Positions 1 to 64,000 of a DNA stretch of 64,000 nucleotides are shown here, piece after piece (within the stretch, counting starts at the first letter, position 1; each line of letters begins with the position of its first letter). The translations under genes and the position numbers were made by a program. The stretch lies in assembly GCF_900115505.1 (NCBI RefSeq), contig NZ_FOWQ01000001.1, positions 682,001-746,000 on the forward strand, in the 5' to 3' direction. Under the pieces are notes generated by a model, which searched no databases, had not been told where the DNA came from, and saw nothing but the letters and a program-made list of their open reading frames with translations. The stretch comes from Geodermatophilus dictyosporus (GTDB lineage Bacteria > Actinomycetota > Actinomycetes > Mycobacteriales > Geodermatophilaceae).

Positions 1-3000
1 ACCTCGTCCTCGGGGAGGAGGACCTCGTTGACCAGGGTCACCCTGATCCACTCGCCGGGGTGGGCCCGCAGGACCAGCGGCTCCCCCGTCTCGTGCACCC
101 CGACCGCGCGCCGGTCACCGCGCGCGGCGCCCGGCCCGTCGGCGACCGCCCTCCAGCCGTCGGCCCGCTGGTACACGAGGCCCCAGGGGTCGGTGAGGGC
201 CGTGCCGTCGTAGCGGATCTCGCGCCGCCGGGCGACGACGACGTAGTCGCGGACCGGGCCGGTGTACGTCCCGTCGGGCCGGCGGTGCGGCCGGGGCGGC
301 ACCGCTCGCTGCCGGAGGAGTGCCTGGCGGTCCCCGTGCAGCGACCGCACGTCGGCGAGCCGGCCCACCGTCGGGGGCAGGGCCCGGATCAGGCCCCAGC
401 AGCCCAGCCAGGTGTCGTCGATGGCGGCGAAGCGCCACAGGTGGTCACCCGGGCCGTAGGACCGCTGGTCCCCGAGGGCCGGCACCTCGACGGTGAAGGC
501 CTCGGAGATCCCGATGGTCTGCTGGTCGACGAGGGTGGACTCCGGCACCAGCCAGTCCCTGCGCCAGCGCAGGCCGTGCAGCACGAAGCTGTGCTGCTCC
601 TCGTGCGACCCCTGGACGAGCCGCAGTCGCAGCCGCTCCCCGGGGTAGGTGCCGATGACCGGGGTGGCGGGGTCGCCGTCCTCGCGCCCCCACTCCCCGC
701 GCCGGGCCGCTCCGTCCCCCCGCCCGCGGCTGCTGAACCACCGGGAGGGGTCCTCGCCGCGCTCGGTGAGCGGCTCGCAGCGGTAGTTGACCGCCATGGC
801 ACCGGGGTCGTCGTCCCCGCCCAGTTCCCCGGGCGGGTTGAGCGGACGGCCGCGCCCGTCGAAGAGCGGCACGAAGTCGGCCACGGCCAGGCAGGCCTCC
901 CGGAAGGCCGGGAACTCGCGGCCACCCGGGCCGGGCGCGACGACCGCCTGGCTCCCGGTCCAGGCATCGGTGGGAGCGGCCACGGCCGGGTCCCAGGTGC
1001 GCGGGGTGAGCCAGCGCGACCCGTGCGGTTCGACGACGAGGGCGGCGAACAGGCCGTGCTTCTGCCGGTAGTTGGCCAGCAGGTGGTCGTGGAAGAAGCA
1101 GGGGCCGAACTCCTCGTCGACCACCCACCGGTGGAACCCCACGTTGGGCGGGAGCTGCACGGGTCCCGCCTCGGGCAGGCCGAGGACGGGGTCCTCGCAG
1201 CTGGTCCCGGAGAGGTAGTTCCAGCCGGTCGAGGAACCGTCGGCGGCCAGGACGTCGAACTTGGTCAGGTGCACGTGCATCGCGCACTCGACGGGGAGCT
1301 GGGCGTGGTCGAAGGCGTCCGCCGGCAGGCCCCTGAGCCGGTTGGTGAACCGCGACTCGAGGACGTCGCCCTGGTTGGCGCGGGTGTAGAGGGGCTCGAT
1401 GGCGTCCGGGTCGGCGGGCGGCGCGGGGACCGCCTGCGGCACGCCGTCGACGGTCGCCCCGGTGAGGACGTAGTGGTGCCCGTGCGGGTCGTGCCAGCCG
1501 TACGGGTTGTACCGCACCGGCGCCTCCCGCACCTCGACGTCGTGGCGCACCAGCCGCGTCCCCGGCAGCCCGGCCCGCTGGTTCCACGTCGCGGCCAGCG
1601 TGTCGAGGTCGATGAAGAAGGACCCCGGCTTGCCGGCGCACCCGGGGTCACCGGCGGCGAACTCCGCGGCGCTGGCCCGGACGCCGTAGAGCAGGCGCCG
1701 GCGGCCGACCACGTGCTCGTCCTCCCACGCCGGCGGGGGTGGCGCCTTCTGCGGGTAGGTGGCGTCGACGAACCAGGGGAAGCCCAGCCGCTCGGCGCCG
1801 GGGAGGCGGCCGGGCAGCGGCTGCAGCCCGGCGCACGGAGCGCCGTCGGGCAGCAGCCGGCGGCCGTCCACGAGCTGGTCGAAGCTGCGCCACAGCCCCC
1901 ACATGCCGTGGTGGAAGTGGGGGTACAGGTGGCAGTGCCAGATGATGTCGCCGACGGCGCGCTGCCGGCTGCCGGACCCGTAGAGCGGGTCGATGGTGAG
2001 GGCCGTCTGCGGGCCGATGGTGATGGCGTCGAGCAGCTGCGAGCCGGCCGCCTCACCGGGGCGGGCGGTGTCGGCGGCCACGGCGCGCCACTGGTGCACG
2101 TGCAGGTGGAAGACGTGGGTCTCCTTGACGCCGCCGTGCACGAGGCGCACCCGCGCCGGGTCGCCGGCGTAGGCGCGGACGACCGGGATCGCCGGGTCAC
2201 CGGACAGCCAGGAGCTGTGGTGCTGCTCCTCCCCGGCGACGAACTCCAGCCAGTCCCCGTCGCGCCGGGCGGTGCGGAAGACCTCGCCGAGCTCCGCGTC
2301 GTACTCGACGCCGACGGCCTGCAGGTCGACCCCCGTGGCGCTGAGGCGGCCCGGGGTCGGCTGCTCGGCCAGCCGGCGCATCCGGTGGGGCAGCCGGTTG
2401 GGCATCGGCTCGGCCCGGTAGGAGATCGGCATCACGGTGTGGTCGACGTCGCCCACGTGGAAGGCGCTGTGCACCTCGGGCTCGTCGTGGAAGAAGATCG
2501 TGAACTCGCGGTGGCTGACCAGGGTCGTCCGCAGGTCGACGAACTCCCCGTCCGCCGCGAGTGCCTGCTCCCCGGGGACGCGGATGTCCACGTCGAGCCC
2601 GTCCCCGTACGACGACCGGGTCAGGTCCTCACCCGTCTCGGGGTCGTGCCAGCGGACACCCGGCGGCTCCACCACGAGGGCCCCGAAGAGGCCGTGCGCG
2701 TTGGTGCCGGCCTGGGTCCCGCGCAGGTCGGCCAGGTCGTTGAAGTACCAGACCCCCTCCCGCCCGGCGTTCCAGAGGAAGGTCCGGCGCCCGCCGGGGG
2801 GCACCGTGCTGGGCTCGTTGAGCCCCACCGCGGCGCCGTCGTCGTGCCGGACACCTCGGGCGGGGCCGGTGGAGATGCCGTCCCCCTGCAGGTGCAGGCC
2901 CACCCGGCGCCCCCGGACGGAGTTCTGCAGCCGGACCCGCACGGTCTCGCCCTCGTGGGCGCGGAGGACCAGCGGCCGGACCAGCGGCACCGGCCTCATC

Positions 3001-3797
3001 GGGTTGAACCGGGTGTAGCGCCGCACCCGGGCCTGCTCGTCGAGGAGCTCGCGGTCCGCGGCGGCGGCGCGGGCCCGCTGCCAGTCGTCGTCGGCGTGGT
3101 CGTTGAGCAGCAGTCGCCGGACCCGCTCCGCCGGCACGCCGCTGGCGGCCGACAGGCGGTCGGCGTCGAAGCGGCGGAGCGGGTCGGCCTCGACCCGCTC
3201 GAACCACGCGTCGATCCCCCGCCGGCCGTTCTCGAGCGCGACCCGCCAGCGCTTGTGCAGGTCGGCGACGTCGGGCCGGCCGGTCTGCGGGTCGACCGGC
3301 AGGGCACGGACCTGCCCGTCGGTGAGCAGGTCCAGCAGCGTGACGATGCGGTCGACGAGCTCCCGCACGTGCCGCTCGATGCTCTGCACCCGCCGCGAGG
3401 CGCCCCGGCGCGGGCCCTCGTCGCCGTCGTGGACGGCGCGCGACCGGCCCCGGTAGACCCGGAGCTCCTGCAGCACCTCCCGGTCGACCAGCGCGTCCCC
3501 GGGCGTCTCGTCGTACGCCTCGTCGAGCGTCCGGGCCACCCGCCGGTCGTCGTGCCGGTGCCCGAGGACGGTCTCCTCGTAGCGCCCCAGGTCGTCGACG
3601 AGCACCTGGGTGCGCTGCGTGCGCAGGTGCAGGCGAGGGAGGTACTCGTCCTCGTCCTCCCAGCGCGCCCGGGCCCAGTCCAGCAGCGGCCGGTGGGCCT
3701 GGAGGGCGTACAGCAGCCCGTTCGGGTCGTGGTCGCCGTCGACGTTGTAGACGATCGGCATCGACACGGCGACGACGTCGTACGAGCGGGAAGCCAT
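1..3797 (-). CDS. Giant multicopper oxidase (3' end beyond window)
   Basis: The minus-strand frame is open from an ATG at 3797 to the window edge, giving at least 1265 residues without a stop. A GAGGTG ribosome site lies 6 nt before the ATG. Residues 1 to about 250 are polar and helical and do not look like cupredoxin. Cupredoxin-type segments follow: HGLFGALVVEP near 365, HLHVHQW near 563, the T1-type motif WHCHLYPHFHHGMWG near 617-631, CAMHVHLTKF near 837, FFHDHLL near 900 followed by HGLFAALVVEP, and QHSFVLHGLRW near 1062. The family couples four one-electron oxidations to reduction of O2 to water. Its size resembles the large MnxG/MofA-like oxidases more than laccases or CueO, but the substrate is unknown. 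I see no Sec or Tat signal peptide. DUF2182 and DUF1326 genes lie just upstream in the same direction, with a 35-nt gap. The fold call is firm; the substrate is open. Confidence 0.85.
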   Translation of the reverse strand, partial: MASRSYDVVAVSMPIVYNVDGDHDPNGLLYALQAHRPLLDWARARWEDEDEYLPRLHLRTQRTQVLVDDLGRYEETVLGHRHDDRRVARTLDEAYDETPGDALVDREVLQELRVYRGRSRAVHDGDEGPRRGASRRVQSIERHVRELVDRIVTLLDLLTDGQVRALPVDPQTGRPDVADLHKRWRVALENGRRGIDAWFERVEADPLRRFDADRLSAASGVPAERVRRLLLNDHADDDWQRARAAAADRELLDEQARVRRYTRFNPMRPVPLVRPLVLRAHEGETVRVRLQNSVRGRRVGLHLQGDGISTGPARGVRHDDGAAVGLNEPSTVPPGGRRTFLWNAGREGVWYFNDLADLRGTQAGTNAHGLFGALVVEPPGVRWHDPETGEDLTRSSYGDGLDVDIRVPGEQALAADGEFVDLRTTLVSHREFTIFFHDEPEVHSAFHVGDVDHTVMPISYRAEPMPNRLPHRMRRLAEQPTPGRLSATGVDLQAVGVEYDAELGEVFRTARRDGDWLEFVAGEEQHHSSWLSGDPAIPVVRAYAGDPARVRLVHGGVKETHVFHLHVHQWRAVAADTARPGEAAGSQLLDAITIGPQTALTIDPLYGSGSRQRAVGDIIWHCHLYPHFHHGMWGLWRSFDQLVDGRRLLPDGAPCAGLQPLPGRLPGAERLGFPWFVDATYPQKAPPPPAWEDEHVVGRRRLLYGVRASAAEFAAGDPGCAGKPGSFFIDLDTLAATWNQRAGLPGTRLVRHDVEVREAPVRYNPYGWHDPHGHHYVLTGATVDGVPQAVPAPPADPDAIEPLYTRANQGDVLESRFTNRLRGLPADAFDHAQLPVECAMHVHLTKFDVLAADGSSTGWNYLSGTSCEDPVLGLPEAGPVQLPPNVGFHRWVVDEEFGPCFFHDHLLANYRQKHGLFAALVVEPHGSRWLTPRTWDPAVAAPTDAWTGSQAVVAPGPGGREFPAFREACLAVADFVPLFDGRGRPLNPPGELGGDDDPGAMAVNYRCEPLTERGEDPSRWFSSRGRGDGAARRGEWGREDGDPATPVIGTYPGERLRLRLVQGSHEEQHSFVLHGLRWRRDWLVPESTLVDQQTIGISEAFTVEVPALGDQRSYGPGDHLWRFAAIDDTWLGCWGLIRALPPTVGRLADVRSLHGDRQALLRQRAVPPRPHRRPDGTYTGPVRDYVVVARRREIRYDGTALTDPWGLVYQRADGWRAVADGPGAARGDRRAVGVHETGEPLVLRAHPGEWIRVTLVNEVLLPEDE

Positions 3798-3832
3798 GAC
3801 CAGCACCTCGATCGGGGCAGGGGTCGGGACGG

Positions 3833-4624
3833 TCAGGACGGGGTGCCGAGGAGGAGCACCAGTCCGAGGAGGACGGCGGCCACGCCGATCGGGCGGACGA
3901 GCCGGAGGCCCGTGCGGGTGGTGCGCTCGGCGGCCATGACGACGGCCAACGGGACCATGGTCGCGAGGTGGGCCGTCCCACCCGCGAGGCACACGGCCAT
4001 CAGCGCCCAGCAGCACCCCACGCAGGACGCGCCGTAGGCGACGCCGATGGTGGCGGCCTCGACCGCCGGCCGGCGCTCGCCGTGCCAGTGGGCGACGGCG
4101 AAGGTGCGCGGGCTGCGGCAGGCGGTGAGGCACCGGCGCTTGAGCGGGGAGAGCTGGAAGGCGCCGGCGAGGACCAGGACACCGCCGACGAGCACCTGGG
4201 GAGCGGGCCGCCACGCTCCTCCAGTCACGGCCAGGACCACGAGCTCGCCGGCCACCAGCAGCGCACCGACGACCACCCACACGGCGAGGAAGGCGCCGGC
4301 CGCGGACGCGACCAGCAGGTGCCGGGTGCGGTGCCGGGCCACCAGGCGCTGCAGGACCCGCAGGAGGGGCAGTGCCGGGGGCAGCATCATGGCCACGACC
4401 ATGAGCGCCCACCCCGTCAGGGCCGCTGCCCCGGTCCCCGCGGCGGCGCGGCCCGCGTGCAGGTGCCCGCCGTGGTCCCCGGCTCCGGTCCCCTGGCCGA
4501 GCAGGTACAGCACCAGCCAGGCGGCGCCGGCGACCACCAGCACGACGGTCGGCAGCACCGGTCGCGCCACCCCCGGCGGCCATCCCCGGCGGCCGGGCGC
4601 GAGGCGGGTCGCTGCCACGGTCAC
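3833..4624 (-). CDS. DUF2182 integral membrane protein
   Basis: This 263-residue protein has about six hydrophobic segments and the DUF2182 hallmarks: an AMMLPPALP motif near residue 80, a Cys-containing SPLKRRCLTACR segment near 160, and a GASCVGCCWALM segment near 200. Family members are described as predicted metal-binding membrane proteins of unknown function. His- and Gly-rich residues between the first two membrane segments could add metal ligands. The GTG start overlaps the DUF1326 stop (GTGA), so the two are probably translationally coupled. The multicopper oxidase follows after 35 nt. Co-transcription with a copper enzyme suggests a role in copper handling or electron transfer, which is inference. 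Confidence 0.85.
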   Translation of the reverse strand: MTVAATRLAPGRRGWPPGVARPVLPTVVLVVAGAAWLVLYLLGQGTGAGDHGGHLHAGRAAAGTGAAALTGWALMVVAMMLPPALPLLRVLQRLVARHRTRHLLVASAAGAFLAVWVVVGALLVAGELVVLAVTGGAWRPAPQVLVGGVLVLAGAFQLSPLKRRCLTACRSPRTFAVAHWHGERRPAVEAATIGVAYGASCVGCCWALMAVCLAGGTAHLATMVPLAVVMAAERTTRTGLRLVRPIGVAAVLLGLVLLLGTPS

Positions 4625-5421
4625 CCGTCCGAGGGGACGGACGCGGTGGGGTAGGCGAACCGGCCGCGCATCGCGGAGCGGCGGGTGGCGTCCGCGTAGC
4701 CGCCGGGCAGCACCGGGAGGTTCAGGCGGAAGCGGGTCGCGGTCATCGCGGTCACGGAGCCGACCGCGGCCAGCTCCCGGTGCAGGGCCGTGCGGTTCAG
4801 GGTGAGCGGCTCGCCGCCGGCCGCGGCGGCCACCCCGTCGCCCGCGCCGTCCGGTCGGTCGAACGCGAGGTCCGCCCCGTCCGCCTCGAAGGCCGGGATG
4901 TCGCTCGTCGTGGCCTCGGTGGGGTGCCGGGCGCCGTCGACCTGCTGCTTCTCGTGCACGCGGATGCGCCAGCCACCGGCCTCGTCCCGGCCCTCGCCGC
5001 TCTCGACCCGGATCGCCGCCGGCGACACGGACAGCACCGCTCCCATCACCTCGGCCAGGTCCGCCAGGGGTCCCTCGGGCGCGCCGAAGGCCCGTGCGAG
5101 GGCGTCGTACGCCTCCGCTCCGTGGGCCGGGACGTCGTCGACGTCGACGAAGAGCACGGAGTAGCGACCGCCGTCGGGGCCGCGTCGCCGGCCGTCGTGG
5201 GTGGAGATGCTGACGACGCGGGCGCCCGCGACGTCGACGGGGCCCCCGTCCCCGGGCAGGCGGCCGTCCTCGACCACCCAGGCGAACAGACCCGTGCAGT
5301 GGTCGTCGTCGGGATCCTCGTCCACCCAGCAGGGACAGAGGGTCTCGCAGTCACAGGTCTCGACGAACCACCCGGCGAGGGCGTGCGCGGGCAGCCGGGT
5401 CCCGGATCCCGTGGTGGACAT
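4621..5421 (-). CDS. DUF1326 Cys-motif protein
   Basis: The protein has 266 residues from the ATG at 5421, which has GGGAG 7 nt upstream. The open frame runs 31 codons further upstream, but that stretch is Arg/Pro-rich and looks non-coding. The N-terminal part carries the signature CDCETLCPCW followed by a further Cys (DDDHCTGLFAW), typical of DUF1326 and suited to binding a metal or a cofactor. DUF1326 and DUF2182 genes are often found together. No signal peptide is apparent. It is probably the first gene of the three-gene operon with DUF2182 and the large multicopper oxidase. Function is unknown. Confidence 0.85.
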   Translation of the reverse strand: MSTTGSGTRLPAHALAGWFVETCDCETLCPCWVDEDPDDDHCTGLFAWVVEDGRLPGDGGPVDVAGARVVSISTHDGRRRGPDGGRYSVLFVDVDDVPAHGAEAYDALARAFGAPEGPLADLAEVMGAVLSVSPAAIRVESGEGRDEAGGWRIRVHEKQQVDGARHPTEATTSDIPAFEADGADLAFDRPDGAGDGVAAAAGGEPLTLNRTALHRELAAVGSVTAMTATRFRLNLPVLPGGYADATRRSAMRGRFAYPTASVPSDG

Positions 5422-5550
5422 CTGCCGCTCCCGTCCCCTGCCGTGAGGGCCACCGCGGCGCCGGGGGGTCGGTCCCCGGCGTCCGCTCCGTGGCGTTCCC
5501 CGCCGGGGACGCACCCTCGGCGCCCCGGGGTCGGAGCATCGGGCCCGGCC

Positions 5551-5579
5551 GTCACCGCTCCGTCACCGCGGTGTCACCG
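5551..5579 (+). promoter_or_regulatory. Three tandem PhoP-like half sites
   Basis: The octamer GTCACCGC occurs three times at an exact 11-bp period (5551, 5562, 5573). The inner TCACCGC differs by one base from the mycobacterial PhoP half site TCACAGC, which also repeats every 11 bp, and resembles Streptomyces PHO-box units. The array sits between the divergent DUF1326 operon (start 5421) and the small gene at 5647. It could bind an OmpR-family response regulator. Site identity is inferred from spacing and sequence only. Confidence 0.45.
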
Positions 5580-5646
5580 CCCGGCCGTCCCCCGTGGACC
5601 GGAGTCGCTCCCCTCCGCCCGGCCGCGGGTCGGGCACCATCCGGGC

Positions 5647-5952
5647 GTGGACCCCGAGCTGCTGCTGCGGACGGCGGCCGACCGGCTGGACGCGCTGGCC
5701 ATCCGGACGACCCCCGGCGACTGGCGGACCGCCGGACTGCTGGCGACCCGCCCCGACGTGGTCGCGCACTCCCCCGACGGGAGCACCGAGCACGTGGCCG
5801 AGGCGCGGGCCGGGACCGGCGCGTGGATCGCGGCCCTCTCCCCCGCGCTGGCCGCGCCGCTGGCGGGCTGGCTGCGCGCCGCGGCGGCGCACGAGCCGGT
5901 CGACCCGGCGGCCGAGGCGTTCGCCCGGGTACTGCTCGCGCGGCTGCGGTGA
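5647..5952 (+). CDS. Small hypothetical protein, 101 aa
   Basis: The frame starts with GTG (DPELLLRTAADRLDALA) and encodes 101 residues, rich in Ala and Leu and largely helical, with a central TPGDWRTAGLLATRPD segment. A CACCAT hexamer 7 nt before the GTG could be a -10 element for a leaderless transcript. There is no membrane segment or recognisable motif. I do not recognise the family. It lies divergent to the copper-related operon and downstream of the PhoP-like repeats. Frame quality and composition make it a likely gene. Confidence 0.6.
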   Translation: MDPELLLRTAADRLDALAIRTTPGDWRTAGLLATRPDVVAHSPDGSTEHVAEARAGTGAWIAALSPALAAPLAGWLRAAAAHEPVDPAAEAFARVLLARLR

Positions 5953-6004
5953 GCGGGCGGTCCGGCACGGCGCCCAGCCCCCTCGGAGCGGACCGGGCCC
6001 CTGG

Positions 6005-6778
6005 TCAGTCGGACCAGACCGGCGGCCGCCGGTCGAGGAAGGCGTGCACCCCCTCACGGAAGTCCGCCGTCGCGCCGAGGGCCACCGCCTCCTCCCGCTC
6101 GACGGCCAGGCCCTCGTCGAAGGGCAGGTCGACGCCCTCGGTGACGCAGCGCCGGATCGCCGCCAGCGCCCGCGCCGGCTTGCGGGCCAGTCCCTCGGCG
6201 TAGCCCTGCACCTCCTCGCGGAGCCGCTCGGGGGCCACGACGACGTCGACGAGGCCGATGGCGTGCGCCTCCCCGGCGCCGAGCAGCGTGCCGTCGTAGA
6301 GCAGGCGCAGTGCTCGCGGCCGGCCCAACAGGCGGGCGAGCGCCTGCGTCGCGCCGACCGGCGGGATGAACCCGATGCCGATCTCCGGCTGCCCGAGTCG
6401 GGCGGTGCTCGCGGCGAAGCGGACGTCGCAGTGCAGGACGATCTCCAGGCCGCCGCCGACCGCGGTGCCGTGGACCGCCGCCAGCAGCGGCTTGGGCGAC
6501 GCCCGCATCCTGCGCACCAGGTCGTGGCACACGCCGACCCAGCGGCGCACGCCCTCGTCGTCCGTCTCGGAGAAGACCCGCAGGTCGGCGCCCACGCTGA
6601 AGTGGGCCTCGAGGGCGCTGGCGAACACCACCACCCGGACGGCGGGGTCCCCCAGGTGCCGCTCCAGTGCCTCCGGGACCTCCCGGAGCATCTCCCAGGA
6701 GAAGGCGTTGACCGGCGGGCGGTCGTACTCGATCCACCCCACCCGGTCGTGCACGCTGACCCGCAGGTAGTCGGCCAT
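6005..6778 (-). CDS. Enoyl-CoA hydratase/isomerase (crotonase) family
   Basis: This 257-residue protein is a standard-length crotonase. Visible signatures are the FSVGADLRVF loop near residue 60, the oxyanion-hole region HGTAVGGGLEIVLHCDVRFA near 105-125, and the LGQPEIGIGFIPPVG segment near 130-145. The family acts on acyl-CoA thioesters, most often adding water across a 2-enoyl-CoA or isomerising it. The Glu in QPEIG sits where the second hydratase glutamate is expected, while the first is less clear, so hydratase or isomerase cannot be separated here. The gene stands alone on the minus strand, and no beta-oxidation partners are adjacent. Confidence 0.9.
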   Translation of the reverse strand: MADYLRVSVHDRVGWIEYDRPPVNAFSWEMLREVPEALERHLGDPAVRVVVFASALEAHFSVGADLRVFSETDDEGVRRWVGVCHDLVRRMRASPKPLLAAVHGTAVGGGLEIVLHCDVRFAASTARLGQPEIGIGFIPPVGATQALARLLGRPRALRLLYDGTLLGAGEAHAIGLVDVVVAPERLREEVQGYAEGLARKPARALAAIRRCVTEGVDLPFDEGLAVEREEAVALGATADFREGVHAFLDRRPPVWSD

Positions 6779-6916
6779 CGGTCCTCACCTCGCACCGTCG
6801 ACCGACCCTAGAGGCCCGGCACGACGAGGTGTGCCGGCCGGCCACTCCGTGGAGAACTCCGGCGCCACCCGGTGCCACCGCCGCACGCGCTCGCGTGATC
6901 GGCCCGGGCGTCCCGC

Positions 6917-7168
6917 ATGGTCCGCCGGTCGGCGGGGCACGCCCGGAGGGTGGAGGACGACTGGAGATCGCTGCTCGAGGACCTGCCGTTGGAGCAGCGC
7001 CTGAAGGCGATCGCCGTGTACGAGCTGGCGAGTGACCGGGCGGCCGGGCAGCCGGTCGAGACGGCGGTGTCCACCCTGCGCGCGGCCGCCAGGGCCGAGG
7101 GCATGGACGACGGGCACCCGTGGATCCCGGCGGCCGCGGCACGCATCAGCGCGGAGCAGCGCCCCTGA
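6917..7168 (+). CDS. Small helical hypothetical protein, 83 aa
   Basis: The frame encodes 83 residues whose body (DWRSLLEDLPLEQRLKAI, then repeated AA/RA helical patterns) looks like a real compact helical protein. The start is uncertain: the ATG at 6917 has no good ribosome site, and a GTG at 6950 is also in frame. I do not recognise a family. It lies between a crotonase and an ATP-binding regulator and shares no clear operon with either. Confidence 0.5.
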   Translation: MVRRSAGHARRVEDDWRSLLEDLPLEQRLKAIAVYELASDRAAGQPVETAVSTLRAAARAEGMDDGHPWIPAAAARISAEQRP

Positions 7169-7211
7169 CCCCGGCCGGCCGCCTGGCCGGCCGAGCGCAC
7201 GCCGGCGTCGC

Positions 7212-7649
7212 TCAGGCCGCCTGCACGCGCGCCCAGACGTGCTTGCGGCCGTCCTCCACCGTCCAGCCGTGCGCCCGGCACAGCCGGGCCACGAGGGGCA
7301 GGCCCAGACCCCCGTCGGCCGGATCCCGGTCGCCGGCGGTCGCGGGCGGCTGCTCGACCGCGGCGTCGATGACGTCGACGAGCCAGCCCCCGCCGGTCGC
7401 GGTGACGCGGACGTGCACCGGTGACCGTCCGTGTCGCAGGCCGTTGGAGGTCAGCTCCTCGTAGACGAGGAGCAGTCCGTCGACGTCCACCGGGGCGCGG
7501 TGCCGCAGCCACCTCGTGTGGACCATCCTCCGGAGGTGGTGGCGGCTCACCGTGAGGTCGATGGGCGTCCGCAGTTCCTGCTCCCAGGTCACGAGCGGTC
7601 CCGGGGACACGGTGGGGAGCGGCCGTCGGGTCCAGCACACCTGCTCCAT
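7212..7649 (-). CDS. ATP-binding protein, RsbW-like HATPase_c domain
   Basis: The protein has 145 residues from the ATG at 7649, with a GAGGAG ribosome site 10 nt upstream. It shows the GHKL/HATPase_c pattern of anti-sigma-factor kinases: an N-box (YEELTSNGLRHG, residues 63-74), a G1-like DVIDAAVE segment at 92-99, and a G2-like GGLGLPLVARL segment at 113-123. In Actinobacteria, single-domain proteins of this size usually act as RsbW/SpoIIAB-type kinases or small histidine-kinase-like regulators. The classical G1 Asp-x-Gly is altered (DAAVE), which may affect ATP binding. No sigma factor or anti-anti-sigma gene is adjacent, so its partner is elsewhere or lost. Confidence 0.8.
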   Translation of the reverse strand: MEQVCWTRRPLPTVSPGPLVTWEQELRTPIDLTVSRHHLRRMVHTRWLRHRAPVDVDGLLLVYEELTSNGLRHGRSPVHVRVTATGGGWLVDVIDAAVEQPPATAGDRDPADGGLGLPLVARLCRAHGWTVEDGRKHVWARVQAA

Positions 7650-8031
7650 CGGCCACTCTCCTCGGGCGGTGCGCAACGGCCGGCGACCTCGGTGCGTCCG
7701 CCACCGGTGGTGAGAGGTCGGGTGGACGGCGTGGGGCTTCTCTCCGACCGTTGCTGTTCCGGATCCGAAGCGTAGGTCCATCCGCACGGTGGCCCGGTCC
7801 GTTCGGCGTCGGGGCGGTGCGGCGTGACCGCGGGACGTGTCCCGGTCTCCGCGCGTGACGACGCCGTCGGTCGGCCCGCCCCGTGTCTCCCGCCTCGCCC
7901 GGACGGACGGTGCGGTCCGGCACCCCTCCGCGGTCGACGCCCGCCGTCGTCGCCGTGGTGGTGCTCGGCCCAGGCCGGTTCGCGGCACGGACCGACTCGC
8001 CGCCGGGGTCGGCGGCGAGGACGATCGCGCT
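7650..8031. other. Gene-poor spacer, 382 bp
   Basis: No convincing gene was found on either strand. Frames crossing it are Arg/Pro/Ser-rich and lack motifs. It must hold the promoter of the minus-strand ATP-binding gene (start 7649), but I could not choose a credible -35/-10 pair. Confidence 0.5.
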
Positions 8032-8295
8032 GTGGCATCCGAGGGGGAGTCGCCGGAGGTCCGCACGCGCCCGGCCGACGCCCCGGTGGAGGAGCGCCTC
8101 GCTCGAGGACACCGACGGCTCGGGGAGCACCTGCACGCGGTCGAGGACCACCTGCTCGACATCGCCGACCACGTCCTCGAGCCCGGCGGGGAGGCCCAGG
8201 CGACGCGGGAGCGGGCTCGCGGTCTGTCCACCGCTGCCGACCACGAGCTGGCGCGTGCCGACGAGCTCCACGGGCCCGCTGCACCCGACCGGTAG
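8032..8295 (+). CDS. Possible small helical protein, 87 aa
   Basis: From a GTG at 8032 the frame encodes 87 residues. The body (GHRRLGEHLHAVEDHLLDIA and onward) is amphipathic, His/Glu/Leu-rich and more protein-like than the overlapping frames on the other strand. There is no recognisable family, no signal peptide and only a weak ribosome site. It lies just upstream of an MDR oxidoreductase and may be a remnant or a real small gene. Confidence 0.35.
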   Translation: MASEGESPEVRTRPADAPVEERLARGHRRLGEHLHAVEDHLLDIADHVLEPGGEAQATRERARGLSTAADHELARADELHGPAAPDR

Positions 8296-8386
8296 CAGCC
8301 GGCCGCGGCCACCCGACCCGGGCGCGCACCGGAGACGGAGCGCCGGACGCTCGGGTCTCACCCGGCGTCGAGCGACCCCGGATCGC

Positions 8387-8392
8387 TAGCGT
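8387..8392 (+). promoter_or_regulatory. Likely -10 element for a leaderless transcript
   Basis: TAGCGT fits the actinobacterial TAnnnT -10 consensus. It ends 6 nt before the ATG at 8399, so transcription would begin at or next to the A of the start codon. I see no clear -35. Confidence 0.4.
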
Positions 8393-8398
8393 GGAGGC

Positions 8399-9331
8399 AT
8401 GGCACGGCACTGGGTCGCGACCCGCCCCGGGGGCCTGGACGTCCTCTCGTTCGAGGAGTACGACGTGCCCCCGCCGCAGCAGGGCGAGGTCACGGTCTCG
8501 GTCCGGGCGGCCGGCATGAACCCCGCCGACGCCAAGCACGTGGCCCGCGGCGACCCGGCCGGCTTCCCGAGGGCGATCGGCTACGAGGTCGCCGGCGTGG
8601 TGAGCGCGGTCGGCGCGGACACCGGGATCGGGTCGGGGCCGGTGGCCGTGGGCGACGAGGTCCTCGCGTTCCGGATCAGCGGCGGATGGGCGACCGACGT
8701 GACCGTCGCGGCCCGGGACGTGTTCGCCAAGCCTGCGTCACTGTCGTTCGGCGAGGCCGCCGGCCTGCTGCTCGCCGGGTGCACCGCCTCGGAGATGCTG
8801 CACGTGACCGGCGTCGGGGAAGGCGACACGGTCCTGGTGCACGGCGCCTCGGGATCGGTGGGGGTCAGCGCGCTCCAGCAGGCTGCGCTGCTGGGGGCCC
8901 GGGTGATCGGGACGGCGAGTGCGGGCAGGTCCGACGTCGTGACCCGGTTCGGCGGGGTGCCGGTCGCGTACGGCGACGGGCTCGAGGAGCGGGTGCGCGC
9001 GGCGGCGCCGGGAGGAGTGGTGGCCGCGCTCGACTGCGTGGGCACCGACGAGGCGGTCGACGTCTCGCTCGCGCTGGTGGCCGACCGCGGCCGGATCGTC
9101 ACCATCGCCGCGCCCGGGCGGGCGCAGGCCGCAGGCTTCCCCGCGATCGCCGGGTCGATGCCGGCCAGCCAGGCCCACCGCGACTCCGTGCGGGCGGACC
9201 TGGTGCGCTTGGCCGGTGAGGGGCGGCTCGTCGTCCCCGTCGCCCGGACCTTCCCCCTCGCCGACGCCCGAGAGGCCACCGGGCTGCTGATGAGCCAGCA
9301 CCCGGGCGGGAAGCTCGTCCTCGAGCCGTAG
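8399..9331 (+). CDS. NADP-dependent MDR oxidoreductase (quinone-reductase type)
   Basis: This 310-residue member of the medium-chain dehydrogenase/reductase superfamily resembles zinc-free quinone oxidoreductases. The N-terminal GroES-like part includes RAAGMNPADAKHVARG near residue 40 and GYEVAGVVSAVG near 62. The Rossmann part carries VLVHGASGSVGVSALQQAA near 140-158 and a C-terminal HPGGKLVLEP ending. The catalytic-zinc Cys/His ligands of alcohol dehydrogenases are absent, fitting a reductase of quinones or enones using NADPH. It appears to be monocistronic, with a probable leaderless promoter. The substrate cannot be told. Confidence 0.9.
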   Translation: MARHWVATRPGGLDVLSFEEYDVPPPQQGEVTVSVRAAGMNPADAKHVARGDPAGFPRAIGYEVAGVVSAVGADTGIGSGPVAVGDEVLAFRISGGWATDVTVAARDVFAKPASLSFGEAAGLLLAGCTASEMLHVTGVGEGDTVLVHGASGSVGVSALQQAALLGARVIGTASAGRSDVVTRFGGVPVAYGDGLEERVRAAAPGGVVAALDCVGTDEAVDVSLALVADRGRIVTIAAPGRAQAAGFPAIAGSMPASQAHRDSVRADLVRLAGEGRLVVPVARTFPLADAREATGLLMSQHPGGKLVLEP

Positions 9332-9395
9332 CCCTGCTGAGCACGTGCGGCGGAGGGGACCGGTGCCCCGGCCTCGACGACCCCGGAGGCGGGTC

Positions 9396-9962
9396 CTAGG
9401 GACGTCGGACGGCGTAGCGCAGCAGGACGACACCGTTGCCGAACCGCCGGTTCTCCACCAGCTCCAGGTCGGTCGGCTCGTCGGCGGCCTCGAAGAGCCG
9501 TCGGCCGCGGCCGACGACGACCGGGTTGACGTAGAGCCGGTACTCGTCGACGAGGTCCAGCCGGCGGAAGGTCTCGGCCAGGTCGACCCCGCCGAGCGTC
9601 ATGTCCCCGCCGGGCCGCTGCTTCAGTGCGCGGACCTCGTCGGGGTCCACCACTGCCCGCAGCGAGGCGTTGGGGCCGACCTCCTGCAGCGTGCGGGAGA
9701 AGACGATCTTCGGCACGGCCCGCCAGATGCCGGCGAACTCGCGCATGACCGGCGGGGCGTCAGGGTCCTGGTCGGCGGTCGGCCAGAACGCCTCCATGAG
9801 CTCGTAGGTGACCCGGCCCTCCACGAAGGCGCTCATGGTCGCGAGCTGCTCGTTGAAGTGCGCGTGCAGCTCCTCGTCGACGCGGTGCCAGCTGAGGTCG
9901 TGGTCCGGCCCCTCGAAGCAGCCGTCCAGCGACAGCATCATGTGCACGACGATCTTCCGCAC
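9396..9962 (-). CDS. RibD C-terminal/dihydrofolate reductase-like protein
   Basis: The 188-residue protein starts at a GTG at 9962 with AGGAGG 5 nt upstream. It opens with the family pattern (VVHMMLSLDGCFEGPD), then EGRVTYELMEAFWP near 48-61, GGDMTLGGVDLAETF near 118-132 and VNPVVVGRGRRLFE near 145-158. These are typical of the DHFR/RibD-C fold that reduces pterin-like or other substrates with NADPH. Stand-alone copies are common in Actinobacteria and mostly uncharacterised. A hairpin at 9984-10005 separates it from the CoA-transferase gene upstream, so it is probably transcribed separately. Confidence 0.85.
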   Translation of the reverse strand: MRKIVVHMMLSLDGCFEGPDHDLSWHRVDEELHAHFNEQLATMSAFVEGRVTYELMEAFWPTADQDPDAPPVMREFAGIWRAVPKIVFSRTLQEVGPNASLRAVVDPDEVRALKQRPGGDMTLGGVDLAETFRRLDLVDEYRLYVNPVVVGRGRRLFEAADEPTDLELVENRRFGNGVVLLRYAVRRP

Positions 9963-9983
9963 GTGTCCTCCTGAGCTCGCGAC

Positions 9984-10005
9984 CCGGTCCGGGAGCTCGG
10001 ACCGG
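9984..10005. terminator. Hairpin between CoA-transferase and DHFR-like genes
   Basis: A perfect 8-bp inverted repeat (CCGGTCCG/CGGACCGG) with a 6-nt loop lies downstream of the CoA-transferase and 22 nt before the next gene. There is no T-tract, as is common for actinobacterial hairpins. A role as terminator is inferred from position. Confidence 0.4.
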
Positions 10006-10146
10006 CGGACGGCGGCGCTCTCATCGGTCCGGCAGACACCGTCCGAGCTGGGCGGAGTCAGCCGGCCCCCGAGGCGGTGGTGGTGCCTGACCGACGCCGT
10101 CCGTCAGCGGCCCTCCGGGCGAGACCACGGTGGCGGAGGAACGCAC

Positions 10147-12048
10147 TCAGCGAGGGCGCTCGCTGAAGTTGGCGTAGAGGTCGTGCTCGGTGAACTCCCG
10201 GCCCAACTGGCGGCGGAAGAACGCGTTGGTCGAGTAGCGGGTGGAGGAGAGGAAGAAGCGCTCCTCGTTGCTCCTGACCATGGCGAAGAACGGATCCGCC
10301 GCATCAGACCCGAGGTCGAAGTGGTCGTAGTTGACGACGACGTGCACCCGCCGGTCGAGGGCGGAGAACCGGCGGTCGAGCTCCCGTGCCAGGTCGTCGG
10401 CGTCCTGCGCCGTTGCCAGCCGCAGCCCCTCGAAGTTGACGTAGACGGTGTCGGTGGCCGAGTCGAACCTGAACCGCTCGTCCATGTCGACGGGAGGTCG
10501 GTCGCGCAGCCCCATCGGCTGGTCGCGGAAGATCGCCGCGTCCATCGCGCGGAGGTCGTCCCCGATGACGGGAGCGACGTCCATGTGGGCCAGGACGTCC
10601 CGCTCCACGTCCACGCCCGGGGCGACCTCGACCAGCTCGAGGCCCCGGTCGGTGAGCCGCAGGACGCACCGCTCGGTGACGTAGTAGACGCACTGCCCGC
10701 GCTCCACGGCCAGCCGCCCGTTGAAGGTCACCTGCCCGACCCGCTCGCGGAACTTCGCGACCGCGCCGGTGTCGTCGACGACCAGCGCGCCGTCGCGCAC
10801 CGCCACCCGCGAGCGGGCGGTGAAGGTGCCGAGGAAGAAGACCGCCTTGGCGTTCTGGCTGATGTTGATGAAGCCGCCCGCCCCGGCGACCCGGCGACCG
10901 AACCGGCTGACGTTGACGTTCCCCTCCGCGTCGGCCTCGGCCATGCCCAGGAACGCCTGGTCCAGCCCGCCGCCGTCGTAGAAGTCGAACTGGTAGGGCT
11001 GGTCGATGATCGCCTGCGGGTTCGCGACGGCGCCGAAGCTCAGCCCGCCGGCCGGGATGCCACCGACCCCTCCGGGCTCGACGGTCAGCGTGATCAGGTC
11101 GAGGATCCGCTCCTCGGCAGCCACGGCCGCCACCCCCTCGGGGATGCCGATCCCGAGGTTCACCACCGCGTTCGTCGACAGGGACATCGCGGCGCGACGG
11201 GCGATCACCTTGCGGGCGTCGAGGGGCATCGGCGTCAGCCCGGTGCTGGGTGCGGTGATCTCCCCCGTGTAGGAGGGGTCGTAGGCGACGGCGAAGGTCT
11301 GACCGTGGTTGGCGGGCTGCGCGACGACGACCGCGTCCACCAGGATGCCGGGGACCCTCACCTCGCGCGGGCTCAGCGTCCGGTGCTCGGTGACCCGCTC
11401 GACCTGCACGATGACCACGCCGCCGGAGTTCTTGGCCGCCTGCGCCATCGACAGCACCTCGAGGGTGAGCGCCTCCCGCTCCATGGTGATGTTGCCCTCC
11501 GGGTCGGCCGTCGTCCCGCGCAGGAGGGCCACGTGCACCGGCTGCGCGGGGAAGAACAGGTGCTCCTCCCCGCGCAGCGTCACCAGTTCGACCAGCTCCT
11601 CGGTGGTGCACTCGTTCATCCGGCCGCCCCCGTGGCGCGGATCGACGAACGTGCCGAGCCCGACCTTGGTCACCACGCCCGGGCGCCCGCCGGCGATCTC
11701 CCGGAACAGGTGGCTGATCACGCCCTGCGGCCAGCAGTAGGCCTCGATGCGGTCGTCGAGCGCGAGCACGCCGAGGCTCGGCACGAGCCCCCAGTGCCCG
11801 CCGATGACCCGGCGCACCATGCCGTCGGCACCGAAGTGGTTCAGTCCGCGCGCGCCGCCGTCGCCCTGGCCCGCCGCGTAGACCAGGGTGAGGTCCCGCG
11901 GCGAGCCGGTGGCCTCGAACCGCCGTTCCAGCGCGAGCGCCAACTCCTCGGCGAACCCCACACCGACGAACCCGCCGGTGGCGACGGTGTCGCCGTCGAG
12001 GACGATCTGCGCCGCGGCGTCGGCCGAGATGACCTTGTTGCGCTGCAC
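10147..12048 (-). CDS. Acyl-CoA:carboxylate CoA-transferase (YdiF/Pct type)
   Basis: The 633-residue protein fuses the alpha and beta halves of a family I CoA-transferase. The start is GTG at 12048, giving the usual opening ([19 protein letters not shown]) and GGFVG turn. A later ATG-type frame start at 12102 would overlap the upstream gene by 41 nt. [15 protein letters not shown], in the C-terminal half, carries the Glu expected to form the glutamyl-CoA thioester. GIGIPEGVA marks the second domain. About 110 extra residues follow the usual beta domain. Such enzymes move CoA between acetyl- or propionyl-CoA and short carboxylates. It lies 13 nt after an MHS symporter gene, suggesting uptake followed by CoA activation of the same acid. 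Confidence 0.9.
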
Positions 12049-12061
12049 CGGACGGCGGGGC

Positions 12062-13426
12062 TCAGCGCCGGCCGGCGCCGACCGACGCCCGGTCGGCGAC
12101 AAGGTCCCGCGTCAGGTCGCTGCGCGCGGTCTCCCGGCTGAGCACGACGGCGATCACCGTGAGCACCGCGGCACCGGCGAGGTACAGCGAGATCGGCACC
12201 GAGCTGCCGTACTCGATCAGCAGCGCCGTGGCGATGATCGGCGCCAGGCTGCCCGCCACGATCGAGGACACCTGCCCGGCCACCGAGAGGCCGCTGTAGC
12301 GCACCTGGGTGGAGAACAGCTCCGAGAAGAAGGACGCCTGCGGCCCGTACATCGCTCCGTGGAGGACCAGGCCGACCGTGCCGGCGAGCGCCAGCAGCAG
12401 GAACGACTGCGAGTCGTACAGGGCGAAGAACACGAAGCCCCACACGCCGACGCCCACGGCTCCCACCAGGTAGACCGGCCGGCGGCCGAACCGGTCCGAC
12501 GCCGCGCCCATGGCCGGGATCGCCACGAAGTGGATCGCGGAGGCGATGAGGGCCGCGTTCAGCGCCGTGCCGCGCGAGACACCTGCCTCACCGGTGGCGT
12601 AGGCCAGCGCGAACGCGGTGAAGATGTAGTAGCCGATGTTCTCCGCCAGGCGGGCGCCGATGGCCAGGACGATCTCCCGGGGGTAGTCCTTGAGCACCTG
12701 GACCACGGGCAGCTTGGGAGCCTCCTCGGCCTTGGCGGACTGCTCGCGGGCGGCCCGGAAGACCGGCGACTCCTCGATCGAGACCCGGATCCACAGACCG
12801 ACGCCCACCAGCACGGCGCTGAGCAGGAAGGGGATGCGCCAGCCCCAGGACTCGAACTGCTGGTCGGTGGTGAACGCCGAGACGATCGCGAGGACGGCGA
12901 CGGCGAGGAGGTTGCCCGCCGGCGCGCCGGCCTGCGGCCAGGAGGCCCAGTACCCGCGCCGCTCCGGCGTGCCGTACTCCGCGGCCATCAGCACCGCGCC
13001 GCCCCACTCGCCACCGAGGGCGAAGCCCTGCACCAGCCGGAGGAGGATCAGGAGGACCGGCGCCCAGATGCCGATCTGGGCGTAGGTCGGCAGCAGGCCG
13101 ATCAGGAAGGTCGCGCCGCCCATCAGCATCAGCGTGATGACCAGCATCTGCTTGCGGCCGACCTTGTCGCCGAAGTGCCCGAAGACCACCCCACCGATGG
13201 GGCGGGCCGCGAAGCCCACGGCGTACGTGGCGAACGCGAGCAGCGTGCCGACCAGCGGGTCGAAGTCGGGGAAGAACAGCGTGTTGAAGACCAGCGCGGC
13301 GGCGGAGCCGTAGAGGAAGAAGTCGTACCACTCCACGGTCGTGCCGACGAGGCTGGCGCCGACGACCTTGACGATGGACGTGCGCGACGCCGGCGGGACG
13401 GCGGCGTCCTGGTGGGACCTGGACAA
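12062..13426 (-). CDS. MHS-family MFS carboxylate:H+ symporter
   Basis: The protein has 454 residues and 12 predicted membrane spans. I chose the TTG start at 13426 because GGGGAGG lies 6 nt upstream, and the frame above it is not protein-like. Family signatures are [15 protein letters not shown]-type residues near the N-terminus, [14 protein letters not shown] after TM2, [15 protein letters not shown] near TM4, and [13 protein letters not shown] between the halves. The metabolite:H+ symporter group includes ShiA, KgtP and proline/betaine carriers, so the likely substrate is a carboxylate, zwitterion or similar small molecule. It is co-directional with the CoA-transferase 13 nt downstream. 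Confidence 0.9.
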
Positions 13427-13769
13427 GGTTCCTCCCCTGTTCGTGTGCCGGATCTGTGGAGGTTGCGGGTGTCTCCGGCCGAGGGGCGGGAGACGCCGGC
13501 GATGTGGGAGCCGCCCGCGAGCGGGCGGCCGGCTCAGCGTTCGGGATGGGCGCGGCGGCCGCGCGGTCCCCGGGAGGACCGCCGTGCAGGTGGCCGCCGG
13601 CGGTACCCGGCTCGGCGCCGCACGGGACCGGGCAGGGCCCACGGACGACGGTGCAGATCCACGCTCACCCCCTCGCTGGCCGAGCTCCGGCGACAGCATC
13701 GCCGGGTTGCGGCGCATCGGCGAGTTATGGGCGATCTCGATCCGGTGACCCGCGTCGGCCGTCACGAGC
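13427..13769. other. Spacer with a strong hairpin upstream of the MHS gene
   Basis: No gene is supported here. A perfect 9-bp inverted repeat (GCCGCCCGC, GA, GCGGGCGGC) lies at 13510-13529, about 85 nt upstream of the TTG start on the minus strand. A shorter GTCTCC/GGAGAC pair lies just before it. Either could be a terminator or lie in the 5' leader of the symporter mRNA. Confidence 0.4.
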
Positions 13770-14222
13770 GTGGTCCACCTGCCCGGCGCGCCCTTCCTGG
13801 TCGGGGAGCTCTCCCCGGTCGAGGTCCTCGCCCCGCTGGTCACCGGTCCGGTGACCGTGGACGACGACGTCGACTGGGCCGCCCGCCCCGAGCGGGCAGC
13901 CGCGGGTCCCGAGGGCCTCGACGACTTCGTGTACCCGTACCTGGGCGAGGGGCTCGGCGGTGCCGTCGTCGTCTGCGGCGCCTGGGGCACCCACCCGGCC
14001 GTGCTGCAGGCCGTCTCCGACCGCGCGGCCGCACTCCCCCGGCACGTCCGCCCTGGCTCGCAGGGGTCCGACACCCTGGCGACCGGTCATCGGCGTGGGT
14101 CGGACGAACACCCCGGGACCGTCCACCGCAGCGAGCCCGCCGAGTCGCCGCAGCCGCGGGGCGCGCGGATCTGCCCCTGCGCCGCACAGCCCATCGGCCA
14201 CGGCAGGGTGCCCAGACCCTGA
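13770..14222 (+). CDS. Doubtful ORF or gene remnant
   Basis: A GTG-started frame of 150 codons has a protein-like first two thirds (LDDFVYPYLGEGLGGAVVV and flanking residues) but degrades into Ser/Arg/Pro-rich sequence near the end. There is no ribosome site and no family I recognise. It may be a decayed gene whose original stop has been lost. The region to the cupin start at 14380 otherwise holds only its promoter. Confidence 0.25.
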   Translation: MVHLPGAPFLVGELSPVEVLAPLVTGPVTVDDDVDWAARPERAAAGPEGLDDFVYPYLGEGLGGAVVVCGAWGTHPAVLQAVSDRAAALPRHVRPGSQGSDTLATGHRRGSDEHPGTVHRSEPAESPQPRGARICPCAAQPIGHGRVPRP

Positions 14223-14379
14223 CGGGGTGCAGTCGACGGGCTCGTGGCGCCCACCGCGCCGGCGTCCGCGGCGTCCGGACACCGGTCGAGTGGCACCGTG
14301 CGCGGTCATCGACGGGTCGGTCGGACCGACGACCACGAGCACTCCGTCGGCGGCGAGAGAGCTCGGGACAGGAGGAACG

Positions 14380-14880
14380 ATGAGCCAGGACCCCGACAGC
14401 CGGATCATCCGGCCCGGCGAAGGCACACGAGTGCCCGCGCTGGACATGACCCACAAGGTGGACGCCGACCGGTTCGGCGGTCGTCTGCTGGTCGTGGAGG
14501 GTCGGATCGCCCCGGGTGCGCTCGTCCCGCCGCACACCCACACCCGTGAGGACGAGTGCTCCTACGTCATCTCCGGCGAGGTCGTGTTCCAGGTGGACGA
14601 GGACACCTTCACAGCCGAGGCCGGCAGCTACGTGATCAAGCCGCGCGGCGTGCCGCACGCCTTCTGGAACCCCGGCAGCGAGCCCGCGCGGGTGATGGAG
14701 CTGCACGTACCGGCGACCTTCGCCCACTACTACGACGAGGCCGGCGTGCTCCTCACCGACTCCGCGATGACCCCGCAGGAGCGACGGGAGGCCCTGGACG
14801 CGCACCACGCTCGCTACGGCGTGACCTTCCACTGGGACCGCGTCGCGGATCTCGTCGATCGCCACGGCGTCCGGCCGTGA
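14380..14880 (+). CDS. Cupin-domain protein
   Basis: This 166-residue protein has an ATG at 14380 with GGAGGA 4 nt upstream. The cupin motif 1 is clear: PPHTHTREDECSYVISGEV at about residues 47-65 supplies two His and a Glu for a metal. Motif 2 (GSYVIKPRGVPHAFWN, about 82-97) supplies the last His. The C-terminal helix has a YYDEAGVLL pattern common in small actinobacterial cupins. Such proteins include dioxygenases, isomerases and non-catalytic sensors, and the reaction cannot be named. It stands alone. Confidence 0.85.
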   Translation: MSQDPDSRIIRPGEGTRVPALDMTHKVDADRFGGRLLVVEGRIAPGALVPPHTHTREDECSYVISGEVVFQVDEDTFTAEAGSYVIKPRGVPHAFWNPGSEPARVMELHVPATFAHYYDEAGVLLTDSAMTPQERREALDAHHARYGVTFHWDRVADLVDRHGVRP

Positions 14881-15400
14881 GCCGTCCAGGCCACGTCGGG
14901 ACGGAGGGCCGGCTCGCACCACCACGGTGCGGCTGTGCGGCCGACGCCGACCGCGCCCCTGCTGCGGGCGCCGTGCGACACCGGCGCGCCGATCCGGCCG
15001 ACGGGTCACCGGCCCGCGAGGCAGGGGGTGGATGACGGGCGCGGCCTGGGACCATCCCCGTGGTCCCACGACCGGGCCGACGGGACCGGACCTGCGACTC
15101 CCTGCCCGAGCCGTCGGCCGGGGCGCCGCGGACGTCCGTCCGGCTCCACCTGTGCAGGTCAAACGGTCCGGTCCTGGGTGACGACGTGCGGTCCGGCGGT
15201 GCTCGTGACCCAGGCGTCGCTCCCTCCCGCCCGGCTGCGACGCGGAGGAGGCTGTGGACCGCAGTCCCCTGCGCAGGCCCCGCCGCCACGGCGGTCCGGC
15301 GGCCGGGAGGACGCCCGCACCCGGGCGAGCACCCCTGACCGGCGGAGCGACGGGAAGAGCACGCACCCGTGATCCACACCACGACACGAGAGGACCCCCG
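14881..15400. other. Gene-free 520-bp stretch
   Basis: Several short frames cross this stretch but none has a ribosome site, a motif or plausible composition. The last bases contain the GAGAGGA ribosome site for the gene at 15401. I see no RNA gene or repeat here. Confidence 0.5.
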
Positions 15401-15853
15401 ATGCCCACCCTGCCCTGGTTCTCCGGCCCTGTTCCGGTCCCCGGGACGACCGCGGTCGTGATGGCCTCCCGGTTCCGCGTCCGCCGACTCCGGCAGGTGC
15501 CGCGCTTCTTCCTCGACTCGATGCGCATCCACCGTCAGGTCCGGGCAGCGGACGGGGCGCTGGGGATCTCCCTCATCGCCCGTCCGCTGCGGCGGGAGTT
15601 CCTCACCCTCAGCGCCTGGCGGGACCGGGGCAGCCTCGACGCCCTGGTCCGGGCCGAGCCGCACCGTGGCGCGATGCGCCGCCATCGGGCGGCGATGGCC
15701 GAGTCCACCTTCACGTTCTGGGAGGTCCCCGCCGTCCAGCTGCCGGTGCGCTGGGACGACGCACGGCAGCACCTCGACGCCGAACGCGGTTCCTCCCGGG
15801 ACCCCTCGGCGGGAACCGCCGACCGCGAGCGTGCGGATCGAGGCCCGCGGTGA
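15401..15853 (+). CDS. ABM/Dabb-like alpha+beta barrel protein
   Basis: The protein has 150 residues with GAGAGGA upstream of the ATG at 15401. The pattern of a basic N-terminal strand (VVMASRFRVRRLRQVPRFF), a central LSAWRDRGSLDALVRAEPHR segment and a MAESTFTFWEVP strand fits the dimeric ferredoxin-like fold of antibiotic-biosynthesis monooxygenases. Stand-alone relatives are mostly uncharacterised, and some bind heme or quinones. Its stop overlaps the GTG of the following hydrolase pseudogene (GTGA), so the two were once a coupled pair. Confidence 0.65.
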   Translation: MPTLPWFSGPVPVPGTTAVVMASRFRVRRLRQVPRFFLDSMRIHRQVRAADGALGISLIARPLRREFLTLSAWRDRGSLDALVRAEPHRGAMRRHRAAMAESTFTFWEVPAVQLPVRWDDARQHLDAERGSSRDPSAGTADRERADRGPR

Positions 15854-16489
15854 GCGGAACCGTCATCCCGGGTCGCGCAGCTGGAGGTGCCGGCGGGAGC
15901 GCAGGCTCTGGAGTGCGGCACGAGTCCGCCCACGTCGTCGGCGCATCGCTCGGCGGGATGATCGGCCAGGCGATCGCCATCCGGCACCCCCACCGGGTCC
16001 GGTCGCTGGCCTCGCTGGTGTCGACGACGAGTCGCCGGGGCGTCGGGCGCACCTCACCCCGGGTCCTGCGTCGTGCACTCGGCCGACCGCCGCGGCCCGA
16101 GGAGGCAGCGGTCGAACGCCGGGTCCGGGTCTTCTCGACGATCGGGTCCACCGGCTTCGAGCAGGATCTCGACGAGCTGCGGCGCGTGACCAGGCCCGCG
16201 TTCCGACGTGATCCCGACGCCCGCGACGGCCGCCGTCGCCAGCACCGGGCGGTGGGCGCCGCTCCCGACCGGACCGACGCCCTGCGGCGGCTCACGGTGC
16301 CCACCGTGGTGGTCCACGGCACCGCGGACCCGGTGTGCCATCCGTCCGGCGGGCGGGCGACGGCCGAGGCCACCCCCCGGCGCCCGCCTCGAGCTCGTCC
16401 CCGGGATGGGCCACGACCTGCCCCGTGGGGCGTGGCCGCGGCTCGTCCGCGCGATCGTGGACAACGCCCGCCGCGCCGACGGACGGTGA
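15850..16489 (+). pseudogene. Alpha/beta hydrolase, 5' truncated and frameshifted
   Basis: The frame from the GTG at 15850 reaches the nucleophile elbow (VVGASLGGMIGQAIA) after only about 30 Gly/Ala-rich residues; the usual 80-90 residues with the HG oxyanion motif are missing. It continues to the acid-residue strand (PTVVVHGTADPVCHP) near 16300. The catalytic-His segment (LELVPGMGHDLPRG) is in another frame, ending at a TGA near 16489. The break lies at a run of six C near 16373; removing one C restores frame. Either the gene is dead or the C run is a sequencing error, but the 5' loss is independent of that. Confidence 0.75.
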
Positions 16490-16526
16490 TCCGGCCCGGC
16501 GAGCGAGCCGGGACGTCCCCCGTCGG

Positions 16527-17033
16527 TCAGGTCGTCGGTCCTGGCGCCCGCTCCCAGCGCCACACCGGACCGTCCTCCGCGTCGTCGATCTCGGCGACCC
16601 GTTCGAACCCGAGCCTCCGCAGCACGGTCGTCGACGGGCCCTCCTCCGCCAGCGTGTGCGCCCGGACCAGCGAGACCCCCTCGCGTGCTGCGAGGTCGAG
16701 CCACAGCCGCGCCGCCGCGGTGGCGTGCCCGCGTCCGCGGTGGGCGGGGGCGACGCTGTAGCCGATCTCGACGGCCCCGTCCACGGGCGGTCCGGTGAAC
16801 CCGCCCATCCCCACGACGAGGTCCTCCACCGGGTCGATGACGAGGTAGCTGAACCACTGCGGCGGCATCCCGCACCGGAGTGCGTCGAGCGTCGCCGGGA
16901 GCGCCTCCGGGAAGGCGAGGTAGCCGGTGGCCACGTCCGGGCCGAAGCGCTCGCGGAAGGCGGCGTCCGACTCCAGGAGGGCCTCCGCGACCTCGACGGT
17001 GACCGGTACGACCTCCGTGCGGTCGGTGCGCAT
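16527..17033 (-). CDS. GNAT-family N-acetyltransferase
   Basis: This 168-residue acetyltransferase shows the GNAT core: GMGGFTGPPVDGAVEIGYSV near residues 80-100, then the acetyl-CoA pyrophosphate loop APAHRGRGHATAA near 101-113, and a C-terminal LRRLGFERVAE strand near 140-150. I chose the ATG at 17033, which has AGGGG 6 nt upstream. A GTG at 17063 also works and would overlap the DUF1772 stop by four bases (GTGA). Layout resembles RimJ/RimL-like enzymes that acetylate amines or protein N-termini, but the substrate is unknown. It is probably co-transcribed with DUF1772. Confidence 0.85.
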   Translation of the reverse strand: MRTDRTEVVPVTVEVAEALLESDAAFRERFGPDVATGYLAFPEALPATLDALRCGMPPQWFSYLVIDPVEDLVVGMGGFTGPPVDGAVEIGYSVAPAHRGRGHATAAARLWLDLAAREGVSLVRAHTLAEEGPSTTVLRRLGFERVAEIDDAEDGPVWRWERAPGPTT

Positions 17034-17059
17034 CGGGTGCCCCTGCGCGCGGACGTCGG

Positions 17060-17575
17060 TCACGGCCGGGCCGCCTCGGCGGTCCTGGCCACGCCCGCCT
17101 CCTGCGCTGCCCAGGTCGCGGCCACCGTCGCCACGAGGCCGAGGACGACGCGGACGTGGTGCCAGCGAGCCCACGTCCGCAGCAGGTCCCGGGTCTCGGG
17201 GTCCGTGAGCCGACCCGACGTGAACCGGTCGTTGGCCGGCTCGTTGACGGCGAGGGTGACGGCGACGACGCCCCCGGTGGCCACCGCGGCGACCACGGCG
17301 GCGCCGGACCTGCGGCGGCCGACGAGCTGGGTGACCGCCGATGCGAGGCTGGTGGCGCCCGCGCCGGCGCCCAGCGGGATCATCAGGCTCCGGATGCGCC
17401 CGGCGTGCGCCGTGAACCACCGGCGGAACTCGGCCGGCGGCGTCGCGCGCCAGGACGGCACGAGAACCACCTCGATGAAGACCATGCCGCCCGTCAGGAC
17501 GCCGGCGGACGTCGCCGAGGCCAGCCCGAGCGGCCGGGCCCACCGGGCGACGCGGGAGGTGTGTTCGTGCTCCAT
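17060..17575 (-). CDS. DUF1772 (anthrone oxygenase-like) membrane protein
   Basis: The 171-residue protein has about four membrane segments. A GGMVFIEVVLVPSW segment opens the core and the conserved NEPANDR motif follows near residue 111, with the WARWHHVRVVLGLVA helix near the end. DUF1772 contains fungal and bacterial anthrone oxygenases and many uncharacterised membrane proteins. No polyketide genes are nearby, so an oxygenase role is not supported by context. It precedes the GNAT gene in one transcriptional direction. Confidence 0.75.
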   Translation of the reverse strand: MEHEHTSRVARWARPLGLASATSAGVLTGGMVFIEVVLVPSWRATPPAEFRRWFTAHAGRIRSLMIPLGAGAGATSLASAVTQLVGRRRSGAAVVAAVATGGVVAVTLAVNEPANDRFTSGRLTDPETRDLLRTWARWHHVRVVLGLVATVAATWAAQEAGVARTAEAARP

Positions 17576-17645
17576 CGGAGGCTCCTCTCACGGGGTGACG
17601 ACGGGGGCGGTGTCTGAGGTGGTCCCCGGGGCGCTCGCCCTCTCG

Positions 17646-17675
17646 TCGGCCGGCCCGCCCGTGCGGGCCGGCCGA
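17646..17675. terminator. Strong 13-bp perfect hairpin
   Basis: A perfect 13-bp stem (TCGGCCGGCCCGC/GCGGGCCGGCCGA) with a CCGT loop. It lies about 70 nt upstream of the DUF1772 start and far from the plus-strand permease. It may stop transcription in either direction or lie in the DUF1772 leader. Confidence 0.4.
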
Positions 17676-17696
17676 TCCGACCACAGCGGTGCACGC

Positions 17697-17740
17697 TGTC
17701 CCGGAACTGCTGTGGACCTGTCCCGGAACGACGGTGGACG
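17697..17740. repeat. Imperfect 22-bp tandem repeat
   Basis: Two adjacent units share TGTCCCGGAAC and the GTGGAC end (17697-17718 and 17719-17740), with differences in the centre. The spacing of two helical turns would suit a dimeric regulator. The owner gene is unclear. Confidence 0.4.
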
Positions 17741-18201
17741 GTGGCGCACGGGCACGCCAGGGGCGAACGGTGGTCAGGATGGTGGTCGAGAGCCGCCCGT
17801 GCGACCTGCGTGTCCGTGCCGACCGACGGGGACGTCGACGCCCTCGCGACCCGATCGGGACGCCCGTTCCGCCGTGGCGGCGTGGGCGGCGAGTCGTGCA
17901 CCCGCCGTCCGCCGCCCTGGCCGGACTCCCACCGGACTCCACCCTGCCCGCCGCGCGGATCTCGCGGTGTCGTCCGTGGCGCGGCGGACGCCGAGGGCCG
18001 TCCTCCGCCGCGTTTGACGGCCGGGCCGGGCATGACCATGATGCCCACCGGCACACCGCTCCACGCCCCGCTCTCTCAGCCCCGGAGAGCCGACCCGAGC
18101 GCCCCGCATCCCCGACGAGGATCAGCGAGCACCGGTCGTCACCGCGCCGAACGCCCCTCGAGGGGCCCGCGGCCCGCGGGTCAGGCCATGAGGGAAGAGC
18201 C

Positions 18202-19674
18202 ATGACGAGTCAGGCACGGCAGTCCGTCTTCCGGCGCATGCCGGTCGAGCAGATGGAGGAGATCGAGCAGCAGAGCGGGGCCGGCGCGCTGGCCAAGAGC
18301 CTCGGGCTGTGGCAGCTGACCGCGATCGGTGTCGGCGGCATCATCGGCGTCGGCATCTTCTCCCTCGCCGGGCTGGTGGCGCACGGCGACGAGGACAACC
18401 CCGGCGTCGGGCCGGCCGTGCTGATCGCCTTCCTCATCGCCGGTCTGGCGTCGGCGGCTGCGGCGCTGTCCTACGCCGAGTTCGCCGGCATGATCCCGCG
18501 AGCGGGCTCGGCCTACACCTACGGGTACGTGGCCCTCGGCGAGGTCATCGGGTGGTTCATCGGCTGGGACCTGCTGCTGGAGTACATCGCCATCGTCGCG
18601 GTCGTGGCGATCGGCATCTCCGGCTACCTCGAGGCCTTCCTCGACGGGTTCGGGCTCACCCTGCCGACGTCGATCACGGCGTCCGCCGAGGAAGGCGGTG
18701 TCGTCAACGTCCCGGCCATCGTGATCTGCCTGCTGGTCACCTTCATCCTCAGCCGCGGCACGAAGGCCTTCGGCCGGTTCGAGCTGATCGCCGTGGCCAT
18801 CAAGATCGTGCTCATCCTGTTCATCATCGGGCTGGGCATCTTCTACATCGACACCGCCAACTACGACCCGTTCCTGCCGGCCGGGTTCGGCCCGGTGCTC
18901 ACCGGCGCGGCCACCGTCTTCTTCGCGGTCTTCGGCTACGACGCCATGAGCACCGCCGCCGAGGAGGCCGAGGACGGCAAGCAGCACATGCCCAAGGCGA
19001 TCATCCTGTCGCTGGTCATCGCGATGACGCTCTACGTGGCCGCGACCCTGGTGCTCACCGGCATGCAGAACTACCAGGACATCGACCCGACCGCCGGCTT
19101 CGCCTCGGCCTTCACCAGCGTCGGGCTGCCGGTCATCGCCACGATCATCTCCGTCTTCGCGGTGCTGTCGATCCTGACCGTGATGCTGACCTTCCTGCTC
19201 GGCGTCACCCGGGTGTGGTTCTCCATGAGCCGCGACGGGCTGCTGCCCCCGTGGTTCGCCAAGGTCGACCGGACCGGCACCCCGCAGCGGGTCACCTGGA
19301 TCGCCGGCGTGGCCTCCGCCCTGCTCGCCGGAGTCTTCCCGATCCGCGCGGTGGCGGACCTGACCAACATCGGCATCCTGTCCGCGTTCATCGTCGTGTG
19401 CGCCGCGGTCATCCTGTTCCGCTACACCCAGCCCGACACCCCCCGCTCCTTCCGGCTGCCCCTCATGCCCTTCGTCCCCGCGTTCGGGGTCCTGTCGTCG
19501 CTGTTCCTGATCTGGCAACTGCCCTGGGAGACCTGGGCGCGCTTCGGCGTCTGGCTCCTCATCGGGTTCGCCATCTACTTCGCCTACGGCCGCAGGCACT
19601 CGCTGCTGAACCCCGACAGTCCGCACCACCGACCCCAGCCGACCTCACCCCCTGACGGACCAGGACGCCGCTGA
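18202..19674 (+). CDS. APC-family amino acid permease (CAT type)
   Basis: This 490-residue permease starts at ATG 18202, 7 nt after a GAAGAG-containing purine run. It begins with a cytoplasmic helix and the first-span signature QLTAIGVGGIIGVGIFSLAG near residues 36-55. It then shows AEFAGMIPRAGSAYTYGYVALGE near 100-122, a long FGYDAMSTAAEEAED loop near 245-260, and 12 spans in all. These are typical of the cationic/neutral amino acid transporters (YfnA/CAT group) using proton or exchange coupling. The end is hydrophilic and Pro-rich. It appears monocistronic. The exact amino acid cannot be told. Confidence 0.9.
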   Translation: MTSQARQSVFRRMPVEQMEEIEQQSGAGALAKSLGLWQLTAIGVGGIIGVGIFSLAGLVAHGDEDNPGVGPAVLIAFLIAGLASAAAALSYAEFAGMIPRAGSAYTYGYVALGEVIGWFIGWDLLLEYIAIVAVVAIGISGYLEAFLDGFGLTLPTSITASAEEGGVVNVPAIVICLLVTFILSRGTKAFGRFELIAVAIKIVLILFIIGLGIFYIDTANYDPFLPAGFGPVLTGAATVFFAVFGYDAMSTAAEEAEDGKQHMPKAIILSLVIAMTLYVAATLVLTGMQNYQDIDPTAGFASAFTSVGLPVIATIISVFAVLSILTVMLTFLLGVTRVWFSMSRDGLLPPWFAKVDRTGTPQRVTWIAGVASALLAGVFPIRAVADLTNIGILSAFIVVCAAVILFRYTQPDTPRSFRLPLMPFVPAFGVLSSLFLIWQLPWETWARFGVWLLIGFAIYFAYGRRHSLLNPDSPHHRPQPTSPPDGPGRR

Positions 19675-19911
19675 CCCGAACGCGGTAGGCGGCCGGCCGT
19701 CGAGGCACGCCCGGACGGTGCCTGCGTCCCCGGCCGTGCCGATCCCCTGCACGGTCAGGTCGGTCGGCGCCGCCGGCCGCGGCAGCGTGGTGGTCGTCCG
19801 GTCGAAGACGCCGTCCTCCTCGACGTCCCACTCGAAGCCGGTCATCGACGAACGGGCGGCCTGCGACCGGGAGGCGTCGACGGTGACCTGCTCCCCCGGC
19901 CGGCCGTAGCA
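19645..19911 (-). pseudogene. PKD-domain protein fragment
   Basis: One minus-strand frame reads GEQVTVDASRSQA, then MTGFEWDVEEDGVFDRT, matching the PKD beta-sandwich pattern (asp-rich EWD...DGVFD). It has no start in good context, no signal peptide and no repeats, and ends after about 90 residues overlapping the end of the permease gene. It looks like the tail of a larger secreted protein left after a deletion. An alkaline phosphatase remnant lies next to it. Confidence 0.4.
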
Positions 19912-19957
19912 GCGGTCGTGCGGCCGGGGCCCGGTGGGGTCCCGGCCGCACGACCGC
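19912..19957. terminator. Very strong hairpin after the phosphatase remnant
   Basis: A perfect 17-bp inverted repeat (arms 19912-19928 and 19941-19957, starting GCGGTCGTGCGG) with a 12-nt loop. It lies 6 nt beyond the stop of the minus-strand phosphatase remnant and faces the end of the plus-strand permease 240 nt away. It is probably a terminator. Confidence 0.6.
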
Positions 19958-19963
19958 GCTCGC

Positions 19964-20701
19964 TCAGGGAGTCGGGCTGCTCCCGTCCCCGCGCTCGCCC
20001 TCGTCGACCGGGATCTCGTCGATCACGGCGTCCTCGTCCGGCTCACCGGGTGGGGTGCCCTGCGGAGCCGGGCGGGTCGGGGCCACCGCACCGTCGGGGT
20101 GGGCCAGCGCCTCGCCGAACAGCGTCATACAGGCGATCCGGTAGACGTCGACGTCGTCGAACCGGTCGGGGAGCCGCTCGTCGACGACGTCGGCGGCCAG
20201 CCCGGCCGACCGGGCGACGACCCCGCCGGTCAGGTCGGCCGTGCCCGTCCAGGCGACGCCGAAGGCGAGTTCCTGGCCGAACTGGTCGGGTGCGGCGGTG
20301 AACGGGGCGGTGCCTCGCCCGTAGCGGCCGTCGAGGGCGTTCTGCGGCACCTCCGGGTCCTCGACCCCGACGACCTCCGCACCGGGGTTGACGTCGATCG
20401 TCCCCACGGCCGCCGGCGTCTCCTCGTCGACGACGTAGGCGTGGGCCTGGATGCCGCCGGCGTCGCCGTCGGCGGCGGTGAGCACCGTCGTCGCCGGGTC
20501 CTGCTCGAGGAAGTCCTGCGCGACGCCGCGACGAGACCGAGGGCGAGACGGACTGCCTCCAGGCGGGTCGGGATCGCCGACCTCGCCGTCCACAGGTGCC
20601 CAGGACCCGCAGGTGCTGCAAGCGCGGTCGAGGAGCCGCCGGGCCACCGGGCGGACGCGGTCGGTCGCCGGGACCCCGGCCACCTGCGCGGCGCGGTCCA
20701 T
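19964..20701 (-). pseudogene. Alkaline phosphatase C-terminal remnant
   Basis: The last 185 residues look like the C-terminal part of a PhoA-superfamily alkaline phosphatase: AQDFLEQDPATTVLTAADGDAGGIQ, then LAFGVAWTGTADLTGGVVARSAGLAAD, then DVDVYRIACMTLFGEAL. The first 60 codons do not fit; part of the matching sequence (EAVRLALGLVAAS) lies in a different frame just upstream, showing a frameshift near 20525. The metal- and serine-binding N-terminal half is absent. The tail is acidic and Pro-rich. The original enzyme would have been exported to release phosphate. Family assignment is from memory of the C-terminal pattern. Confidence 0.5.
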
Positions 20702-21004
20702 CGTCCACGTCCGCGCCGGGGTGGCCGGCGGTCGGCCGATGGTGGTCGAGCCACCCTCAAGACGGTCAGGGGCCGTTCCGGATCTGTCCCGAGACGGTCC
20801 CTGAGCTGCGGTTGCCGGGGGGAGTCATGGTCGAGCTCGGCCGCGGACGGCGGTGCACCGGCCGACTCATCTCGTCGTCGTCGACCTCCGCACCTGCCCC
20901 TCGGTGCCGCGAGCCGGTCGGCGATCCAGCCCTGGGGTGTCCACAGCTCCCGGTCGGTGAGAATCCGTCCGGGCGCACGGACCTCCCGGGCCGAGGGCCG
21001 GGCC
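20702..21004. other. Spacer with a terminator-like repeat copy
   Basis: No gene is supported. A minus-strand frame near 20900-21000 reads ILTDRELWTPQGWIADRL, which looks coded but has no start or family and may be another remnant. The hairpin copy at 20761-20815 is listed separately. Confidence 0.35.
20761..20815. repeat. Second copy of the tRNA-side terminator hairpin
   Basis: The hairpin TCAGGGGCCGT (20766-20776)/ACGGTCCCTGA (20794-20804) and its flanks (CGGTCAGG before, GAGCTGCGGTT after) match the segment at 22083-22137 next to tRNA-Pro. The first 23 bases are identical. The copy has a G-T pair in the stem and a changed loop. With its partner it brackets the SDR gene. Confidence 0.7.
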
Positions 21005-21859
21005 TCAGGCGCGCCGGACCACCGGAGGTTCGCCGGTGCTCCCCCGGTTGACCCCCACCAGCCCGCGGGTGCGCGGCTCCCCGCCGTAGGCGGCGTGGAT
21101 CCGCGGGCCTGCGGCGCGCAGGCCACCGTCGACCGTGACCTCCTCACCGGTGACGAATCGTGCCGCGTCGCCGACCAAGAAGGCGATGACCTCGGCGACG
21201 TCCTCGGGAGTGCCCAGGTCCGGCCAGGGCTGCGCCTCGCGCATGACCGCTCGGGCCGTGTCCACGTCGGACCCGATGAGCGGCGTGACGATCAGTCCCG
21301 GACAGACGGTGTTCACCCGGATCCGGTCGCCGGCCAGCTCCGCCGCGGCCACCCGGCCGAGGTTGACCACCGCGGCCTTGGCCGCCGAGTACGCCTGAGG
21401 TCCGGCTCCTGCGCTGAACGCGGCCACCGAAGCCGTGTTGACGATGGACCCGCCGCGTCCGGCTGCCCGCATCTCACGGGCACCGTGCTTGATCCCGAGG
21501 AACACACTGCGCACGAGAACAGCGAAGGTGTAGTCCCAGTCCTCGACCGCGATGTCGGTCAGGGCGCCGAAGGCGCCGCCGACTCCGGCGTTGTTCACGA
21601 CGCAGTCGATCCGGCCGAACTCCGTCACACAGGCCGCCACGGCTCCGGCGACGTCAGCTTCCTCCGACACGTCGGCGCGGACGAAGCTGACCCGCCCGCC
21701 GAACTCCTCCCGCAACTCCTCTGCCACCTGCGCGCCGTTCCCACTGTGGAGATCGGCCAAGACCACCTGCCACTCCTCGGCGAGCAGCCTCGCCGCCGTC
21801 GCGCGGCCGATGCCACTGGCGCCGCCGGTGACCAGGGCAGCACGGCTCGCGGTGCTCAT
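21005..21859 (-). CDS. Short-chain dehydrogenase/reductase (SDR)
   Basis: This 284-residue classical SDR starts at ATG 21859; the frame extends 31 codons further up but without protein-like sequence. The cofactor motif TGGASGIGRATA lies near residues 11-22, NNAG near 88-91, the catalytic Ser in VNTASVAAF near 140 and YSAAKAAVV near 155. VTPLIGSDVDTARA and TGEEVTVDGG complete the pattern. An Asp after beta-2 (VVLADLHS) suggests NAD(H) preference. The gene lies between two copies of a terminator-like repeat next to tRNA-Pro. No pathway partner is adjacent, so the substrate is unknown. Confidence 0.9.
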   Translation of the reverse strand: MSTASRAALVTGGASGIGRATAARLLAEEWQVVLADLHSGNGAQVAEELREEFGGRVSFVRADVSEEADVAGAVAACVTEFGRIDCVVNNAGVGGAFGALTDIAVEDWDYTFAVLVRSVFLGIKHGAREMRAAGRGGSIVNTASVAAFSAGAGPQAYSAAKAAVVNLGRVAAAELAGDRIRVNTVCPGLIVTPLIGSDVDTARAVMREAQPWPDLGTPEDVAEVIAFLVGDAARFVTGEEVTVDGGLRAAGPRIHAAYGGEPRTRGLVGVNRGSTGEPPVVRRA

Positions 21860-22082
21860 CAACGGGTGATCCGATGGCCGGTGGGCACGATGTCCTCCTG
21901 CAACCGACGCTGGTCCGGTCCGTCGGACGACCGTACTGTCGGGCCGGCTCACCAGCCCACCGCGGTCACGCAGGCGGACCGAGGCGAGGAACGGTCGGCC
22001 GGTCGCCGCACACTGACCGGACCCGTTGCTGCCGTCCGCAGCCGACTCAGGATCGGCTGACGGCGGTCGAACTCCCTCGAGA

Positions 22083-22137
22083 AGCGGTCAGGGGCCGTTC
22101 CGGATCTCTCCGGACACGGCCCCTGAGCTGCGGTTTC
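22083..22137 (-). terminator. Terminator-like hairpin downstream of tRNA-Pro
   Basis: The arms TCAGGGGCCGT (22088-22098) and ACGGCCCCTGA (22116-22126) pair perfectly, with an inner TCCGGA/TCCGGA pair extending the stem. The hairpin begins about 18 nt past the tRNA 3' end on the minus strand, the normal place for its terminator. A near copy lies at 20761-20815. Confidence 0.7.
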
Positions 22138-22143
22138 CCGCTG

Positions 22144-22217
<74 letters not shown>

Positions 22218-22292
22218 AGCGCCGGGCGGCTCGCACCGCCCGATCGCTGCTCCAGGAGGCTACCGCACCCGCTCGCCCCGACCGCGCGGTGG

Positions 22293-23177
22293 TCAGGCCG
22301 GCACGGTGTCCCGGTCGGCGGCCAGCACCTCGCGCAGCCGGGCCGCGAACGCCGCGACGTCGGCCGGCGGGCCGTAGGGCGAGTCGAGGAAGCTGCCGTG
22401 GTCGCCCGGGAACACGACCGGCTCGACGCCCAGTGCCGCGGCCACGGCGAGGCCGCCGCGGTGGGCGAGCTGGCCGGCCGAGCCCTCCCCGACCGCGGGC
22501 ACGATCCGGGTCGGCGCGGCACGCAGTGCCGGGACGTCGTGTTCGTGCGCGTTGCACGTCATGAGGTTCTGGGCGAGCAGCACGTCGTCGCGCGAGCCGT
22601 CGTCCTCGGCGGGCAGGCCGAAGGCGGCGGGGTCGGCGGCCGGCTGCCGGCCGAAGTCCTCGGTGAGCGGCCCCTGGTGCACCACGAGCCGGATGAACTC
22701 GGCCATCCCGGCGCCGGCGCCGCTGCGCCGGTAGGTGTCGTGCACGTGCCGGCAGGCGGCCAGCGCGGCCTCCCGGTCGGGCAGCAGCCGCGACGCGGGC
22801 GGCTCGTGCGCGACGAGGGTGCGCACCTGCCCGGGGTGCCGGGCCACCCACACCAGCGCGTTGACCGCTCCCCCGCTGCTCGCCAGCACGTCCACCGGCC
22901 CGCCGCCGACCGCCTCGGCCACCCGCGACAGGTCGTCGGCGTGCTCCTCGGGCGTGGAGGTGGCCGCGCCGTCGGTGCGCCGGCTGCGCTCGGCGCCGCG
23001 CGGGTCGTAGGTGACCACCGTCCGGTCGGGGAAGTGCGACGCGAGCGAGGCGAAGCCGGAGGCGCCCATCGGCGAGCCGACGAGCAGCAGCGGCGGCCCG
23101 TCGCCGGTGCCGGGCCGGACGTCGTAGGTGACGACGGCGCCGGCCGTCTCGAGGGTGTGCGTCTGCGGTGCGGTCAT
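22293..23177 (-). CDS. Alpha/beta-fold hydrolase
   Basis: The 294-residue protein has a typical hydrolase layout: an oxyanion region PLLLVGSPMGASGFASL near residues 29-45, YDPRGAERSRR near 57-67, the nucleophile elbow VLASSGGAVNALV near 96-108, and a C-terminal VVFPGDHGSFLDSP segment near 255-268 holding the catalytic His. The elbow is S-S-G-G rather than G-x-S-x-G. The ATG overlaps the cydC stop by four bases (ATGA), so it is translationally coupled to the cytochrome bd operon. Its substrate is unknown. It may simply ride on the operon or act on a quinone- or lipid-like compound. Confidence 0.85.
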   Translation of the reverse strand: MTAPQTHTLETAGAVVTYDVRPGTGDGPPLLLVGSPMGASGFASLASHFPDRTVVTYDPRGAERSRRTDGAATSTPEEHADDLSRVAEAVGGGPVDVLASSGGAVNALVWVARHPGQVRTLVAHEPPASRLLPDREAALAACRHVHDTYRRSGAGAGMAEFIRLVVHQGPLTEDFGRQPAADPAAFGLPAEDDGSRDDVLLAQNLMTCNAHEHDVPALRAAPTRIVPAVGEGSAGQLAHRGGLAVAAALGVEPVVFPGDHGSFLDSPYGPPADVAAFAARLREVLAADRDTVPA

Positions 23178-24823
23178 GCACGGGTAGACGCCGCGCGCGG
23201 GCGGGACTCATCGGTGTCGAGGTCGACCACCCGCCACCGCCCGTCGAGCGCCGCGGCGTCGTGGGTCACCAGCAGGACGGCGCGCGGGTCGCGGGCGAGC
23301 AGGTCGACCACGCGGGCCGACAGCGCGGGGTCCAGGTGCGCGGTCGGCTCGTCGAGCAGCAGCACGTCGGCCGGGCTGAGCAGGGCGCGCGCCAGCCCGA
23401 CCCGCGCCCGCTCGCCCGCCGACAGGCGCTCGCCGGCCTCCCCCACCCAGCCGTCCAGCCCCGGTGCGGCGGCCAGGTGCCCGAGCCCGACGTCGTCGAG
23501 CGCGGCGAGCAGCTCGGCGTCGGTGGCGTCGTGCCGGCCCAGGCGCAGGTTGCCGGCCAGCGTGCCGCCGAGCAGCTGCGGCGCCTGCGCGGCCCAGGCC
23601 AGCCGCGACCGGACGCCGTCCAGCGGCAGGTCGCGCAGGTCGGTGCCGCCGAGGGTGACCCGGCCGGCGTCGGGGTCACGCGCCCGCAGCGCCAGGTCGA
23701 GCACGGTGCTCTTGCCCGCGCCGCTGGCCCCGGTCAGCGCCACCTTGGCGCCGTCGGCGACGGCGAGGTCGAGGCCGGCAACGGCCGGCTCCCCGCTGCC
23801 GGGGTAGCGCAGCGTGACGCCCTCCAGGCGCAGCGCCGACCCCGGCGGCAGCGGCGCCGGCTCCTCCGGGTCGGTCACCGCGGGCCGCTGCTCCCCCAGC
23901 GCCCGCACCCGGCCGGCGGCCGCGCGGATGCCGCCGGCGACGCTCCACGCGACGCCCAGCCCGCCCACGGCCTCGAACGCCCCCAGCACCCCGAGCGCGC
24001 ACGCCGCGAGCAGCAGCACGTCGGTGGTCCCCGCGGCGACGTCGGTCCCGACCAGCCAGAGCGCGGCGACCAGGCCCAGCCCGGGCACGCCCTCCCGGCA
24101 CAGCGTCGTGGCCGCGGCCAGCCGGGCGGCGGCCCGCTCGGCCTCCTCCTGCCGGTCGAGGTGGCCCTCCAGCGCGCGCAGCGCCGTCGCCCCGCCGTCC
24201 CCGCCGAGGTGGTCGGCCAGGCCGCGCACCAGGTCGAGGGTGTCGGCGGCGACGGCGGCGTCGGCCCGGGCCGCGGCCACCGCGGCGCGCCGTCCGGCCC
24301 GGGCCGCGCCCGCCGGGACGGCGACGCCCAGCACCAGCAGCAGCCCGGCCAGGACCAGCGCGGTGGCCGGCGAGACCAGCGCCGTGAACCCGACCGCGAC
24401 CGCGCCGGCGACGACGGCCACCCCCGTGGGCACGACCAGCCGGGCGACCACGCCCTGCAGCTCGTCGACGTCGGTGCGCACCCGCGACAGCAGCTCCCCG
24501 CCGCGCACGCCGCTCAGCGCGGCCGGCGCCAGCGGGGTCAGCCGCTCGAGCAGCCGCCCGCGCACCCGGGCCACCAGCCGCAGGGTGACGTCGTGGGTGA
24601 CCAGCCGCTCGGTGTAGCGCAGCGTGGCGCGGGCGACGCCGAAGAACCGCACCCCGGTGATCAGCGGCATGAGCACCAGCAGCGTCGAGGGCCGCTGCGA
24701 CGCGCCGGTGATCAGCGCGCCGGACGTCGCCAGCAGGCCCGCACCGCACAGCACGGTGAGCGCGCCCAGGACGACCGCCAGCGCCGTCCGCGGGCCGCGC
24801 ACCAGCGCGAGCAGCTCGCTCAC
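23174..24823 (-). CDS. cydC: CydC, cytochrome bd-assembly ABC exporter subunit
   Basis: This 549-residue half-transporter joins a six-span membrane domain to an ATPase domain. The membrane part opens with LLALVRGPRTALAVV and has a long TERLVTHDVTLRLVARVRGRLLERL stretch. The ATPase part has Walker A TGASGAGKST near residue 380, the signature LSAGERARVG near 480, Walker B VLLLDEPTAHLD, and the H-loop VTHD. With CydD it forms the heterodimer that exports thiols and is needed to assemble cytochrome bd oxidase. The GTG start overlaps the cydD stop (GTGA). The weakened signature (LSAGE for LSGGE) is the one departure. Confidence 0.9.
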   Translation of the reverse strand: MSELLALVRGPRTALAVVLGALTVLCGAGLLATSGALITGASQRPSTLLVLMPLITGVRFFGVARATLRYTERLVTHDVTLRLVARVRGRLLERLTPLAPAALSGVRGGELLSRVRTDVDELQGVVARLVVPTGVAVVAGAVAVGFTALVSPATALVLAGLLLVLGVAVPAGAARAGRRAAVAAARADAAVAADTLDLVRGLADHLGGDGGATALRALEGHLDRQEEAERAAARLAAATTLCREGVPGLGLVAALWLVGTDVAAGTTDVLLLAACALGVLGAFEAVGGLGVAWSVAGGIRAAAGRVRALGEQRPAVTDPEEPAPLPPGSALRLEGVTLRYPGSGEPAVAGLDLAVADGAKVALTGASGAGKSTVLDLALRARDPDAGRVTLGGTDLRDLPLDGVRSRLAWAAQAPQLLGGTLAGNLRLGRHDATDAELLAALDDVGLGHLAAAPGLDGWVGEAGERLSAGERARVGLARALLSPADVLLLDEPTAHLDPALSARVVDLLARDPRAVLLVTHDAAALDGRWRVVDLDTDESRPRAASTRA

Positions 24824-26475
24824 CGGGGCACCGCCGGCAGCGCCAGGGCGCCGTCGGCCAGGGCCACGACCCGGTCGTGCAGCGCCAGCGGAGCGGTCCG
24901 GTGGGTGACGGTGACGACGGTGCGCCCGGCCGCGGCCTCGTCGAGCGCGGCCAGCACCGCCTGCTCGGTGGCCTCGTCGAGCTGGCCGGTGGGCTCGTCG
25001 AGCACCAGCAGGGCGGCGTCCTTGACCAGCGCGCGGGCCAGCGCCAGCCGCACGCGCTCGCCACCGGAGAGCCGGGCGGCGTCCTCGCCCAGCGGCGTGG
25101 CGGTCCCCTGCGGCAGCCGGTGCACCACGTCGAGCAGCCCAGCCCGCGCCAGGGCCCGCTCCACCTCGGCGTCGGTGGCACCCGGCCGGCCCAGGCGCAC
25201 GTTGTCGGCGACGCTGCCCGGCAGCAGGAACGGCCGCTCGGGCACGTGCGCCACCCGGGCGCGCCACGCGGCGGGGTCGAGCTCGGTCAGCGGCACGCCG
25301 TCGACGAGGACGGCGCCCTCGTCGGGGACGGCGAAGCCGAGCAGCAGCCGCACCAGGGTGGTCTTGCCCGCACCGCTCGGGCCCACCAGCGCGGTGCGCG
25401 ACAGCGGGGGCAGGTCGAGGTCGACGCCGTCGAGGGCCGCCCGCCCGCCGTGGCGCAGGGTGACGCCGCGCAGGGCCACGTGCGGCACGCCCGCGGGCAC
25501 CGGGCGGCTGCCGGAGGCCGGCTCGGGGGCGTCGAGCAGCGCGAACACCCGCTCGGCGGCCGGCTGCCCCTCCAGGCTGGCGTGCCGGTCGGCACCCAGG
25601 GCGCGCAGCGGCGCGAAGAACTCCGGTGTCAGCAGCAGCACCAGCAGCGCCCGCTGCAGGCTCAGGTGGCCCTCGAACAGCCGCACGCCCACGGTGACCG
25701 CGACCAGCGCCGTGCACAGCACCGCGCCGAACTCGAGCACGAAGCCCGACAGGAACGCCGTCCGCAGCACCCGCATGGTGCTCCCCCGGTGGGCCTCGCT
25801 GACGTCGGTGAGCCACCGCGCGCTCGACCGCGCCCGCCCGTAGGCCACCAGCGTGGACAGCACCCGCAGCGTGTCGGCCAGCGACGCCCCCAGCCGGGCC
25901 AGCGTCTCCCACTGGGCGCGCGCGGCGCGGGCGGCGAGCGTGCCGGTGAGCCACAGGAACAGCAGCACCAGCGGGCCGGTGAGCAGCAGGATGAGCGCGG
26001 ACGCGGGGTCGAGCACCAGCACCGTCGCCGCCACCAGCGGTGGGACGACGGCGGCCGTCGTCGCCCCGGGCAGCAGCCGGCCGACGACGCCGTCGAGCCG
26101 GCCGACCCCCTCGGTGACCGTGGTGACCAGCTCGCCGTCCTGCTGCGCGCCGGCGTGCGCCGGGCCGAGGGCGACCAGCTTGCGCAGCAGCGCCCCGCGC
26201 AGCCGGCGGCGGACCCGCGCCGAGGTGCGGGCCACCGCCCGGTCGCGGACGGCGAGCACCCCGGCCCGCGCCAGCCACGCCGCCACCACCCCGCCGAGGG
26301 TGCCGGCGAGCCCGGCGGGATCAGCGCCGTCGACGACCGCGGCGACGAAGGCGGCGACCAGCGCCCACTGCACGACCAGCAGCGCCCAGGTGAGCACGCC
26401 GGCGCCCGCGCACAGGGCCACCGAGCGGCGGACGCCGGGCACCGTGAGCAGCCGCCCGGCCGGACCCCGGGGCAT
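24820..26475 (-). CDS. cydD: CydD, cytochrome bd-assembly ABC exporter subunit
   Basis: This 551-residue ABC half-transporter has about six membrane spans followed by an ATPase domain: Walker A GPSGAGKTT near residue 366, signature LSGGERVRLALARAL near 465, and Walker B ALLVLDEPTGQLDE near 485. Its start ATG shares one base with the cydB stop (TGATG) and its stop overlaps cydC, so B-D-C are tightly coupled. It partners with CydC in heme and thiol handling for bd oxidase assembly. In mycobacteria the order is cydA-cydB-cydD-cydC, the same as here. Confidence 0.9.
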   Translation of the reverse strand: MPRGPAGRLLTVPGVRRSVALCAGAGVLTWALLVVQWALVAAFVAAVVDGADPAGLAGTLGGVVAAWLARAGVLAVRDRAVARTSARVRRRLRGALLRKLVALGPAHAGAQQDGELVTTVTEGVGRLDGVVGRLLPGATTAAVVPPLVAATVLVLDPASALILLLTGPLVLLFLWLTGTLAARAARAQWETLARLGASLADTLRVLSTLVAYGRARSSARWLTDVSEAHRGSTMRVLRTAFLSGFVLEFGAVLCTALVAVTVGVRLFEGHLSLQRALLVLLLTPEFFAPLRALGADRHASLEGQPAAERVFALLDAPEPASGSRPVPAGVPHVALRGVTLRHGGRAALDGVDLDLPPLSRTALVGPSGAGKTTLVRLLLGFAVPDEGAVLVDGVPLTELDPAAWRARVAHVPERPFLLPGSVADNVRLGRPGATDAEVERALARAGLLDVVHRLPQGTATPLGEDAARLSGGERVRLALARALVKDAALLVLDEPTGQLDEATEQAVLAALDEAAAGRTVVTVTHRTAPLALHDRVVALADGALALPAVPR

Positions 26476-27509
26476 CAGTAGCCGTGCTTGAGCGAGCCCT
26501 CGTCGGGACGGACGCGCTCACGGAAGACGTAGTAGTTCCAGATCTGGTAGCCGATGATCAGCGGCAGGAAGATCCCGCCCACCCAGGTCATCAGCACCAG
26601 CGTGTACTGCTGGCTGGCCGTCTCCTCCAGCGTCAGGCCGAAGTCGGGGTCGAGCGTGGAGGGCAGCACCTCGCCCCGGGTGAACAGCGCGATGAACACC
26701 GTCACGGTGGCGAAGAGGATGGTCAGGCCGCTCATCGTGAAGGCGAGGGTGTCGCGGCGGCGGGACAGCGCCAGCCAGATGCTGGCCAGGGTCAGGAACG
26801 CCGCGACCGGGAAGAACCAGGGCAGCACGCCGAAGCTCTCGAACAGGCCCTCGGTCACGTAACCCATGACGACGAACCCGACGACCGCCACCGTGGCAAG
26901 CGCGCCCCAGCGCAGCGCGGCCCGGCGGGCGCGGTCGTAGAGCACGGTGTCGGTGTGCAGGCGCAGCAGCAGGAAGTTGGCGCCGTGCAGCATGAACAGC
27001 AGCAGCGTGGTGGCCCCGCCGAGCAGCGAGAAGGGCGTGAACATCTCCAGCAGGCCGCCCTGCACCCGCCCCTCGCGGTTGACCGGCATGCCCTCGATGA
27101 GCTTGGCCATGATCACGCCCCACAGGAACGAGGGGACGACGCTGCCGGCGAAGGACATCCAGTCCCAGAAGGCCCGCCAGCGCTCGCTGTCGACCTGGTT
27201 GCGGTACTCGAAGGACACCCCGCGCAGCAGCAGCGCCAGCAGGATGGCGACGAACAGCGGGTACATGCCGCTGAACACCGCGCCGTACCAGACCGGGAAG
27301 GTGGAGAACATCAGCCCGGCGGCGGCGATCACCCAGACCTCGTTGCCGTCCCAGAACGGCCCGATGGTGCCGGTCAGCGCCCGCTCCTCGGGCTCGGTGC
27401 GGGCGAGCGTGGGCCGCAGGATGTCGACGCCGAAGTCGAAGCCCTCGAGGAAGAAGTAGAGGGTGAAGGTGAGCGCGATCAGCCAGAACCACAGGGTGAC
27501 CAGGTCCAC
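26475..27509 (-). CDS. cydB: Cytochrome bd ubiquinol/menaquinol oxidase subunit II
   Basis: The 344-residue membrane protein starts at GTG 27509 with AGGAGGAACTGAC upstream. It shows the CydB pattern: FFLEGFDFGVDILRP near residues 18-32, GTIGPFWDGNEVWVIAA near 48-64, FPVWYGAVFSGMYPLF near 72-87, RGVSFEYRN near 95-103, and a C-terminal TLVLMTWVGGIFLPLII segment. CydB supports the heme-bearing subunit I in the membrane. There is no sign of a fused extra domain. It lies 2 nt after cydA. Confidence 0.93.
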   Translation of the reverse strand: MDLVTLWFWLIALTFTLYFFLEGFDFGVDILRPTLARTEPEERALTGTIGPFWDGNEVWVIAAAGLMFSTFPVWYGAVFSGMYPLFVAILLALLLRGVSFEYRNQVDSERWRAFWDWMSFAGSVVPSFLWGVIMAKLIEGMPVNREGRVQGGLLEMFTPFSLLGGATTLLLFMLHGANFLLLRLHTDTVLYDRARRAALRWGALATVAVVGFVVMGYVTEGLFESFGVLPWFFPVAAFLTLASIWLALSRRRDTLAFTMSGLTILFATVTVFIALFTRGEVLPSTLDPDFGLTLEETASQQYTLVLMTWVGGIFLPLIIGYQIWNYYVFRERVRPDEGSLKHGY

Positions 27510-27511
27510 CG

Positions 27512-28936
27512 TCAGTTCCTCCTCTCGTACCCCTGCAAGCCCACGCCCTCGTAGTCCGGCGCGGGCGCCGCGACCAGCTGCGCCTCGGGCTTGCGGTGGA
27601 TGCCGGCGCGGGCGGTGACGCTGAGCAGGTAGATGTCCAGGCCGATGAGGGCCAGGTACACCACCCACAGCCCGACCAGCCCGGCGAGCACCTCACCGAA
27701 GGTGTTGGGGCTGACGCCCTCCTCCACGGTGAGCAGGCCGTAGACCATGAACGGCTGGCGGCCCATCTCGGTGACGATCCAGCCGGTGAAGTTGGCGATC
27801 CAGGGCAGCGGGATGAACAGCACCAGCGCCCGCAGGAACCAGCGGGTCTCCTCCAGGCCCCGCTTGCGCCGCCACCAGAGGAACAGCCCGAGGAACGCCG
27901 TGGCGAGCAGCAGCGAGCCGATGGCGACCATGATCCGGAACGACCAGTACACCCAGGCCACGGGCGGGATGTAGTCGCCCTCGCCGTAGAGCTCCTGGTA
28001 CTCCTCGTTGAGCGGGATCAGCCCCTCGTAGCGGCCCTCGAAGCTGTTGTAGGCCAGCACGGACCCGACGATGGGGATCTCGACGTTGAACGAGTTCTCC
28101 TGCGCCTCCTCGTCGATGAACGCGACCAGCGACCACGGCGCCGGGGAGTCCGACGTCTCCCACTGGGCCTCCATCGCCGCGAACTTCATCGGCTGGTCCT
28201 CGCGTGCCACCTGGGCCTCGGTGTGCCCGCTGACGACGGAGAACACGGTGCCGATGGCGGCGAAGACCAGCCCGATGCGCAGCGAGGCGGAGTAGACGTC
28301 GGTGTCCTGCCGGCGCAGCAGGTGGTAGGCGCTGATGCCGAGGACGAAGAAGGCGGCGACCACCCAGGCGCTGCCCTGCACGTGGGCGAAGTACAGCCAG
28401 GCCTTGTAGTTGAAGACGACGGCGCCGAAGTCGGTGAGCCGGGCCTGGCCCTCGACGACCTCGTAGCCGACGGGGTGGTGCATCCAGGCGTTGGCCAGCA
28501 CGATCCAGAACGCGCTGATCTGCGTGCCGATGGCGACCAGCCAGATGCTGCCCAGCCGCATCCAGGGCTTGAGCCGGTCCTTGCCGAACCACCACAGCCC
28601 GATGAAGGTGCTCTCGAGGAAGAACGCCATGAGCACCTCGAGCGCCAGCGGGACGCCGAAGATGTTGCCGACGAAGTCGGAGTACTCGCTCCAGTTCATC
28701 CCGAACTGGAACTCCTGCACGATCCCGGTCACCACGCCGACGGCGAAGTTGATGAGGAAGAGGTGACCGAAGAAGTTGGTCATCTTCTCGTAGACGTGCC
28801 GCCGGTCCTCGCGGACGTAGGCGATCGTCTCCATCACCGCGATGAGGAACGCCAGGCCCACCGTCAGCGAGACGAAGAAGAAGTGGAAGATGCTGGTCGA
28901 GGCGAACTGGAACCTGCTGAGCTCGACCACGTCCAC
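27512..28936 (-). CDS. cydA: Cytochrome bd oxidase subunit I
   Basis: The 474-residue protein starts at GTG 28936 (DVVELSRFQFASTSIFHFFF), with GAGGTG 8 nt upstream. Key features are the heme-ligand His18 in SIFHFFFVSLTVG, AVMETIAYVRED near 36, VGVVTGIVQEFQFGMNW near 68, ESTFIGLWWFGKDR near 105, the second heme His (HPVGYEV), and GRQP in TEMGRQPFMVYG near 390. The Q-loop is of the short type. It reduces O2 to water with quinol and is used at low oxygen or under stress. It is first gene of the cydA-B-D-C operon. Confidence 0.95.
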   Translation of the reverse strand: MDVVELSRFQFASTSIFHFFFVSLTVGLAFLIAVMETIAYVREDRRHVYEKMTNFFGHLFLINFAVGVVTGIVQEFQFGMNWSEYSDFVGNIFGVPLALEVLMAFFLESTFIGLWWFGKDRLKPWMRLGSIWLVAIGTQISAFWIVLANAWMHHPVGYEVVEGQARLTDFGAVVFNYKAWLYFAHVQGSAWVVAAFFVLGISAYHLLRRQDTDVYSASLRIGLVFAAIGTVFSVVSGHTEAQVAREDQPMKFAAMEAQWETSDSPAPWSLVAFIDEEAQENSFNVEIPIVGSVLAYNSFEGRYEGLIPLNEEYQELYGEGDYIPPVAWVYWSFRIMVAIGSLLLATAFLGLFLWWRRKRGLEETRWFLRALVLFIPLPWIANFTGWIVTEMGRQPFMVYGLLTVEEGVSPNTFGEVLAGLVGLWVVYLALIGLDIYLLSVTARAGIHRKPEAQLVAAPAPDYEGVGLQGYERRN

Positions 28937-29006
28937 GTGCGCACCACCTCGTCCGGGAGCCAGGCAGGGGCGCGCGCGGGTCTGGCGCGGGCCGGGCGCC
29001 CTCAGG

Positions 29007-29018
29007 GTTGCACGCAAC
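29007..29018. promoter_or_regulatory. GTTGC/GCAAC inverted repeat upstream of cydA
   Basis: GTTGCACGCAAC is a 5-bp inverted repeat with a 2-bp centre, about 70-80 nt before cydA. It resembles MarR-type operators (TTGCnnGCAA) more than a Rex site. I find no TTGTGA-N6-TTCACAA Rex motif in the interval. Confidence 0.35.
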
Positions 29019-29100
29019 TAGCTGAGGTGCACCGCGAGCCGGACGGGGCGCCGCGGGGGTGCGACGGGCTGCCGGGCCGCCGACGTGCCAGGCTCCCGGG

Positions 29101-29277
29101 ATGGCCTTCGACCTGCACCGTGCCGACGGCGAGGTGATCCGCTACGAGGACGGCGCCCGCTTCAGCTTCACCGCCACCGGGCACCTCGTCGTCTACGACA
29201 CCCGGGGCAACAAGACCCTCTACAGCCACCACAGCTGGGACCGCATCGAGGAGCCGGTGCCGCCGCCGCGGACCTGA
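29101..29277 (+). CDS. Small conserved-looking protein, 58 aa
   Basis: From ATG 29101 the frame encodes 58 polar residues in strand-like repeats (FDLHRADGEVIRYEDGARF, then HLVVYDTRGNKTLYSHHSW). The alternating pattern suggests a small beta-sheet. It has no signal peptide and I do not recognise the family. It lies between the divergent cydA operon and the convergent der gene. The codon composition and even spread of charged residues favour a real gene. Confidence 0.55.
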   Translation: MAFDLHRADGEVIRYEDGARFSFTATGHLVVYDTRGNKTLYSHHSWDRIEEPVPPPRT

Positions 29278-29296
29278 CCCGCGGCGGCGGCCGGAC

Positions 29297-30640
29297 TCAG
29301 CCGCGGGGGCGCTCGCGACCCTCCCGGACCTTGACCGAGATGTCGATGGGCGTCCCGGCGAAGCCGAAGCGCTCGCGCAGCTTGCGCTCGAGGAAGCGCC
29401 GGTAGCCGGCCTCGAGGAAGCCGGTGGAGAAGACGACGAACCGGGGCGGCCGGACGTCGGCCTGCGTCACGTACTTGATCTTCGGGGCGCGGCCGCCGCG
29501 GGCCGGGGGCGGCGTCTCCTGCACCAGCTGGCGGACGTAGGCGTTGAGCTCCGCCGTCGGCACCCGGGTCTCCCAGGAGGCGATGGCGGCGCGCAGGTGG
29601 TCGGCGAGCCTGCCGACGCCGCGGCCGCTGGCCGCCGAGATGTTCACCCGGCTGGCCCACCGGACGCGGGCGAGGTCGCGCTCGACCTCCCTCTCCAGCT
29701 GGGCGTGCCGGTCCTCGTCGAGGGTGTCCCACTTGTTGACGGCGATGACCAGCGCGCGGCCGGCCTCGACGACCTGGGTGATCACCCGCTGGTCCTGCTC
29801 GCTGATCACCTCGTCGGCGGCGAGCAGCACGACGGCCACCTCGGCGGCCTGGATCGCGGCCTCGGTGCGCAGGCTGGCGTAGTACTCGGTCCCGCTGGCG
29901 GTGGTGACCTTGCGGCGCAGGCCGGCGGTGTCGACGAAGCGCCACTCCTCCCCGCCCAGCGTGATGATCGAGTCGACCGGGTCCACGGTGGTGCCGGCGA
30001 CGGAGTCGACGACGGAGCGCTCCTCCTTGGCCAGCCGGTTGAGCAGGCTGGACTTGCCCACGTTGGGCCGGCCGACCAGCGCCACCCGCCGGGGGCCGCC
30101 CTCCTCCGGCTCGCCCCGCGGCGCCTCGGGCAGCGCGTCGAGCACCAGGTCGAGCAGGTCGCCCGAGCCGCGGCCGTGCAGCGCGCTCACCGGCTGCGGC
30201 TCGCCGAGGCCCAGCGACCACAGCTCGGCGGCGTTGGCCTCGCTGCGCTCGTCGTCGACCTTGTTCGCCACGACGATGACCGGCTGCTCGCTGCGCCGCA
30301 GGATCCGCGCGGCGGCCAGGTCGGTGTCGGTCGCCCCGACGGTGCTGTCGACGACGAGCACGATGACGTCGGCGGTGCGCATCGCGTGCTCGGCCTGCCG
30401 GCTGATCGACGCGCCCAGCCCCTCGGCCCGGGGGTCCCAGCCGCCGGTGTCGGTGACGGTGAACCGCCGGCCGTTCCACAGCGCCTCGTAGGAGATGCGG
30501 TCGCGGGTCACGCCCGGGACGTCCTGCACCACCGCCGCGCGGCGGCCCAGGATCCGGTTGACCAGCGTCGACTTGCCCACGTTGGGCCGGCCCACGACCG
30601 CCACCACCGGCAGCGGGCCGCCGGTGCCCTCCTCGGTCAC
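29297..30640 (-). CDS. der: Ribosome biogenesis GTPase Der (EngA)
   Basis: The 447-residue protein has two consecutive GTPase domains. The first P-loop is [13 protein letters not shown] near residues 16-28, with [14 protein letters not shown] and NKVD in order. The second repeats [30 protein letters not shown] and NKWD. A C-terminal KH-like domain follows ([11 protein letters not shown]). Der helps assemble the 50S subunit. The usual AGTTRD of the second domain reads AGTTVD. The GTG start overlaps the cmk stop (GTGA), forming aroH-cmk-der. Confidence 0.95.
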
Positions 30641-31377
30641 GACCGCACCTCCACTGCCGAGCGGGCCAGCTCTACCACGCGGTCCACCACCTGTTCCCGA
30701 CCGAGGTCGGTGCTGTCGACGACCACCGCGTCGGCGGCCGGCCGCAAAGGGCTGTCCGCCCTGCTGCTGTCGTACTCGTCCCGGCGGCGGAGGTCGGCGG
30801 CGAGCTCGGCGACCTCGTCGGCCGTGGTGAGCCCCAGCTGGGCGGCGCGCCGCTGGGCGCGCGCCTCCGGCGCGGCGGTCAGGTAGACCTTCACGGTCGC
30901 GTCGGGCAGCACCACGGTGCCGATGTCGCGCCCCTCGACGACGACGGCGTCGGCCGCGGCCACCAGCGAGCGCTGCTGGTCGACCAGCTGCCGCCGCACC
31001 GCGGGCACCGCCGAGACCGCCGAGACGGCGCGGGTCACCTCGGCGCCGCGGATGCGCACCGCGACGTCGGTGCCGTCGACCTCCACCCGCTCGGTGTCGG
31101 CGTGCGTCCCCACCTCGATGCGCGCGCCGGCCACCACCCGGGCCACCGCCTCGGCGTCCTCGGGGTCGACCCCGGCGTCGAGGACGGCGACGGTGGCGGC
31201 GCGGTACATCGCACCGGTGTCGAGGTAGGCCGCGCCCAGCCGGGCGGCGACCGCCCGCGCGACGCTGGACTTGCCCGTCCCCGACGGGCCGTCGAGGGTC
31301 ACCTGCCCGTGGAACTCCCGCTCGCTCACTGCGCGATCACTGCGCGCAGTGGTCTCCGCTCGCCGGCGCTCGCTCAC
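30637..31377 (-). CDS. cmk: Cytidylate kinase
   Basis: The enzyme phosphorylates CMP and dCMP using ATP. The P-loop [12 protein letters not shown] begins about 22 residues after the chosen start, followed by [30 protein letters not shown], and [15 protein letters not shown]. The start is uncertain because a 48-bp duplication gives two GTG codons in identical context: 31377 overlaps the aroH stop as GTGA and gives 246 residues, while 31329 gives 230, nearer the usual length. Upstream GGGA slightly favours 31377. It overlaps der by GTGA. In M. tuberculosis cmk and der are also adjacent. Confidence 0.92.
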
Positions 31378-31385
31378 TGCGCGAT
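31319..31385. repeat. Duplicated 19-bp unit at 48-bp spacing
   Basis: CGCTCGCTCACTGCGCGAT occurs at 31319-31337 and 31367-31385, exactly 48 bp apart and so in frame. The palindrome CACTGCGCGCAGTG fills 31338-31351 between them. The unit covers the end of aroH and the start of cmk, duplicating a GTG start codon. Confidence 0.85.
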
Positions 31386-31736
31386 GTCCCGTCGCAGCGC
31401 CACGGCACCCCGCAGGTACACGTGGTGGATCTCGGTGCGCGGCCGGTCGGTCTCCACGTGCGCCATCAGCCGCAGCACCCGCGGCAGCGCGTGCGGGACG
31501 CCGATCTCCGTGGCGCACATCAGCGGGACGTCGCCCATGCCGAGCTCGCGGGCGGCCAGCGCGGGGAACTCCGAGACCAGGTCGGGGGTCGCGGTGAACA
31601 GGATGCTGATGATGTCGTCGTGGTCGAGGCCGTTGCGCTCGACCACCGTGCTCACGAGCTCGCGGGTGGCCTCGAGCACCTGGTCGCGGTCGTCGGCGTC
31701 CACCTGTGTCGCGCCCCGGATGGCCCGTACGGCCAC
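31374..31736 (-). CDS. aroH: Chorismate mutase, AroH type
   Basis: The 120-residue protein matches the trimeric Bacillus-type chorismate mutase, not the helical AroQ type. It starts at GTG 31736 with GAGGAGG 5 nt upstream. Diagnostic residues are the N-terminal VRAIRGATQVDADD (Arg for substrate), LFTATPDLVSEFPALAAR, and PLMCATEIGVP with the catalytic Glu, then HHVYLRGAVALR with Tyr and Arg. It converts chorismate to prephenate for Phe and Tyr synthesis. The stop overlaps the upstream GTG of cmk. The open frame upstream of the GTG is not protein-like. Confidence 0.92.
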   Translation of the reverse strand: MAVRAIRGATQVDADDRDQVLEATRELVSTVVERNGLDHDDIISILFTATPDLVSEFPALAARELGMGDVPLMCATEIGVPHALPRVLRLMAHVETDRPRTEIHHVYLRGAVALRRDIAQ

Positions 31737-31785
31737 TGCACCCTCCTCGGTCGGTCCCGGCTCCCGTCCCTGGGGTGCCCGGTCG

Positions 31786-31791
31786 AGTCTA
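31786..31791 (-). promoter_or_regulatory. Likely -10 element of aroH-cmk-der
   Basis: On the minus strand TAGACT fits the actinobacterial TAnnnT consensus and lies 50 nt before the aroH GTG. I see no good -35. It falls between the hemicellulose locus and aroH, so it would keep the core operon independently expressed. Confidence 0.35.
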
Positions 31792-31872
31792 GGTACCCCG
31801 TGCCAGCCGCCTCCCCCGCCCGGATCGCCCGCCGTGCGGAGTGGCCGAGGAGTTGGGGACAACGGGTGCCGC

Positions 31873-32787
31873 TCAGAGCGGGCGGATGCCCCAGGTCGAC
31901 GTCGTCGACTCGCCGGGAGCCAGCCGGCGGACGCCCACTCCGGTGCGGAACGCGTCGGGCGGGCAGGTCATCGGCTCCACGGCCAGTCCGCGGCGACGCC
32001 GGGACGCCGGTTCGACGACGTCGCCGGTGAAGACCTGCAGCCAGCCGTAGGAGGCGTCCAGCCAGAGGACGGCGCCACGGCCGCTCGCGTCGACCAGCCG
32101 CACCTCGGCGGTGCCGTCGGCGTCCCGCGCGAGGTCGGTGAGGCAGTCGTCCAGGCGCAGGTCGCCGATCCGGCGGCCCGCCCGGAGGTCGTGGGGCGTC
32201 CCCTCGACCGGCTCGGTGCCCACGGGCAGCAGCCGGTCGTCGGGGGTGACGCGGGTGGCGGCCGGCACGGTGAGCGCGCAGTCGTCGAGCAGCCCCTCCC
32301 CCGCCGCGAGGTAGGGGTGGTGGCCCTCGCCGTAGGGCAGCGCGCGGTCGCCCTCGTTGGTCGCGGTGGTGGTCACGCGCAGCCCCTCCGCGGAGAGCTC
32401 GTAGCCGACCCGCAGCCGCAGGGCGAACGGGTAGCCCGGCTGCGGGTGCAGCAGGTGCTCGAGCACCACCGAGTCGTCGCTGCGGGCCAGCAGCCGCCAG
32501 GCGACGAAGCGGACGAGGCCGTGGATCGCCGTCCCCCGCTCCGGCTCGGTCACCGGCGTGCGGAGCTCCTGCCCGTCCCAGGACCAGACGCCGTTCCCGA
32601 GCCGGTTGGGCCAGGGCGCGAGCACGTGCCCGCGGACGTCGGGCGCCATCTCGCCGGCGGCGTAGCCGTCGAGCACCGCGCGGCCGCCCGCGGAGTAGGT
32701 GCGCAGGCCGCCGCCCACCTCGACGACGACGGCCTCGGCGTCACCGGCGCGCAGGACGTGCTGCTCGCCGGTGGGCAGCACGCTCAC
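31873..32787 (-). CDS. Aldose 1-epimerase (mutarotase) family
   Basis: This 304-residue member of the galactose-mutarotase fold shows [13 protein letters not shown] near residues 56-68, the His in [13 protein letters not shown] near 85-97, GHHPYL near 152, and the catalytic Glu in [17 protein letters not shown] near 270. It interconverts alpha and beta anomers. GTGA overlap with xylB, and the rest of the locus, point to xylose or arabinose as substrate. It is the last gene of the minus-strand hemicellulose arm. Confidence 0.85.
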
Positions 32788-34208
32788 CCGGGGCGCTCAC
32801 CGTCTGCAGCAGCGCGGTCGGCGGTGAGGTCGCGGACCTCGGCGTAGCGCTCGCGGACGGCGGGGACCGGATCGGCCTCGTAGGTCTCGGTGCTGGTGGC
32901 CGGCCACACCGGCGGGGTGTCGCCGCCGGCGAGCACCCAGGCGGCCTGCCGGGCGGCGCCGTCGGCGACGTACTCCCCCGGCGGCGGCACCAGGACCGGC
33001 ACCCCGAGGACGGCGGGCGCGAGCCGGCGGACGGCCTCCGAGCGGGCGCCGCCGCCGACCAGGAGCACCCGGCGCACCGGGTTGCCCTGGGCGGCGATGG
33101 CCTCCAGCCCGTCGGCGAGGCCGCACAGCAGCCCCTCGACGGCGGCGCGGGCGAGGTGCGCCGGGGTGGCGGTGGCCAGGGTCAGGCCGTGCACCGCCCC
33201 GGTGGAGCGCGGCCGGTCCGGGGTCCGCTCGCCCTCCAGGTAGGGCACCAGCACCAGGCCGCCGGCACCGGCCGGCGCGGAGAGCGCCAGCCGGGACAGC
33301 TCCGCGTGGTCGACGCCGAGCAGCCGCGCGGTGGCGTCGAGCACCCGCGCGGCGTTGAGGGTGACGACCAGCGGCAGGAAGTTGCCGGTGGCGTCGGCGA
33401 ACCCGGCCACCGTGCCCGACGGGTCGGCGCTCGGCGTGGTGGACACGGTGGAGACCACGCCGGAGGTGCCGATGGACAGGACCACGTCGCCGGGCTCGGC
33501 GCTGATGCCCAGCGCCGCGGCGGCGTTGTCGCCGGTGCCTGGGCCGAGCACCGCGCCGCCGCCGGCGACCGTGCCGGCCCGCTCCGCCGGAGCGAGCACC
33601 CGCGGCAACACCGGCGTGCGGCCGAAGGCCCGCTCGAGCAGGTCGGGCCGGTAGGACTCCTGAGCCGGCGACCAGTAGCCGGTGCCGCTGGCGTCGCCGC
33701 GGTCGGTGACGAGGGCGTCGAGGCCCGGCGCGCCGGCCAGCTGCCAGGTGAGCCAGTCGTGCGGCAGGCACACCGCCGCCGTCCGCGCCGCGTTGGCCGG
33801 CTCGGCCTCGGCCAGCCAGCGCAGCTTGGTGACGGTGAAGGAGGCCACCGGCACCAGGCCGACGGCGTCGGCCCATGCCTGCGGGCCGCCGAGCTCGGCG
33901 GTGAGGTCGGTCGCCGCCTGCGCGGAGCGGGTGTCGTTCCACAGCAGCGCGTCGCGCACGACCCGGCCGTCGGAGTCGAGGCAGACCATCCCGTGCTGCT
34001 GCCCGCCGACGGCGACCGCGGCGACGTCGTCGAGGCCACCGGCCTCGGCGAGCGCCGTCCGCAGCGCCGCCTCCCAGGCGGCCGGGTCGACCTCGGTGCC
34101 CTCCGGGTGCGGCGCCCGGCCCTCTCGGACCAGGGCGCCGCTGCCGGCGTCCCGCACCACGACCTTGCACGACTGGGTCGACGAGTCGACCCCGGCCACC
34201 AGTGTCAT
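32784..34208 (-). CDS. xylB: Xylulokinase
   Basis: The 474-residue FGGY-family kinase starts at ATG 34208, though the ribosome site is weak. Signatures are [16 protein letters not shown] at the N-terminus, [14 protein letters not shown] near 70-83, LLWNDTRS, the nucleotide fold [15 protein letters not shown] near 258, [11 protein letters not shown] and [16 protein letters not shown] near 390. It phosphorylates D-xylulose to D-xylulose 5-phosphate for the pentose phosphate pathway. It follows xylA by 19 nt and precedes the epimerase gene with a GTGA overlap. Confidence 0.93.
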
Positions 34209-34227
34209 CGTCGGGCGTCCGGCTGGC

Positions 34228-35418
34228 TCAGCGGGCGCCGAGCAGGTGCTCGAGAGCCAGCTGGTCGACACGCACGACCCCGGCCCCGCGCTGGGCGACG
34301 GTGTCCGCGTCGAAGTCCTCGAACGCCGAGCGGTCGGTCAGCAGGTCCTCGAAGGTCTCGCCCTCGGCCAGGGTCGGCTGCCGGAGCTCCGGGACGCGGG
34401 CGGCGGCGAGCGCCTCCTGCACCTCGGGGTCGGCGCGGAAGGCCGCGGCCCGCTCCTTGAGCAGCAGGTAGGTGCGCATGTTGGCCGCCGCCGAGCGCCA
34501 GACGCCGTCCATGTCCTCGGTGCGCAGCGGCTTGTAGTCGAAGTGCCGCGGGCCGTCGTAGGACGGGCCGCCCTGCGGGCCGCCGTTCTCCAGCAGGTCG
34601 ACGGTGCTGAAGGCCTGCAGCAGGTCGCCGTGGCCGAACACCAGGTCCTGGTCGAACTTGGGCCCGTGCTGGCCGTTGAGGTCGATGTGGAAGAGCTTGC
34701 CCAGCCAGATCGCCTCGGCGATGCCGTGGGTGAAGTTCAGGTTCGACATCTGCTCGTGGCCGACCTCGGGGTTGATGCCGACGAGGTGGGCGTGGTCGAG
34801 CTTGGAGATGAAGGCGATGGCGTGCCCGACGGTGGGCAGGAAGATGTCGCCGCGCGGCTCGTTGGGCTTGGGCTCCAGCGCGAAGCGCAGGCCGTAGCCG
34901 CGGGCCTCGGAGTAGGCAGCCAGGGTGTCGATCGCCTCGGCGTAGCGGTCCAGCGCGGCGAGGAGGTCCTTGGCGGTGTCGACCTCGGTGCCCTCGCGTC
35001 CGCCCCACAGCACGTAGGTCTGCGCGCCCAGCTCGGCGGCGAGGTCCATGTTGCGCATGACCTTGCGCATCGCGTAGCGGCGGACCTCGCGGTCGTTGGC
35101 GGTGAGGCCGCCCTCCTTGAAGACCGGGTGGGTGAACAGGTTGGTGGTGACCATCGGCACGACCAGGCCGGTCTCGTCCAGCGCGGCGCGGAAGCGCTTG
35201 ATGTGCTCGTCCCGCGCGGTGGTCTCGCTGCCGAAGGGGATCACGTCGTCGTCGTGGAAGGTGACGCCGTAGGCGCCCATCTCGGCGAGCCGGTGCACCG
35301 ACTCGACGACGTCGACGGCCGACCGGGTGGCCTCGCCGAACGGGTCGCGGCCCGGCCAGCCGACCGTCCACAGGCCGAACGTGAACTTGTCCTCGCGGGT
35401 GGGCTGGGGTGTGGACAT
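34228..35418 (-). CDS. xylA: Xylose isomerase
   Basis: The 396-residue enzyme is of the class I (actinobacterial) type. AGAGAGGAA lies upstream of the ATG at 35418. Clear features are [17 protein letters not shown] at the start, HDDDVIPFG with the catalytic His, the metal ligands in [12 protein letters not shown] and INPEVGHEQ, and [24 protein letters not shown]. It converts D-xylose to D-xylulose and needs Mg2+ or Mn2+. It is followed by xylB, and the GH51 gene upstream is 50 nt away, so all three are probably on one transcript. Confidence 0.96.
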
Positions 35419-35468
35419 GGGGTTCCTCTCTCGGGCGGTGCGGTGCGGGGTGGAGCGGGGCTGTGCGG

Positions 35469-36971
35469 TCAGTGGAGGGAGACGGCCGTCCAGGAGACCG
35501 GGGGCAGGCTGACGCTGAGCCTGCCCCCGATCAAAGCCGCTCGGGGGTTCGGCCGCAGCCGGACCCGGTCCTGGCGGTCGCTGGTGTTCGCCGCGTGCGG
35601 GTCCGGGTCGGAGAGCGTCAGGACCTCCTCGATCGTGCGCACGCCCAGCGGTGCGAGGTCGACGGTGACCTCCGCCTCCTCCGTCTGCGAGCGGTTCACG
35701 AGGAAGAGCGCGGCCACGCCGTCGTCGGCCGTGGCAGCGGCGTCGACGACGGGCACCTCGCCGTGCTCGGCGGTGTCGTAGCCCGGGCAGTCGACGCCCA
35801 CCCGGAGGGCGACGCCGCGCGCCAGGCGGGAGGTGGCGGCGAACGGGAAGAACGTCGACCGGCGCCACGCCGGGCCTCGCGGCTCGGCCGCGATCGGGGC
35901 GATCACGTTGACCAGCTGGGCGATCGAGGCGCTGGTCACCCGGTCCGCGTGGCGGATCAGCGACATGAGCAGGTTCCCGACGACGACGCCGTCGGCCACG
36001 GTGTAGGGGTCCTCGCTGATGGCCGGCGCCAGCGGCCAGTCGTCGATGCGCCTCGCCAGGCCGGCCGGCACCCGGGACAGGTACCAGACGTTCCACTCGT
36101 CGAAGGAGACGTTGATCGTCCTGGGGCTCCTGCGCACGGCCTTCACGTGGTCGGCGGTGGCGACGACCGTCTCGATGAAGCGGTCCATGTCCGTCGCGGA
36201 GGCGAGGAAGGAGCCGAGGTCGCCGTCCTTCTCCTCGTAGTACGCGTGGCAGGAGAGGTAGTCCACGTCGTCGTAGGCGTGGGTGAGGACGGTCCGCTCC
36301 CACTCGCCGAAGGTCGGCATGGCCGCCCCCGACGACCCGCAGGCGACCAGCTCGAGACCCGGGTCGACCTGGCGCATGGCCTTCGCCGTCCGGGCGGCGA
36401 GCCGGCCGTAGTCCTCCGCGGACATCTGGCCGAGCTGCCACGGACCGTCCATCTCGTTGCCGAGGCACCACATCCGCACGTCGAACGGCTGCCGGCGCCC
36501 GTTGCGGATCCGCTGCTCGGCGAGGGTCGTGCCGGAGGGCACGTTCGCGTACTCGAGCAGGTCCAGCGCCTCGAGGGTGCCGCGGGTACCGAGGTTGACG
36601 GCCAGCATGAGCTCGGCGCCGACCTGCTCCAGCCACGAGGCGAACTCGTGCAGCCCGACCTCGTTGGTCTCCGTGCTGTGCCACGCGAGGTTGAGCCGCA
36701 CGGGGCGCTGGTCGCGCGGCCCGACGCTGTCCTCCCACCGGAACCCGGATACGAAGTTGCCGCCGGGGTAGCGGACCGTCGTCACCCCCATCTCCTTGAC
36801 GAGGTCGACGACGTCCCGGCGGAAGCCGTCCCGGTCCGCCTCCGGGTGGCCCGGCTCGTGGATGCCGCCGTACACGCCGCGTCCCATGTGCTCGACGAAG
36901 GCGCCGAACAGCCGGCGGGACACCGGGCCCACCGGTCGCGCCGGGTCGATGGTCAGGCGGGCGCGCACCAT
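35469..36971 (-). CDS. GH51 alpha-L-arabinofuranosidase
   Basis: This 500-residue enzyme removes arabinofuranosyl side groups from arabinoxylan fragments. The family opening [21 protein letters not shown] lies near residues 22-42, the acid/base Glu is in [14 protein letters not shown] near 170, and the nucleophile Glu is in [11 protein letters not shown] near 290. A C-terminal beta-sandwich ends in [12 protein letters not shown]. There is no signal peptide, so it acts in the cytoplasm on imported oligosaccharides. Its ATG shares a base with the CE7 stop (TGATG). Confidence 0.94.
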
Positions 36972-37957
36972 CAGACGTCCCGCTCCCCGAGCCGGCCGCG
37001 GAGCCAGGCGAGCTGCGCACGCTGGTGGTGCGCCTCCCCGCCCTCGTGGTCGTCGAACGGGTAGACCTCGATCTCCTTGGGGCCGCCGTAGGCGTGGTAG
37101 GCCGCGAAGACCGTCGACGGCGGGCAGGTCTCGTCCATGAGGGCGACGGAGAACAGCGCCGGGGCCGACGACCTGCGACCGAGGACCGCGCCGTCGAAGT
37201 AGGCGAGCGTCCGGAAGACGCGGTCCACCTGGTCGCGGTGGGCCCTCAGGTACCGCACGACCTCGCCGTACGGGTCGCCGGGAGCGGTGCGCGTGGCCCG
37301 CGGGAAGTCGCAGAGGAACGGCACGTCGGGCATGACCGCCCGCACGCCGGGAGCGAGCGCCGAGACGGCCAGCGCGATGCCGCCGCCCTGGCTGGCCCCG
37401 GTCACCGCGACCCGGTCGCCGTCGACCCCGGGGTGGCTGCGCAGCACCTCGAGGGCCCTCGTCGCGTCGGTGTAGACCCGCCGGTAGTAGTAGTCCTGCG
37501 GCGACAGCACGCCCCGGGTCAGGAACCCCGGCTGCGCGGCGGCGGAGCCCACCGGGTCGCCGGTGTCCCCCACGGTCCAGCCGCTGCCCTGCCCGCGCGT
37601 GTCGACGACGAGCTGCGCGAAGCCCGCCGACGCCCAGAGGACGTGCTCGTGGGGCAGTCCCCGTCCGCCGTTGTAGCCCTGGAACTGGACGACCCCGGGC
37701 AGTGGGCCGTCCCCGCGCACGGCGCGGGCGGGCAGGTGCAACCAGGCGCGGACCGGGTCCCCGCCGAAGCCGGCGAAGGACACGTCCTGGGTCTCGACGG
37801 TCACCAGCCCGCTGTCGACCGGCGTGCACGACACGTCCAGCGGCCGCTCGCCCGCCTCGGCCAGGGTCGCCGCCCAGAAGTCCCAGAGGTCGTCCGGAGC
37901 GGGGAGGTCCGGGTGGTAGCGCCGGAGGTCCTCCAGCGGGAGGTCGGCCTGCGGCAT
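36971..37957 (-). CDS. CE7 acetyl xylan esterase
   Basis: This 328-residue enzyme belongs to carbohydrate esterase family 7, with cephalosporin-C deacetylase and acetyl xylan esterases. It shows [14 protein letters not shown] near residues 92-105, [10 protein letters not shown] near 117, the nucleophile elbow [15 protein letters not shown] near 184-198, the acid Asp in [11 protein letters not shown] near 270, and the His in FDDHEGGE near 303. It removes acetyl groups from imported xylo-oligosaccharides. There is no signal peptide. It is coupled by TGATG to GH3 upstream and to GH51 downstream. Confidence 0.93.
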
Positions 37958-40308
37958 CAGTCCCCGCTCCGCTGGACGGCGCTCTCCGGGTGCAGCCGGC
38001 GCTCGGACCCGACCGCGCGGCGGCTCCCGCTGAGCGTGAACGGCAGCACCTCCCGCACGTCGGCGCTCGAGGCGCCCACCCGGAGCTCCACCTCCCCCGG
38101 CTCGACGATCCGCGCGCCGTCCCGTCCGGTGTAGGAGGTGAGGTCGGCGTGCAGGGTGAACCGCACGGTGGCGGCAGACCCGGGCGCGAGGTCGACCCGC
38201 CGGGCGGCGACCAGGGCCTGCACGGGCCGGACCACCTCGGCGGCGGGGTCGTGCAGGTAGACCTGGACGACCTCGCTGACCTCGTGGTGGGTGTCGTTGC
38301 GCAGCTCGACCTCCACCTCGGCGGTGCCGTCGGTGTCCCACTCCGGTCCGCCGACCGCGCGGACCCCAGCCCAGGTCGCCGAGCCGTACCCCAGCCCGTG
38401 CCCGAAGGGGAACAGCGGGGTCGGGTCCACCATGCTGACGTCGGTGCGCCGGCCCAGGGCCGCCGCGAGGTAGGTCCCCGGCTGGCTGCTGTCCGCGCGC
38501 GGGAAGCTCACCGGCAGCCGGCCCAACGGGGACACCCGCCCGCTGAGGACGTCGGCGACCGCGGGCCCCCCCTCCTCGCCGGGGAAGAACCCGCACACCA
38601 CCGCGGCGAGCCGGTCGACCTGGCGGGACAGCTCGTAGGGCCGGCCCACGAGCAGCACGAGCACGACGGGGGTGCCCGTCGCCAGGAGGGCCTCCAGCAG
38701 CTCCTCCTGGCGGCCGGGGAGCCGGAGGTCCACGGCGTCGCAGCCCTCCCCCGACGTGCCGTTGCCGAACAGGCCCGCCTGGTCGCCGAGGACGGCGACG
38801 CACACGTCGGCGTCGGCCGCGGCTCGCACGGCCGCCTCGATGCCCTCGTCGTCGCCGCCCAGCACCGGGCAGCCCTCGGCGACGACGACGTCGAACGCGG
38901 CGGGGTCCGCCCGCAGCGCGTCGGCGAGCGTGGGGATGTCGACGCCCACGGGCACCTCGGGGTGGTGCACGCCGACGTGCATCGGGAAGGAGTAGCAGCC
39001 GAGCACCGCCTGCGCGGTGTCGGCGCGGGGCCCGACCACCGCCAGGCGCAGGCCGGGCCGCAGGGGCAGCGTCCCGTCGTTGGCGAGCAGGACGACCGAG
39101 CGGCGGGCGAGGTCCCCGGCGACGGCACGGGACTCCGCGGGGTCGAGGGTGACCTCGCCGTCGAGGACCGCCGGCGCGTCCGGCGACCAGTCGGGGTCGA
39201 GCAGGCCGAGCTCGCACTTCTGCAGCAGCACCCGGCGCAGCGCCCGGTCCACCAGGCCCTCGTCCACGGCTCCGCTGCGCACCGCCTCGACCAGCGGCGC
39301 GCCGTAGCAGTTCACGGTGGGCAGTTCCACGTCGATGCCCGCCTCCAGGGCCCGCGCGGCCGCCTCCGCCGGTGAGGCGGCCACGCCGTGCAGGGTCTGG
39401 AGGAAGGCGATCGAGAAGTAGTCGGCGACCACCGTGCCGGTGAAGCCGTAGGTCTCCCGCAGCAGGGAGGTGAGCAGCGCCGGGTCGGCCGCCGACGGCA
39501 CGCCGTCGATGTCGGTGTAGGAGTTCATCACCGACCGGGCACCTGCCCGCAGCGCCATCTCGAACGGCGGGAGGAAGACGTCGGCGATCTCCCGGGGGCC
39601 GGCGGAGACCGGCGCGAGGTTGCGCCCGGCGCGGGAGGCGGAGTAGCCGACGAAGTGCTTGAGCGTGGCGACGACGCCGCTGGACTCCAGGCCGCGGACG
39701 TAGGCGCTGCCGATGGTGCCCACCAGGTGCGGGTCCTCGCCCATGGTCTCCTCGACCCGTCCCCAGCGCAGGTCGCGGGCGACGTCGAGGACCGGGGCGA
39801 GCCCCTGGTGGACGCCGAGCCGGCGCATGCTCGCCCCGATGAGCGCGCCCATCCGCTCCACGAGGTCCGGGTCGAAGCTGGCCGCCCAGCACAGCGGCGA
39901 CGGGAAGACGGTCGCCGTCCACGCGGCGAGACCGGTGAGGCACTCCTCGTGCACCAGCGCGGGGATCCCGAAGCGGCCGGCCGCCACGATCTGCCGCTGG
40001 CTCTCCGCCAGGCCCTTGGCCCCCACCAGCGGGTCGACGGGCGCGGTCCCGAACGGCCGGGTCAGCTGCCCCAGCCCGCTGCGGACGAGCCCGTCCCAGT
40101 CCACGGGCGCCGCGGCCATGTCGTGCTGGTGCGGCGCCACCTCGCCCTCGGTCTCGTCGATGCCGACCCAGACGCCGTACAGCTGGGCGACCTTCTCCTC
40201 CAGCGACATGCGGGGGATGAGGTCCGCCACCCTGTCCTCGGCGGGGACGGCGGGGTCGCGCCAGGGGGCCGGCGCGCTGGCCGTGCCGGTCTCGTCGTTG
40301 GTGCCCAT
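37957..40308 (-). CDS. GH3 beta-xylosidase/beta-glucosidase
   Basis: This 783-residue GH3 enzyme has an N-terminal barrel with LKHFVGYSASRAGRN, PPFEMALRAGARSVMNSYTDIDG, and GTVVADYFSIAF near residue 297, where the Asp is the expected nucleophile. A C-terminal sandwich includes LFPFGHGLGYG and a fibronectin-like domain (VQVYLHDPAAEV). There is no signal peptide. In this locus it most likely removes xylose from the non-reducing end of oligosaccharides, though beta-glucosidase activity cannot be excluded. The ribosome site before the ATG is weak. Its start lies 106 nt after the GH10 stop, across a short tandem repeat. Confidence 0.92.
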   Translation of the reverse strand: MGTNDETGTASAPAPWRDPAVPAEDRVADLIPRMSLEEKVAQLYGVWVGIDETEGEVAPHQHDMAAAPVDWDGLVRSGLGQLTRPFGTAPVDPLVGAKGLAESQRQIVAAGRFGIPALVHEECLTGLAAWTATVFPSPLCWAASFDPDLVERMGALIGASMRRLGVHQGLAPVLDVARDLRWGRVEETMGEDPHLVGTIGSAYVRGLESSGVVATLKHFVGYSASRAGRNLAPVSAGPREIADVFLPPFEMALRAGARSVMNSYTDIDGVPSAADPALLTSLLRETYGFTGTVVADYFSIAFLQTLHGVAASPAEAAARALEAGIDVELPTVNCYGAPLVEAVRSGAVDEGLVDRALRRVLLQKCELGLLDPDWSPDAPAVLDGEVTLDPAESRAVAGDLARRSVVLLANDGTLPLRPGLRLAVVGPRADTAQAVLGCYSFPMHVGVHHPEVPVGVDIPTLADALRADPAAFDVVVAEGCPVLGGDDEGIEAAVRAAADADVCVAVLGDQAGLFGNGTSGEGCDAVDLRLPGRQEELLEALLATGTPVVLVLLVGRPYELSRQVDRLAAVVCGFFPGEEGGPAVADVLSGRVSPLGRLPVSFPRADSSQPGTYLAAALGRRTDVSMVDPTPLFPFGHGLGYGSATWAGVRAVGGPEWDTDGTAEVEVELRNDTHHEVSEVVQVYLHDPAAEVVRPVQALVAARRVDLAPGSAATVRFTLHADLTSYTGRDGARIVEPGEVELRVGASSADVREVLPFTLSGSRRAVGSERRLHPESAVQRSGD

Positions 40309-40354
40309 GCCCTCGGGGGTCCGTCCGATCTCGTCGTGGGGTCTGTGGTGGGGG

Positions 40355-40384
40355 TCTGTCGTGGTCCGTCGTGGTCCGTCGTGG
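40355..40384. repeat. Three 10-bp tandem units between GH10 and GH3
   Basis: TCTGTCGTGG, TCCGTCGTGG and TCCGTCGTGG lie head to tail, with related GTCGTGGGG sequence just before. They occupy the 106-nt gap 47 nt upstream of the GH3 start. They might tune expression of the later genes or be slippage products. Confidence 0.6.
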
Positions 40385-40414
40385 GGGTGCGGTGCCGCGC
40401 CGTCGGCGCGGCGG

Positions 40415-41686
40415 TCAGGCCAGGGTGACCTCCGGCAGCGGCGCGTCGGGCCGCAGCGTCCAGGACCCGGAGCGGTCCCCGGCCGACACCGCGTAGTCGC
40501 CGGCCCACCCGCGCACGGGGACCCGGCCCTCGCCGTCGGTCCGCAGCCTCGTCGGCGCCAGCCACCACTCGCCCTTGACCAGGCCCCGGAGGGCGTCGTA
40601 GGCCGGCTTGGGCGTGCCGTCGGCGCGCACCAGCCCGGCGGGAGCGCCCAGCCAGGCGCCCCGGTCGGTGATCCCCCAGTAGGTCACCGCCTGGACCGCG
40701 GGGTGGGACATCAGCGTCCGGTAGTGGCGGACGATCTCGTCGGCCTGCCGCTCCTCGCCCTCCGGCGTGGAGGGCCACTCGTCGACCCGGTGGTCGTTGA
40801 GGTCCACGATCTCCGGGGGCATCAGGTCCCCGGACACCAGCGTCGTCTCGGTCCAGTGCAGCGGCAGGCCGTAGCGGGCGAACCGCTCCAGGACCTCCTG
40901 CGTCCGCTCCTCGCCCCAGTAGCCCTGGTGCATGTGGCTCTGCAGGCCGATCGCGTCCACCTGCACGCCGGCCTCGAGGACGCCCTCGATCAGGCACTCG
41001 TACGCCGTCGACAGGTTGAAGTCGTTGAGGACCAGGGTCGTCGTGGGGTCGGCCGCGCGCGCCTCCTCGAAGGCCAGGCGGACGGTCGGGATGCGACCGG
41101 TGCGGCGGCACAGCCGGGTGATCGCGTTCTGCCGGTCCTCGTTGGCGAAGACCGGCATGATGACGACCTCGTTGATCGCGTCCCAGGTGTCGACGAGCCC
41201 CGCGAAGGACGTGACCTCCCGCCGGACCCGGGCCCGCACGATCTCCTCGACCTCGGGGTCGGGGTGCTCCCGCAGCCAGTCGGGGGCGAGCGTGTGCCAG
41301 ACCAGCGGGTGGCCCTTGACGGACACGCCCCGGTCGCGGAACCACGCGGCCGCGGCCTGCAGGCGCCGGGTGTCGGGCTGCCCCTGCACCGGCTCGAAGC
41401 CGGCCCAGTAGAACGGGAGGGTGGCGGTGTTGAACAGGTCGAGCCACAGGTGCTCGAGCCGCTCGGCGGCCTCGGGGTCGGCGCCGCCGAAGACGTTCTC
41501 GCGGGACCCGCCCTGCTCCCCGTTGGCCAGCCCCACGAAGTCGAAGCCGATGTTGCCGAAGGCGACGTCGTGGCGCACCTGCCGGACCAGCACGTCCGTG
41601 TCGGCGCAGGGCGAGCCGTCGGCGGAGCGCACGGTCAGCGTGCCGTCGAGGCGGCGGGCGGCGTCGGGCGATGTGGAGCAGGTCAC
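40415..41686 (-). CDS. GH10 endo-beta-1,4-xylanase, intracellular
   Basis: The 423-residue enzyme has a GH10 barrel: GHPLVWHTLAPDWL near residues 123-136, acid/base Glu in DTWDAINEVVIM near 165-176, GLQSHMHQGYWG near 246-257, nucleophile Glu in LPLHWTETTLVSG near 276-288, and VTYWGITDRGAWLG near 338-351. Unlike most GH10 enzymes it has no signal peptide, so it should cut imported xylo-oligosaccharides. It is the first gene of the minus arm. Its GTG at 41686 has almost no ribosome site and lies 6 nt from the LacI-type operator, so a leaderless mRNA is possible. Confidence 0.93.
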   Translation of the reverse strand: MTCSTSPDAARRLDGTLTVRSADGSPCADTDVLVRQVRHDVAFGNIGFDFVGLANGEQGGSRENVFGGADPEAAERLEHLWLDLFNTATLPFYWAGFEPVQGQPDTRRLQAAAAWFRDRGVSVKGHPLVWHTLAPDWLREHPDPEVEEIVRARVRREVTSFAGLVDTWDAINEVVIMPVFANEDRQNAITRLCRRTGRIPTVRLAFEEARAADPTTTLVLNDFNLSTAYECLIEGVLEAGVQVDAIGLQSHMHQGYWGEERTQEVLERFARYGLPLHWTETTLVSGDLMPPEIVDLNDHRVDEWPSTPEGEERQADEIVRHYRTLMSHPAVQAVTYWGITDRGAWLGAPAGLVRADGTPKPAYDALRGLVKGEWWLAPTRLRTDGEGRVPVRGWAGDYAVSAGDRSGSWTLRPDAPLPEVTLA

Positions 41687-41691
41687 TCCGA

Positions 41692-41711
41692 AATCGTTAT
41701 CGACAACGATT
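41692..41711. promoter_or_regulatory. LacI-type operator between divergent arms
   Basis: AATCGTTATCGACAACGATT is a 20-bp palindrome with one mismatched pair and the central CG of LacI-family sites. It lies between GH10 (start 41686) and the binding-protein gene (start 41792). A TTGACA hexamer at 41710-41715 overlaps its right end and could be a plus-strand -35, so a bound repressor would block both directions. Confidence 0.75.
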
Positions 41712-41791
41712 GACAGCGCAAGTCCTTGCTGCCACCTTCTTCAAATGTGTTCCACGCCACCGCGGCGTGCGGAAGGACGAAGGGGTCAGAC

Positions 41792-43084
41792 ATGCGGCGT
41801 ACGGGGCGAGCAGCTCTCTCGGTGCTGTGCAGCAGCGCGGTGCTGCTGACGGCCACTGCCTGTGGCGGTGGTGGCAGCAGCGCCTCGGGAGGCGACGACA
41901 ACACGATCACCTGGTGGCACAACTCGAACAACGAGCCGGGCAAGGGCTACTACGAGCAGGTGGCGGCGGACTTCGAGGCCGCCAACCCGGGCGTGACCGT
42001 CGAGGTCGTCGCCATGGCGCACGAGGACATGGTCGACAAGCTCGAGGCCGCCTTCCAGAGCGGCGACGTGCCGGACGTCTACATGGAGCGCGGCGGCGGT
42101 GAGCTCGCCGACCACGTGGAGGCCGGCCTCGTCCGCGACCTGTCCGAGGACGCGTCGGAGGAGATCGACAAGATCGGCGGCTCGGTGGCCGGCTGGCAGG
42201 TCGAGGACCAGACCTACGCGCTGCCGTTCTCCGTCGGCGTCGTCGGCTTCTGGTACAACACCGAGCTCTTCCAGCAGGCGGGCATCACCGCACCGCCGGC
42301 CACGATGGAGGAGCTGACCGCCGCCATCGAGACGCTGAAGGGCGCCGGCATCACGCCGATCTCGCTGGGTGCGGGCGACAAGTGGCCCGCCGCGCACTAC
42401 TGGTACTACGCGGCGGTGCGCGCCTGCTCCGAGGACGTGCTGACCGACGCGGTCACCAGCCTCGACTTCACCGACCCGTGCTTCGTCCAGGCGGGTGAGG
42501 AGGTCCAGACGGTGATCGACACCGAGCCCTTCAACCCCGGCTTCCTGACGACGCCGGCGCAGGAGGGCGCCACGTCGGCCTCCGGCCTGCTGGCGACCGG
42601 GCAGGTCGCCATGGAGCTGACCGGCCACTGGGAGCCCGGCGTCATGCAGGGCCTCACCGAGGACGGCCAGGGTCTCGGCGCCAAGACCGGCTGGTTCCCG
42701 TTCCCGGCGGTCGAGGGCGGCGAGGGTGACCCCCAGGCCCAGCTCGGTGGCGGCGACGCGTGGGCCGTCGCGCAGGAGGCCCCCGACGCGGCGGTCGACC
42801 TGGTGAAGTACCTGCTCTCCGACGAGGTGCAGACGGGCTTCGCCGAGAACGACATGGGTCTGCCGACGAACCCCGCCGCCGCGGGCGCGGTCTCCGACCC
42901 GGCGCTCGCCCAGCTGCTCGAGGTCCGCGACGCGGCGCCGTACGTCCAGCTGTACTTCGACACCGCGTTCGGGGCGTCCGTCGGTGGTGCGATGAACGAC
43001 GCGATCGCGCTGCAGTTCGCGGGCGAGGCGACACCGCAGGACATCGTGGACCAGACCCAGCAGGCCGCCGACCAGGAGCAGTGA
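41792..43084 (+). CDS. Sugar ABC transporter substrate-binding lipoprotein
   Basis: The 430-residue protein begins at ATG 41792 with AAGGGG 6 nt upstream. A signal peptide (ALSVLCSSAVLLTATAC) ends at a lipobox-like ATAC and a Gly/Ser-rich linker. The mature part has the family 1 binding-protein pattern: ITWWHNSNNEPGKGYYEQVA, FEAANPGVTVEVV, ALPFSVGVVGFWYNTELF, LTGHWEPGVM and DVPDVYMERGGGELAD. It should bind xylo- or arabinoxylo-oligosaccharides. It opens the plus-strand transport operon; the permease follows 7 nt after the stop. Confidence 0.93.
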   Translation: MRRTGRAALSVLCSSAVLLTATACGGGGSSASGGDDNTITWWHNSNNEPGKGYYEQVAADFEAANPGVTVEVVAMAHEDMVDKLEAAFQSGDVPDVYMERGGGELADHVEAGLVRDLSEDASEEIDKIGGSVAGWQVEDQTYALPFSVGVVGFWYNTELFQQAGITAPPATMEELTAAIETLKGAGITPISLGAGDKWPAAHYWYYAAVRACSEDVLTDAVTSLDFTDPCFVQAGEEVQTVIDTEPFNPGFLTTPAQEGATSASGLLATGQVAMELTGHWEPGVMQGLTEDGQGLGAKTGWFPFPAVEGGEGDPQAQLGGGDAWAVAQEAPDAAVDLVKYLLSDEVQTGFAENDMGLPTNPAAAGAVSDPALAQLLEVRDAAPYVQLYFDTAFGASVGGAMNDAIALQFAGEATPQDIVDQTQQAADQEQ

Positions 43085-43091
43085 TCCGACG

Positions 43092-44090
43092 ATGACCTCC
43101 CAGGGTGCCGTGACGGCGGCGGACCCGGGGGCAGCGGTCACCCGGCGCGCGGACGCGCGCCGGGTGACCGGCCGTTCCGCTCGCGGGACGGGCCGCCCCG
43201 GTCGTGACAGGACCCGGCAGCGCCTGGAGATCCTCTTCTTCGTGGCGCCGGCCCTGACGCTGATGGCCCTCTTCGTCGTCTACCCGGTCTTCTCCGCAGC
43301 CCGGATGTCGTTCTACCGCTGGAAGGGCTTCGGCCCCATGGTGGACTTCGTCGGCCTGCAGAACTACGTCCGCGTGCTGGCCGACGACGTCTTCACCGAT
43401 GCCGTGGTGCACAACTTCGTCATCGTCTTCGCCTCGATCCTCGTGCAGCTGCCGCTGGGGCTTGCGCTTGCCCTGCTGCTCAACCGCCGCATCAGGGGGC
43501 GGGGGCTGCTGCGGACGATCATCTTCGTCCCGTACGTCCTCGCCGAGGTGATCGCCGGCGTCGTGTGGTTCCAGCTGCTCCAGCCCCGGTCCGGCCTCCT
43601 CGAGACCATGCTGACGTCGGTGGGGTTCCCGGTCCCCGAGCAGGGCTTCCTCGGCACCCCCGACCTGGCCCTGGCCACGGTCTTCGTGGTGCTCACCTGG
43701 AAGTACCTCGGCCTGGCCGTGCTGCTCTTCCTCGCCGGGCTGCAGGGGGTCCCCGACGAGCTGCACGAGGCCGCGCAGCTCGACGGCGCATCGTGGTGGC
43801 AGGTCCAGCGCCGCATCGCGGTCCCGCTGCTCGCGCCCACCATCCGGACCTGGTGCTTCCTGTCCATGATCGGCTCGCTGCAGCTGTTCGACATGGTCTG
43901 GATCCTGACCGGCGGCGGGCCGGCGAACGCGACGACCACGATGGCGACCTACCTCGTCAGCCAGGGCACGCAGCGGAGCAACTTCGGGATCGCCGGCGCC
44001 GCGTCGGTCGTGCTGTTCCTGATCGGCTTCGCCATGGCCGTCGCGTACCAGTTCCTGGTGCTGCGGCGCGACACGAAGGCGGACGCGTGA
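43092..44090 (+). CDS. Sugar ABC transporter permease (MalF type)
   Basis: The 332-residue permease has a basic N-terminal tail of about 45 residues, six membrane spans, and the cytoplasmic EAA loop ELHEAAQLDGASWWQVQRRIAVPLL near residue 220-245 that contacts the ATPase. LEILFFVAPALTLMALFVVYPV marks the first span. It pairs with the next permease to form the translocation channel for the oligosaccharide bound by the lipoprotein. It is 7 nt after the binding-protein gene. No ATPase is encoded in the locus. Confidence 0.93.
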   Translation: MTSQGAVTAADPGAAVTRRADARRVTGRSARGTGRPGRDRTRQRLEILFFVAPALTLMALFVVYPVFSAARMSFYRWKGFGPMVDFVGLQNYVRVLADDVFTDAVVHNFVIVFASILVQLPLGLALALLLNRRIRGRGLLRTIIFVPYVLAEVIAGVVWFQLLQPRSGLLETMLTSVGFPVPEQGFLGTPDLALATVFVVLTWKYLGLAVLLFLAGLQGVPDELHEAAQLDGASWWQVQRRIAVPLLAPTIRTWCFLSMIGSLQLFDMVWILTGGGPANATTTMATYLVSQGTQRSNFGIAGAASVVLFLIGFAMAVAYQFLVLRRDTKADA

Positions 44091-44128
44091 ACCCGGTGGA
44101 GAAGACACCCGAGAGGAGGGCCCGCTGA
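44087..44128 (+). other. Possible 13-codon coupling ORF between permeases
   Basis: GTG at 44087 overlaps the first permease stop (GTGA). The frame reads VNPVEKTPERRAR and stops at TGA 44126-44128, which shares a base with the ATG of the second permease (TGATG). It also contains that gene's GAGAGGAGGG ribosome site. A role in translational coupling is inferred; it may be chance. Confidence 0.3.
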
Positions 44129-44964
44129 TGGCGCGACGGGCGACGACGTACGGGCGGGGCGGCCCGCTGGTCTACCTGGTGGCGCTCGCGGTGGTGGCGC
44201 TCACGCTCGGGCCGGTGCTCTACGGCGCGGTCGGCGGCTTCCGCAGCAACGAGCAGCTGGCGCGCGACCCCGCCGGGCTCCCCGACCCGTGGCTGCTGCG
44301 GAACTACGGGGGCGTCCTCGGCAACCCGGAGTTCTGGCGCTACGCGCTGAACTCGACGGTGGTCGCCCTCATCACCACGGTCGTGGCGGTGCTCGCGGGC
44401 GTGATGGCCGCCTACCCCCTGGCGCGCTACCAGTTCCGGTTCCGGGAGCCGCTGTTCCTGGTGTTCGTCCTGGGGCTGCTCTTCCCGGCGGCCGTGGCGA
44501 TCGTGCCGCTGTTCATCCTCGTGACCCGCGACCTGCAGCTCGGCAACACCTGGTGGGGGATCGCCCTGCCGCAGGCGGCGTTCGCGCTGCCGACGACGGT
44601 GGTGATCCTGCGGCCCTTCCTGATGGCGCTGCCGAAGGAGGTCGAGGAGGCGGCCATGATCGACGGCGCCTCCCGGATCGGCATCTTCTGGCGGATGGCG
44701 CTCCCCCTGTCGATGCCCGGGTTGGTCACGGTCGGCGTCCTCGCCTTCGTCGCGTCCTGGAACGCCTACCTGCTCCCGCTGCTGCTGCTCCAGGGGGACA
44801 TGCGCACCCTCCCGCTGGGCGTGGCCGACTACTCGACCGAGCACTCGGCCGACACCGCGGGGGTGCTGGCGTTCACCACCATCGCGATGATCCCGGCGCT
44901 CGTGCTGTTCCTCGCCATGCAGCGGCGCATCGTCGGCGGGCTCCAGGGGGCGGTGAAGGGCTGA
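44128..44964 (+). CDS. Sugar ABC transporter permease (MalG type)
   Basis: The 278-residue permease has six membrane spans. GAGAGGAGGG lies upstream of ATG 44128. The EAA motif EVEEAAMIDGASRIGIFWRMALPLSMPG lies near residue 170-198, and SWNAYLLPLLLL near 215. An RSNEQLARDPAGLPDP segment after the first span is typical of MalG-like partners. It forms the second channel half with the MalF-type permease. The locus needs an external ATPase such as an MsiK homologue. Confidence 0.93.
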   Translation: MARRATTYGRGGPLVYLVALAVVALTLGPVLYGAVGGFRSNEQLARDPAGLPDPWLLRNYGGVLGNPEFWRYALNSTVVALITTVVAVLAGVMAAYPLARYQFRFREPLFLVFVLGLLFPAAVAIVPLFILVTRDLQLGNTWWGIALPQAAFALPTTVVILRPFLMALPKEVEEAAMIDGASRIGIFWRMALPLSMPGLVTVGVLAFVASWNAYLLPLLLLQGDMRTLPLGVADYSTEHSADTAGVLAFTTIAMIPALVLFLAMQRRIVGGLQGAVKG

Positions 44965-45061
44965 ACCGGGCCCACCCTCCCCGGAGCCGCCGGCGTCCTG
45001 GACAGCGCAGCCCCCTCCTCTGGCAGGGTGACCACCGGGGGCCCGACCGAGAAGAGGACCC

Positions 45062-46168
45062 ATGGAACCCGATCCCCTGAGGGACCACGTCGTCGGCCCG
45101 GGCCCCGTCGTGGGAACGGACGACGGGACCCCCGACGGGCACCTCCCGCTGCCGTCCCCCCGCGGCCGGGTGACGATGCAGCAGGTGGCCGCGGAGGCCG
45201 GCGTCTCGATCTCCACCGTGTCGAAGGTCCTCAACGCGCGGTACGGCGTGTCCACCGCGACCGTCGACCACGTGACCCGGGTCATCGAGCGGCTCGGCTA
45301 CGAGGCGAGCCTCGTCGCGCGGAGCCTGCGCAACCGCCGCACCAACGTCGTCGGCGTGCTCGTCATGGACTTCGAGCCCTTCAGCACCGAGGTCCTCAAG
45401 GGGGTGTCCGACGGGATCCACGGCTCCGGCTACGAGCTGATCGCCTACTCCGCCGGCGGGCACGTCGAGGCCCGGGTGGGCTGGGAGCGCCGCTCGCTGA
45501 GCCGGTTGATGGGGAGCCTGGTCGACGGCGCCGTGCTCGTCACCCCGACCGTGACCGACGTGCAGGCCGACGGACCGGTGGTCGCGGTCGATCCGCACAC
45601 CGGTCCCGCGGGACTGCCCTCGGTCGCCGCCGACAACCTGCAGGGCGCCCGGCTCGGCGTCGAGCACCTCATCGGGCTGGGGCACACCCGCATCGGCATG
45701 ATCACGGGACGCTCGGACCTGCTGTCCGCGCAGCAGCGGCACCAGGGCTACTGCGAGGCGCTCGTCGCCGCGGGGCTGCCCGTGGACGGGGCCCTGGTGC
45801 GGTCCGGCGGCTTCGACCCGGAGATCGCGCGAGAGGCGGCCCGCGAGCTGCTCTCGCACCCGTCCCCGCCGACGGCGGTCTTCGCGGCGAACGACCTCTC
45901 GGCGCTGGCGACGCTGGAGGTCGCGACCGAGCTCGGCCTGGACGTGCCGCGTCAGCTCTCGGTCGTGGGCTTCGACGACATCCCGGAGTCCGCGCTCGCC
46001 GATCCCCCGCTGACCACGGTGCAGCAGCCGATCCGGCAGATGGGCAGGGAGGCCGCGCAGATGCTCCTGGCCCTCATCTCCGGCGAGGAACTCCCCCACC
46101 GGCACCGCACGCTGACGACCTCCTTCCGCCCGCGGGCGTCCACCGCCCCTCCGGGGCAGGCGTCCTGA
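45062..46168 (+). CDS. LacI-family transcriptional regulator
   Basis: The 368-residue regulator has about 35 extra N-terminal residues before the DNA-binding domain. The helix-turn-helix is VTMQQVAAEAGVSISTVSKVLNARYGVSTATV near residues 37-68, followed by the hinge helix region (VARSLRNRRTNVVGVLVMDFEPF) and a periplasmic-binding-protein-like sensor domain ending in GFDDIPESALADPPLTTVQQP. It probably binds the palindrome at 41692-41711 and releases it on sensing a xylose- or arabinose-containing sugar. It is 97 nt after the permease gene and converges on rluB, which ends 18 nt later. Confidence 0.93.
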   Translation: MEPDPLRDHVVGPGPVVGTDDGTPDGHLPLPSPRGRVTMQQVAAEAGVSISTVSKVLNARYGVSTATVDHVTRVIERLGYEASLVARSLRNRRTNVVGVLVMDFEPFSTEVLKGVSDGIHGSGYELIAYSAGGHVEARVGWERRSLSRLMGSLVDGAVLVTPTVTDVQADGPVVAVDPHTGPAGLPSVAADNLQGARLGVEHLIGLGHTRIGMITGRSDLLSAQQRHQGYCEALVAAGLPVDGALVRSGGFDPEIAREAARELLSHPSPPTAVFAANDLSALATLEVATELGLDVPRQLSVVGFDDIPESALADPPLTTVQQPIRQMGREAAQMLLALISGEELPHRHRTLTTSFRPRASTAPPGQAS

Positions 46169-46186
46169 CCGGTCCGGGGTCGCCCC

Positions 46187-47035
46187 TCAGAGCCCGACGA
46201 GCTCCTCGAGCGCCCCGACCTCCTGGCGGGTCAGCCGCCGGATCGAGCCGCTGCGCATCCGCTGGAGGGAGACCGGGCCGACCGCGGTGCGGGTCAGCCG
46301 GGACACCGGCAGGCCGACGGCGGCCAGCAGCCGGCGCACGATGTGCTTGCGGCCCTCGTGCAGCACGACCTCGACCACCGACTGCCCGGCGTGGGTGTCG
46401 ACCACCCGGAACGAGTCGACCTTCACCGGGCCGTCCTCGAGCTCGATGCCCCCGCGCAGCCTCCGGTGCACCTCGCGCGACACCGAGCCCGACACCTGCG
46501 CGAGGTAGGTCTTCTTCACCCCGTAGGACGGGTGGGCCAGCCGGTGGGCGAGCTCGCCGTCGTTGGTGACCAGCAGCAGGCCCTCGGTGTCCTGGTCGAG
46601 GCGGCCCACGTGCACCAGCCCGGGCGCGAGGTCGCCGACCATGTCGCCGATCGTGGGCCGGTCGCGGTCGTCGCTCATCGCGGTGAGCACACCCGGGGGC
46701 TTGTTGAGCGCGTAGGTGACGCGGTCGTCGCGCAGCTCGATCCGTGCCCCGTCGACGGCGATCTTGTCCGTCGCCGGGTCGACCCGCATGCCCTGCACCG
46801 TGACGGTCCGCCCGTTCACGCTGATCCGGCCGCGGTCGATCATGTCCTCGCAGACGCGGCGGGAGCCGACGCCGGCGCGGGCGAGCACCTTCTGCAGCCG
46901 CTCCCCCTGGCGGTCCTCGGGGTCGGCGGTGGGCTCGCGGTCGCCCGGGTGGGCCGGCGCGAGCTCCATGTCCTCCGACCAGCCCTCACCGCCGGGGGTG
47001 CCGGGGAGCTCGTCGGGGTGCGCTGCGGTGTCCAT
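46187..47035 (-). CDS. rluB: 23S rRNA pseudouridine synthase (RluB family)
   Basis: The 282-residue enzyme has a variable acidic N-terminus of about 45 residues, an S4 RNA-binding domain (RLQKVLARAGVGSRRVCEDMIDRGRI) near 46-71, and the synthase domain with catalytic Asp in VHVGRLDQDTEGLLLVTNDG near 140-160. KTYLAQVSG and GRKHIVRRLLAAVG are other family motifs. It isomerises uridine to pseudouridine in rRNA. In M. tuberculosis the equivalent gene lies between scpB and cmk; here a 14-kb hemicellulose locus separates it from aroH-cmk. Confidence 0.93.
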   Translation of the reverse strand: MDTAAHPDELPGTPGGEGWSEDMELAPAHPGDREPTADPEDRQGERLQKVLARAGVGSRRVCEDMIDRGRISVNGRTVTVQGMRVDPATDKIAVDGARIELRDDRVTYALNKPPGVLTAMSDDRDRPTIGDMVGDLAPGLVHVGRLDQDTEGLLLVTNDGELAHRLAHPSYGVKKTYLAQVSGSVSREVHRRLRGGIELEDGPVKVDSFRVVDTHAGQSVVEVVLHEGRKHIVRRLLAAVGLPVSRLTRTAVGPVSLQRMRSGSIRRLTRQEVGALEELVGL

Positions 47036-47091
47036 CCCCTCCAGTCTCCCACCCGGCGGTCGGCCACCGGACGGCGCCGACGGCGGGGCGC

Positions 47092-47913
47092 TCAGCCCTC
47101 CGCGGTCTCGCGCGCGACGGCGGCGGCATCGGGCAGCAGCGGCGCGAGCGGGGGCAGCTCGTCGAGGCTCTCCAGCCCCAGCCGCTCGAGGAACAGCGTC
47201 GTGGTGCCGTAGAGGCCGCCGCCGCTGTCGGGGTCGGTGCCCACCTCGGCCACCAGGCCGCGCGCCAGCAGGGTCCGCATGACGCCGTCGACGCCGACCC
47301 CGCGGATCGCCGACACCCGCGCGCGGGTCACCGGCTGCCGGTAGGCGATGACGGCCAGGGTCTCCAGCGCCGCCTGCGTCAGCCGGCTGCGCTGCCCCTC
47401 GGCCAGGTGCCGCTCGACGACCGGCGCGAACTCCTCGCGGGTGTAGAGCCGCCAGCCCTCCCCCACCCGGCGCAGCGTCACGCCCGACCGGCGGGCGTCG
47501 TGCTCGGCGGCGAGGTCGGCCAGCGCGGCGCGCACCCGGGACGGCGCCACGCGCAGCGCGCCGGCCAGCGTCGCCTCGTCCACCGGCCCGTCGGCGACGA
47601 ACAGCAGCGCCTCCAGCCCGCCGCGCAGCTCGACCGGGTCGAGGTCGGCCTCCGGCTCGGGCTCGGGCAGCGGGAAGAGCGCGGCTTGCGGCTCGTCGGG
47701 CGGCGGCTCGTCGGGCAGCGGCGGCGGCTCGGCCTCGACCGCGGCCGGGCGCTCGGCCACCCGCGCGGCGAGCTCGGCGGCGACGGCGTCCCAGACGGCC
47801 GGGTCGGCGTCGGCACGGCCGGCGGACTCCTCCCGCGTGGCCGCCAGCTCGGCGGCCAGCGCCTCCCAGCTGATCGGCGCCCGCTCGGGCGCGGGCTCCT
47901 GCGAGCCGGTCAC
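47092..47913 (-). CDS. scpB: Segregation and condensation protein B
   Basis: The 273-residue protein starts at GTG 47913 overlapping the scpA stop (GTGA). The first 90 residues are an Ala/Pro/Glu-rich acidic extension longer than in most ScpB proteins. The winged-helix core then shows RGGLEALLFVADGPVDEATLA near 99-119, RLTQAALETLAVIAYRQPVTRARVSAIRGVGVDGVM near 180-215 and LYGTTTLFLERLGLESL near 235. ScpB pairs with ScpA and SMC in chromosome condensation. It follows scpA in the core block and precedes rluB. Confidence 0.93.
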   Translation of the reverse strand: MTGSQEPAPERAPISWEALAAELAATREESAGRADADPAVWDAVAAELAARVAERPAAVEAEPPPLPDEPPPDEPQAALFPLPEPEPEADLDPVELRGGLEALLFVADGPVDEATLAGALRVAPSRVRAALADLAAEHDARRSGVTLRRVGEGWRLYTREEFAPVVERHLAEGQRSRLTQAALETLAVIAYRQPVTRARVSAIRGVGVDGVMRTLLARGLVAEVGTDPDSGGGLYGTTTLFLERLGLESLDELPPLAPLLPDAAAVARETAEG

Positions 47914-48776
47914 GACGCGGCCCGCTGTCCGGGGGCGCCGTCCCGGGTGCCCGCCCCGCCGAGGTCGCCGACGGCGGCGACGGTGGCCGGGCCGGTCCAC
48001 CGCACGTGCAGCTCCCCCAGCGGCGTCTCCTGGGTGAAGGTGACCCGCTGCTGCCGGTAGAGCTCGAGGAGCGCGAGGAAGCGGGCGACGACCTCCAGCG
48101 TCGAGGAGCAGTCGCCGGTCAGCGCCCGGAAGGTGAGCGTGCCGGCGCCGAAGAGGGCCCCGCGCAGCGTCAGCAGCTGCTCGGCGACGCTGACCGGCGG
48201 CGCGTGCAGGTGCCGGACGCCGACCGTCGGCGGCTCCTTGGGCGCCAGTGCCCGCGCCGCCAGCGCGGCGAAGCGCTCGGGCGTCACGCCCAGCAGCACC
48301 TCGGGCAGCAGCCCGGCGAAGCGCGGCTCCAGCGGCGCCTCCCGCGGGTGGCGACCGGCGGCGACCGTCTCCCGCTCGCGCAGGACCGCCGCGGCCTGCT
48401 TGTAGGCGCGGTACTGCAGCAGCCGGGCGAAGAGCAGGTCGCGGGCCTCGAGCAGCTCGAGGTCCTCCTCGTCCTCGACCTCGGCGGCCGGCAGCAGCCG
48501 GGCGGCCTTGAGGTCGAGCAGCGTGGAGGCGACGACGAGGAACTCGCTGGCCTGGTCGAGGTCGAGCTCGTCGCCGAGCGCCCGCAGGTGGGCGATGAAC
48601 TCGTCGGTGACCACTGACAGCGCGATCTCGGTGACGTCGAGCTGGTGGCGGCCGATGAGCTGCAGCAGCAGGTCGAACGGGCCCTCGAAGTTGGTGAGCC
48701 GGACGGTGAAGCGGGCCGACGGCGCGCCGTCGGCGACACGCTCCGCCGTCGCCACCGCCCGTCCGTCACCGCTCAC
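47910..48776 (-). CDS. scpA: Segregation and condensation protein A
   Basis: The 288-residue kleisin starts at a GTG at 48776 with a weak ribosome site; the frame upstream is not protein-like. The N-terminal SMC-binding part has FTVRLTNFEGPFDLLLQLIGRHQLDVTEI near residues 22-50 and DQASEFLVVASTLLDLKAARLLP near 73-95. The C-terminal winged helix includes VARFLALLELYRQQRVTF. It bridges SMC heads and binds ScpB. It is coupled to scpB by GTGA. A 22-bp tandem repeat precedes it. Confidence 0.93.
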   Translation of the reverse strand: MSGDGRAVATAERVADGAPSARFTVRLTNFEGPFDLLLQLIGRHQLDVTEIALSVVTDEFIAHLRALGDELDLDQASEFLVVASTLLDLKAARLLPAAEVEDEEDLELLEARDLLFARLLQYRAYKQAAAVLRERETVAAGRHPREAPLEPRFAGLLPEVLLGVTPERFAALAARALAPKEPPTVGVRHLHAPPVSVAEQLLTLRGALFGAGTLTFRALTGDCSSTLEVVARFLALLELYRQQRVTFTQETPLGELHVRWTGPATVAAVGDLGGAGTRDGAPGQRAAS

Positions 48777-48829
48777 GGACCGCAAGGCTACGTCCGACCC
48801 CCGACAGATCCCGGCATCCGCGCGCGGAC

Positions 48830-48873
48830 GGCGGGCCCTAGCCGCGGAGGCGGCGGGCCCTAGCCGCGGAGGC
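48830..48873. repeat. 22-bp tandem duplication at the RHH gene end
   Basis: Two exact 22-bp units (GGCGGGCCCTAGCCGCGGAG...) lie at 48830-48851 and 48852-48873, with a partial third. The second includes the TAG stop of the ribbon-helix-helix-like gene and the first repeats it downstream. It is probably a slippage or unequal exchange product. Confidence 0.8.
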
Positions 48874-49372
48874 GGCGGACCAGCACCGAGGACTCGCCGT
48901 GGTCGGCCAGGTCGGCGAGCAGGACGGCGACCGCCTCGCGCACGATGCGGCCGCGGTCGGCGGCCACGCCGTGTTCGGCGCGCAGCGACAGCCGCGCGCT
49001 CTCCAGCGCGAGCAGCTCCTCGGCGGAGACGTAGACGGTGATCTTCTCGTCGTGCCGCTGCCGCGCACCACCGGCCGGACGGGCCGCCTTGCCGCGGGTG
49101 CGCGCACCGGGGGCCGACGGCGCGGGGACGGCGGGCGCCCGGAAGGCCGCCAGCGGGTCGGCCGACGCGCCGCCGGGCACCAGCGTCAGGCCGGTGCCGG
49201 TCGGCGGCTCCTCCGCCGGCTCGGGCTCGGCCGGACGGCGGGCCGCACCGCGCAGCGCCGGCGACCGGCTGGCCGCGGCCAGGTCGGGCAGCTCGGTGAC
49301 CTCGGCACCGGCGGGCGCGTCGGTGCGCCGGAACAGCTCGGCGGCGCCCGGGAGCACGGGACGGCGCGTCAC
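48860..49372 (-). CDS. Ribbon-helix-helix-like protein between ParA and ScpA
   Basis: The 170-residue protein starts at a GTG at 49372. The first 105 residues are low-complexity, Ala/Pro/Arg-rich and probably disordered. The last 65 residues form a compact part: DEKITVYVSAEELLALESARLSLR then GVAADRGRIVREAVAVLLADL, which fits a beta-strand followed by two helices, as in ribbon-helix-helix (CopG/MetJ) DNA-binding proteins. It follows parA by 73 nt and precedes scpA. ParA-type ATPases often work with a DNA-binding partner encoded next to them, so this may be that partner, which is inference. It is not a ParB homologue. Confidence 0.6.
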   Translation of the reverse strand: MTRRPVLPGAAELFRRTDAPAGAEVTELPDLAAASRSPALRGAARRPAEPEPAEEPPTGTGLTLVPGGASADPLAAFRAPAVPAPSAPGARTRGKAARPAGGARQRHDEKITVYVSAEELLALESARLSLRAEHGVAADRGRIVREAVAVLLADLADHGESSVLVRRLRG

Positions 49373-49445
49373 GCGACCTCCTCGCTGGTACTCGTCGCAC
49401 GCGCTCCGCAGCGTCCGCCCGTCGTCGGTGAGCTCGCGAGCTCGC

Positions 49446-50354
49446 TCACAGCGACATGACCTCCTTGGCCAGGTCGCGGTAGGCGGCCGCGCCCGAGGAG
49501 GTCGGCGCCCAGGTGGTGATGGGCTGGCCGGCGACGGTGGTCTCCGGGAAGCGCACGGTGCGCTGGATGACGGTCCGGAAGACGGTGTCGCCGAAGGCCT
49601 CGACCACGCGGCTGAACACCTCCCGGCAGTGCACGGTCCGGGAGTCGTACATCGTGGCGAGGATGCCGTCGATCTCCAGCGACGGGTTGAGCCGCTCCTT
49701 GACCTTGTCGATCGTGTCGACGAGCAGCGCCACCCCGCGCAGCGAGAAGAACTCGCACTCCAGCGGGATGACCACGCCGTCGGCCGCGGTGAGCGCGTTG
49801 ACGGTGAGCAGGCCCAGCGAGGGCTGGCAGTCGATGAGGACGTAGTCGTACTCGTCGCGGACGTCGGCGAGCGCGCGCAGCAGCGTCTGCTCGCGGGCGA
49901 CCTCGCTCACCAGCTGCACCTCGGCGGCGGACAGGTCGATGTTGCTGGGCACCAGGTCCAGGCCGGGCACGTCGGTGCCCACGCGGACGTCGGCCAGCGT
50001 CGTCCGCCGCTCCATGAGCGCGTTGTAGATGGTGCGGTCGAGCTGCTGGGCCGGGACGCCCAGACCGACCGACAGCGCTCCCTGCGGGTCGAGGTCGACC
50101 AGCAGCACGCGGCGGCCGTACTCCACCAGCGAGGCGCCCAGGTTGATCGTCGACGTCGTCTTGCCGACGCCGCCCTTCTGGTTGCACATCGCGATGACCC
50201 GCGCCGGGCCGTGCCGCTCGAGGGGCGGGGGCTCCGGGAGCCGGCGCTGCCGCGCACGGGCCGGGTCCAGCTTCGAGGCGGCGGCCCCCATCTCGGTGCC
50301 GCTCTCGGCCGGGAGCGCGAGGGCCTGGCCGGCCGCGTCCCCTCGGATCGCCAT
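49446..50354 (-). CDS. parA: ParA-family ATPase
   Basis: The 302-residue protein starts at ATG 50354 with GGAGGAAGGG upstream. A basic and Pro-rich N-terminal tail of about 50 residues precedes the deviant Walker A MCNQKGGVGKTTSTINLG near 55-72, LLVDLDPQGALSVGLG near 85-100, and YDYVLIDCQPSLGLLTVNAL near 140-160. It belongs to the MinD/ParA group of segregation ATPases, and the synteny matches M. tuberculosis Rv1708 near scpA. The main chromosomal parAB is normally elsewhere, near the origin. Its partner may be the neighbouring ribbon-helix-helix-like gene. Confidence 0.92.
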   Translation of the reverse strand: MAIRGDAAGQALALPAESGTEMGAAASKLDPARARQRRLPEPPPLERHGPARVIAMCNQKGGVGKTTSTINLGASLVEYGRRVLLVDLDPQGALSVGLGVPAQQLDRTIYNALMERRTTLADVRVGTDVPGLDLVPSNIDLSAAEVQLVSEVAREQTLLRALADVRDEYDYVLIDCQPSLGLLTVNALTAADGVVIPLECEFFSLRGVALLVDTIDKVKERLNPSLEIDGILATMYDSRTVHCREVFSRVVEAFGDTVFRTVIQRTVRFPETTVAGQPITTWAPTSSGAAAYRDLAKEVMSL

Positions 50355-50481
50355 GAGTCGCCCTTCCTCCGGTGCCCCTGCCGGCGGTGCCGGCGCGAGC
50401 AGCGTCCTGTCCGCTCGGGTCGGCACCGACGGTAGGGAGACCGTGACGGATAGGCCGGGAGGACACGCCGGTGCTGGCGAG

Positions 50482-50526
50482 TGTTGCCCGTGGGACGGGC
50501 CGGTCGCGCCGTAAGTATGGGCAACA
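50482..50526. promoter_or_regulatory. TGTTGCCC/GGGCAACA inverted repeat near parA
   Basis: An 8-bp inverted repeat (TGTTGCCC at 50482-50489 and GGGCAACA at 50519-50526) with a 29-bp centre lies between the xerD stop and the parA start. It could be a site for the RHH-like protein or a weak terminator for xerD. I cannot choose. Confidence 0.3.
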
Positions 50527-50553
50527 GCTGCCAGTCCGACGGGCGTCCCGTCG

Positions 50554-51519
50554 TCAGCTGAGGGCGCGCGGGTGGCTGCTGGCGTAGACCTCGCGCAGCT
50601 TGTCCACGGTCACCAGCGTGTACACCTGCGTGGTGGTCACCGACGCGTGGCCGAGCAGCTCCTGGACCACGCGGACGTCGGCGCCGCCGTCGAGCAGGTG
50701 GGTGGCGAAGGAGTGCCGCAGGGTGTGCGGGGAGACCGCACCTGCCGGCTCCCCACCCGCCCGCTCCGCCGCCGTCCGCAGGATCGCCCAGGCGCTCTGC
50801 CGCGACAGCGGCCCGCCGCGGGCGTTGAGGAACAGCCGCCCGCCGCGGACACCGCCCCTCCCGGCCGCGGCGAGGGCGGGGCGGGCGCGCACCAGGTACT
50901 CCTCGACGGCGCGCAGCGCGTAGCTGCCCACCGGCACGATCCGCTGCTTGCCGCCCTTGCCGGCCAGCCGCACCACCGCCTGGCCGCGGTCGAGGTCGTC
51001 GACGGCCAGGCCCACGGCCTCGGAGATGCGCGCGCCGGTGCCGTAGAGGACCTCCAGCAGCGCCCGGTCGCGCAGTCCCCGCGGGCCCTCGAGCGACCCC
51101 GCGGCCTCGATGAGCGCGACCACCTGCTCGACCGGGATCGCCTTGGGCAGCCGCCGCGCCGGCGCCGGCGGGCGGACCTCGGCGGCGACGTCGTCGGGCA
51201 CCAGCCCGTCGAGCAGCGCGAACCGGTGCAGCCCGCGGACGGCGACCACCGCCCGCGCCGCCGAGGGAGCCGACAGCGGCGGGTGCTCGTCGTCCCCGGC
51301 GCGCAGCGCGGCCAGGAACCCCGAGACGTCGCTCTCGGCCACCTCCGCCAGCCCCCGGACGCCGGCGTCGGCGAGGAACCGCGTGTAGCGGCGCAGGTCG
51401 CGGCGGTAGGAGGTGATGGTGTTGGCGGCCAGGCCGCGCTCGACGGCGAGGTGGTCGAGGTAGCCGGTCACGACCCGCTCGACGGTCGTCCCGGGACCGG
51501 AGGACAGGGTGGCGGTCAG
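50554..51519 (-). CDS. xerD: Tyrosine recombinase XerD
   Basis: The 321-residue recombinase has the core-binding domain ([26 protein letters not shown]) and the catalytic domain: [18 protein letters not shown] with Arg, the Lys in [41 protein letters not shown] with His-x-x-Arg and His, and the nucleophile Tyr in TTQVYTLVT. The start is best placed at a CTG at 51519: it overlaps the ald stop as CTGA and has GGGAGGAG 8 nt upstream. The nearest GTG at 51537 has no ribosome site and the next one would cut the domain. It resolves chromosome dimers with XerC. Confidence 0.93.
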
Positions 51520-52631
51520 GACAGCAGCTCCTCCCACGGCACGGCGTCCATCCCGTGCGCCTCCGCCACCTCGGGCAGCACCACGTGCCCGCCGACGACG
51601 TTGACCCCGTGGGCCAGGGCCGGGTCGGCGGCGACCGCGGCCCGCGTCCCCTGGTTGGCCAGGGCCATGACGTAGGGCAGCGTCACGTTGGTCAGGGCGT
51701 GCGTGGAGGTGTTCGGGACGGCGCCGGGCATGTTCGCCACGCAGTAGAACACCGACTCGTGCACGCGGAAGGTCGGCTCGTCGTGTGTCGTGGGCCGGGT
51801 GTCCTCGAAGCAGCCGCCCTGGTCGACGGCGATGTCCACCAGCACCGAGCCGGGCTTCATCCGCTTGACCAGGTCGTTGCTCACCAGCGTGGGGGCCTTG
51901 GCGCCGGGCACCAGCACCGCGCCGATCACCAGGTCGGCATCGAGCACCGCCCGCTCGAGCTCGTAGGCGTTGGAGGCCACCGTCTGCAGGTGCCCCTGGT
52001 AGATGCGGTCGGCGGCGCGCAGCTTGTCGATGTCCCGGTCGAGGACGACGACCTCGGCCTGCATGCCCAGCGCGATGGCCGCGGCGTTCATCCCCGACAC
52101 CCCGGCGCCGATGACGACGACCTTGGCCGCGTAGACGCCCGACACGCCGCCCAGCAGCACCCCCCGGCCGCCGTGCGCCCGCTCCAGGCTGTGCGCGCCG
52201 ACCTGGGGCGCCATCCGCCCGGCGACCTCGCTCATCGGCGCCAGCAGCGGCAGCGCCCCGCCGGCCGTCTGCACGGTCTCGTAGGCGATGGCGGTGGTGC
52301 CCGAGGCGACCAGTGCCTCGGTGCAGGGCCGTGAGGCGGCCAGGTGCAGGTAGGTGAACAGCGTCTGCCCGGAGCGCAGCCGCCCGTACTCCTCCTCGAC
52401 CGGCTCCTTGACCTTGAGCAGCAGGTCGGCGTCGGCCCACACGTCGTCGGCGGACCCGACGATCCGCGCGCCGGCGGCCACGTAGTCGCCGTCGGGGATG
52501 GAGCTGCCCTCCCCCGCGTCCCGCTCGACGAGCACCGTGTGCCCGGCCCGGGTCAGCTCCGTGACCCCGGCCGGGGTCAGCGCCACCCGGTACTCCCTGT
52601 TCTTGACCTCTCGGGGCACCCCGACGTGCAT
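51516..52631 (-). CDS. ald: Alanine dehydrogenase
   Basis: The 371-residue enzyme starts at ATG 52631 with GGGAG upstream. Features are [18 protein letters not shown] at the start, the catalytic Lys in [13 protein letters not shown] near 73-85, the His in FTYLHLAA near 95, [11 protein letters not shown], the Rossmann motif [19 protein letters not shown] near 170-188, and DIAVDQGG near 270. It interconverts alanine and pyruvate plus ammonia with NAD(H). Its stop overlaps the XerD CTG start. A TAGGGT -10-like element lies about 90 nt upstream. Confidence 0.95.
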
Positions 52632-52718
52632 CGATCCCGCTCCCGTCTCCGCGGCCGGGCCGAGGTCGTCGGCGCCGCACCGGTCGTCCGGCTCCCGGGT
52701 GAGGGAGCCCACACCGGG

Positions 52719-52724
52719 ACCCTA
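52719..52724 (-). promoter_or_regulatory. Likely -10 element of the ald operon
   Basis: On the minus strand GCTAGGGT carries TAGGGT, fitting the TAnnnT -10 consensus. Initiation would fall near 52712, about 80 nt before the ald ATG. The -35 is not evident. Confidence 0.35.
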
Positions 52725-52800
52725 GCCAGCTCCCGCGCTGCCGCACCCCGGCGGAGCGCCGACGATGGCCGGGTCGTCCCCCAGGAGGAGGAAGCACCTC

Positions 52801-53442
52801 ATGCGCCTGTACGCCGCCCGTCCCGACCGGCGCCTCGGTCAGGTCCTCGCCGACGTCGGCGCGCTGGCGTGGCTCGTGCTGTGGGTGGCGGTGGCCCGGG
52901 TGGTGCACGGGGCGGTGCTGGTGCTCGCCGAGCCGGGGCGGGCGGTGGAGGACCTGGGCACCTCCGTCGCCGACAGCATGGGCTCGGCGGCGTCGGCCGC
53001 GGAGGACGTGCCGGTGGTCGGTGACGAGCTGTCCACGCCGTTCGACGCCCTCGGCGACGCCGCCGGGTCGGTCAGCGGCGCCGGGCAGGCCGCGCAGGAC
53101 GCCGTCGGCACGCTGGCCACGGTGCTCGCGGTCGTGCTGGTGGTGCTGCCGGTCGGGTGGCTGCTGTCGCGGTGGCTGCCGTGGCGGCTGCGCTGGGTGC
53201 GGGAGGCCTCGGCGGTGTCGCGGATGTCGGGCGGCCCGTCGGACCTCGAGCTGCTGGCCGCGCGCGCCGTCGCCACCGCCCCCCTCCCGCGGCTGGCCGC
53301 GCTGCCGCCGGGCACCGGCGCGGCCTGGCGGGCCGGTGACCCCGCGGCGGTGCGCGCGCTGGCCGCGCTGGAGGCCGGCCGGCTGGGGTTGCGGCTGCCC
53401 GAGCCGGGCCCGGGCGCCACGGCGCCGTCGCGCTCGGGTTGA
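52801..53442 (+). CDS. Two-span membrane protein, unknown
   Basis: The 213-residue protein starts at ATG 52801 with AGGAGGAGGAAG upstream; an earlier ATG at 52765 lacks one. It has a first span ([21 protein letters not shown]) near residues 15-35, an extracellular-like Ala/Gly/Asp-rich loop of about 75 residues, and a second span ([22 protein letters not shown]) near 105-126. The C-terminal part is polar with a [11 protein letters not shown] segment. I do not recognise the family. It is followed 48 nt later by a secreted protein gene, so the two may form a small operon. Confidence 0.75.
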
Positions 53443-53490
53443 GCCGGGCGCCGTCCGTGCCGATGTCCTGCTGCGCGGCGGGAGGTGGGG

Positions 53491-54183
53491 ATGGGACGGA
53501 CGAGACGCGGCACGGCGCGGCGACCGGTCCGGCGCGGGCCGGCGGCCAGCGGCGTGGCCGGGCGGGCGCTGGTGGCGACGGCGGTCGGGCTGGTGGTGCT
53601 CTCCGGGCCGGCCACCGAGGTCGCCGCGCAGGTCACCGCCTCCTGGGTGCCGTTCCGCAACGCGGGCACCGCCGACGGCCCGAGGCCGGCGCCGGTGGTC
53701 GGGTCGCCGCGAGCGTCCACCGGCGTGCCCGACCCGGTGGTCGACACCCCGGTGCTCGCCCTCCCCGCGCCGCGCCGGCTCGACGTCGAGCTGCCCACGC
53801 CGCTGGTGCCCCGCGGGCAGCCGCTGGAGACCACGCCACCGCCGGCGCAGTGCGGCGGGTACGGCGGCCTCCGGCAGGTCCCCCCGGGCGTGGTGCCCGG
53901 ACCGGGGTCGGCCACGGTGAGCTGGCAGGCCGACGGCCGGGGGGACGTGCAGGGCTACCGGGTGACGGCGGTCAGCCAGCAGCTGGTGTCGGGGCCGCAG
54001 CCGCCTCCGCCGGAGGTGACCGTCGGCCAGCGCGGCGACTGCGGTGAGGTGACCGCGACCCTGGGCGGGCTGACCGGCGGCGTCCCCTACGTCTTCTGGC
54101 TCGAGGAGCTCGTCCTCGACGCCGACACCGGCGTCACCGAGTACGAGCAGGTCGGCTGGTCCAGCCCCGTCGTCATCGGCTGA
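53491..54183 (+). CDS. Secreted protein with fibronectin type III-like domain
   Basis: The 230-residue protein starts at ATG 53491, where GGAGG ends 5 nt upstream. A basic Arg-rich N-terminus and a hydrophobic run ([22 protein letters not shown]) form a signal peptide or anchor. A Pro-rich linker follows, then a C-terminal fold near residues 135-230 with [22 protein letters not shown] and [17 protein letters not shown], typical of FnIII beta-sandwiches. Three Cys residues could form disulfides. FnIII domains often bind glycans or proteins. It ends at a terminator between convergent genes. Confidence 0.75.
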
Positions 54184-54187
54184 GAAA

Positions 54188-54243
54188 GGACCCTCTCGCC
54201 CCCCACCGCTCGCGAGCTCGCGGCGGGCCCCTGCGAGAGGGCC
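54188..54243. terminator. Bidirectional terminator between convergent genes
   Basis: GGACCCTCTCGC and GCGAGAGGGCC pair with one bulge and enclose a GC-rich loop that itself pairs (CCGCTCGCGAGCTCGCGG). It lies between the FnIII-like gene and the convergent NUDIX gene, the expected place for a shared terminator. Confidence 0.7.
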
Positions 54244-54280
54244 GAGATGAGGTCGCCTCCCGCGCGGGGACGGCGGTCCG

Positions 54281-54880
54281 TCAGGTCGCGTCGACGGGGC
54301 GCAGCCGGGTGCCGGCGGCGCGGTGCTGGGCGGCGGCGAGCAACCCGATGACGGCGGCGGCGTTGCGGATCGCGCCGTCGAACACCCGCTGCACCGCGTC
54401 GGCCAGCGGCACCAGCTCCACGGTCATGTCGAGCTCCTCGTGCTCGACGGTGAAGCCCTCGGGCCGGTCGACGTCGGACAGGCCCTCGGCGAGGTAGACC
54501 AGCACCAGCTCGTCGCAGAAGCCGGGCGTGGAGAACGTCGTGGTGAGCAGCGACCAGCGCTCGGCGGCCATGCGCACCTCCTCGGCCAGCTCCCGCTTCG
54601 CCGTCTCCAGCGGCGGCTCGCCGTCGGCGTCGCGCAGGCCCGCGGGCAGCTCCCACAGGTAGCCGCCCACCGGGTGCCGGTACTGCTGGAGCAGGACGAC
54701 CTTCCCGTCGTCGTCGACCGCCACGACGGCGACCGCGCCCGGGTGGCGGACCACCTCGCGCACGCTGTCCCCACCGCCGGGCATGGCCACGGTGTCGCGG
54801 ACCAGGGTGATGACCCGGCCGTCGTAGACCGTCTCGGTGCCCAGCACCCGGTAGTCGCCCGCGGCGGCCGGCTCGCTCAC
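54281..54880 (-). CDS. NUDIX hydrolase (ADP-ribose pyrophosphatase type)
   Basis: The 199-residue protein starts at GTG 54880, one base after the pyrG stop. The N-terminal strand region has [16 protein letters not shown] near 16-31, and [26 protein letters not shown] near 63-88 leads into the Nudix helix ([13 protein letters not shown]) near 92-104, whose REL-EE core binds metal. The C-terminal part has [18 protein letters not shown]. This layout matches ADP-ribose pyrophosphatases such as M. tuberculosis Rv1700, which also follows pyrG. The Nudix box is slightly non-standard at its last Gly. Confidence 0.88.
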
Positions 54881-54881
54881 G

Positions 54882-58979
<4,098 letters not shown>

Positions 58980-58983
<4 letters not shown>

Positions 58984-60137
58984 GGCGCCGGGGTCCCCGG
59001 CGGGCCGAGCAGCTCGCGGTAGAGGGCCACGAGCGCGCGGGCGGTGGCCGCCTCGTCGGGCCAGGCCGCCGCGCGCTCGCGTCCGGCGGCGGCCAGGGCG
59101 ACGGCTCGGGCGGGGTCGCCCAGCAGCGCGTCGACCGCCCGTGCCAGCGCCGCGGCGTCGCCGGGCGGCACCAGCTCGGCGGCGTCACCGAGCAGCTCGG
59201 GCAGCCCGCCGGTGCGGGTGGCCACCAGCGGCGTGCCGGCGCGCAGCGCCTCCTGCGCGGTGAGCGAGCGGGCCTCCCAGCGCGAGGGCAGGACGGCGAG
59301 GTCGGCGGCGGCGAGCAGGTCGGCGACGTCGGTGCGGCGGCCGAGGAGGGTGACCGGCAGCCGCTGGTCGCGCACGCGGGCGGCCAGCTCGGCCGCCAGC
59401 GGGCCGTCACCGGCGATGGCGACCAGGGGCGGCCGCGGCCCGGCGGCCCAGGTCGCCGCGGCGTCGAGCAGCACGTCGTAGCCCTTCTGCGGGTGCAGCC
59501 GGCCGACGGCCAGCACCAGCGGTCGCCCGTCGGCGAGCCCGAGCCCGGTGCGCACCTCGTCGCGGCCGCGCCGCGCGGGCGGCAGGGCGGGGGCCGACAC
59601 CGGAGCCACCCGCACGTCGCCGGCACCGAGGCGGCGGGCGTTGTCGGCGAGGTCGCCGGAGGCGGCCAGCACGACGTCGGCGGCGCGGACGGTGGCCCGC
59701 TCGGCCCGGGCGAGCAGCCGGCGCAGCGGCCCGGAGCGCTCGGGCAGCGCGTTGTGCAGCGTGACCACCAGCGGCCGGCGGGGTGCCCGGCGGGCGGTGG
59801 CGCGCACCGCGAGGGCGGCGACCAGGCCGGCCCGCAGGCCGTGGGCGTGCACGAGGTCGGCGCCGGCGGCGGCCCGGCGCAGGGCCGGCACGGCGCGGGC
59901 GTCGGCGACCGGGTCGAGACCGGCGGAGATCTCGACGGGGCGGAAGGCGGCGGCCGCGGAGAACCCGAACAGCGCGTCGGTGGCGTCGGGGCCGCAGACG
60001 GTCACCGCGGCGCCGGCCCCGGTGAGGGCGGGCAGCACCGAGCGCAGGTGGGTGCCGACGCCGCCGGTGCTGGTGGCGAGCACCTCCGCGACCCGGCGGC
60101 CGGCTAGGGGCGCGGGCCCGGCGGGGGGCTCAGCCAC
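58980..60137 (-). CDS. GT4-family glycosyltransferase
   Basis: The 385-residue GT-B enzyme has an N-terminal acceptor domain (VLATSTGGVGTHLRSVLPAL) and a C-terminal nucleotide-sugar domain with LAVGRLHPQKGYDVLLDAA near residues 212-230, IAGDGPLAAEL near 240, and the catalytic E-x7-E motif in SRWEARSLTAQEALRAGTPLVATRTGGLPELL near 305. It retains the anomeric configuration and moves a sugar to an envelope lipid or glycan, with donor unknown. It overlaps murJ by 8 nt upstream and the membrane protein gene by 4 nt downstream, so all three are probably co-translated. Confidence 0.88.
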
Positions 60138-61779
60138 GCTCCACCTCCGTCCGGCCGGGTGCGCGCAGGGCGCGCACCGCCGCGGCCAGGGGCCGGCGCG
60201 CCGTCCCCATCATGACGGCCGCCGCCACGGCGGTCACGGCCGCCGCGGCGAGCAGGCCGCTGCCCACGGTCACGGGCAGCGACCCGGTGGGCACCGGGTC
60301 GGCGTCGAGGGCACGGGCCACGAGCAGGCCGGCGGCCGCGCCGAGCACCGCGGCGAGCACCGCGGGCAGCCCACAGCGCACCAGCCCGGCCAGCCCGCCG
60401 GCGCCGGCCACCCGGGCGGTCACCGCCACCAGCGCCAGGCCCGCGACGGTCACCCCGAGGCTGTGCCCGGCGGCCAGCGCGAGCGCCCGGTCGGCGGGGG
60501 GCGCCAGCGCCGCCAGGACGACGTCGGCGGCGACGGCGAGCAGCCAGCCGCCGAGCACGCACGCCGTCGGCGCCCGCCACAGCCCGCGCGCGTACAGCGC
60601 CCGGGTGAGGACGGCGACCAGCCCGTAGCCGGCCAGCCCGGGCGCGAAGGCGAGGATCGTGTCGCGCAGCGCCGCGACGTCGACCGCGCTGCCGTCGAGC
60701 AGGAACACCCGCGCCATCGGCCCGGCGACGGCGGCCAGCACCGCGGCCGCCCCGAGGCTCGCGACGACGACGAGCACGGTGACCGGCGCCAGCGCCCGCC
60801 GGTAGCCGGCCTCGTCGCCGGTGGCCGCGCGCTCGGTGAGCAGCGGGTAGGCCGAGGTGGCCAGCGGCACGGCGAGCGCGGCCCACGGCACGAGGAACAG
60901 CGTCAGCGCGGCGGTGTAGACGACCTGGGTGCCGTCGGGCGCGCCGCCGGAGTTGGCCAGCCGGATCGCCACGGCGGCCACCAGCTGCTGCCCGGCCAGG
61001 GTGAGCACCCCGGCGAGCGCGAGGCGGCGCACCCGCGGAGCGGCGCCCACCGGGAAGCGCAGCGAAGGGCGCAGGCCCAGCCGCAGCCGGCGCAGCGGCA
61101 CCAGCAGCGACAGGCTCAGCGCCGCCACCCCGAGCGTCGTCCCCACCCCGAGGACCAGCTCGGCCGGCGTCGAGAGGTCCTCCGCCGAGCGGGCGCCGCC
61201 GAGGAGTGCGAAGGCCGCGTAGGCCCCGGCCACGACGAGGCTGGACAGCAGCGGCGCGATCGCGGGCCCGGCGAAGCGGCGGTGCGCCTGCAGGATGCCG
61301 GTGAGCACGATGCCGACCCCGTAGAGCACCACCTGCGGCGCGAAGACGACCAGGAAGCGGGCGGCGAGCTCGACCTCGGCCTCGCGGCCGCCGCCCAGCA
61401 GCAGCCGCGCGATCGGTCCGGCGAGGACGGCGACCAGCGCCGCGAGCGGCACCAGCAGCAGCAGCGTCCAGCCCAGCAGCGCCGACGCCGTCCGGCGCAC
61501 CTGCTCGCGGTCACCGGCCGCGATGCCCCCGGCCAGCATCGGCACCACCAGCGAGGCCAGCGCCCCGCCGGCTACCACCTCGAAGACGATGTTGGGCACC
61601 GTGTTGGCCGCGGTGTAGGTGTCGCCGGTGCTGTCGGCGCCGACGGCGTTGGTGAACACCAGGGTGCGGCCGAACCCGGCGAGGCGGGCCAGCACGGTGA
61701 GCACGGCGATCAGCGCCGCGGCGCCGGCCACCCCCTGGGCCACCCGGCGTCCCGACACGGTCGGCCCCGCGGAGGTCAC
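60130..61779 (-). CDS. murJ: MurJ/MVIN-family lipid flippase
   Basis: The 549-residue protein has about 14 membrane spans. The start is GTG 61779 overlapping the previous stop (GTGA). The MVIN pattern is clear: VLARLAGFGRTLVFTNAVGAD near residues 29-49, NTVPNIVFEVVAGGALASLVVPML near 60-83, LFLVPWAALAVPLATSAYP with the conserved PLATSAYP segment, and LTGILQAHRRFAGPA. Family members flip lipid II or other polyprenyl-linked precursors. There may be another MurJ elsewhere, so this one could serve the adjacent GT4 and PNPT enzymes rather than peptidoglycan. Confidence 0.88.
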   Translation of the reverse strand: MTSAGPTVSGRRVAQGVAGAAALIAVLTVLARLAGFGRTLVFTNAVGADSTGDTYTAANTVPNIVFEVVAGGALASLVVPMLAGGIAAGDREQVRRTASALLGWTLLLLVPLAALVAVLAGPIARLLLGGGREAEVELAARFLVVFAPQVVLYGVGIVLTGILQAHRRFAGPAIAPLLSSLVVAGAYAAFALLGGARSAEDLSTPAELVLGVGTTLGVAALSLSLLVPLRRLRLGLRPSLRFPVGAAPRVRRLALAGVLTLAGQQLVAAVAIRLANSGGAPDGTQVVYTAALTLFLVPWAALAVPLATSAYPLLTERAATGDEAGYRRALAPVTVLVVVASLGAAAVLAAVAGPMARVFLLDGSAVDVAALRDTILAFAPGLAGYGLVAVLTRALYARGLWRAPTACVLGGWLLAVAADVVLAALAPPADRALALAAGHSLGVTVAGLALVAVTARVAGAGGLAGLVRCGLPAVLAAVLGAAAGLLVARALDADPVPTGSLPVTVGSGLLAAAAVTAVAAAVMMGTARRPLAAAVRALRAPGRTEVERG

Positions 61780-62630
61780 GCCGGGCGGCGGCCGAGCCGG
61801 TCGAGCTCGCGCAGGCCCGGGGTGGCCTCGATGACGCGGGTGAAGCTGACCCGCTCGCTGGCCAGGGTGAGCGCGGTGACCGCCGCCAGCAGCCCCGTCC
61901 GGGCCGGGCGCGAGGGGACGGCGGCCAGCCGCAGCCCCAGCAGCGCACCGAGGGCGTTGGCGCCGGCGTCGCCGAGCATGACCCGCTCGCCCAGGTCGTC
62001 GGGCAGGACCGCCAGCGCGGCGCCCAGCGGCCCGGCGACCAGGCCGCCGGCGGGGCCCCGCGCGGTGAGCGCGGCGGCCAGCGCACCGGCCTTGGCGGCG
62101 CGGCCGGGGCGCAGGTCGACCAGGTTGACCAGGTTGGCGGTGCCGGCGACCAGCCCGGTGGTGAGCACGGCGTCGGCGAGCCCCCGATCCCGCCGGGTGA
62201 GGAGGGCGGCGACCGCGGCGGCGGCCCCGATGCCGGCGACCTTGACCGCCCCGGCCGAGACCCGCCCGGCGCGCAGGGCCGCCAGGTGCCCGGCCAGGCC
62301 CTTGTCGCGGGCCTGCTCGGGCCGGGCGCCGACGAGGTCGTCGTAGCCGCCGACCAGCCCCGACACCGTCCCGGCGACCGCGGCCGCGGCCCGGGTGCCG
62401 GCGGGGGCGCCGAGCGCGGAGGCGGCCGTGGCGGCGACGGCCAGCGCGGGACCGCCGAGCAGGGTGACCGGCCGGCCGGCGTAGTTGGTCCGCCGCCACG
62501 GCGCGCCGGCCGGGCGGGCGTCGAGCGCGGCCGCCGCGGCCAGGCCGGCGCGGGCGGCAGCCGCCCCGGCCAGCGCGAGCAGCGCCGAGTGCACGGGAAC
62601 GGGGCGCCCGCTCGCGGGGTGCGCCGTCAC
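61776..62630 (-). CDS. PNPT-family (WecA/MraY-like) phosphosugar transferase
   Basis: The 284-residue integral membrane protein is short for the polyprenyl-phosphate transferase family. Visible motifs are GGYDDLVGARPEQARDKGLAGH near residues 92-113 with the catalytic DD pair, ANLVNLVDLRPGRAAKAG near 163-180 with the N-x-x-N-x-x-D element, and RVMLGDAGANALGALLG near 220-236 with the usual GDxGAxxLG. Loss of some usual N-terminal spans leaves its activity open. It should load a sugar-phosphate onto a lipid carrier. It is coupled by GTGA to mctB upstream and to murJ downstream. Confidence 0.85.
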   Translation of the reverse strand: MTAHPASGRPVPVHSALLALAGAAAARAGLAAAAALDARPAGAPWRRTNYAGRPVTLLGGPALAVAATAASALGAPAGTRAAAAVAGTVSGLVGGYDDLVGARPEQARDKGLAGHLAALRAGRVSAGAVKVAGIGAAAAVAALLTRRDRGLADAVLTTGLVAGTANLVNLVDLRPGRAAKAGALAAALTARGPAGGLVAGPLGAALAVLPDDLGERVMLGDAGANALGALLGLRLAAVPSRPARTGLLAAVTALTLASERVSFTRVIEATPGLRELDRLGRRPA

Positions 62631-63580
62631 GGGGTGGCGGCGGGCACCGGCGGCACCGGCTGGGTGTCCTCCCCGGAGCCGTACTTGCCGGAGGTGCCCT
62701 CGCCCTCGCGGCCCAGGGCCAGCACGGTGCTGATCTGGCCGGCCGGGCTGCCCACGTTGTCCACGGTGGAGACCGCCGCCGACACCTCGGGGTCGGCGCG
62801 GATGGCGCCGACGAGGCCGTTCTCGCCGGCCGACGCGGCGTCGCCGGCGACGACCGCGCCGGAGCCGGCGGCGTCGAGGGCGGTGACCAGGTCGAGCAGG
62901 GTGTCGTTGCGGTCGGCGGCGTCCTCGCCGTCCAGCGCGCCCGCGGTGAGCACGACGGCGAAGTCGGCCGGGGCCACCGACGCGGAGTCCTGCGACAGCA
63001 CGTCGAGGGCGGTCAGCCCGGCGAAGACCGTCGAGATGGCGGCGGTGTCGGGTGCCGGCACGGCCGGGTCGGCGGGGACCATGAGCACCTGGGCGAGCAG
63101 CGCGCCGACCAGCTGGCCGGTGTCGTCGGTCTCGGGGAGGGTGACGCCCACCGGGCGGCCCGGGCCGGTGACGTAGCTCTGCAGGCCCGCCTCGCCGGCC
63201 GGGTCGCTGTACTCCGGCTCCACGGTGACCCGGCCGGTCACCGTGCCGCCGGCCGCGGTCACCAGGGCGGTGACCTCCTCGACGGTGTCGGTGGTGACCT
63301 CCTCCGAGGCGCGCACCAGCAGCACGTCGCGGTCGACGAGGGTGCCGGCGACCAGGGCCGGGGCGACGGCGGACTCGAAGGCGTTGCTCGTGTCGGCCTG
63401 GGCCTGCAGACCCTGGGTCTGGTCCTCCAGGGCCCGCTTGTCCTCCTGCAGCGAGGCGACCTGGCCCTGCAGGTTGTCCAGCAGCGGCCCGGACAGCTGC
63501 GTCGCGCCGATCACCAGGCCCAGGGCGATGGCGAGGAAGACCGCGATCAGCGAGACCAGGTGGTAGCGGAAGTCGATCAC
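62627..63580 (-). CDS. mctB: Copper transporter MctB-like (DUF3186)
   Basis: The 317-residue protein starts at GTG 63580, overlapping the steA stop by GTGA. It has one N-terminal span (FRYHLVSLIAVFLAIALGLVIGATQLSGP) followed by a coiled-coil-like segment (LQGQVASLQEDKRALEDQTQGLQAQ) and a large extracytoplasmic domain. The pattern matches the family of M. tuberculosis Rv1698, a channel-like protein linked to copper efflux. In that species it also lies between steA and pyrG. Copper function is transferred from the family and not shown by this sequence. Confidence 0.88.
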   Translation of the reverse strand: MIDFRYHLVSLIAVFLAIALGLVIGATQLSGPLLDNLQGQVASLQEDKRALEDQTQGLQAQADTSNAFESAVAPALVAGTLVDRDVLLVRASEEVTTDTVEEVTALVTAAGGTVTGRVTVEPEYSDPAGEAGLQSYVTGPGRPVGVTLPETDDTGQLVGALLAQVLMVPADPAVPAPDTAAISTVFAGLTALDVLSQDSASVAPADFAVVLTAGALDGEDAADRNDTLLDLVTALDAAGSGAVVAGDAASAGENGLVGAIRADPEVSAAVSTVDNVGSPAGQISTVLALGREGEGTSGKYGSGEDTQPVPPVPAATP

Positions 63581-64000
63581 GTGAAGAGGTTCTCCAGCCA
63601 GAACACGAAGCTGTCCCATTGGTCGACCAGCAGGTCGAGGTAGATGCGCCCGGCGGTGGTGACGGCCACGGCGGCGACGATGGCCAGCAGCGCGGCGACC
63701 ACGAGCACGACCAGGGCGACGCCGGAGATGCGGCTGCGGTAGAGCCGGCTGACGCCCTTGGCGTCGACGAGCTTGCCGCCCAGCCGCAGCCGGGTGAGGA
63801 ACGTCGAGGCCATGCCGCCGCGCCCCTTGTCGAGGAACTCCACCAGCGTGGCGTGCGTGCCGACCGCGACGATGAGCTTGGCGCCCTTCTCGTCGGCCAG
63901 CAGCATCGCGATGTCCTCGCTGGTGGCCGCGGCCGGGAAGGTGATGGCGTCCACGCCGAGGTCCTGCACCCGCTTGAGCCCGGGCGCGCGGCCGTCGGCG
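63577..64000 (-). CDS. steA: SteA-like septation protein (5' end beyond window)
   Basis: The frame is open to the right edge, so the N-terminus lies outside. The visible 140 residues include ATSEDIAMLLADEKGAKLIVAVGTHATLVEFLDKGRGGMASTFLTRLRLGGKLVDAKGVSRLYRSR, the conserved middle part of the SteA family, then two membrane spans (VALVVLVVAALLAIVAAVAVT and a second amphipathic one near the end). SteA acts with SteB in cell separation in corynebacteria; the family lies before mctB in M. tuberculosis (Rv1697). The GTGA overlap couples it to mctB. Confidence 0.85.
   Translation of the reverse strand, partial: ADGRAPGLKRVQDLGVDAITFPAAATSEDIAMLLADEKGAKLIVAVGTHATLVEFLDKGRGGMASTFLTRLRLGGKLVDAKGVSRLYRSRISGVALVVLVVAALLAIVAAVAVTTAGRIYLDLLVDQWDSFVFWLENLFT

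Follow-up and report, generated by a model that had tools for sequence, protein, structure and literature searches.

The stretch of DNA analysed here, termed the window, comprises 64,000 nucleotides (G000:C10:682001-746000) of the 4.69-Mb genome of Geodermatophilus dictyosporus (G000). Its first bases hold a trio of minus-strand genes, identified by reading the open reading frames, which code in this order for a DUF1326 protein, a DUF2182 protein and a giant multicopper oxidase (Table 1). The original prediction, made from the sequence alone, had described three co-directional genes, two of them overlapping by GTGA and the third placed at a 35-nt distance, and the ORF coordinates confirm this layout, with the oxidase ATG 35 nt past the DUF2182 stop. 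At the window's own locus the gene finder chose a later start, and the GTG overlap is based there on a reading of the sequence; with starts as placed by the gene finder, the two small genes share 4 nt at 10 of 25 trio loci.

The oxidase was expected to span at least 1265 residues and to continue beyond the window. Read from the parent genome, its 3' end lies at G000:C10:680935, yielding a full length of 1620 aa. The possibility of a broken oxidase gene is not supported: a single uninterrupted frame encodes all 1620 aa, and the protein recurs at 93% identity in another genome of the genus. On the same strand, the oxidase gene is followed by genes for two further proteins, one of 110 aa with a GYD domain and one of the NmrA/NAD-binding type. 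Neither recurs at other trio loci in a neighbourhood comparison, and the GYD gene was not found 3' of the oxidase in G017, the nearest relative. No MnxE or MnxF was recognised in the operon, as judged without an MnxE/F sequence search, the small downstream gene being the one for the GYD-domain protein.

Table 1. Genes and motifs of the trio, in window positions.
Feature	Position	Strand	Details
DUF1326 gene	5421-4621	-	ATG 5421, stop 4621; 266 aa; Pfam PF07040
Five-Cys motif of DUF1326, C-x-C-x3-C-P-C-x10-C	5296..5355	-	from alignment
GTGA shared by the end of DUF1326 and the beginning of DUF2182	4621..4624	-	sequence reading
DUF2182 (PpoB2-type) membrane protein gene	4624-3833	-	GTG 4624, stop 3833; 263 aa; Pfam PF09948
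MxxxMM motif of DUF2182, in hydrophobic helix	4385..4402	-	M75, M79, M80 invariant in 22 rows
CxxxC motif of DUF2182	4118..4132	-	C165, C169 invariant in 22 rows
CxGCC motif of DUF2182	4010..4024	-	C201, G203, C204, C205 invariant in 22 rows
MnxG-type giant multicopper oxidase gene	1..3797 in window	-	ATG 3797; open to base 3; first 1265 of 1620 aa
N-terminal insert of oxidase, residues ~45-265	3003..3665 (approximate)	-	long in trio clade, short in other MnxG homologues
Oxidase domain 2 copper motifs, ETHVFHLH and WHCHLYPHFHHGM	1902..2117	-	assigned T1 ligands H561, C622, H627, M632; assigned trinuclear His 564, 566, 621, 623
Oxidase domain 3 copper motifs, HVH (841, 843) and FFHDH (903, 905)	1083..1277	-	assigned other half of trinuclear site

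An MnxG-type oxidase with complete copper motifs in two domains

The oxidase matches the Pfam multicopper oxidase families PF07731 (42.1 bits, cut-off 20.4) and PF07732 (31.3 bits, cut-off 21). Among the PDB chain sequences searched with phmmer, the single strong match is Bacillus MnxG (9bxa; E 3.4e-174, 585 bits), which aligns in four stretches between oxidase residues 4 and 1591 and thus over nearly the full length; the next-best matches are two-domain laccases at about 36 bits. Both proteins share a GDHxPNG-like N-terminus as well as the motifs HVFHxHVHQW, HCHLYP and FFHDH, and they differ in the T1 motif, which reads HCHLYPHFHHGM in the window's oxidase and HCHLYPAFGIGM in 9bxa. In contrast to the Bacillus MnxEFG system, the window's oxidase carries a long N-terminal insert and is accompanied by DUF1326 and DUF2182. 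The NCBIfam equivalog NF041487, which we take to be the Pseudomonas-type MnxG, also matches in five stretches, yet at 201.8 bits (for the 1265 aa within the window) the score falls far short of the cut-off of 3100, and therefore a substrate cannot be carried over from that model.

Six cupredoxin-like domains can be traced by motif. Copper ligand roles, assigned at the motif level from the known multicopper oxidase pattern, are complete in domains 2 and 3 only, while domains 1 and 6 are degenerate; hence, one T1 and one trinuclear copper site, the latter between domains 2 and 3, are predicted. In ceruloplasmin-type six-domain ferroxidases the trinuclear site lies between the first and the last domain, and given its complete motifs in domains 2 and 3 and its degenerate domains 1 and 6, the window's oxidase does not fit this type. 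Across 82 aligned oxidases, the domain 2 motifs are kept in all rows apart from a single R at position 566, and the domain 3 motifs are kept throughout. The alignment was made without L027, L053 and L092, which have no ORF above 1100 aa (L053 is a 3.9-kb contig without upstream room).

The insert stands after an N-terminal GDHD motif in the oxidases of the clade described below. In 29 rows of this clade, the stretch aligned with residues 24-275 of the window's oxidase is 160-310 aa long, the minimum coming from L041, a row whose 5' end is missing. The 53 remaining rows have 0-75 aa there, and the two zero lengths belong to the truncated L052 (itself a clade member) and L104. A signal-peptide-like stretch was found near the start of neither the oxidase nor DUF1326, and in the alignment 9bxa begins in a similar way.

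Linkage of the DUF1326-DUF2182 pair to one oxidase clade

Relatives of the oxidase were collected by an oxidase-driven contig scan covering the best 80 of 171 related loci, and HMMs for both small families were run on 85 loci, i.e., these 80 together with L009 and L024-L027. Among the best 80 of 171 loci plus the window's own and that of G017, the pair stands directly upstream of the oxidase, in the order DUF1326-DUF2182-oxidase, at 26 of the 27 clade loci with upstream room; the 26 are made up of 24 out of 25 loci from the scan, the window's own locus and G017 (L024). Order and tight spacing are kept down to approximately 44% oxidase identity to the window's protein within the best 80 of 171 loci. 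In G017 the DUF1326 gene, counted among the 26, runs through two reading frames and is either broken or misread.

In the oxidase tree the 26 linked loci form one clade together with L048, L039, L041 and L052 (SH-aLRT 100). The tree was built by a quick method without bootstrap from 51 of the 82 aligned oxidases, with composition warnings for some rows including L009; L026 (the same record as L094), L104 (partial) and 29 further Bacillota rows were left out. L039, L041 and L052 are cut by contig edges, and L039 still shows the end of DUF2182. L048, from an Acidimicrobiales metagenome-assembled genome (MAG), is the sole clade member with upstream room that lacks the pair, and its assembly gave no PF07040 match. 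Within the Actinomycetota, the clade comprises Geodermatophilus, Actinoplanes and kin, Actinomycetospora, Pseudonocardia and Kineosporia; further members are the Alphaproteobacteria Novosphingobium, Sphingomonas and Pseudoroseomonas, one cyanobacterial MAG and one Gemmatimonadota MAG. Several loci are MAG contigs with possible binning errors, and L052 and L056, which come from the same MAG, are perhaps two ends of one gene.

Outside the clade, no pair lay beside the oxidase in any of 52 loci, scanned with HMMs rebuilt to include common-type pairs. This set consists of the 54 scanned loci (43 of which have 1.6 kb or more upstream, and among which L026 and L094 are one record) minus L048 and the fragment L027, and 41 of the 52 have at least 1.6 kb upstream. 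Another 16 loci from other genomes, of which L167 is without upstream room, were likewise without a pair, bringing the scanned total outside the clade to 0 of 68. The original prediction was to fall if large-oxidase genes proved unlinked to the pair in other genomes; the linkage is instead near-total in one clade and was seen at none of the loci scanned outside it, and a chance grouping is therefore rejected. The tree needs two label changes for linkage, which may trace to a single event followed by joint inheritance or transfer.

Three further samples bear on the distribution of this operon. A search of 26 genomes from the genus found MnxG homologues in 4 of them, of the trio type in G000 and G017 and of another clade in G001 and G008. 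In a Micromonosporaceae sample 9 of 150 genomes gave a match at E 1e-50; three are of the trio type, and they correspond to L029 and probably to L046 and L033. As these loci were already counted, they are not independent. MnxG homologues also occur in 27 plasmid records. None of the 20 listed looks like the trio type, since their identities reach 36% at best and no match extends over the N-terminal insert.

Dedicated partners and a frequent fourth gene

The original prediction held that DUF1326 and DUF2182 often occur together and have no assigned role, and the former part is borne out: in 246 genomes of the phylum, with PF09948 in 51 and PF07040 in 48, PF07040 lies within 2 kb of 53 out of 67 PF09948 matches, and a linked pair is present in 41 genomes. 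The latter part needs correction for DUF2182 in one case, as a PF09948 relative, PpoB2 (COG5486), is reported to take part in specific copper transfer to tyrosinase (PMC2855505). The Marinomonas operon described there likewise combines a PF09948 protein with a copper enzyme; it differs in that the enzyme is a tyrosinase rather than an MnxG-type multicopper oxidase, and the trio has DUF1326 in addition.

Only the window's own genome, part of the 246-genome sample by construction, shows the pair beside MnxG. Five others (G105, G242, G253, G273 and G294) hold a pair and an MnxG homologue that were not adjacent within the stretches read, the two being on different draft contigs in three of them, where they may still lie near each other. 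The window's genome itself contains a second pair without MnxG (G000:C7:431227-432550). Inspection by eye, not by Pfam, revealed no copper oxidase beside such pairs in 19 regions with a pair out of 20 chosen, the remaining one (L160) being a region where the gene finder gave no pair. Most copies of the pair thus stand apart from any large oxidase, which makes the trio a specialised offshoot rather than the usual setting of the two families. Nor does an MnxG generally need the pair, as the homologues from other clades keep these copper motifs and have no pair linked to them. The pair is thus a module with a wider life, and the trio's oxidases have a version to themselves.

The MnxG-less pairs share both families and their adjacency with the trio, and they belong to other clades. 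Compared with copies from 20 chosen regions, all from Actinomycetota, the MnxG-linked DUF1326 proteins (25 rows against 22 copies from pairs without MnxG; SH-aLRT 99) and DUF2182 proteins (26 rows against 21; SH-aLRT 100) each form a single clade in quick trees. Distances between oxidases agree with those between DUF1326 and between DUF2182 proteins (Mantel r 0.90 and 0.90, p 0.0002, 25 loci, L047 being missed by the gene finder), in tests that ignore shared ancestry. In five out of six trio genomes searched, there is no DUF1326 beyond the linked copy. Taken together, the trio is a real, conserved operon, in which an MnxG-type oxidase variant is combined with a dedicated DUF1326-DUF2182 module.

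DUF1326 scores 67.9 bits with PF07040 (cut-off 25) and contains the C-x-C...CPC motif that had been noticed in one of the three genes, in the form C-x-C-x3-CPC...C. All five cysteines are conserved in each of 24 rows, one of which is the stand-alone copy from the window's genome, where the spacing of the last cysteine differs by two from the x10 of the trio protein. The AlphaFold model of DUF1326 (pLDDT 83.9, pTM 0.84) shares, by fold comparison, an acetoacetate decarboxylase-like fold and not that of a known copper chaperone. Acetoacetate decarboxylases use a catalytic lysine. DUF2182, which had been noted as a Cys-bearing membrane protein, scores 167.4 bits with PF09948 (gathering cut-off 28.7) and has invariant cysteines; the Pfam entry text calls this family a copper chaperone. 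The AlphaFold model of DUF2182 is all-helical (pLDDT 81.5, pTM 0.75) and has no fold relatives, the best Foldseek match having an E of 2.0. By sequence, neither has a convincing solved relative: the best match of DUF1326 has an E of 0.09, and none is found for DUF2182 at E up to 1.

Directly upstream of DUF1326, 19 of the 26 trio loci carry a further conserved gene on the same strand. In 18 gene models the protein measures 311-677 aa, and at 18 loci it co-varies with the oxidase (r 0.92, without correction for shared ancestry). Four members were compared with Pfam: three carry a PKD domain close to the C-terminus, one matches no family, and the N-terminal part of none of the four belongs to a Pfam family. 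No relative was found in the window's genome, in G017, or at L034-L037 and L055. Relatives do lie near MnxG of other clades in L182 and L191, and G008 holds one away from MnxG. With this gene at 19 of 26 loci and not at those of Geodermatophilus, the system in its fuller form consists of four parts, and the Geodermatophilus version is one of three genes. Other families of neighbouring genes, compared without annotation, appear in no more than 6 of 30 loci.

A proposed copper-loading route and a probable substrate

The original prediction proposed that the trio forms one metal oxidation or copper/electron-transfer system, and the near-total linkage within the clade fits this view. We consider it probable that the operon combines a dedicated copper-loading pair with an MnxG-type oxidase whose substrate is most likely Mn(II). 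The Bacillus enzyme depends on two copper-binding subunits, MnxE and MnxF (PMC5622069). Given this need, and with a presumed copper-handling pair in the place of MnxE/MnxF, we propose a Cu(I) transfer from DUF2182 via DUF1326 to the oxidase. DUF2182 would hold Cu(I) in the membrane, and the soluble, five-Cys DUF1326 would pass it on to the nascent oxidase, such that the pair would replace, or add to, the copper-binding accessory subunits. At the type-1 copper of domain 2, the mature oxidase would draw electrons from a metal, for which Mn(II) is the likeliest candidate, and it would reduce O2 at the trinuclear site common to domains 2 and 3. We infer the copper transfer, the substrate and the cellular location, and it is homology that points to Mn(II). 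This substrate gains plausibility from two Geodermatophilus strains from Negev rock varnish, for which manganese oxidation has been reported (PMC3035280, citing Hungate 1987).

The invariant cysteines and methionines of the pair would also suit a copper-defence unit, in which the oxidase is a cuprous oxidase, and DUF1326 and DUF2182 sequester or transport surplus copper. Copper resistance indeed involves multicopper oxidases that act as cuprous oxidases. However, the oxidase is far nearer to MnxG than to resistance oxidases, with 8.2 bits for the copper_res_A model against a cut-off of 478.95, and the fourth gene is the only neighbouring family that recurs widely, in a comparison of unannotated families that included no search for copper-resistance genes by name. 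We thus regard copper defence as unlikely. Slightly lower still is our estimate for the idea that the pair acts as an electron-transfer or thiol-redox partner of the oxidase and not as its copper loader: the invariant methionines that DUF2182 has besides its cysteines suit Cu(I) binding, and the PpoB2 relative is reported to act in copper transfer (PMC2855505).

The pair might also be a passenger without any working relation to the oxidase, carried along by a mobile cassette. The two label changes in the tree and the spread of the clade over four phyla are what joint transfer would give, and the DUF1326 of G017 looks frameshifted. Against this stand the fixed order and tight spacing over a wide range of oxidase identity, the separate and co-varying DUF1326 and DUF2182 clades, and the trio genomes without any other DUF1326, which render mere hitch-hiking highly improbable. 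The reading we prefer remains that of a copper-loading pair serving a putative manganese oxidase.

A literature search, with most subscription journals and all bioRxiv preprints outside its coverage, showed no paper on the trio among the matches listed. The names DUF1326 and DUF2182 retrieved no papers either, which is weak evidence in view of the partial coverage; the COG and Pfam numbers led to PMC2855505 as the only relevant paper, and MnxG in combination with the host genera gave no relevant title among the matches listed. Some of these oxidases may, reportedly, already be listed in a preprint by Kurdi et al.

Geodermatophilus is known from desert soil and rock. As a tentative extension, for which we see a somewhat less than even chance, the operon may represent a second route to an MnxG manganese oxidase. 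It would be a cassette that moves laterally and combines a giant oxidase, equipped with an N-terminal domain of its own, with a pair of copper-loading proteins in its service and often with a fourth protein that has a PKD domain. Such a cassette may be among the causes of manganese oxidation in rock-varnish actinobacteria, of which Geodermatophilus is an example. In any case, DUF1326 and DUF2182, two poorly understood families, are tied to a defined enzyme and thereby receive a testable job. Moreover, a candidate manganese-oxidation gene is provided for a genus with manganese-oxidising varnish isolates, for which the available part of PMC3035280 names no enzyme, and part of the question of biological varnish formation becomes testable.

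Conserved features of the trio loci

In 19 of the 26 trio loci, in which the DUF1326-DUF2182 pair lies directly upstream of the MnxG-type multicopper oxidase, a further conserved protein is encoded directly upstream of DUF1326, and three of the four such proteins scanned harbour a PKD domain. Relatives of this fourth protein are also found near MnxG genes of non-trio clades. Within the oxidase, the second histidine of the domain 2 type-1 (T1) copper motif HCHxxxH, H627, is retained in all 82 aligned homologues, whereas the solved Bacillus MnxG chain 9bxa has an alanine at this position.

Features and loci considered
Feature	Position or loci	Remark
Oxidase H627	window 1917-1919	second T1 histidine
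Fourth protein, trio clade	L029-L033, L038, L040, L042-L047, L049-L051, L056, L057, L062	directly upstream of DUF1326
Fourth-protein relative	L182:11455-13767	near MnxG of another clade
Fourth-protein relative	L191:16174-18000	near MnxG of another clade
Oxidase fragment, G. amargosae	L027:7573-8052 (G001:C24)
DUF1326, nearest relative (G017)	L024:11300-12256
Second pair, window's genome	G000:C7:431227-432550 (L141:7197-8628)
Large oxidoreductase-like protein	L148, L149, L151, L153, L154	motif YNGMIDRRPALIARC; near MnxG-less pair
MnxG homologues, anaerobic groups	L069-L073, L075-L091, L093, L095-L107	among best 80 of 171 related loci

Variation within Geodermatophilus

Geodermatophilus amargosae carries a short fragment that shares 92% identity over 61 residues with the window's oxidase, and its intact MnxG belongs to a clade other than the trio clade; the fragment appears to be a vestige of a trio-type oxidase that this genome has lost. 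In the nearest relative, two overlapping reading frames span the DUF1326 gene, reflecting either a frameshift or a sequencing error. The window's genome contains a second DUF1326-DUF2182 pair, which is of the common type without MnxG.

Pairs and oxidases in other genomic settings

Near several MnxG-less pairs, a similar large oxidoreductase-like protein is encoded. Genome G294 harbours MnxG homologues on two contigs (L194, L195), one apparently a plasmid, as well as a DUF1326-DUF2182 pair unlinked to them. MnxG homologues (27-30% identity) also occur in haloarchaeal plasmid records (H11-H15 among the plasmid matches listed).

Further homologues, with approximately 32-35% identity, belong to anaerobic bacterial groups, including Lachnospiraceae, Ruminococcus, Clostridium and their kin, and many of these loci are gut MAGs by title. 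The T1 and trinuclear motifs are present in these proteins, an odd setting for an enzyme that depends on O2.
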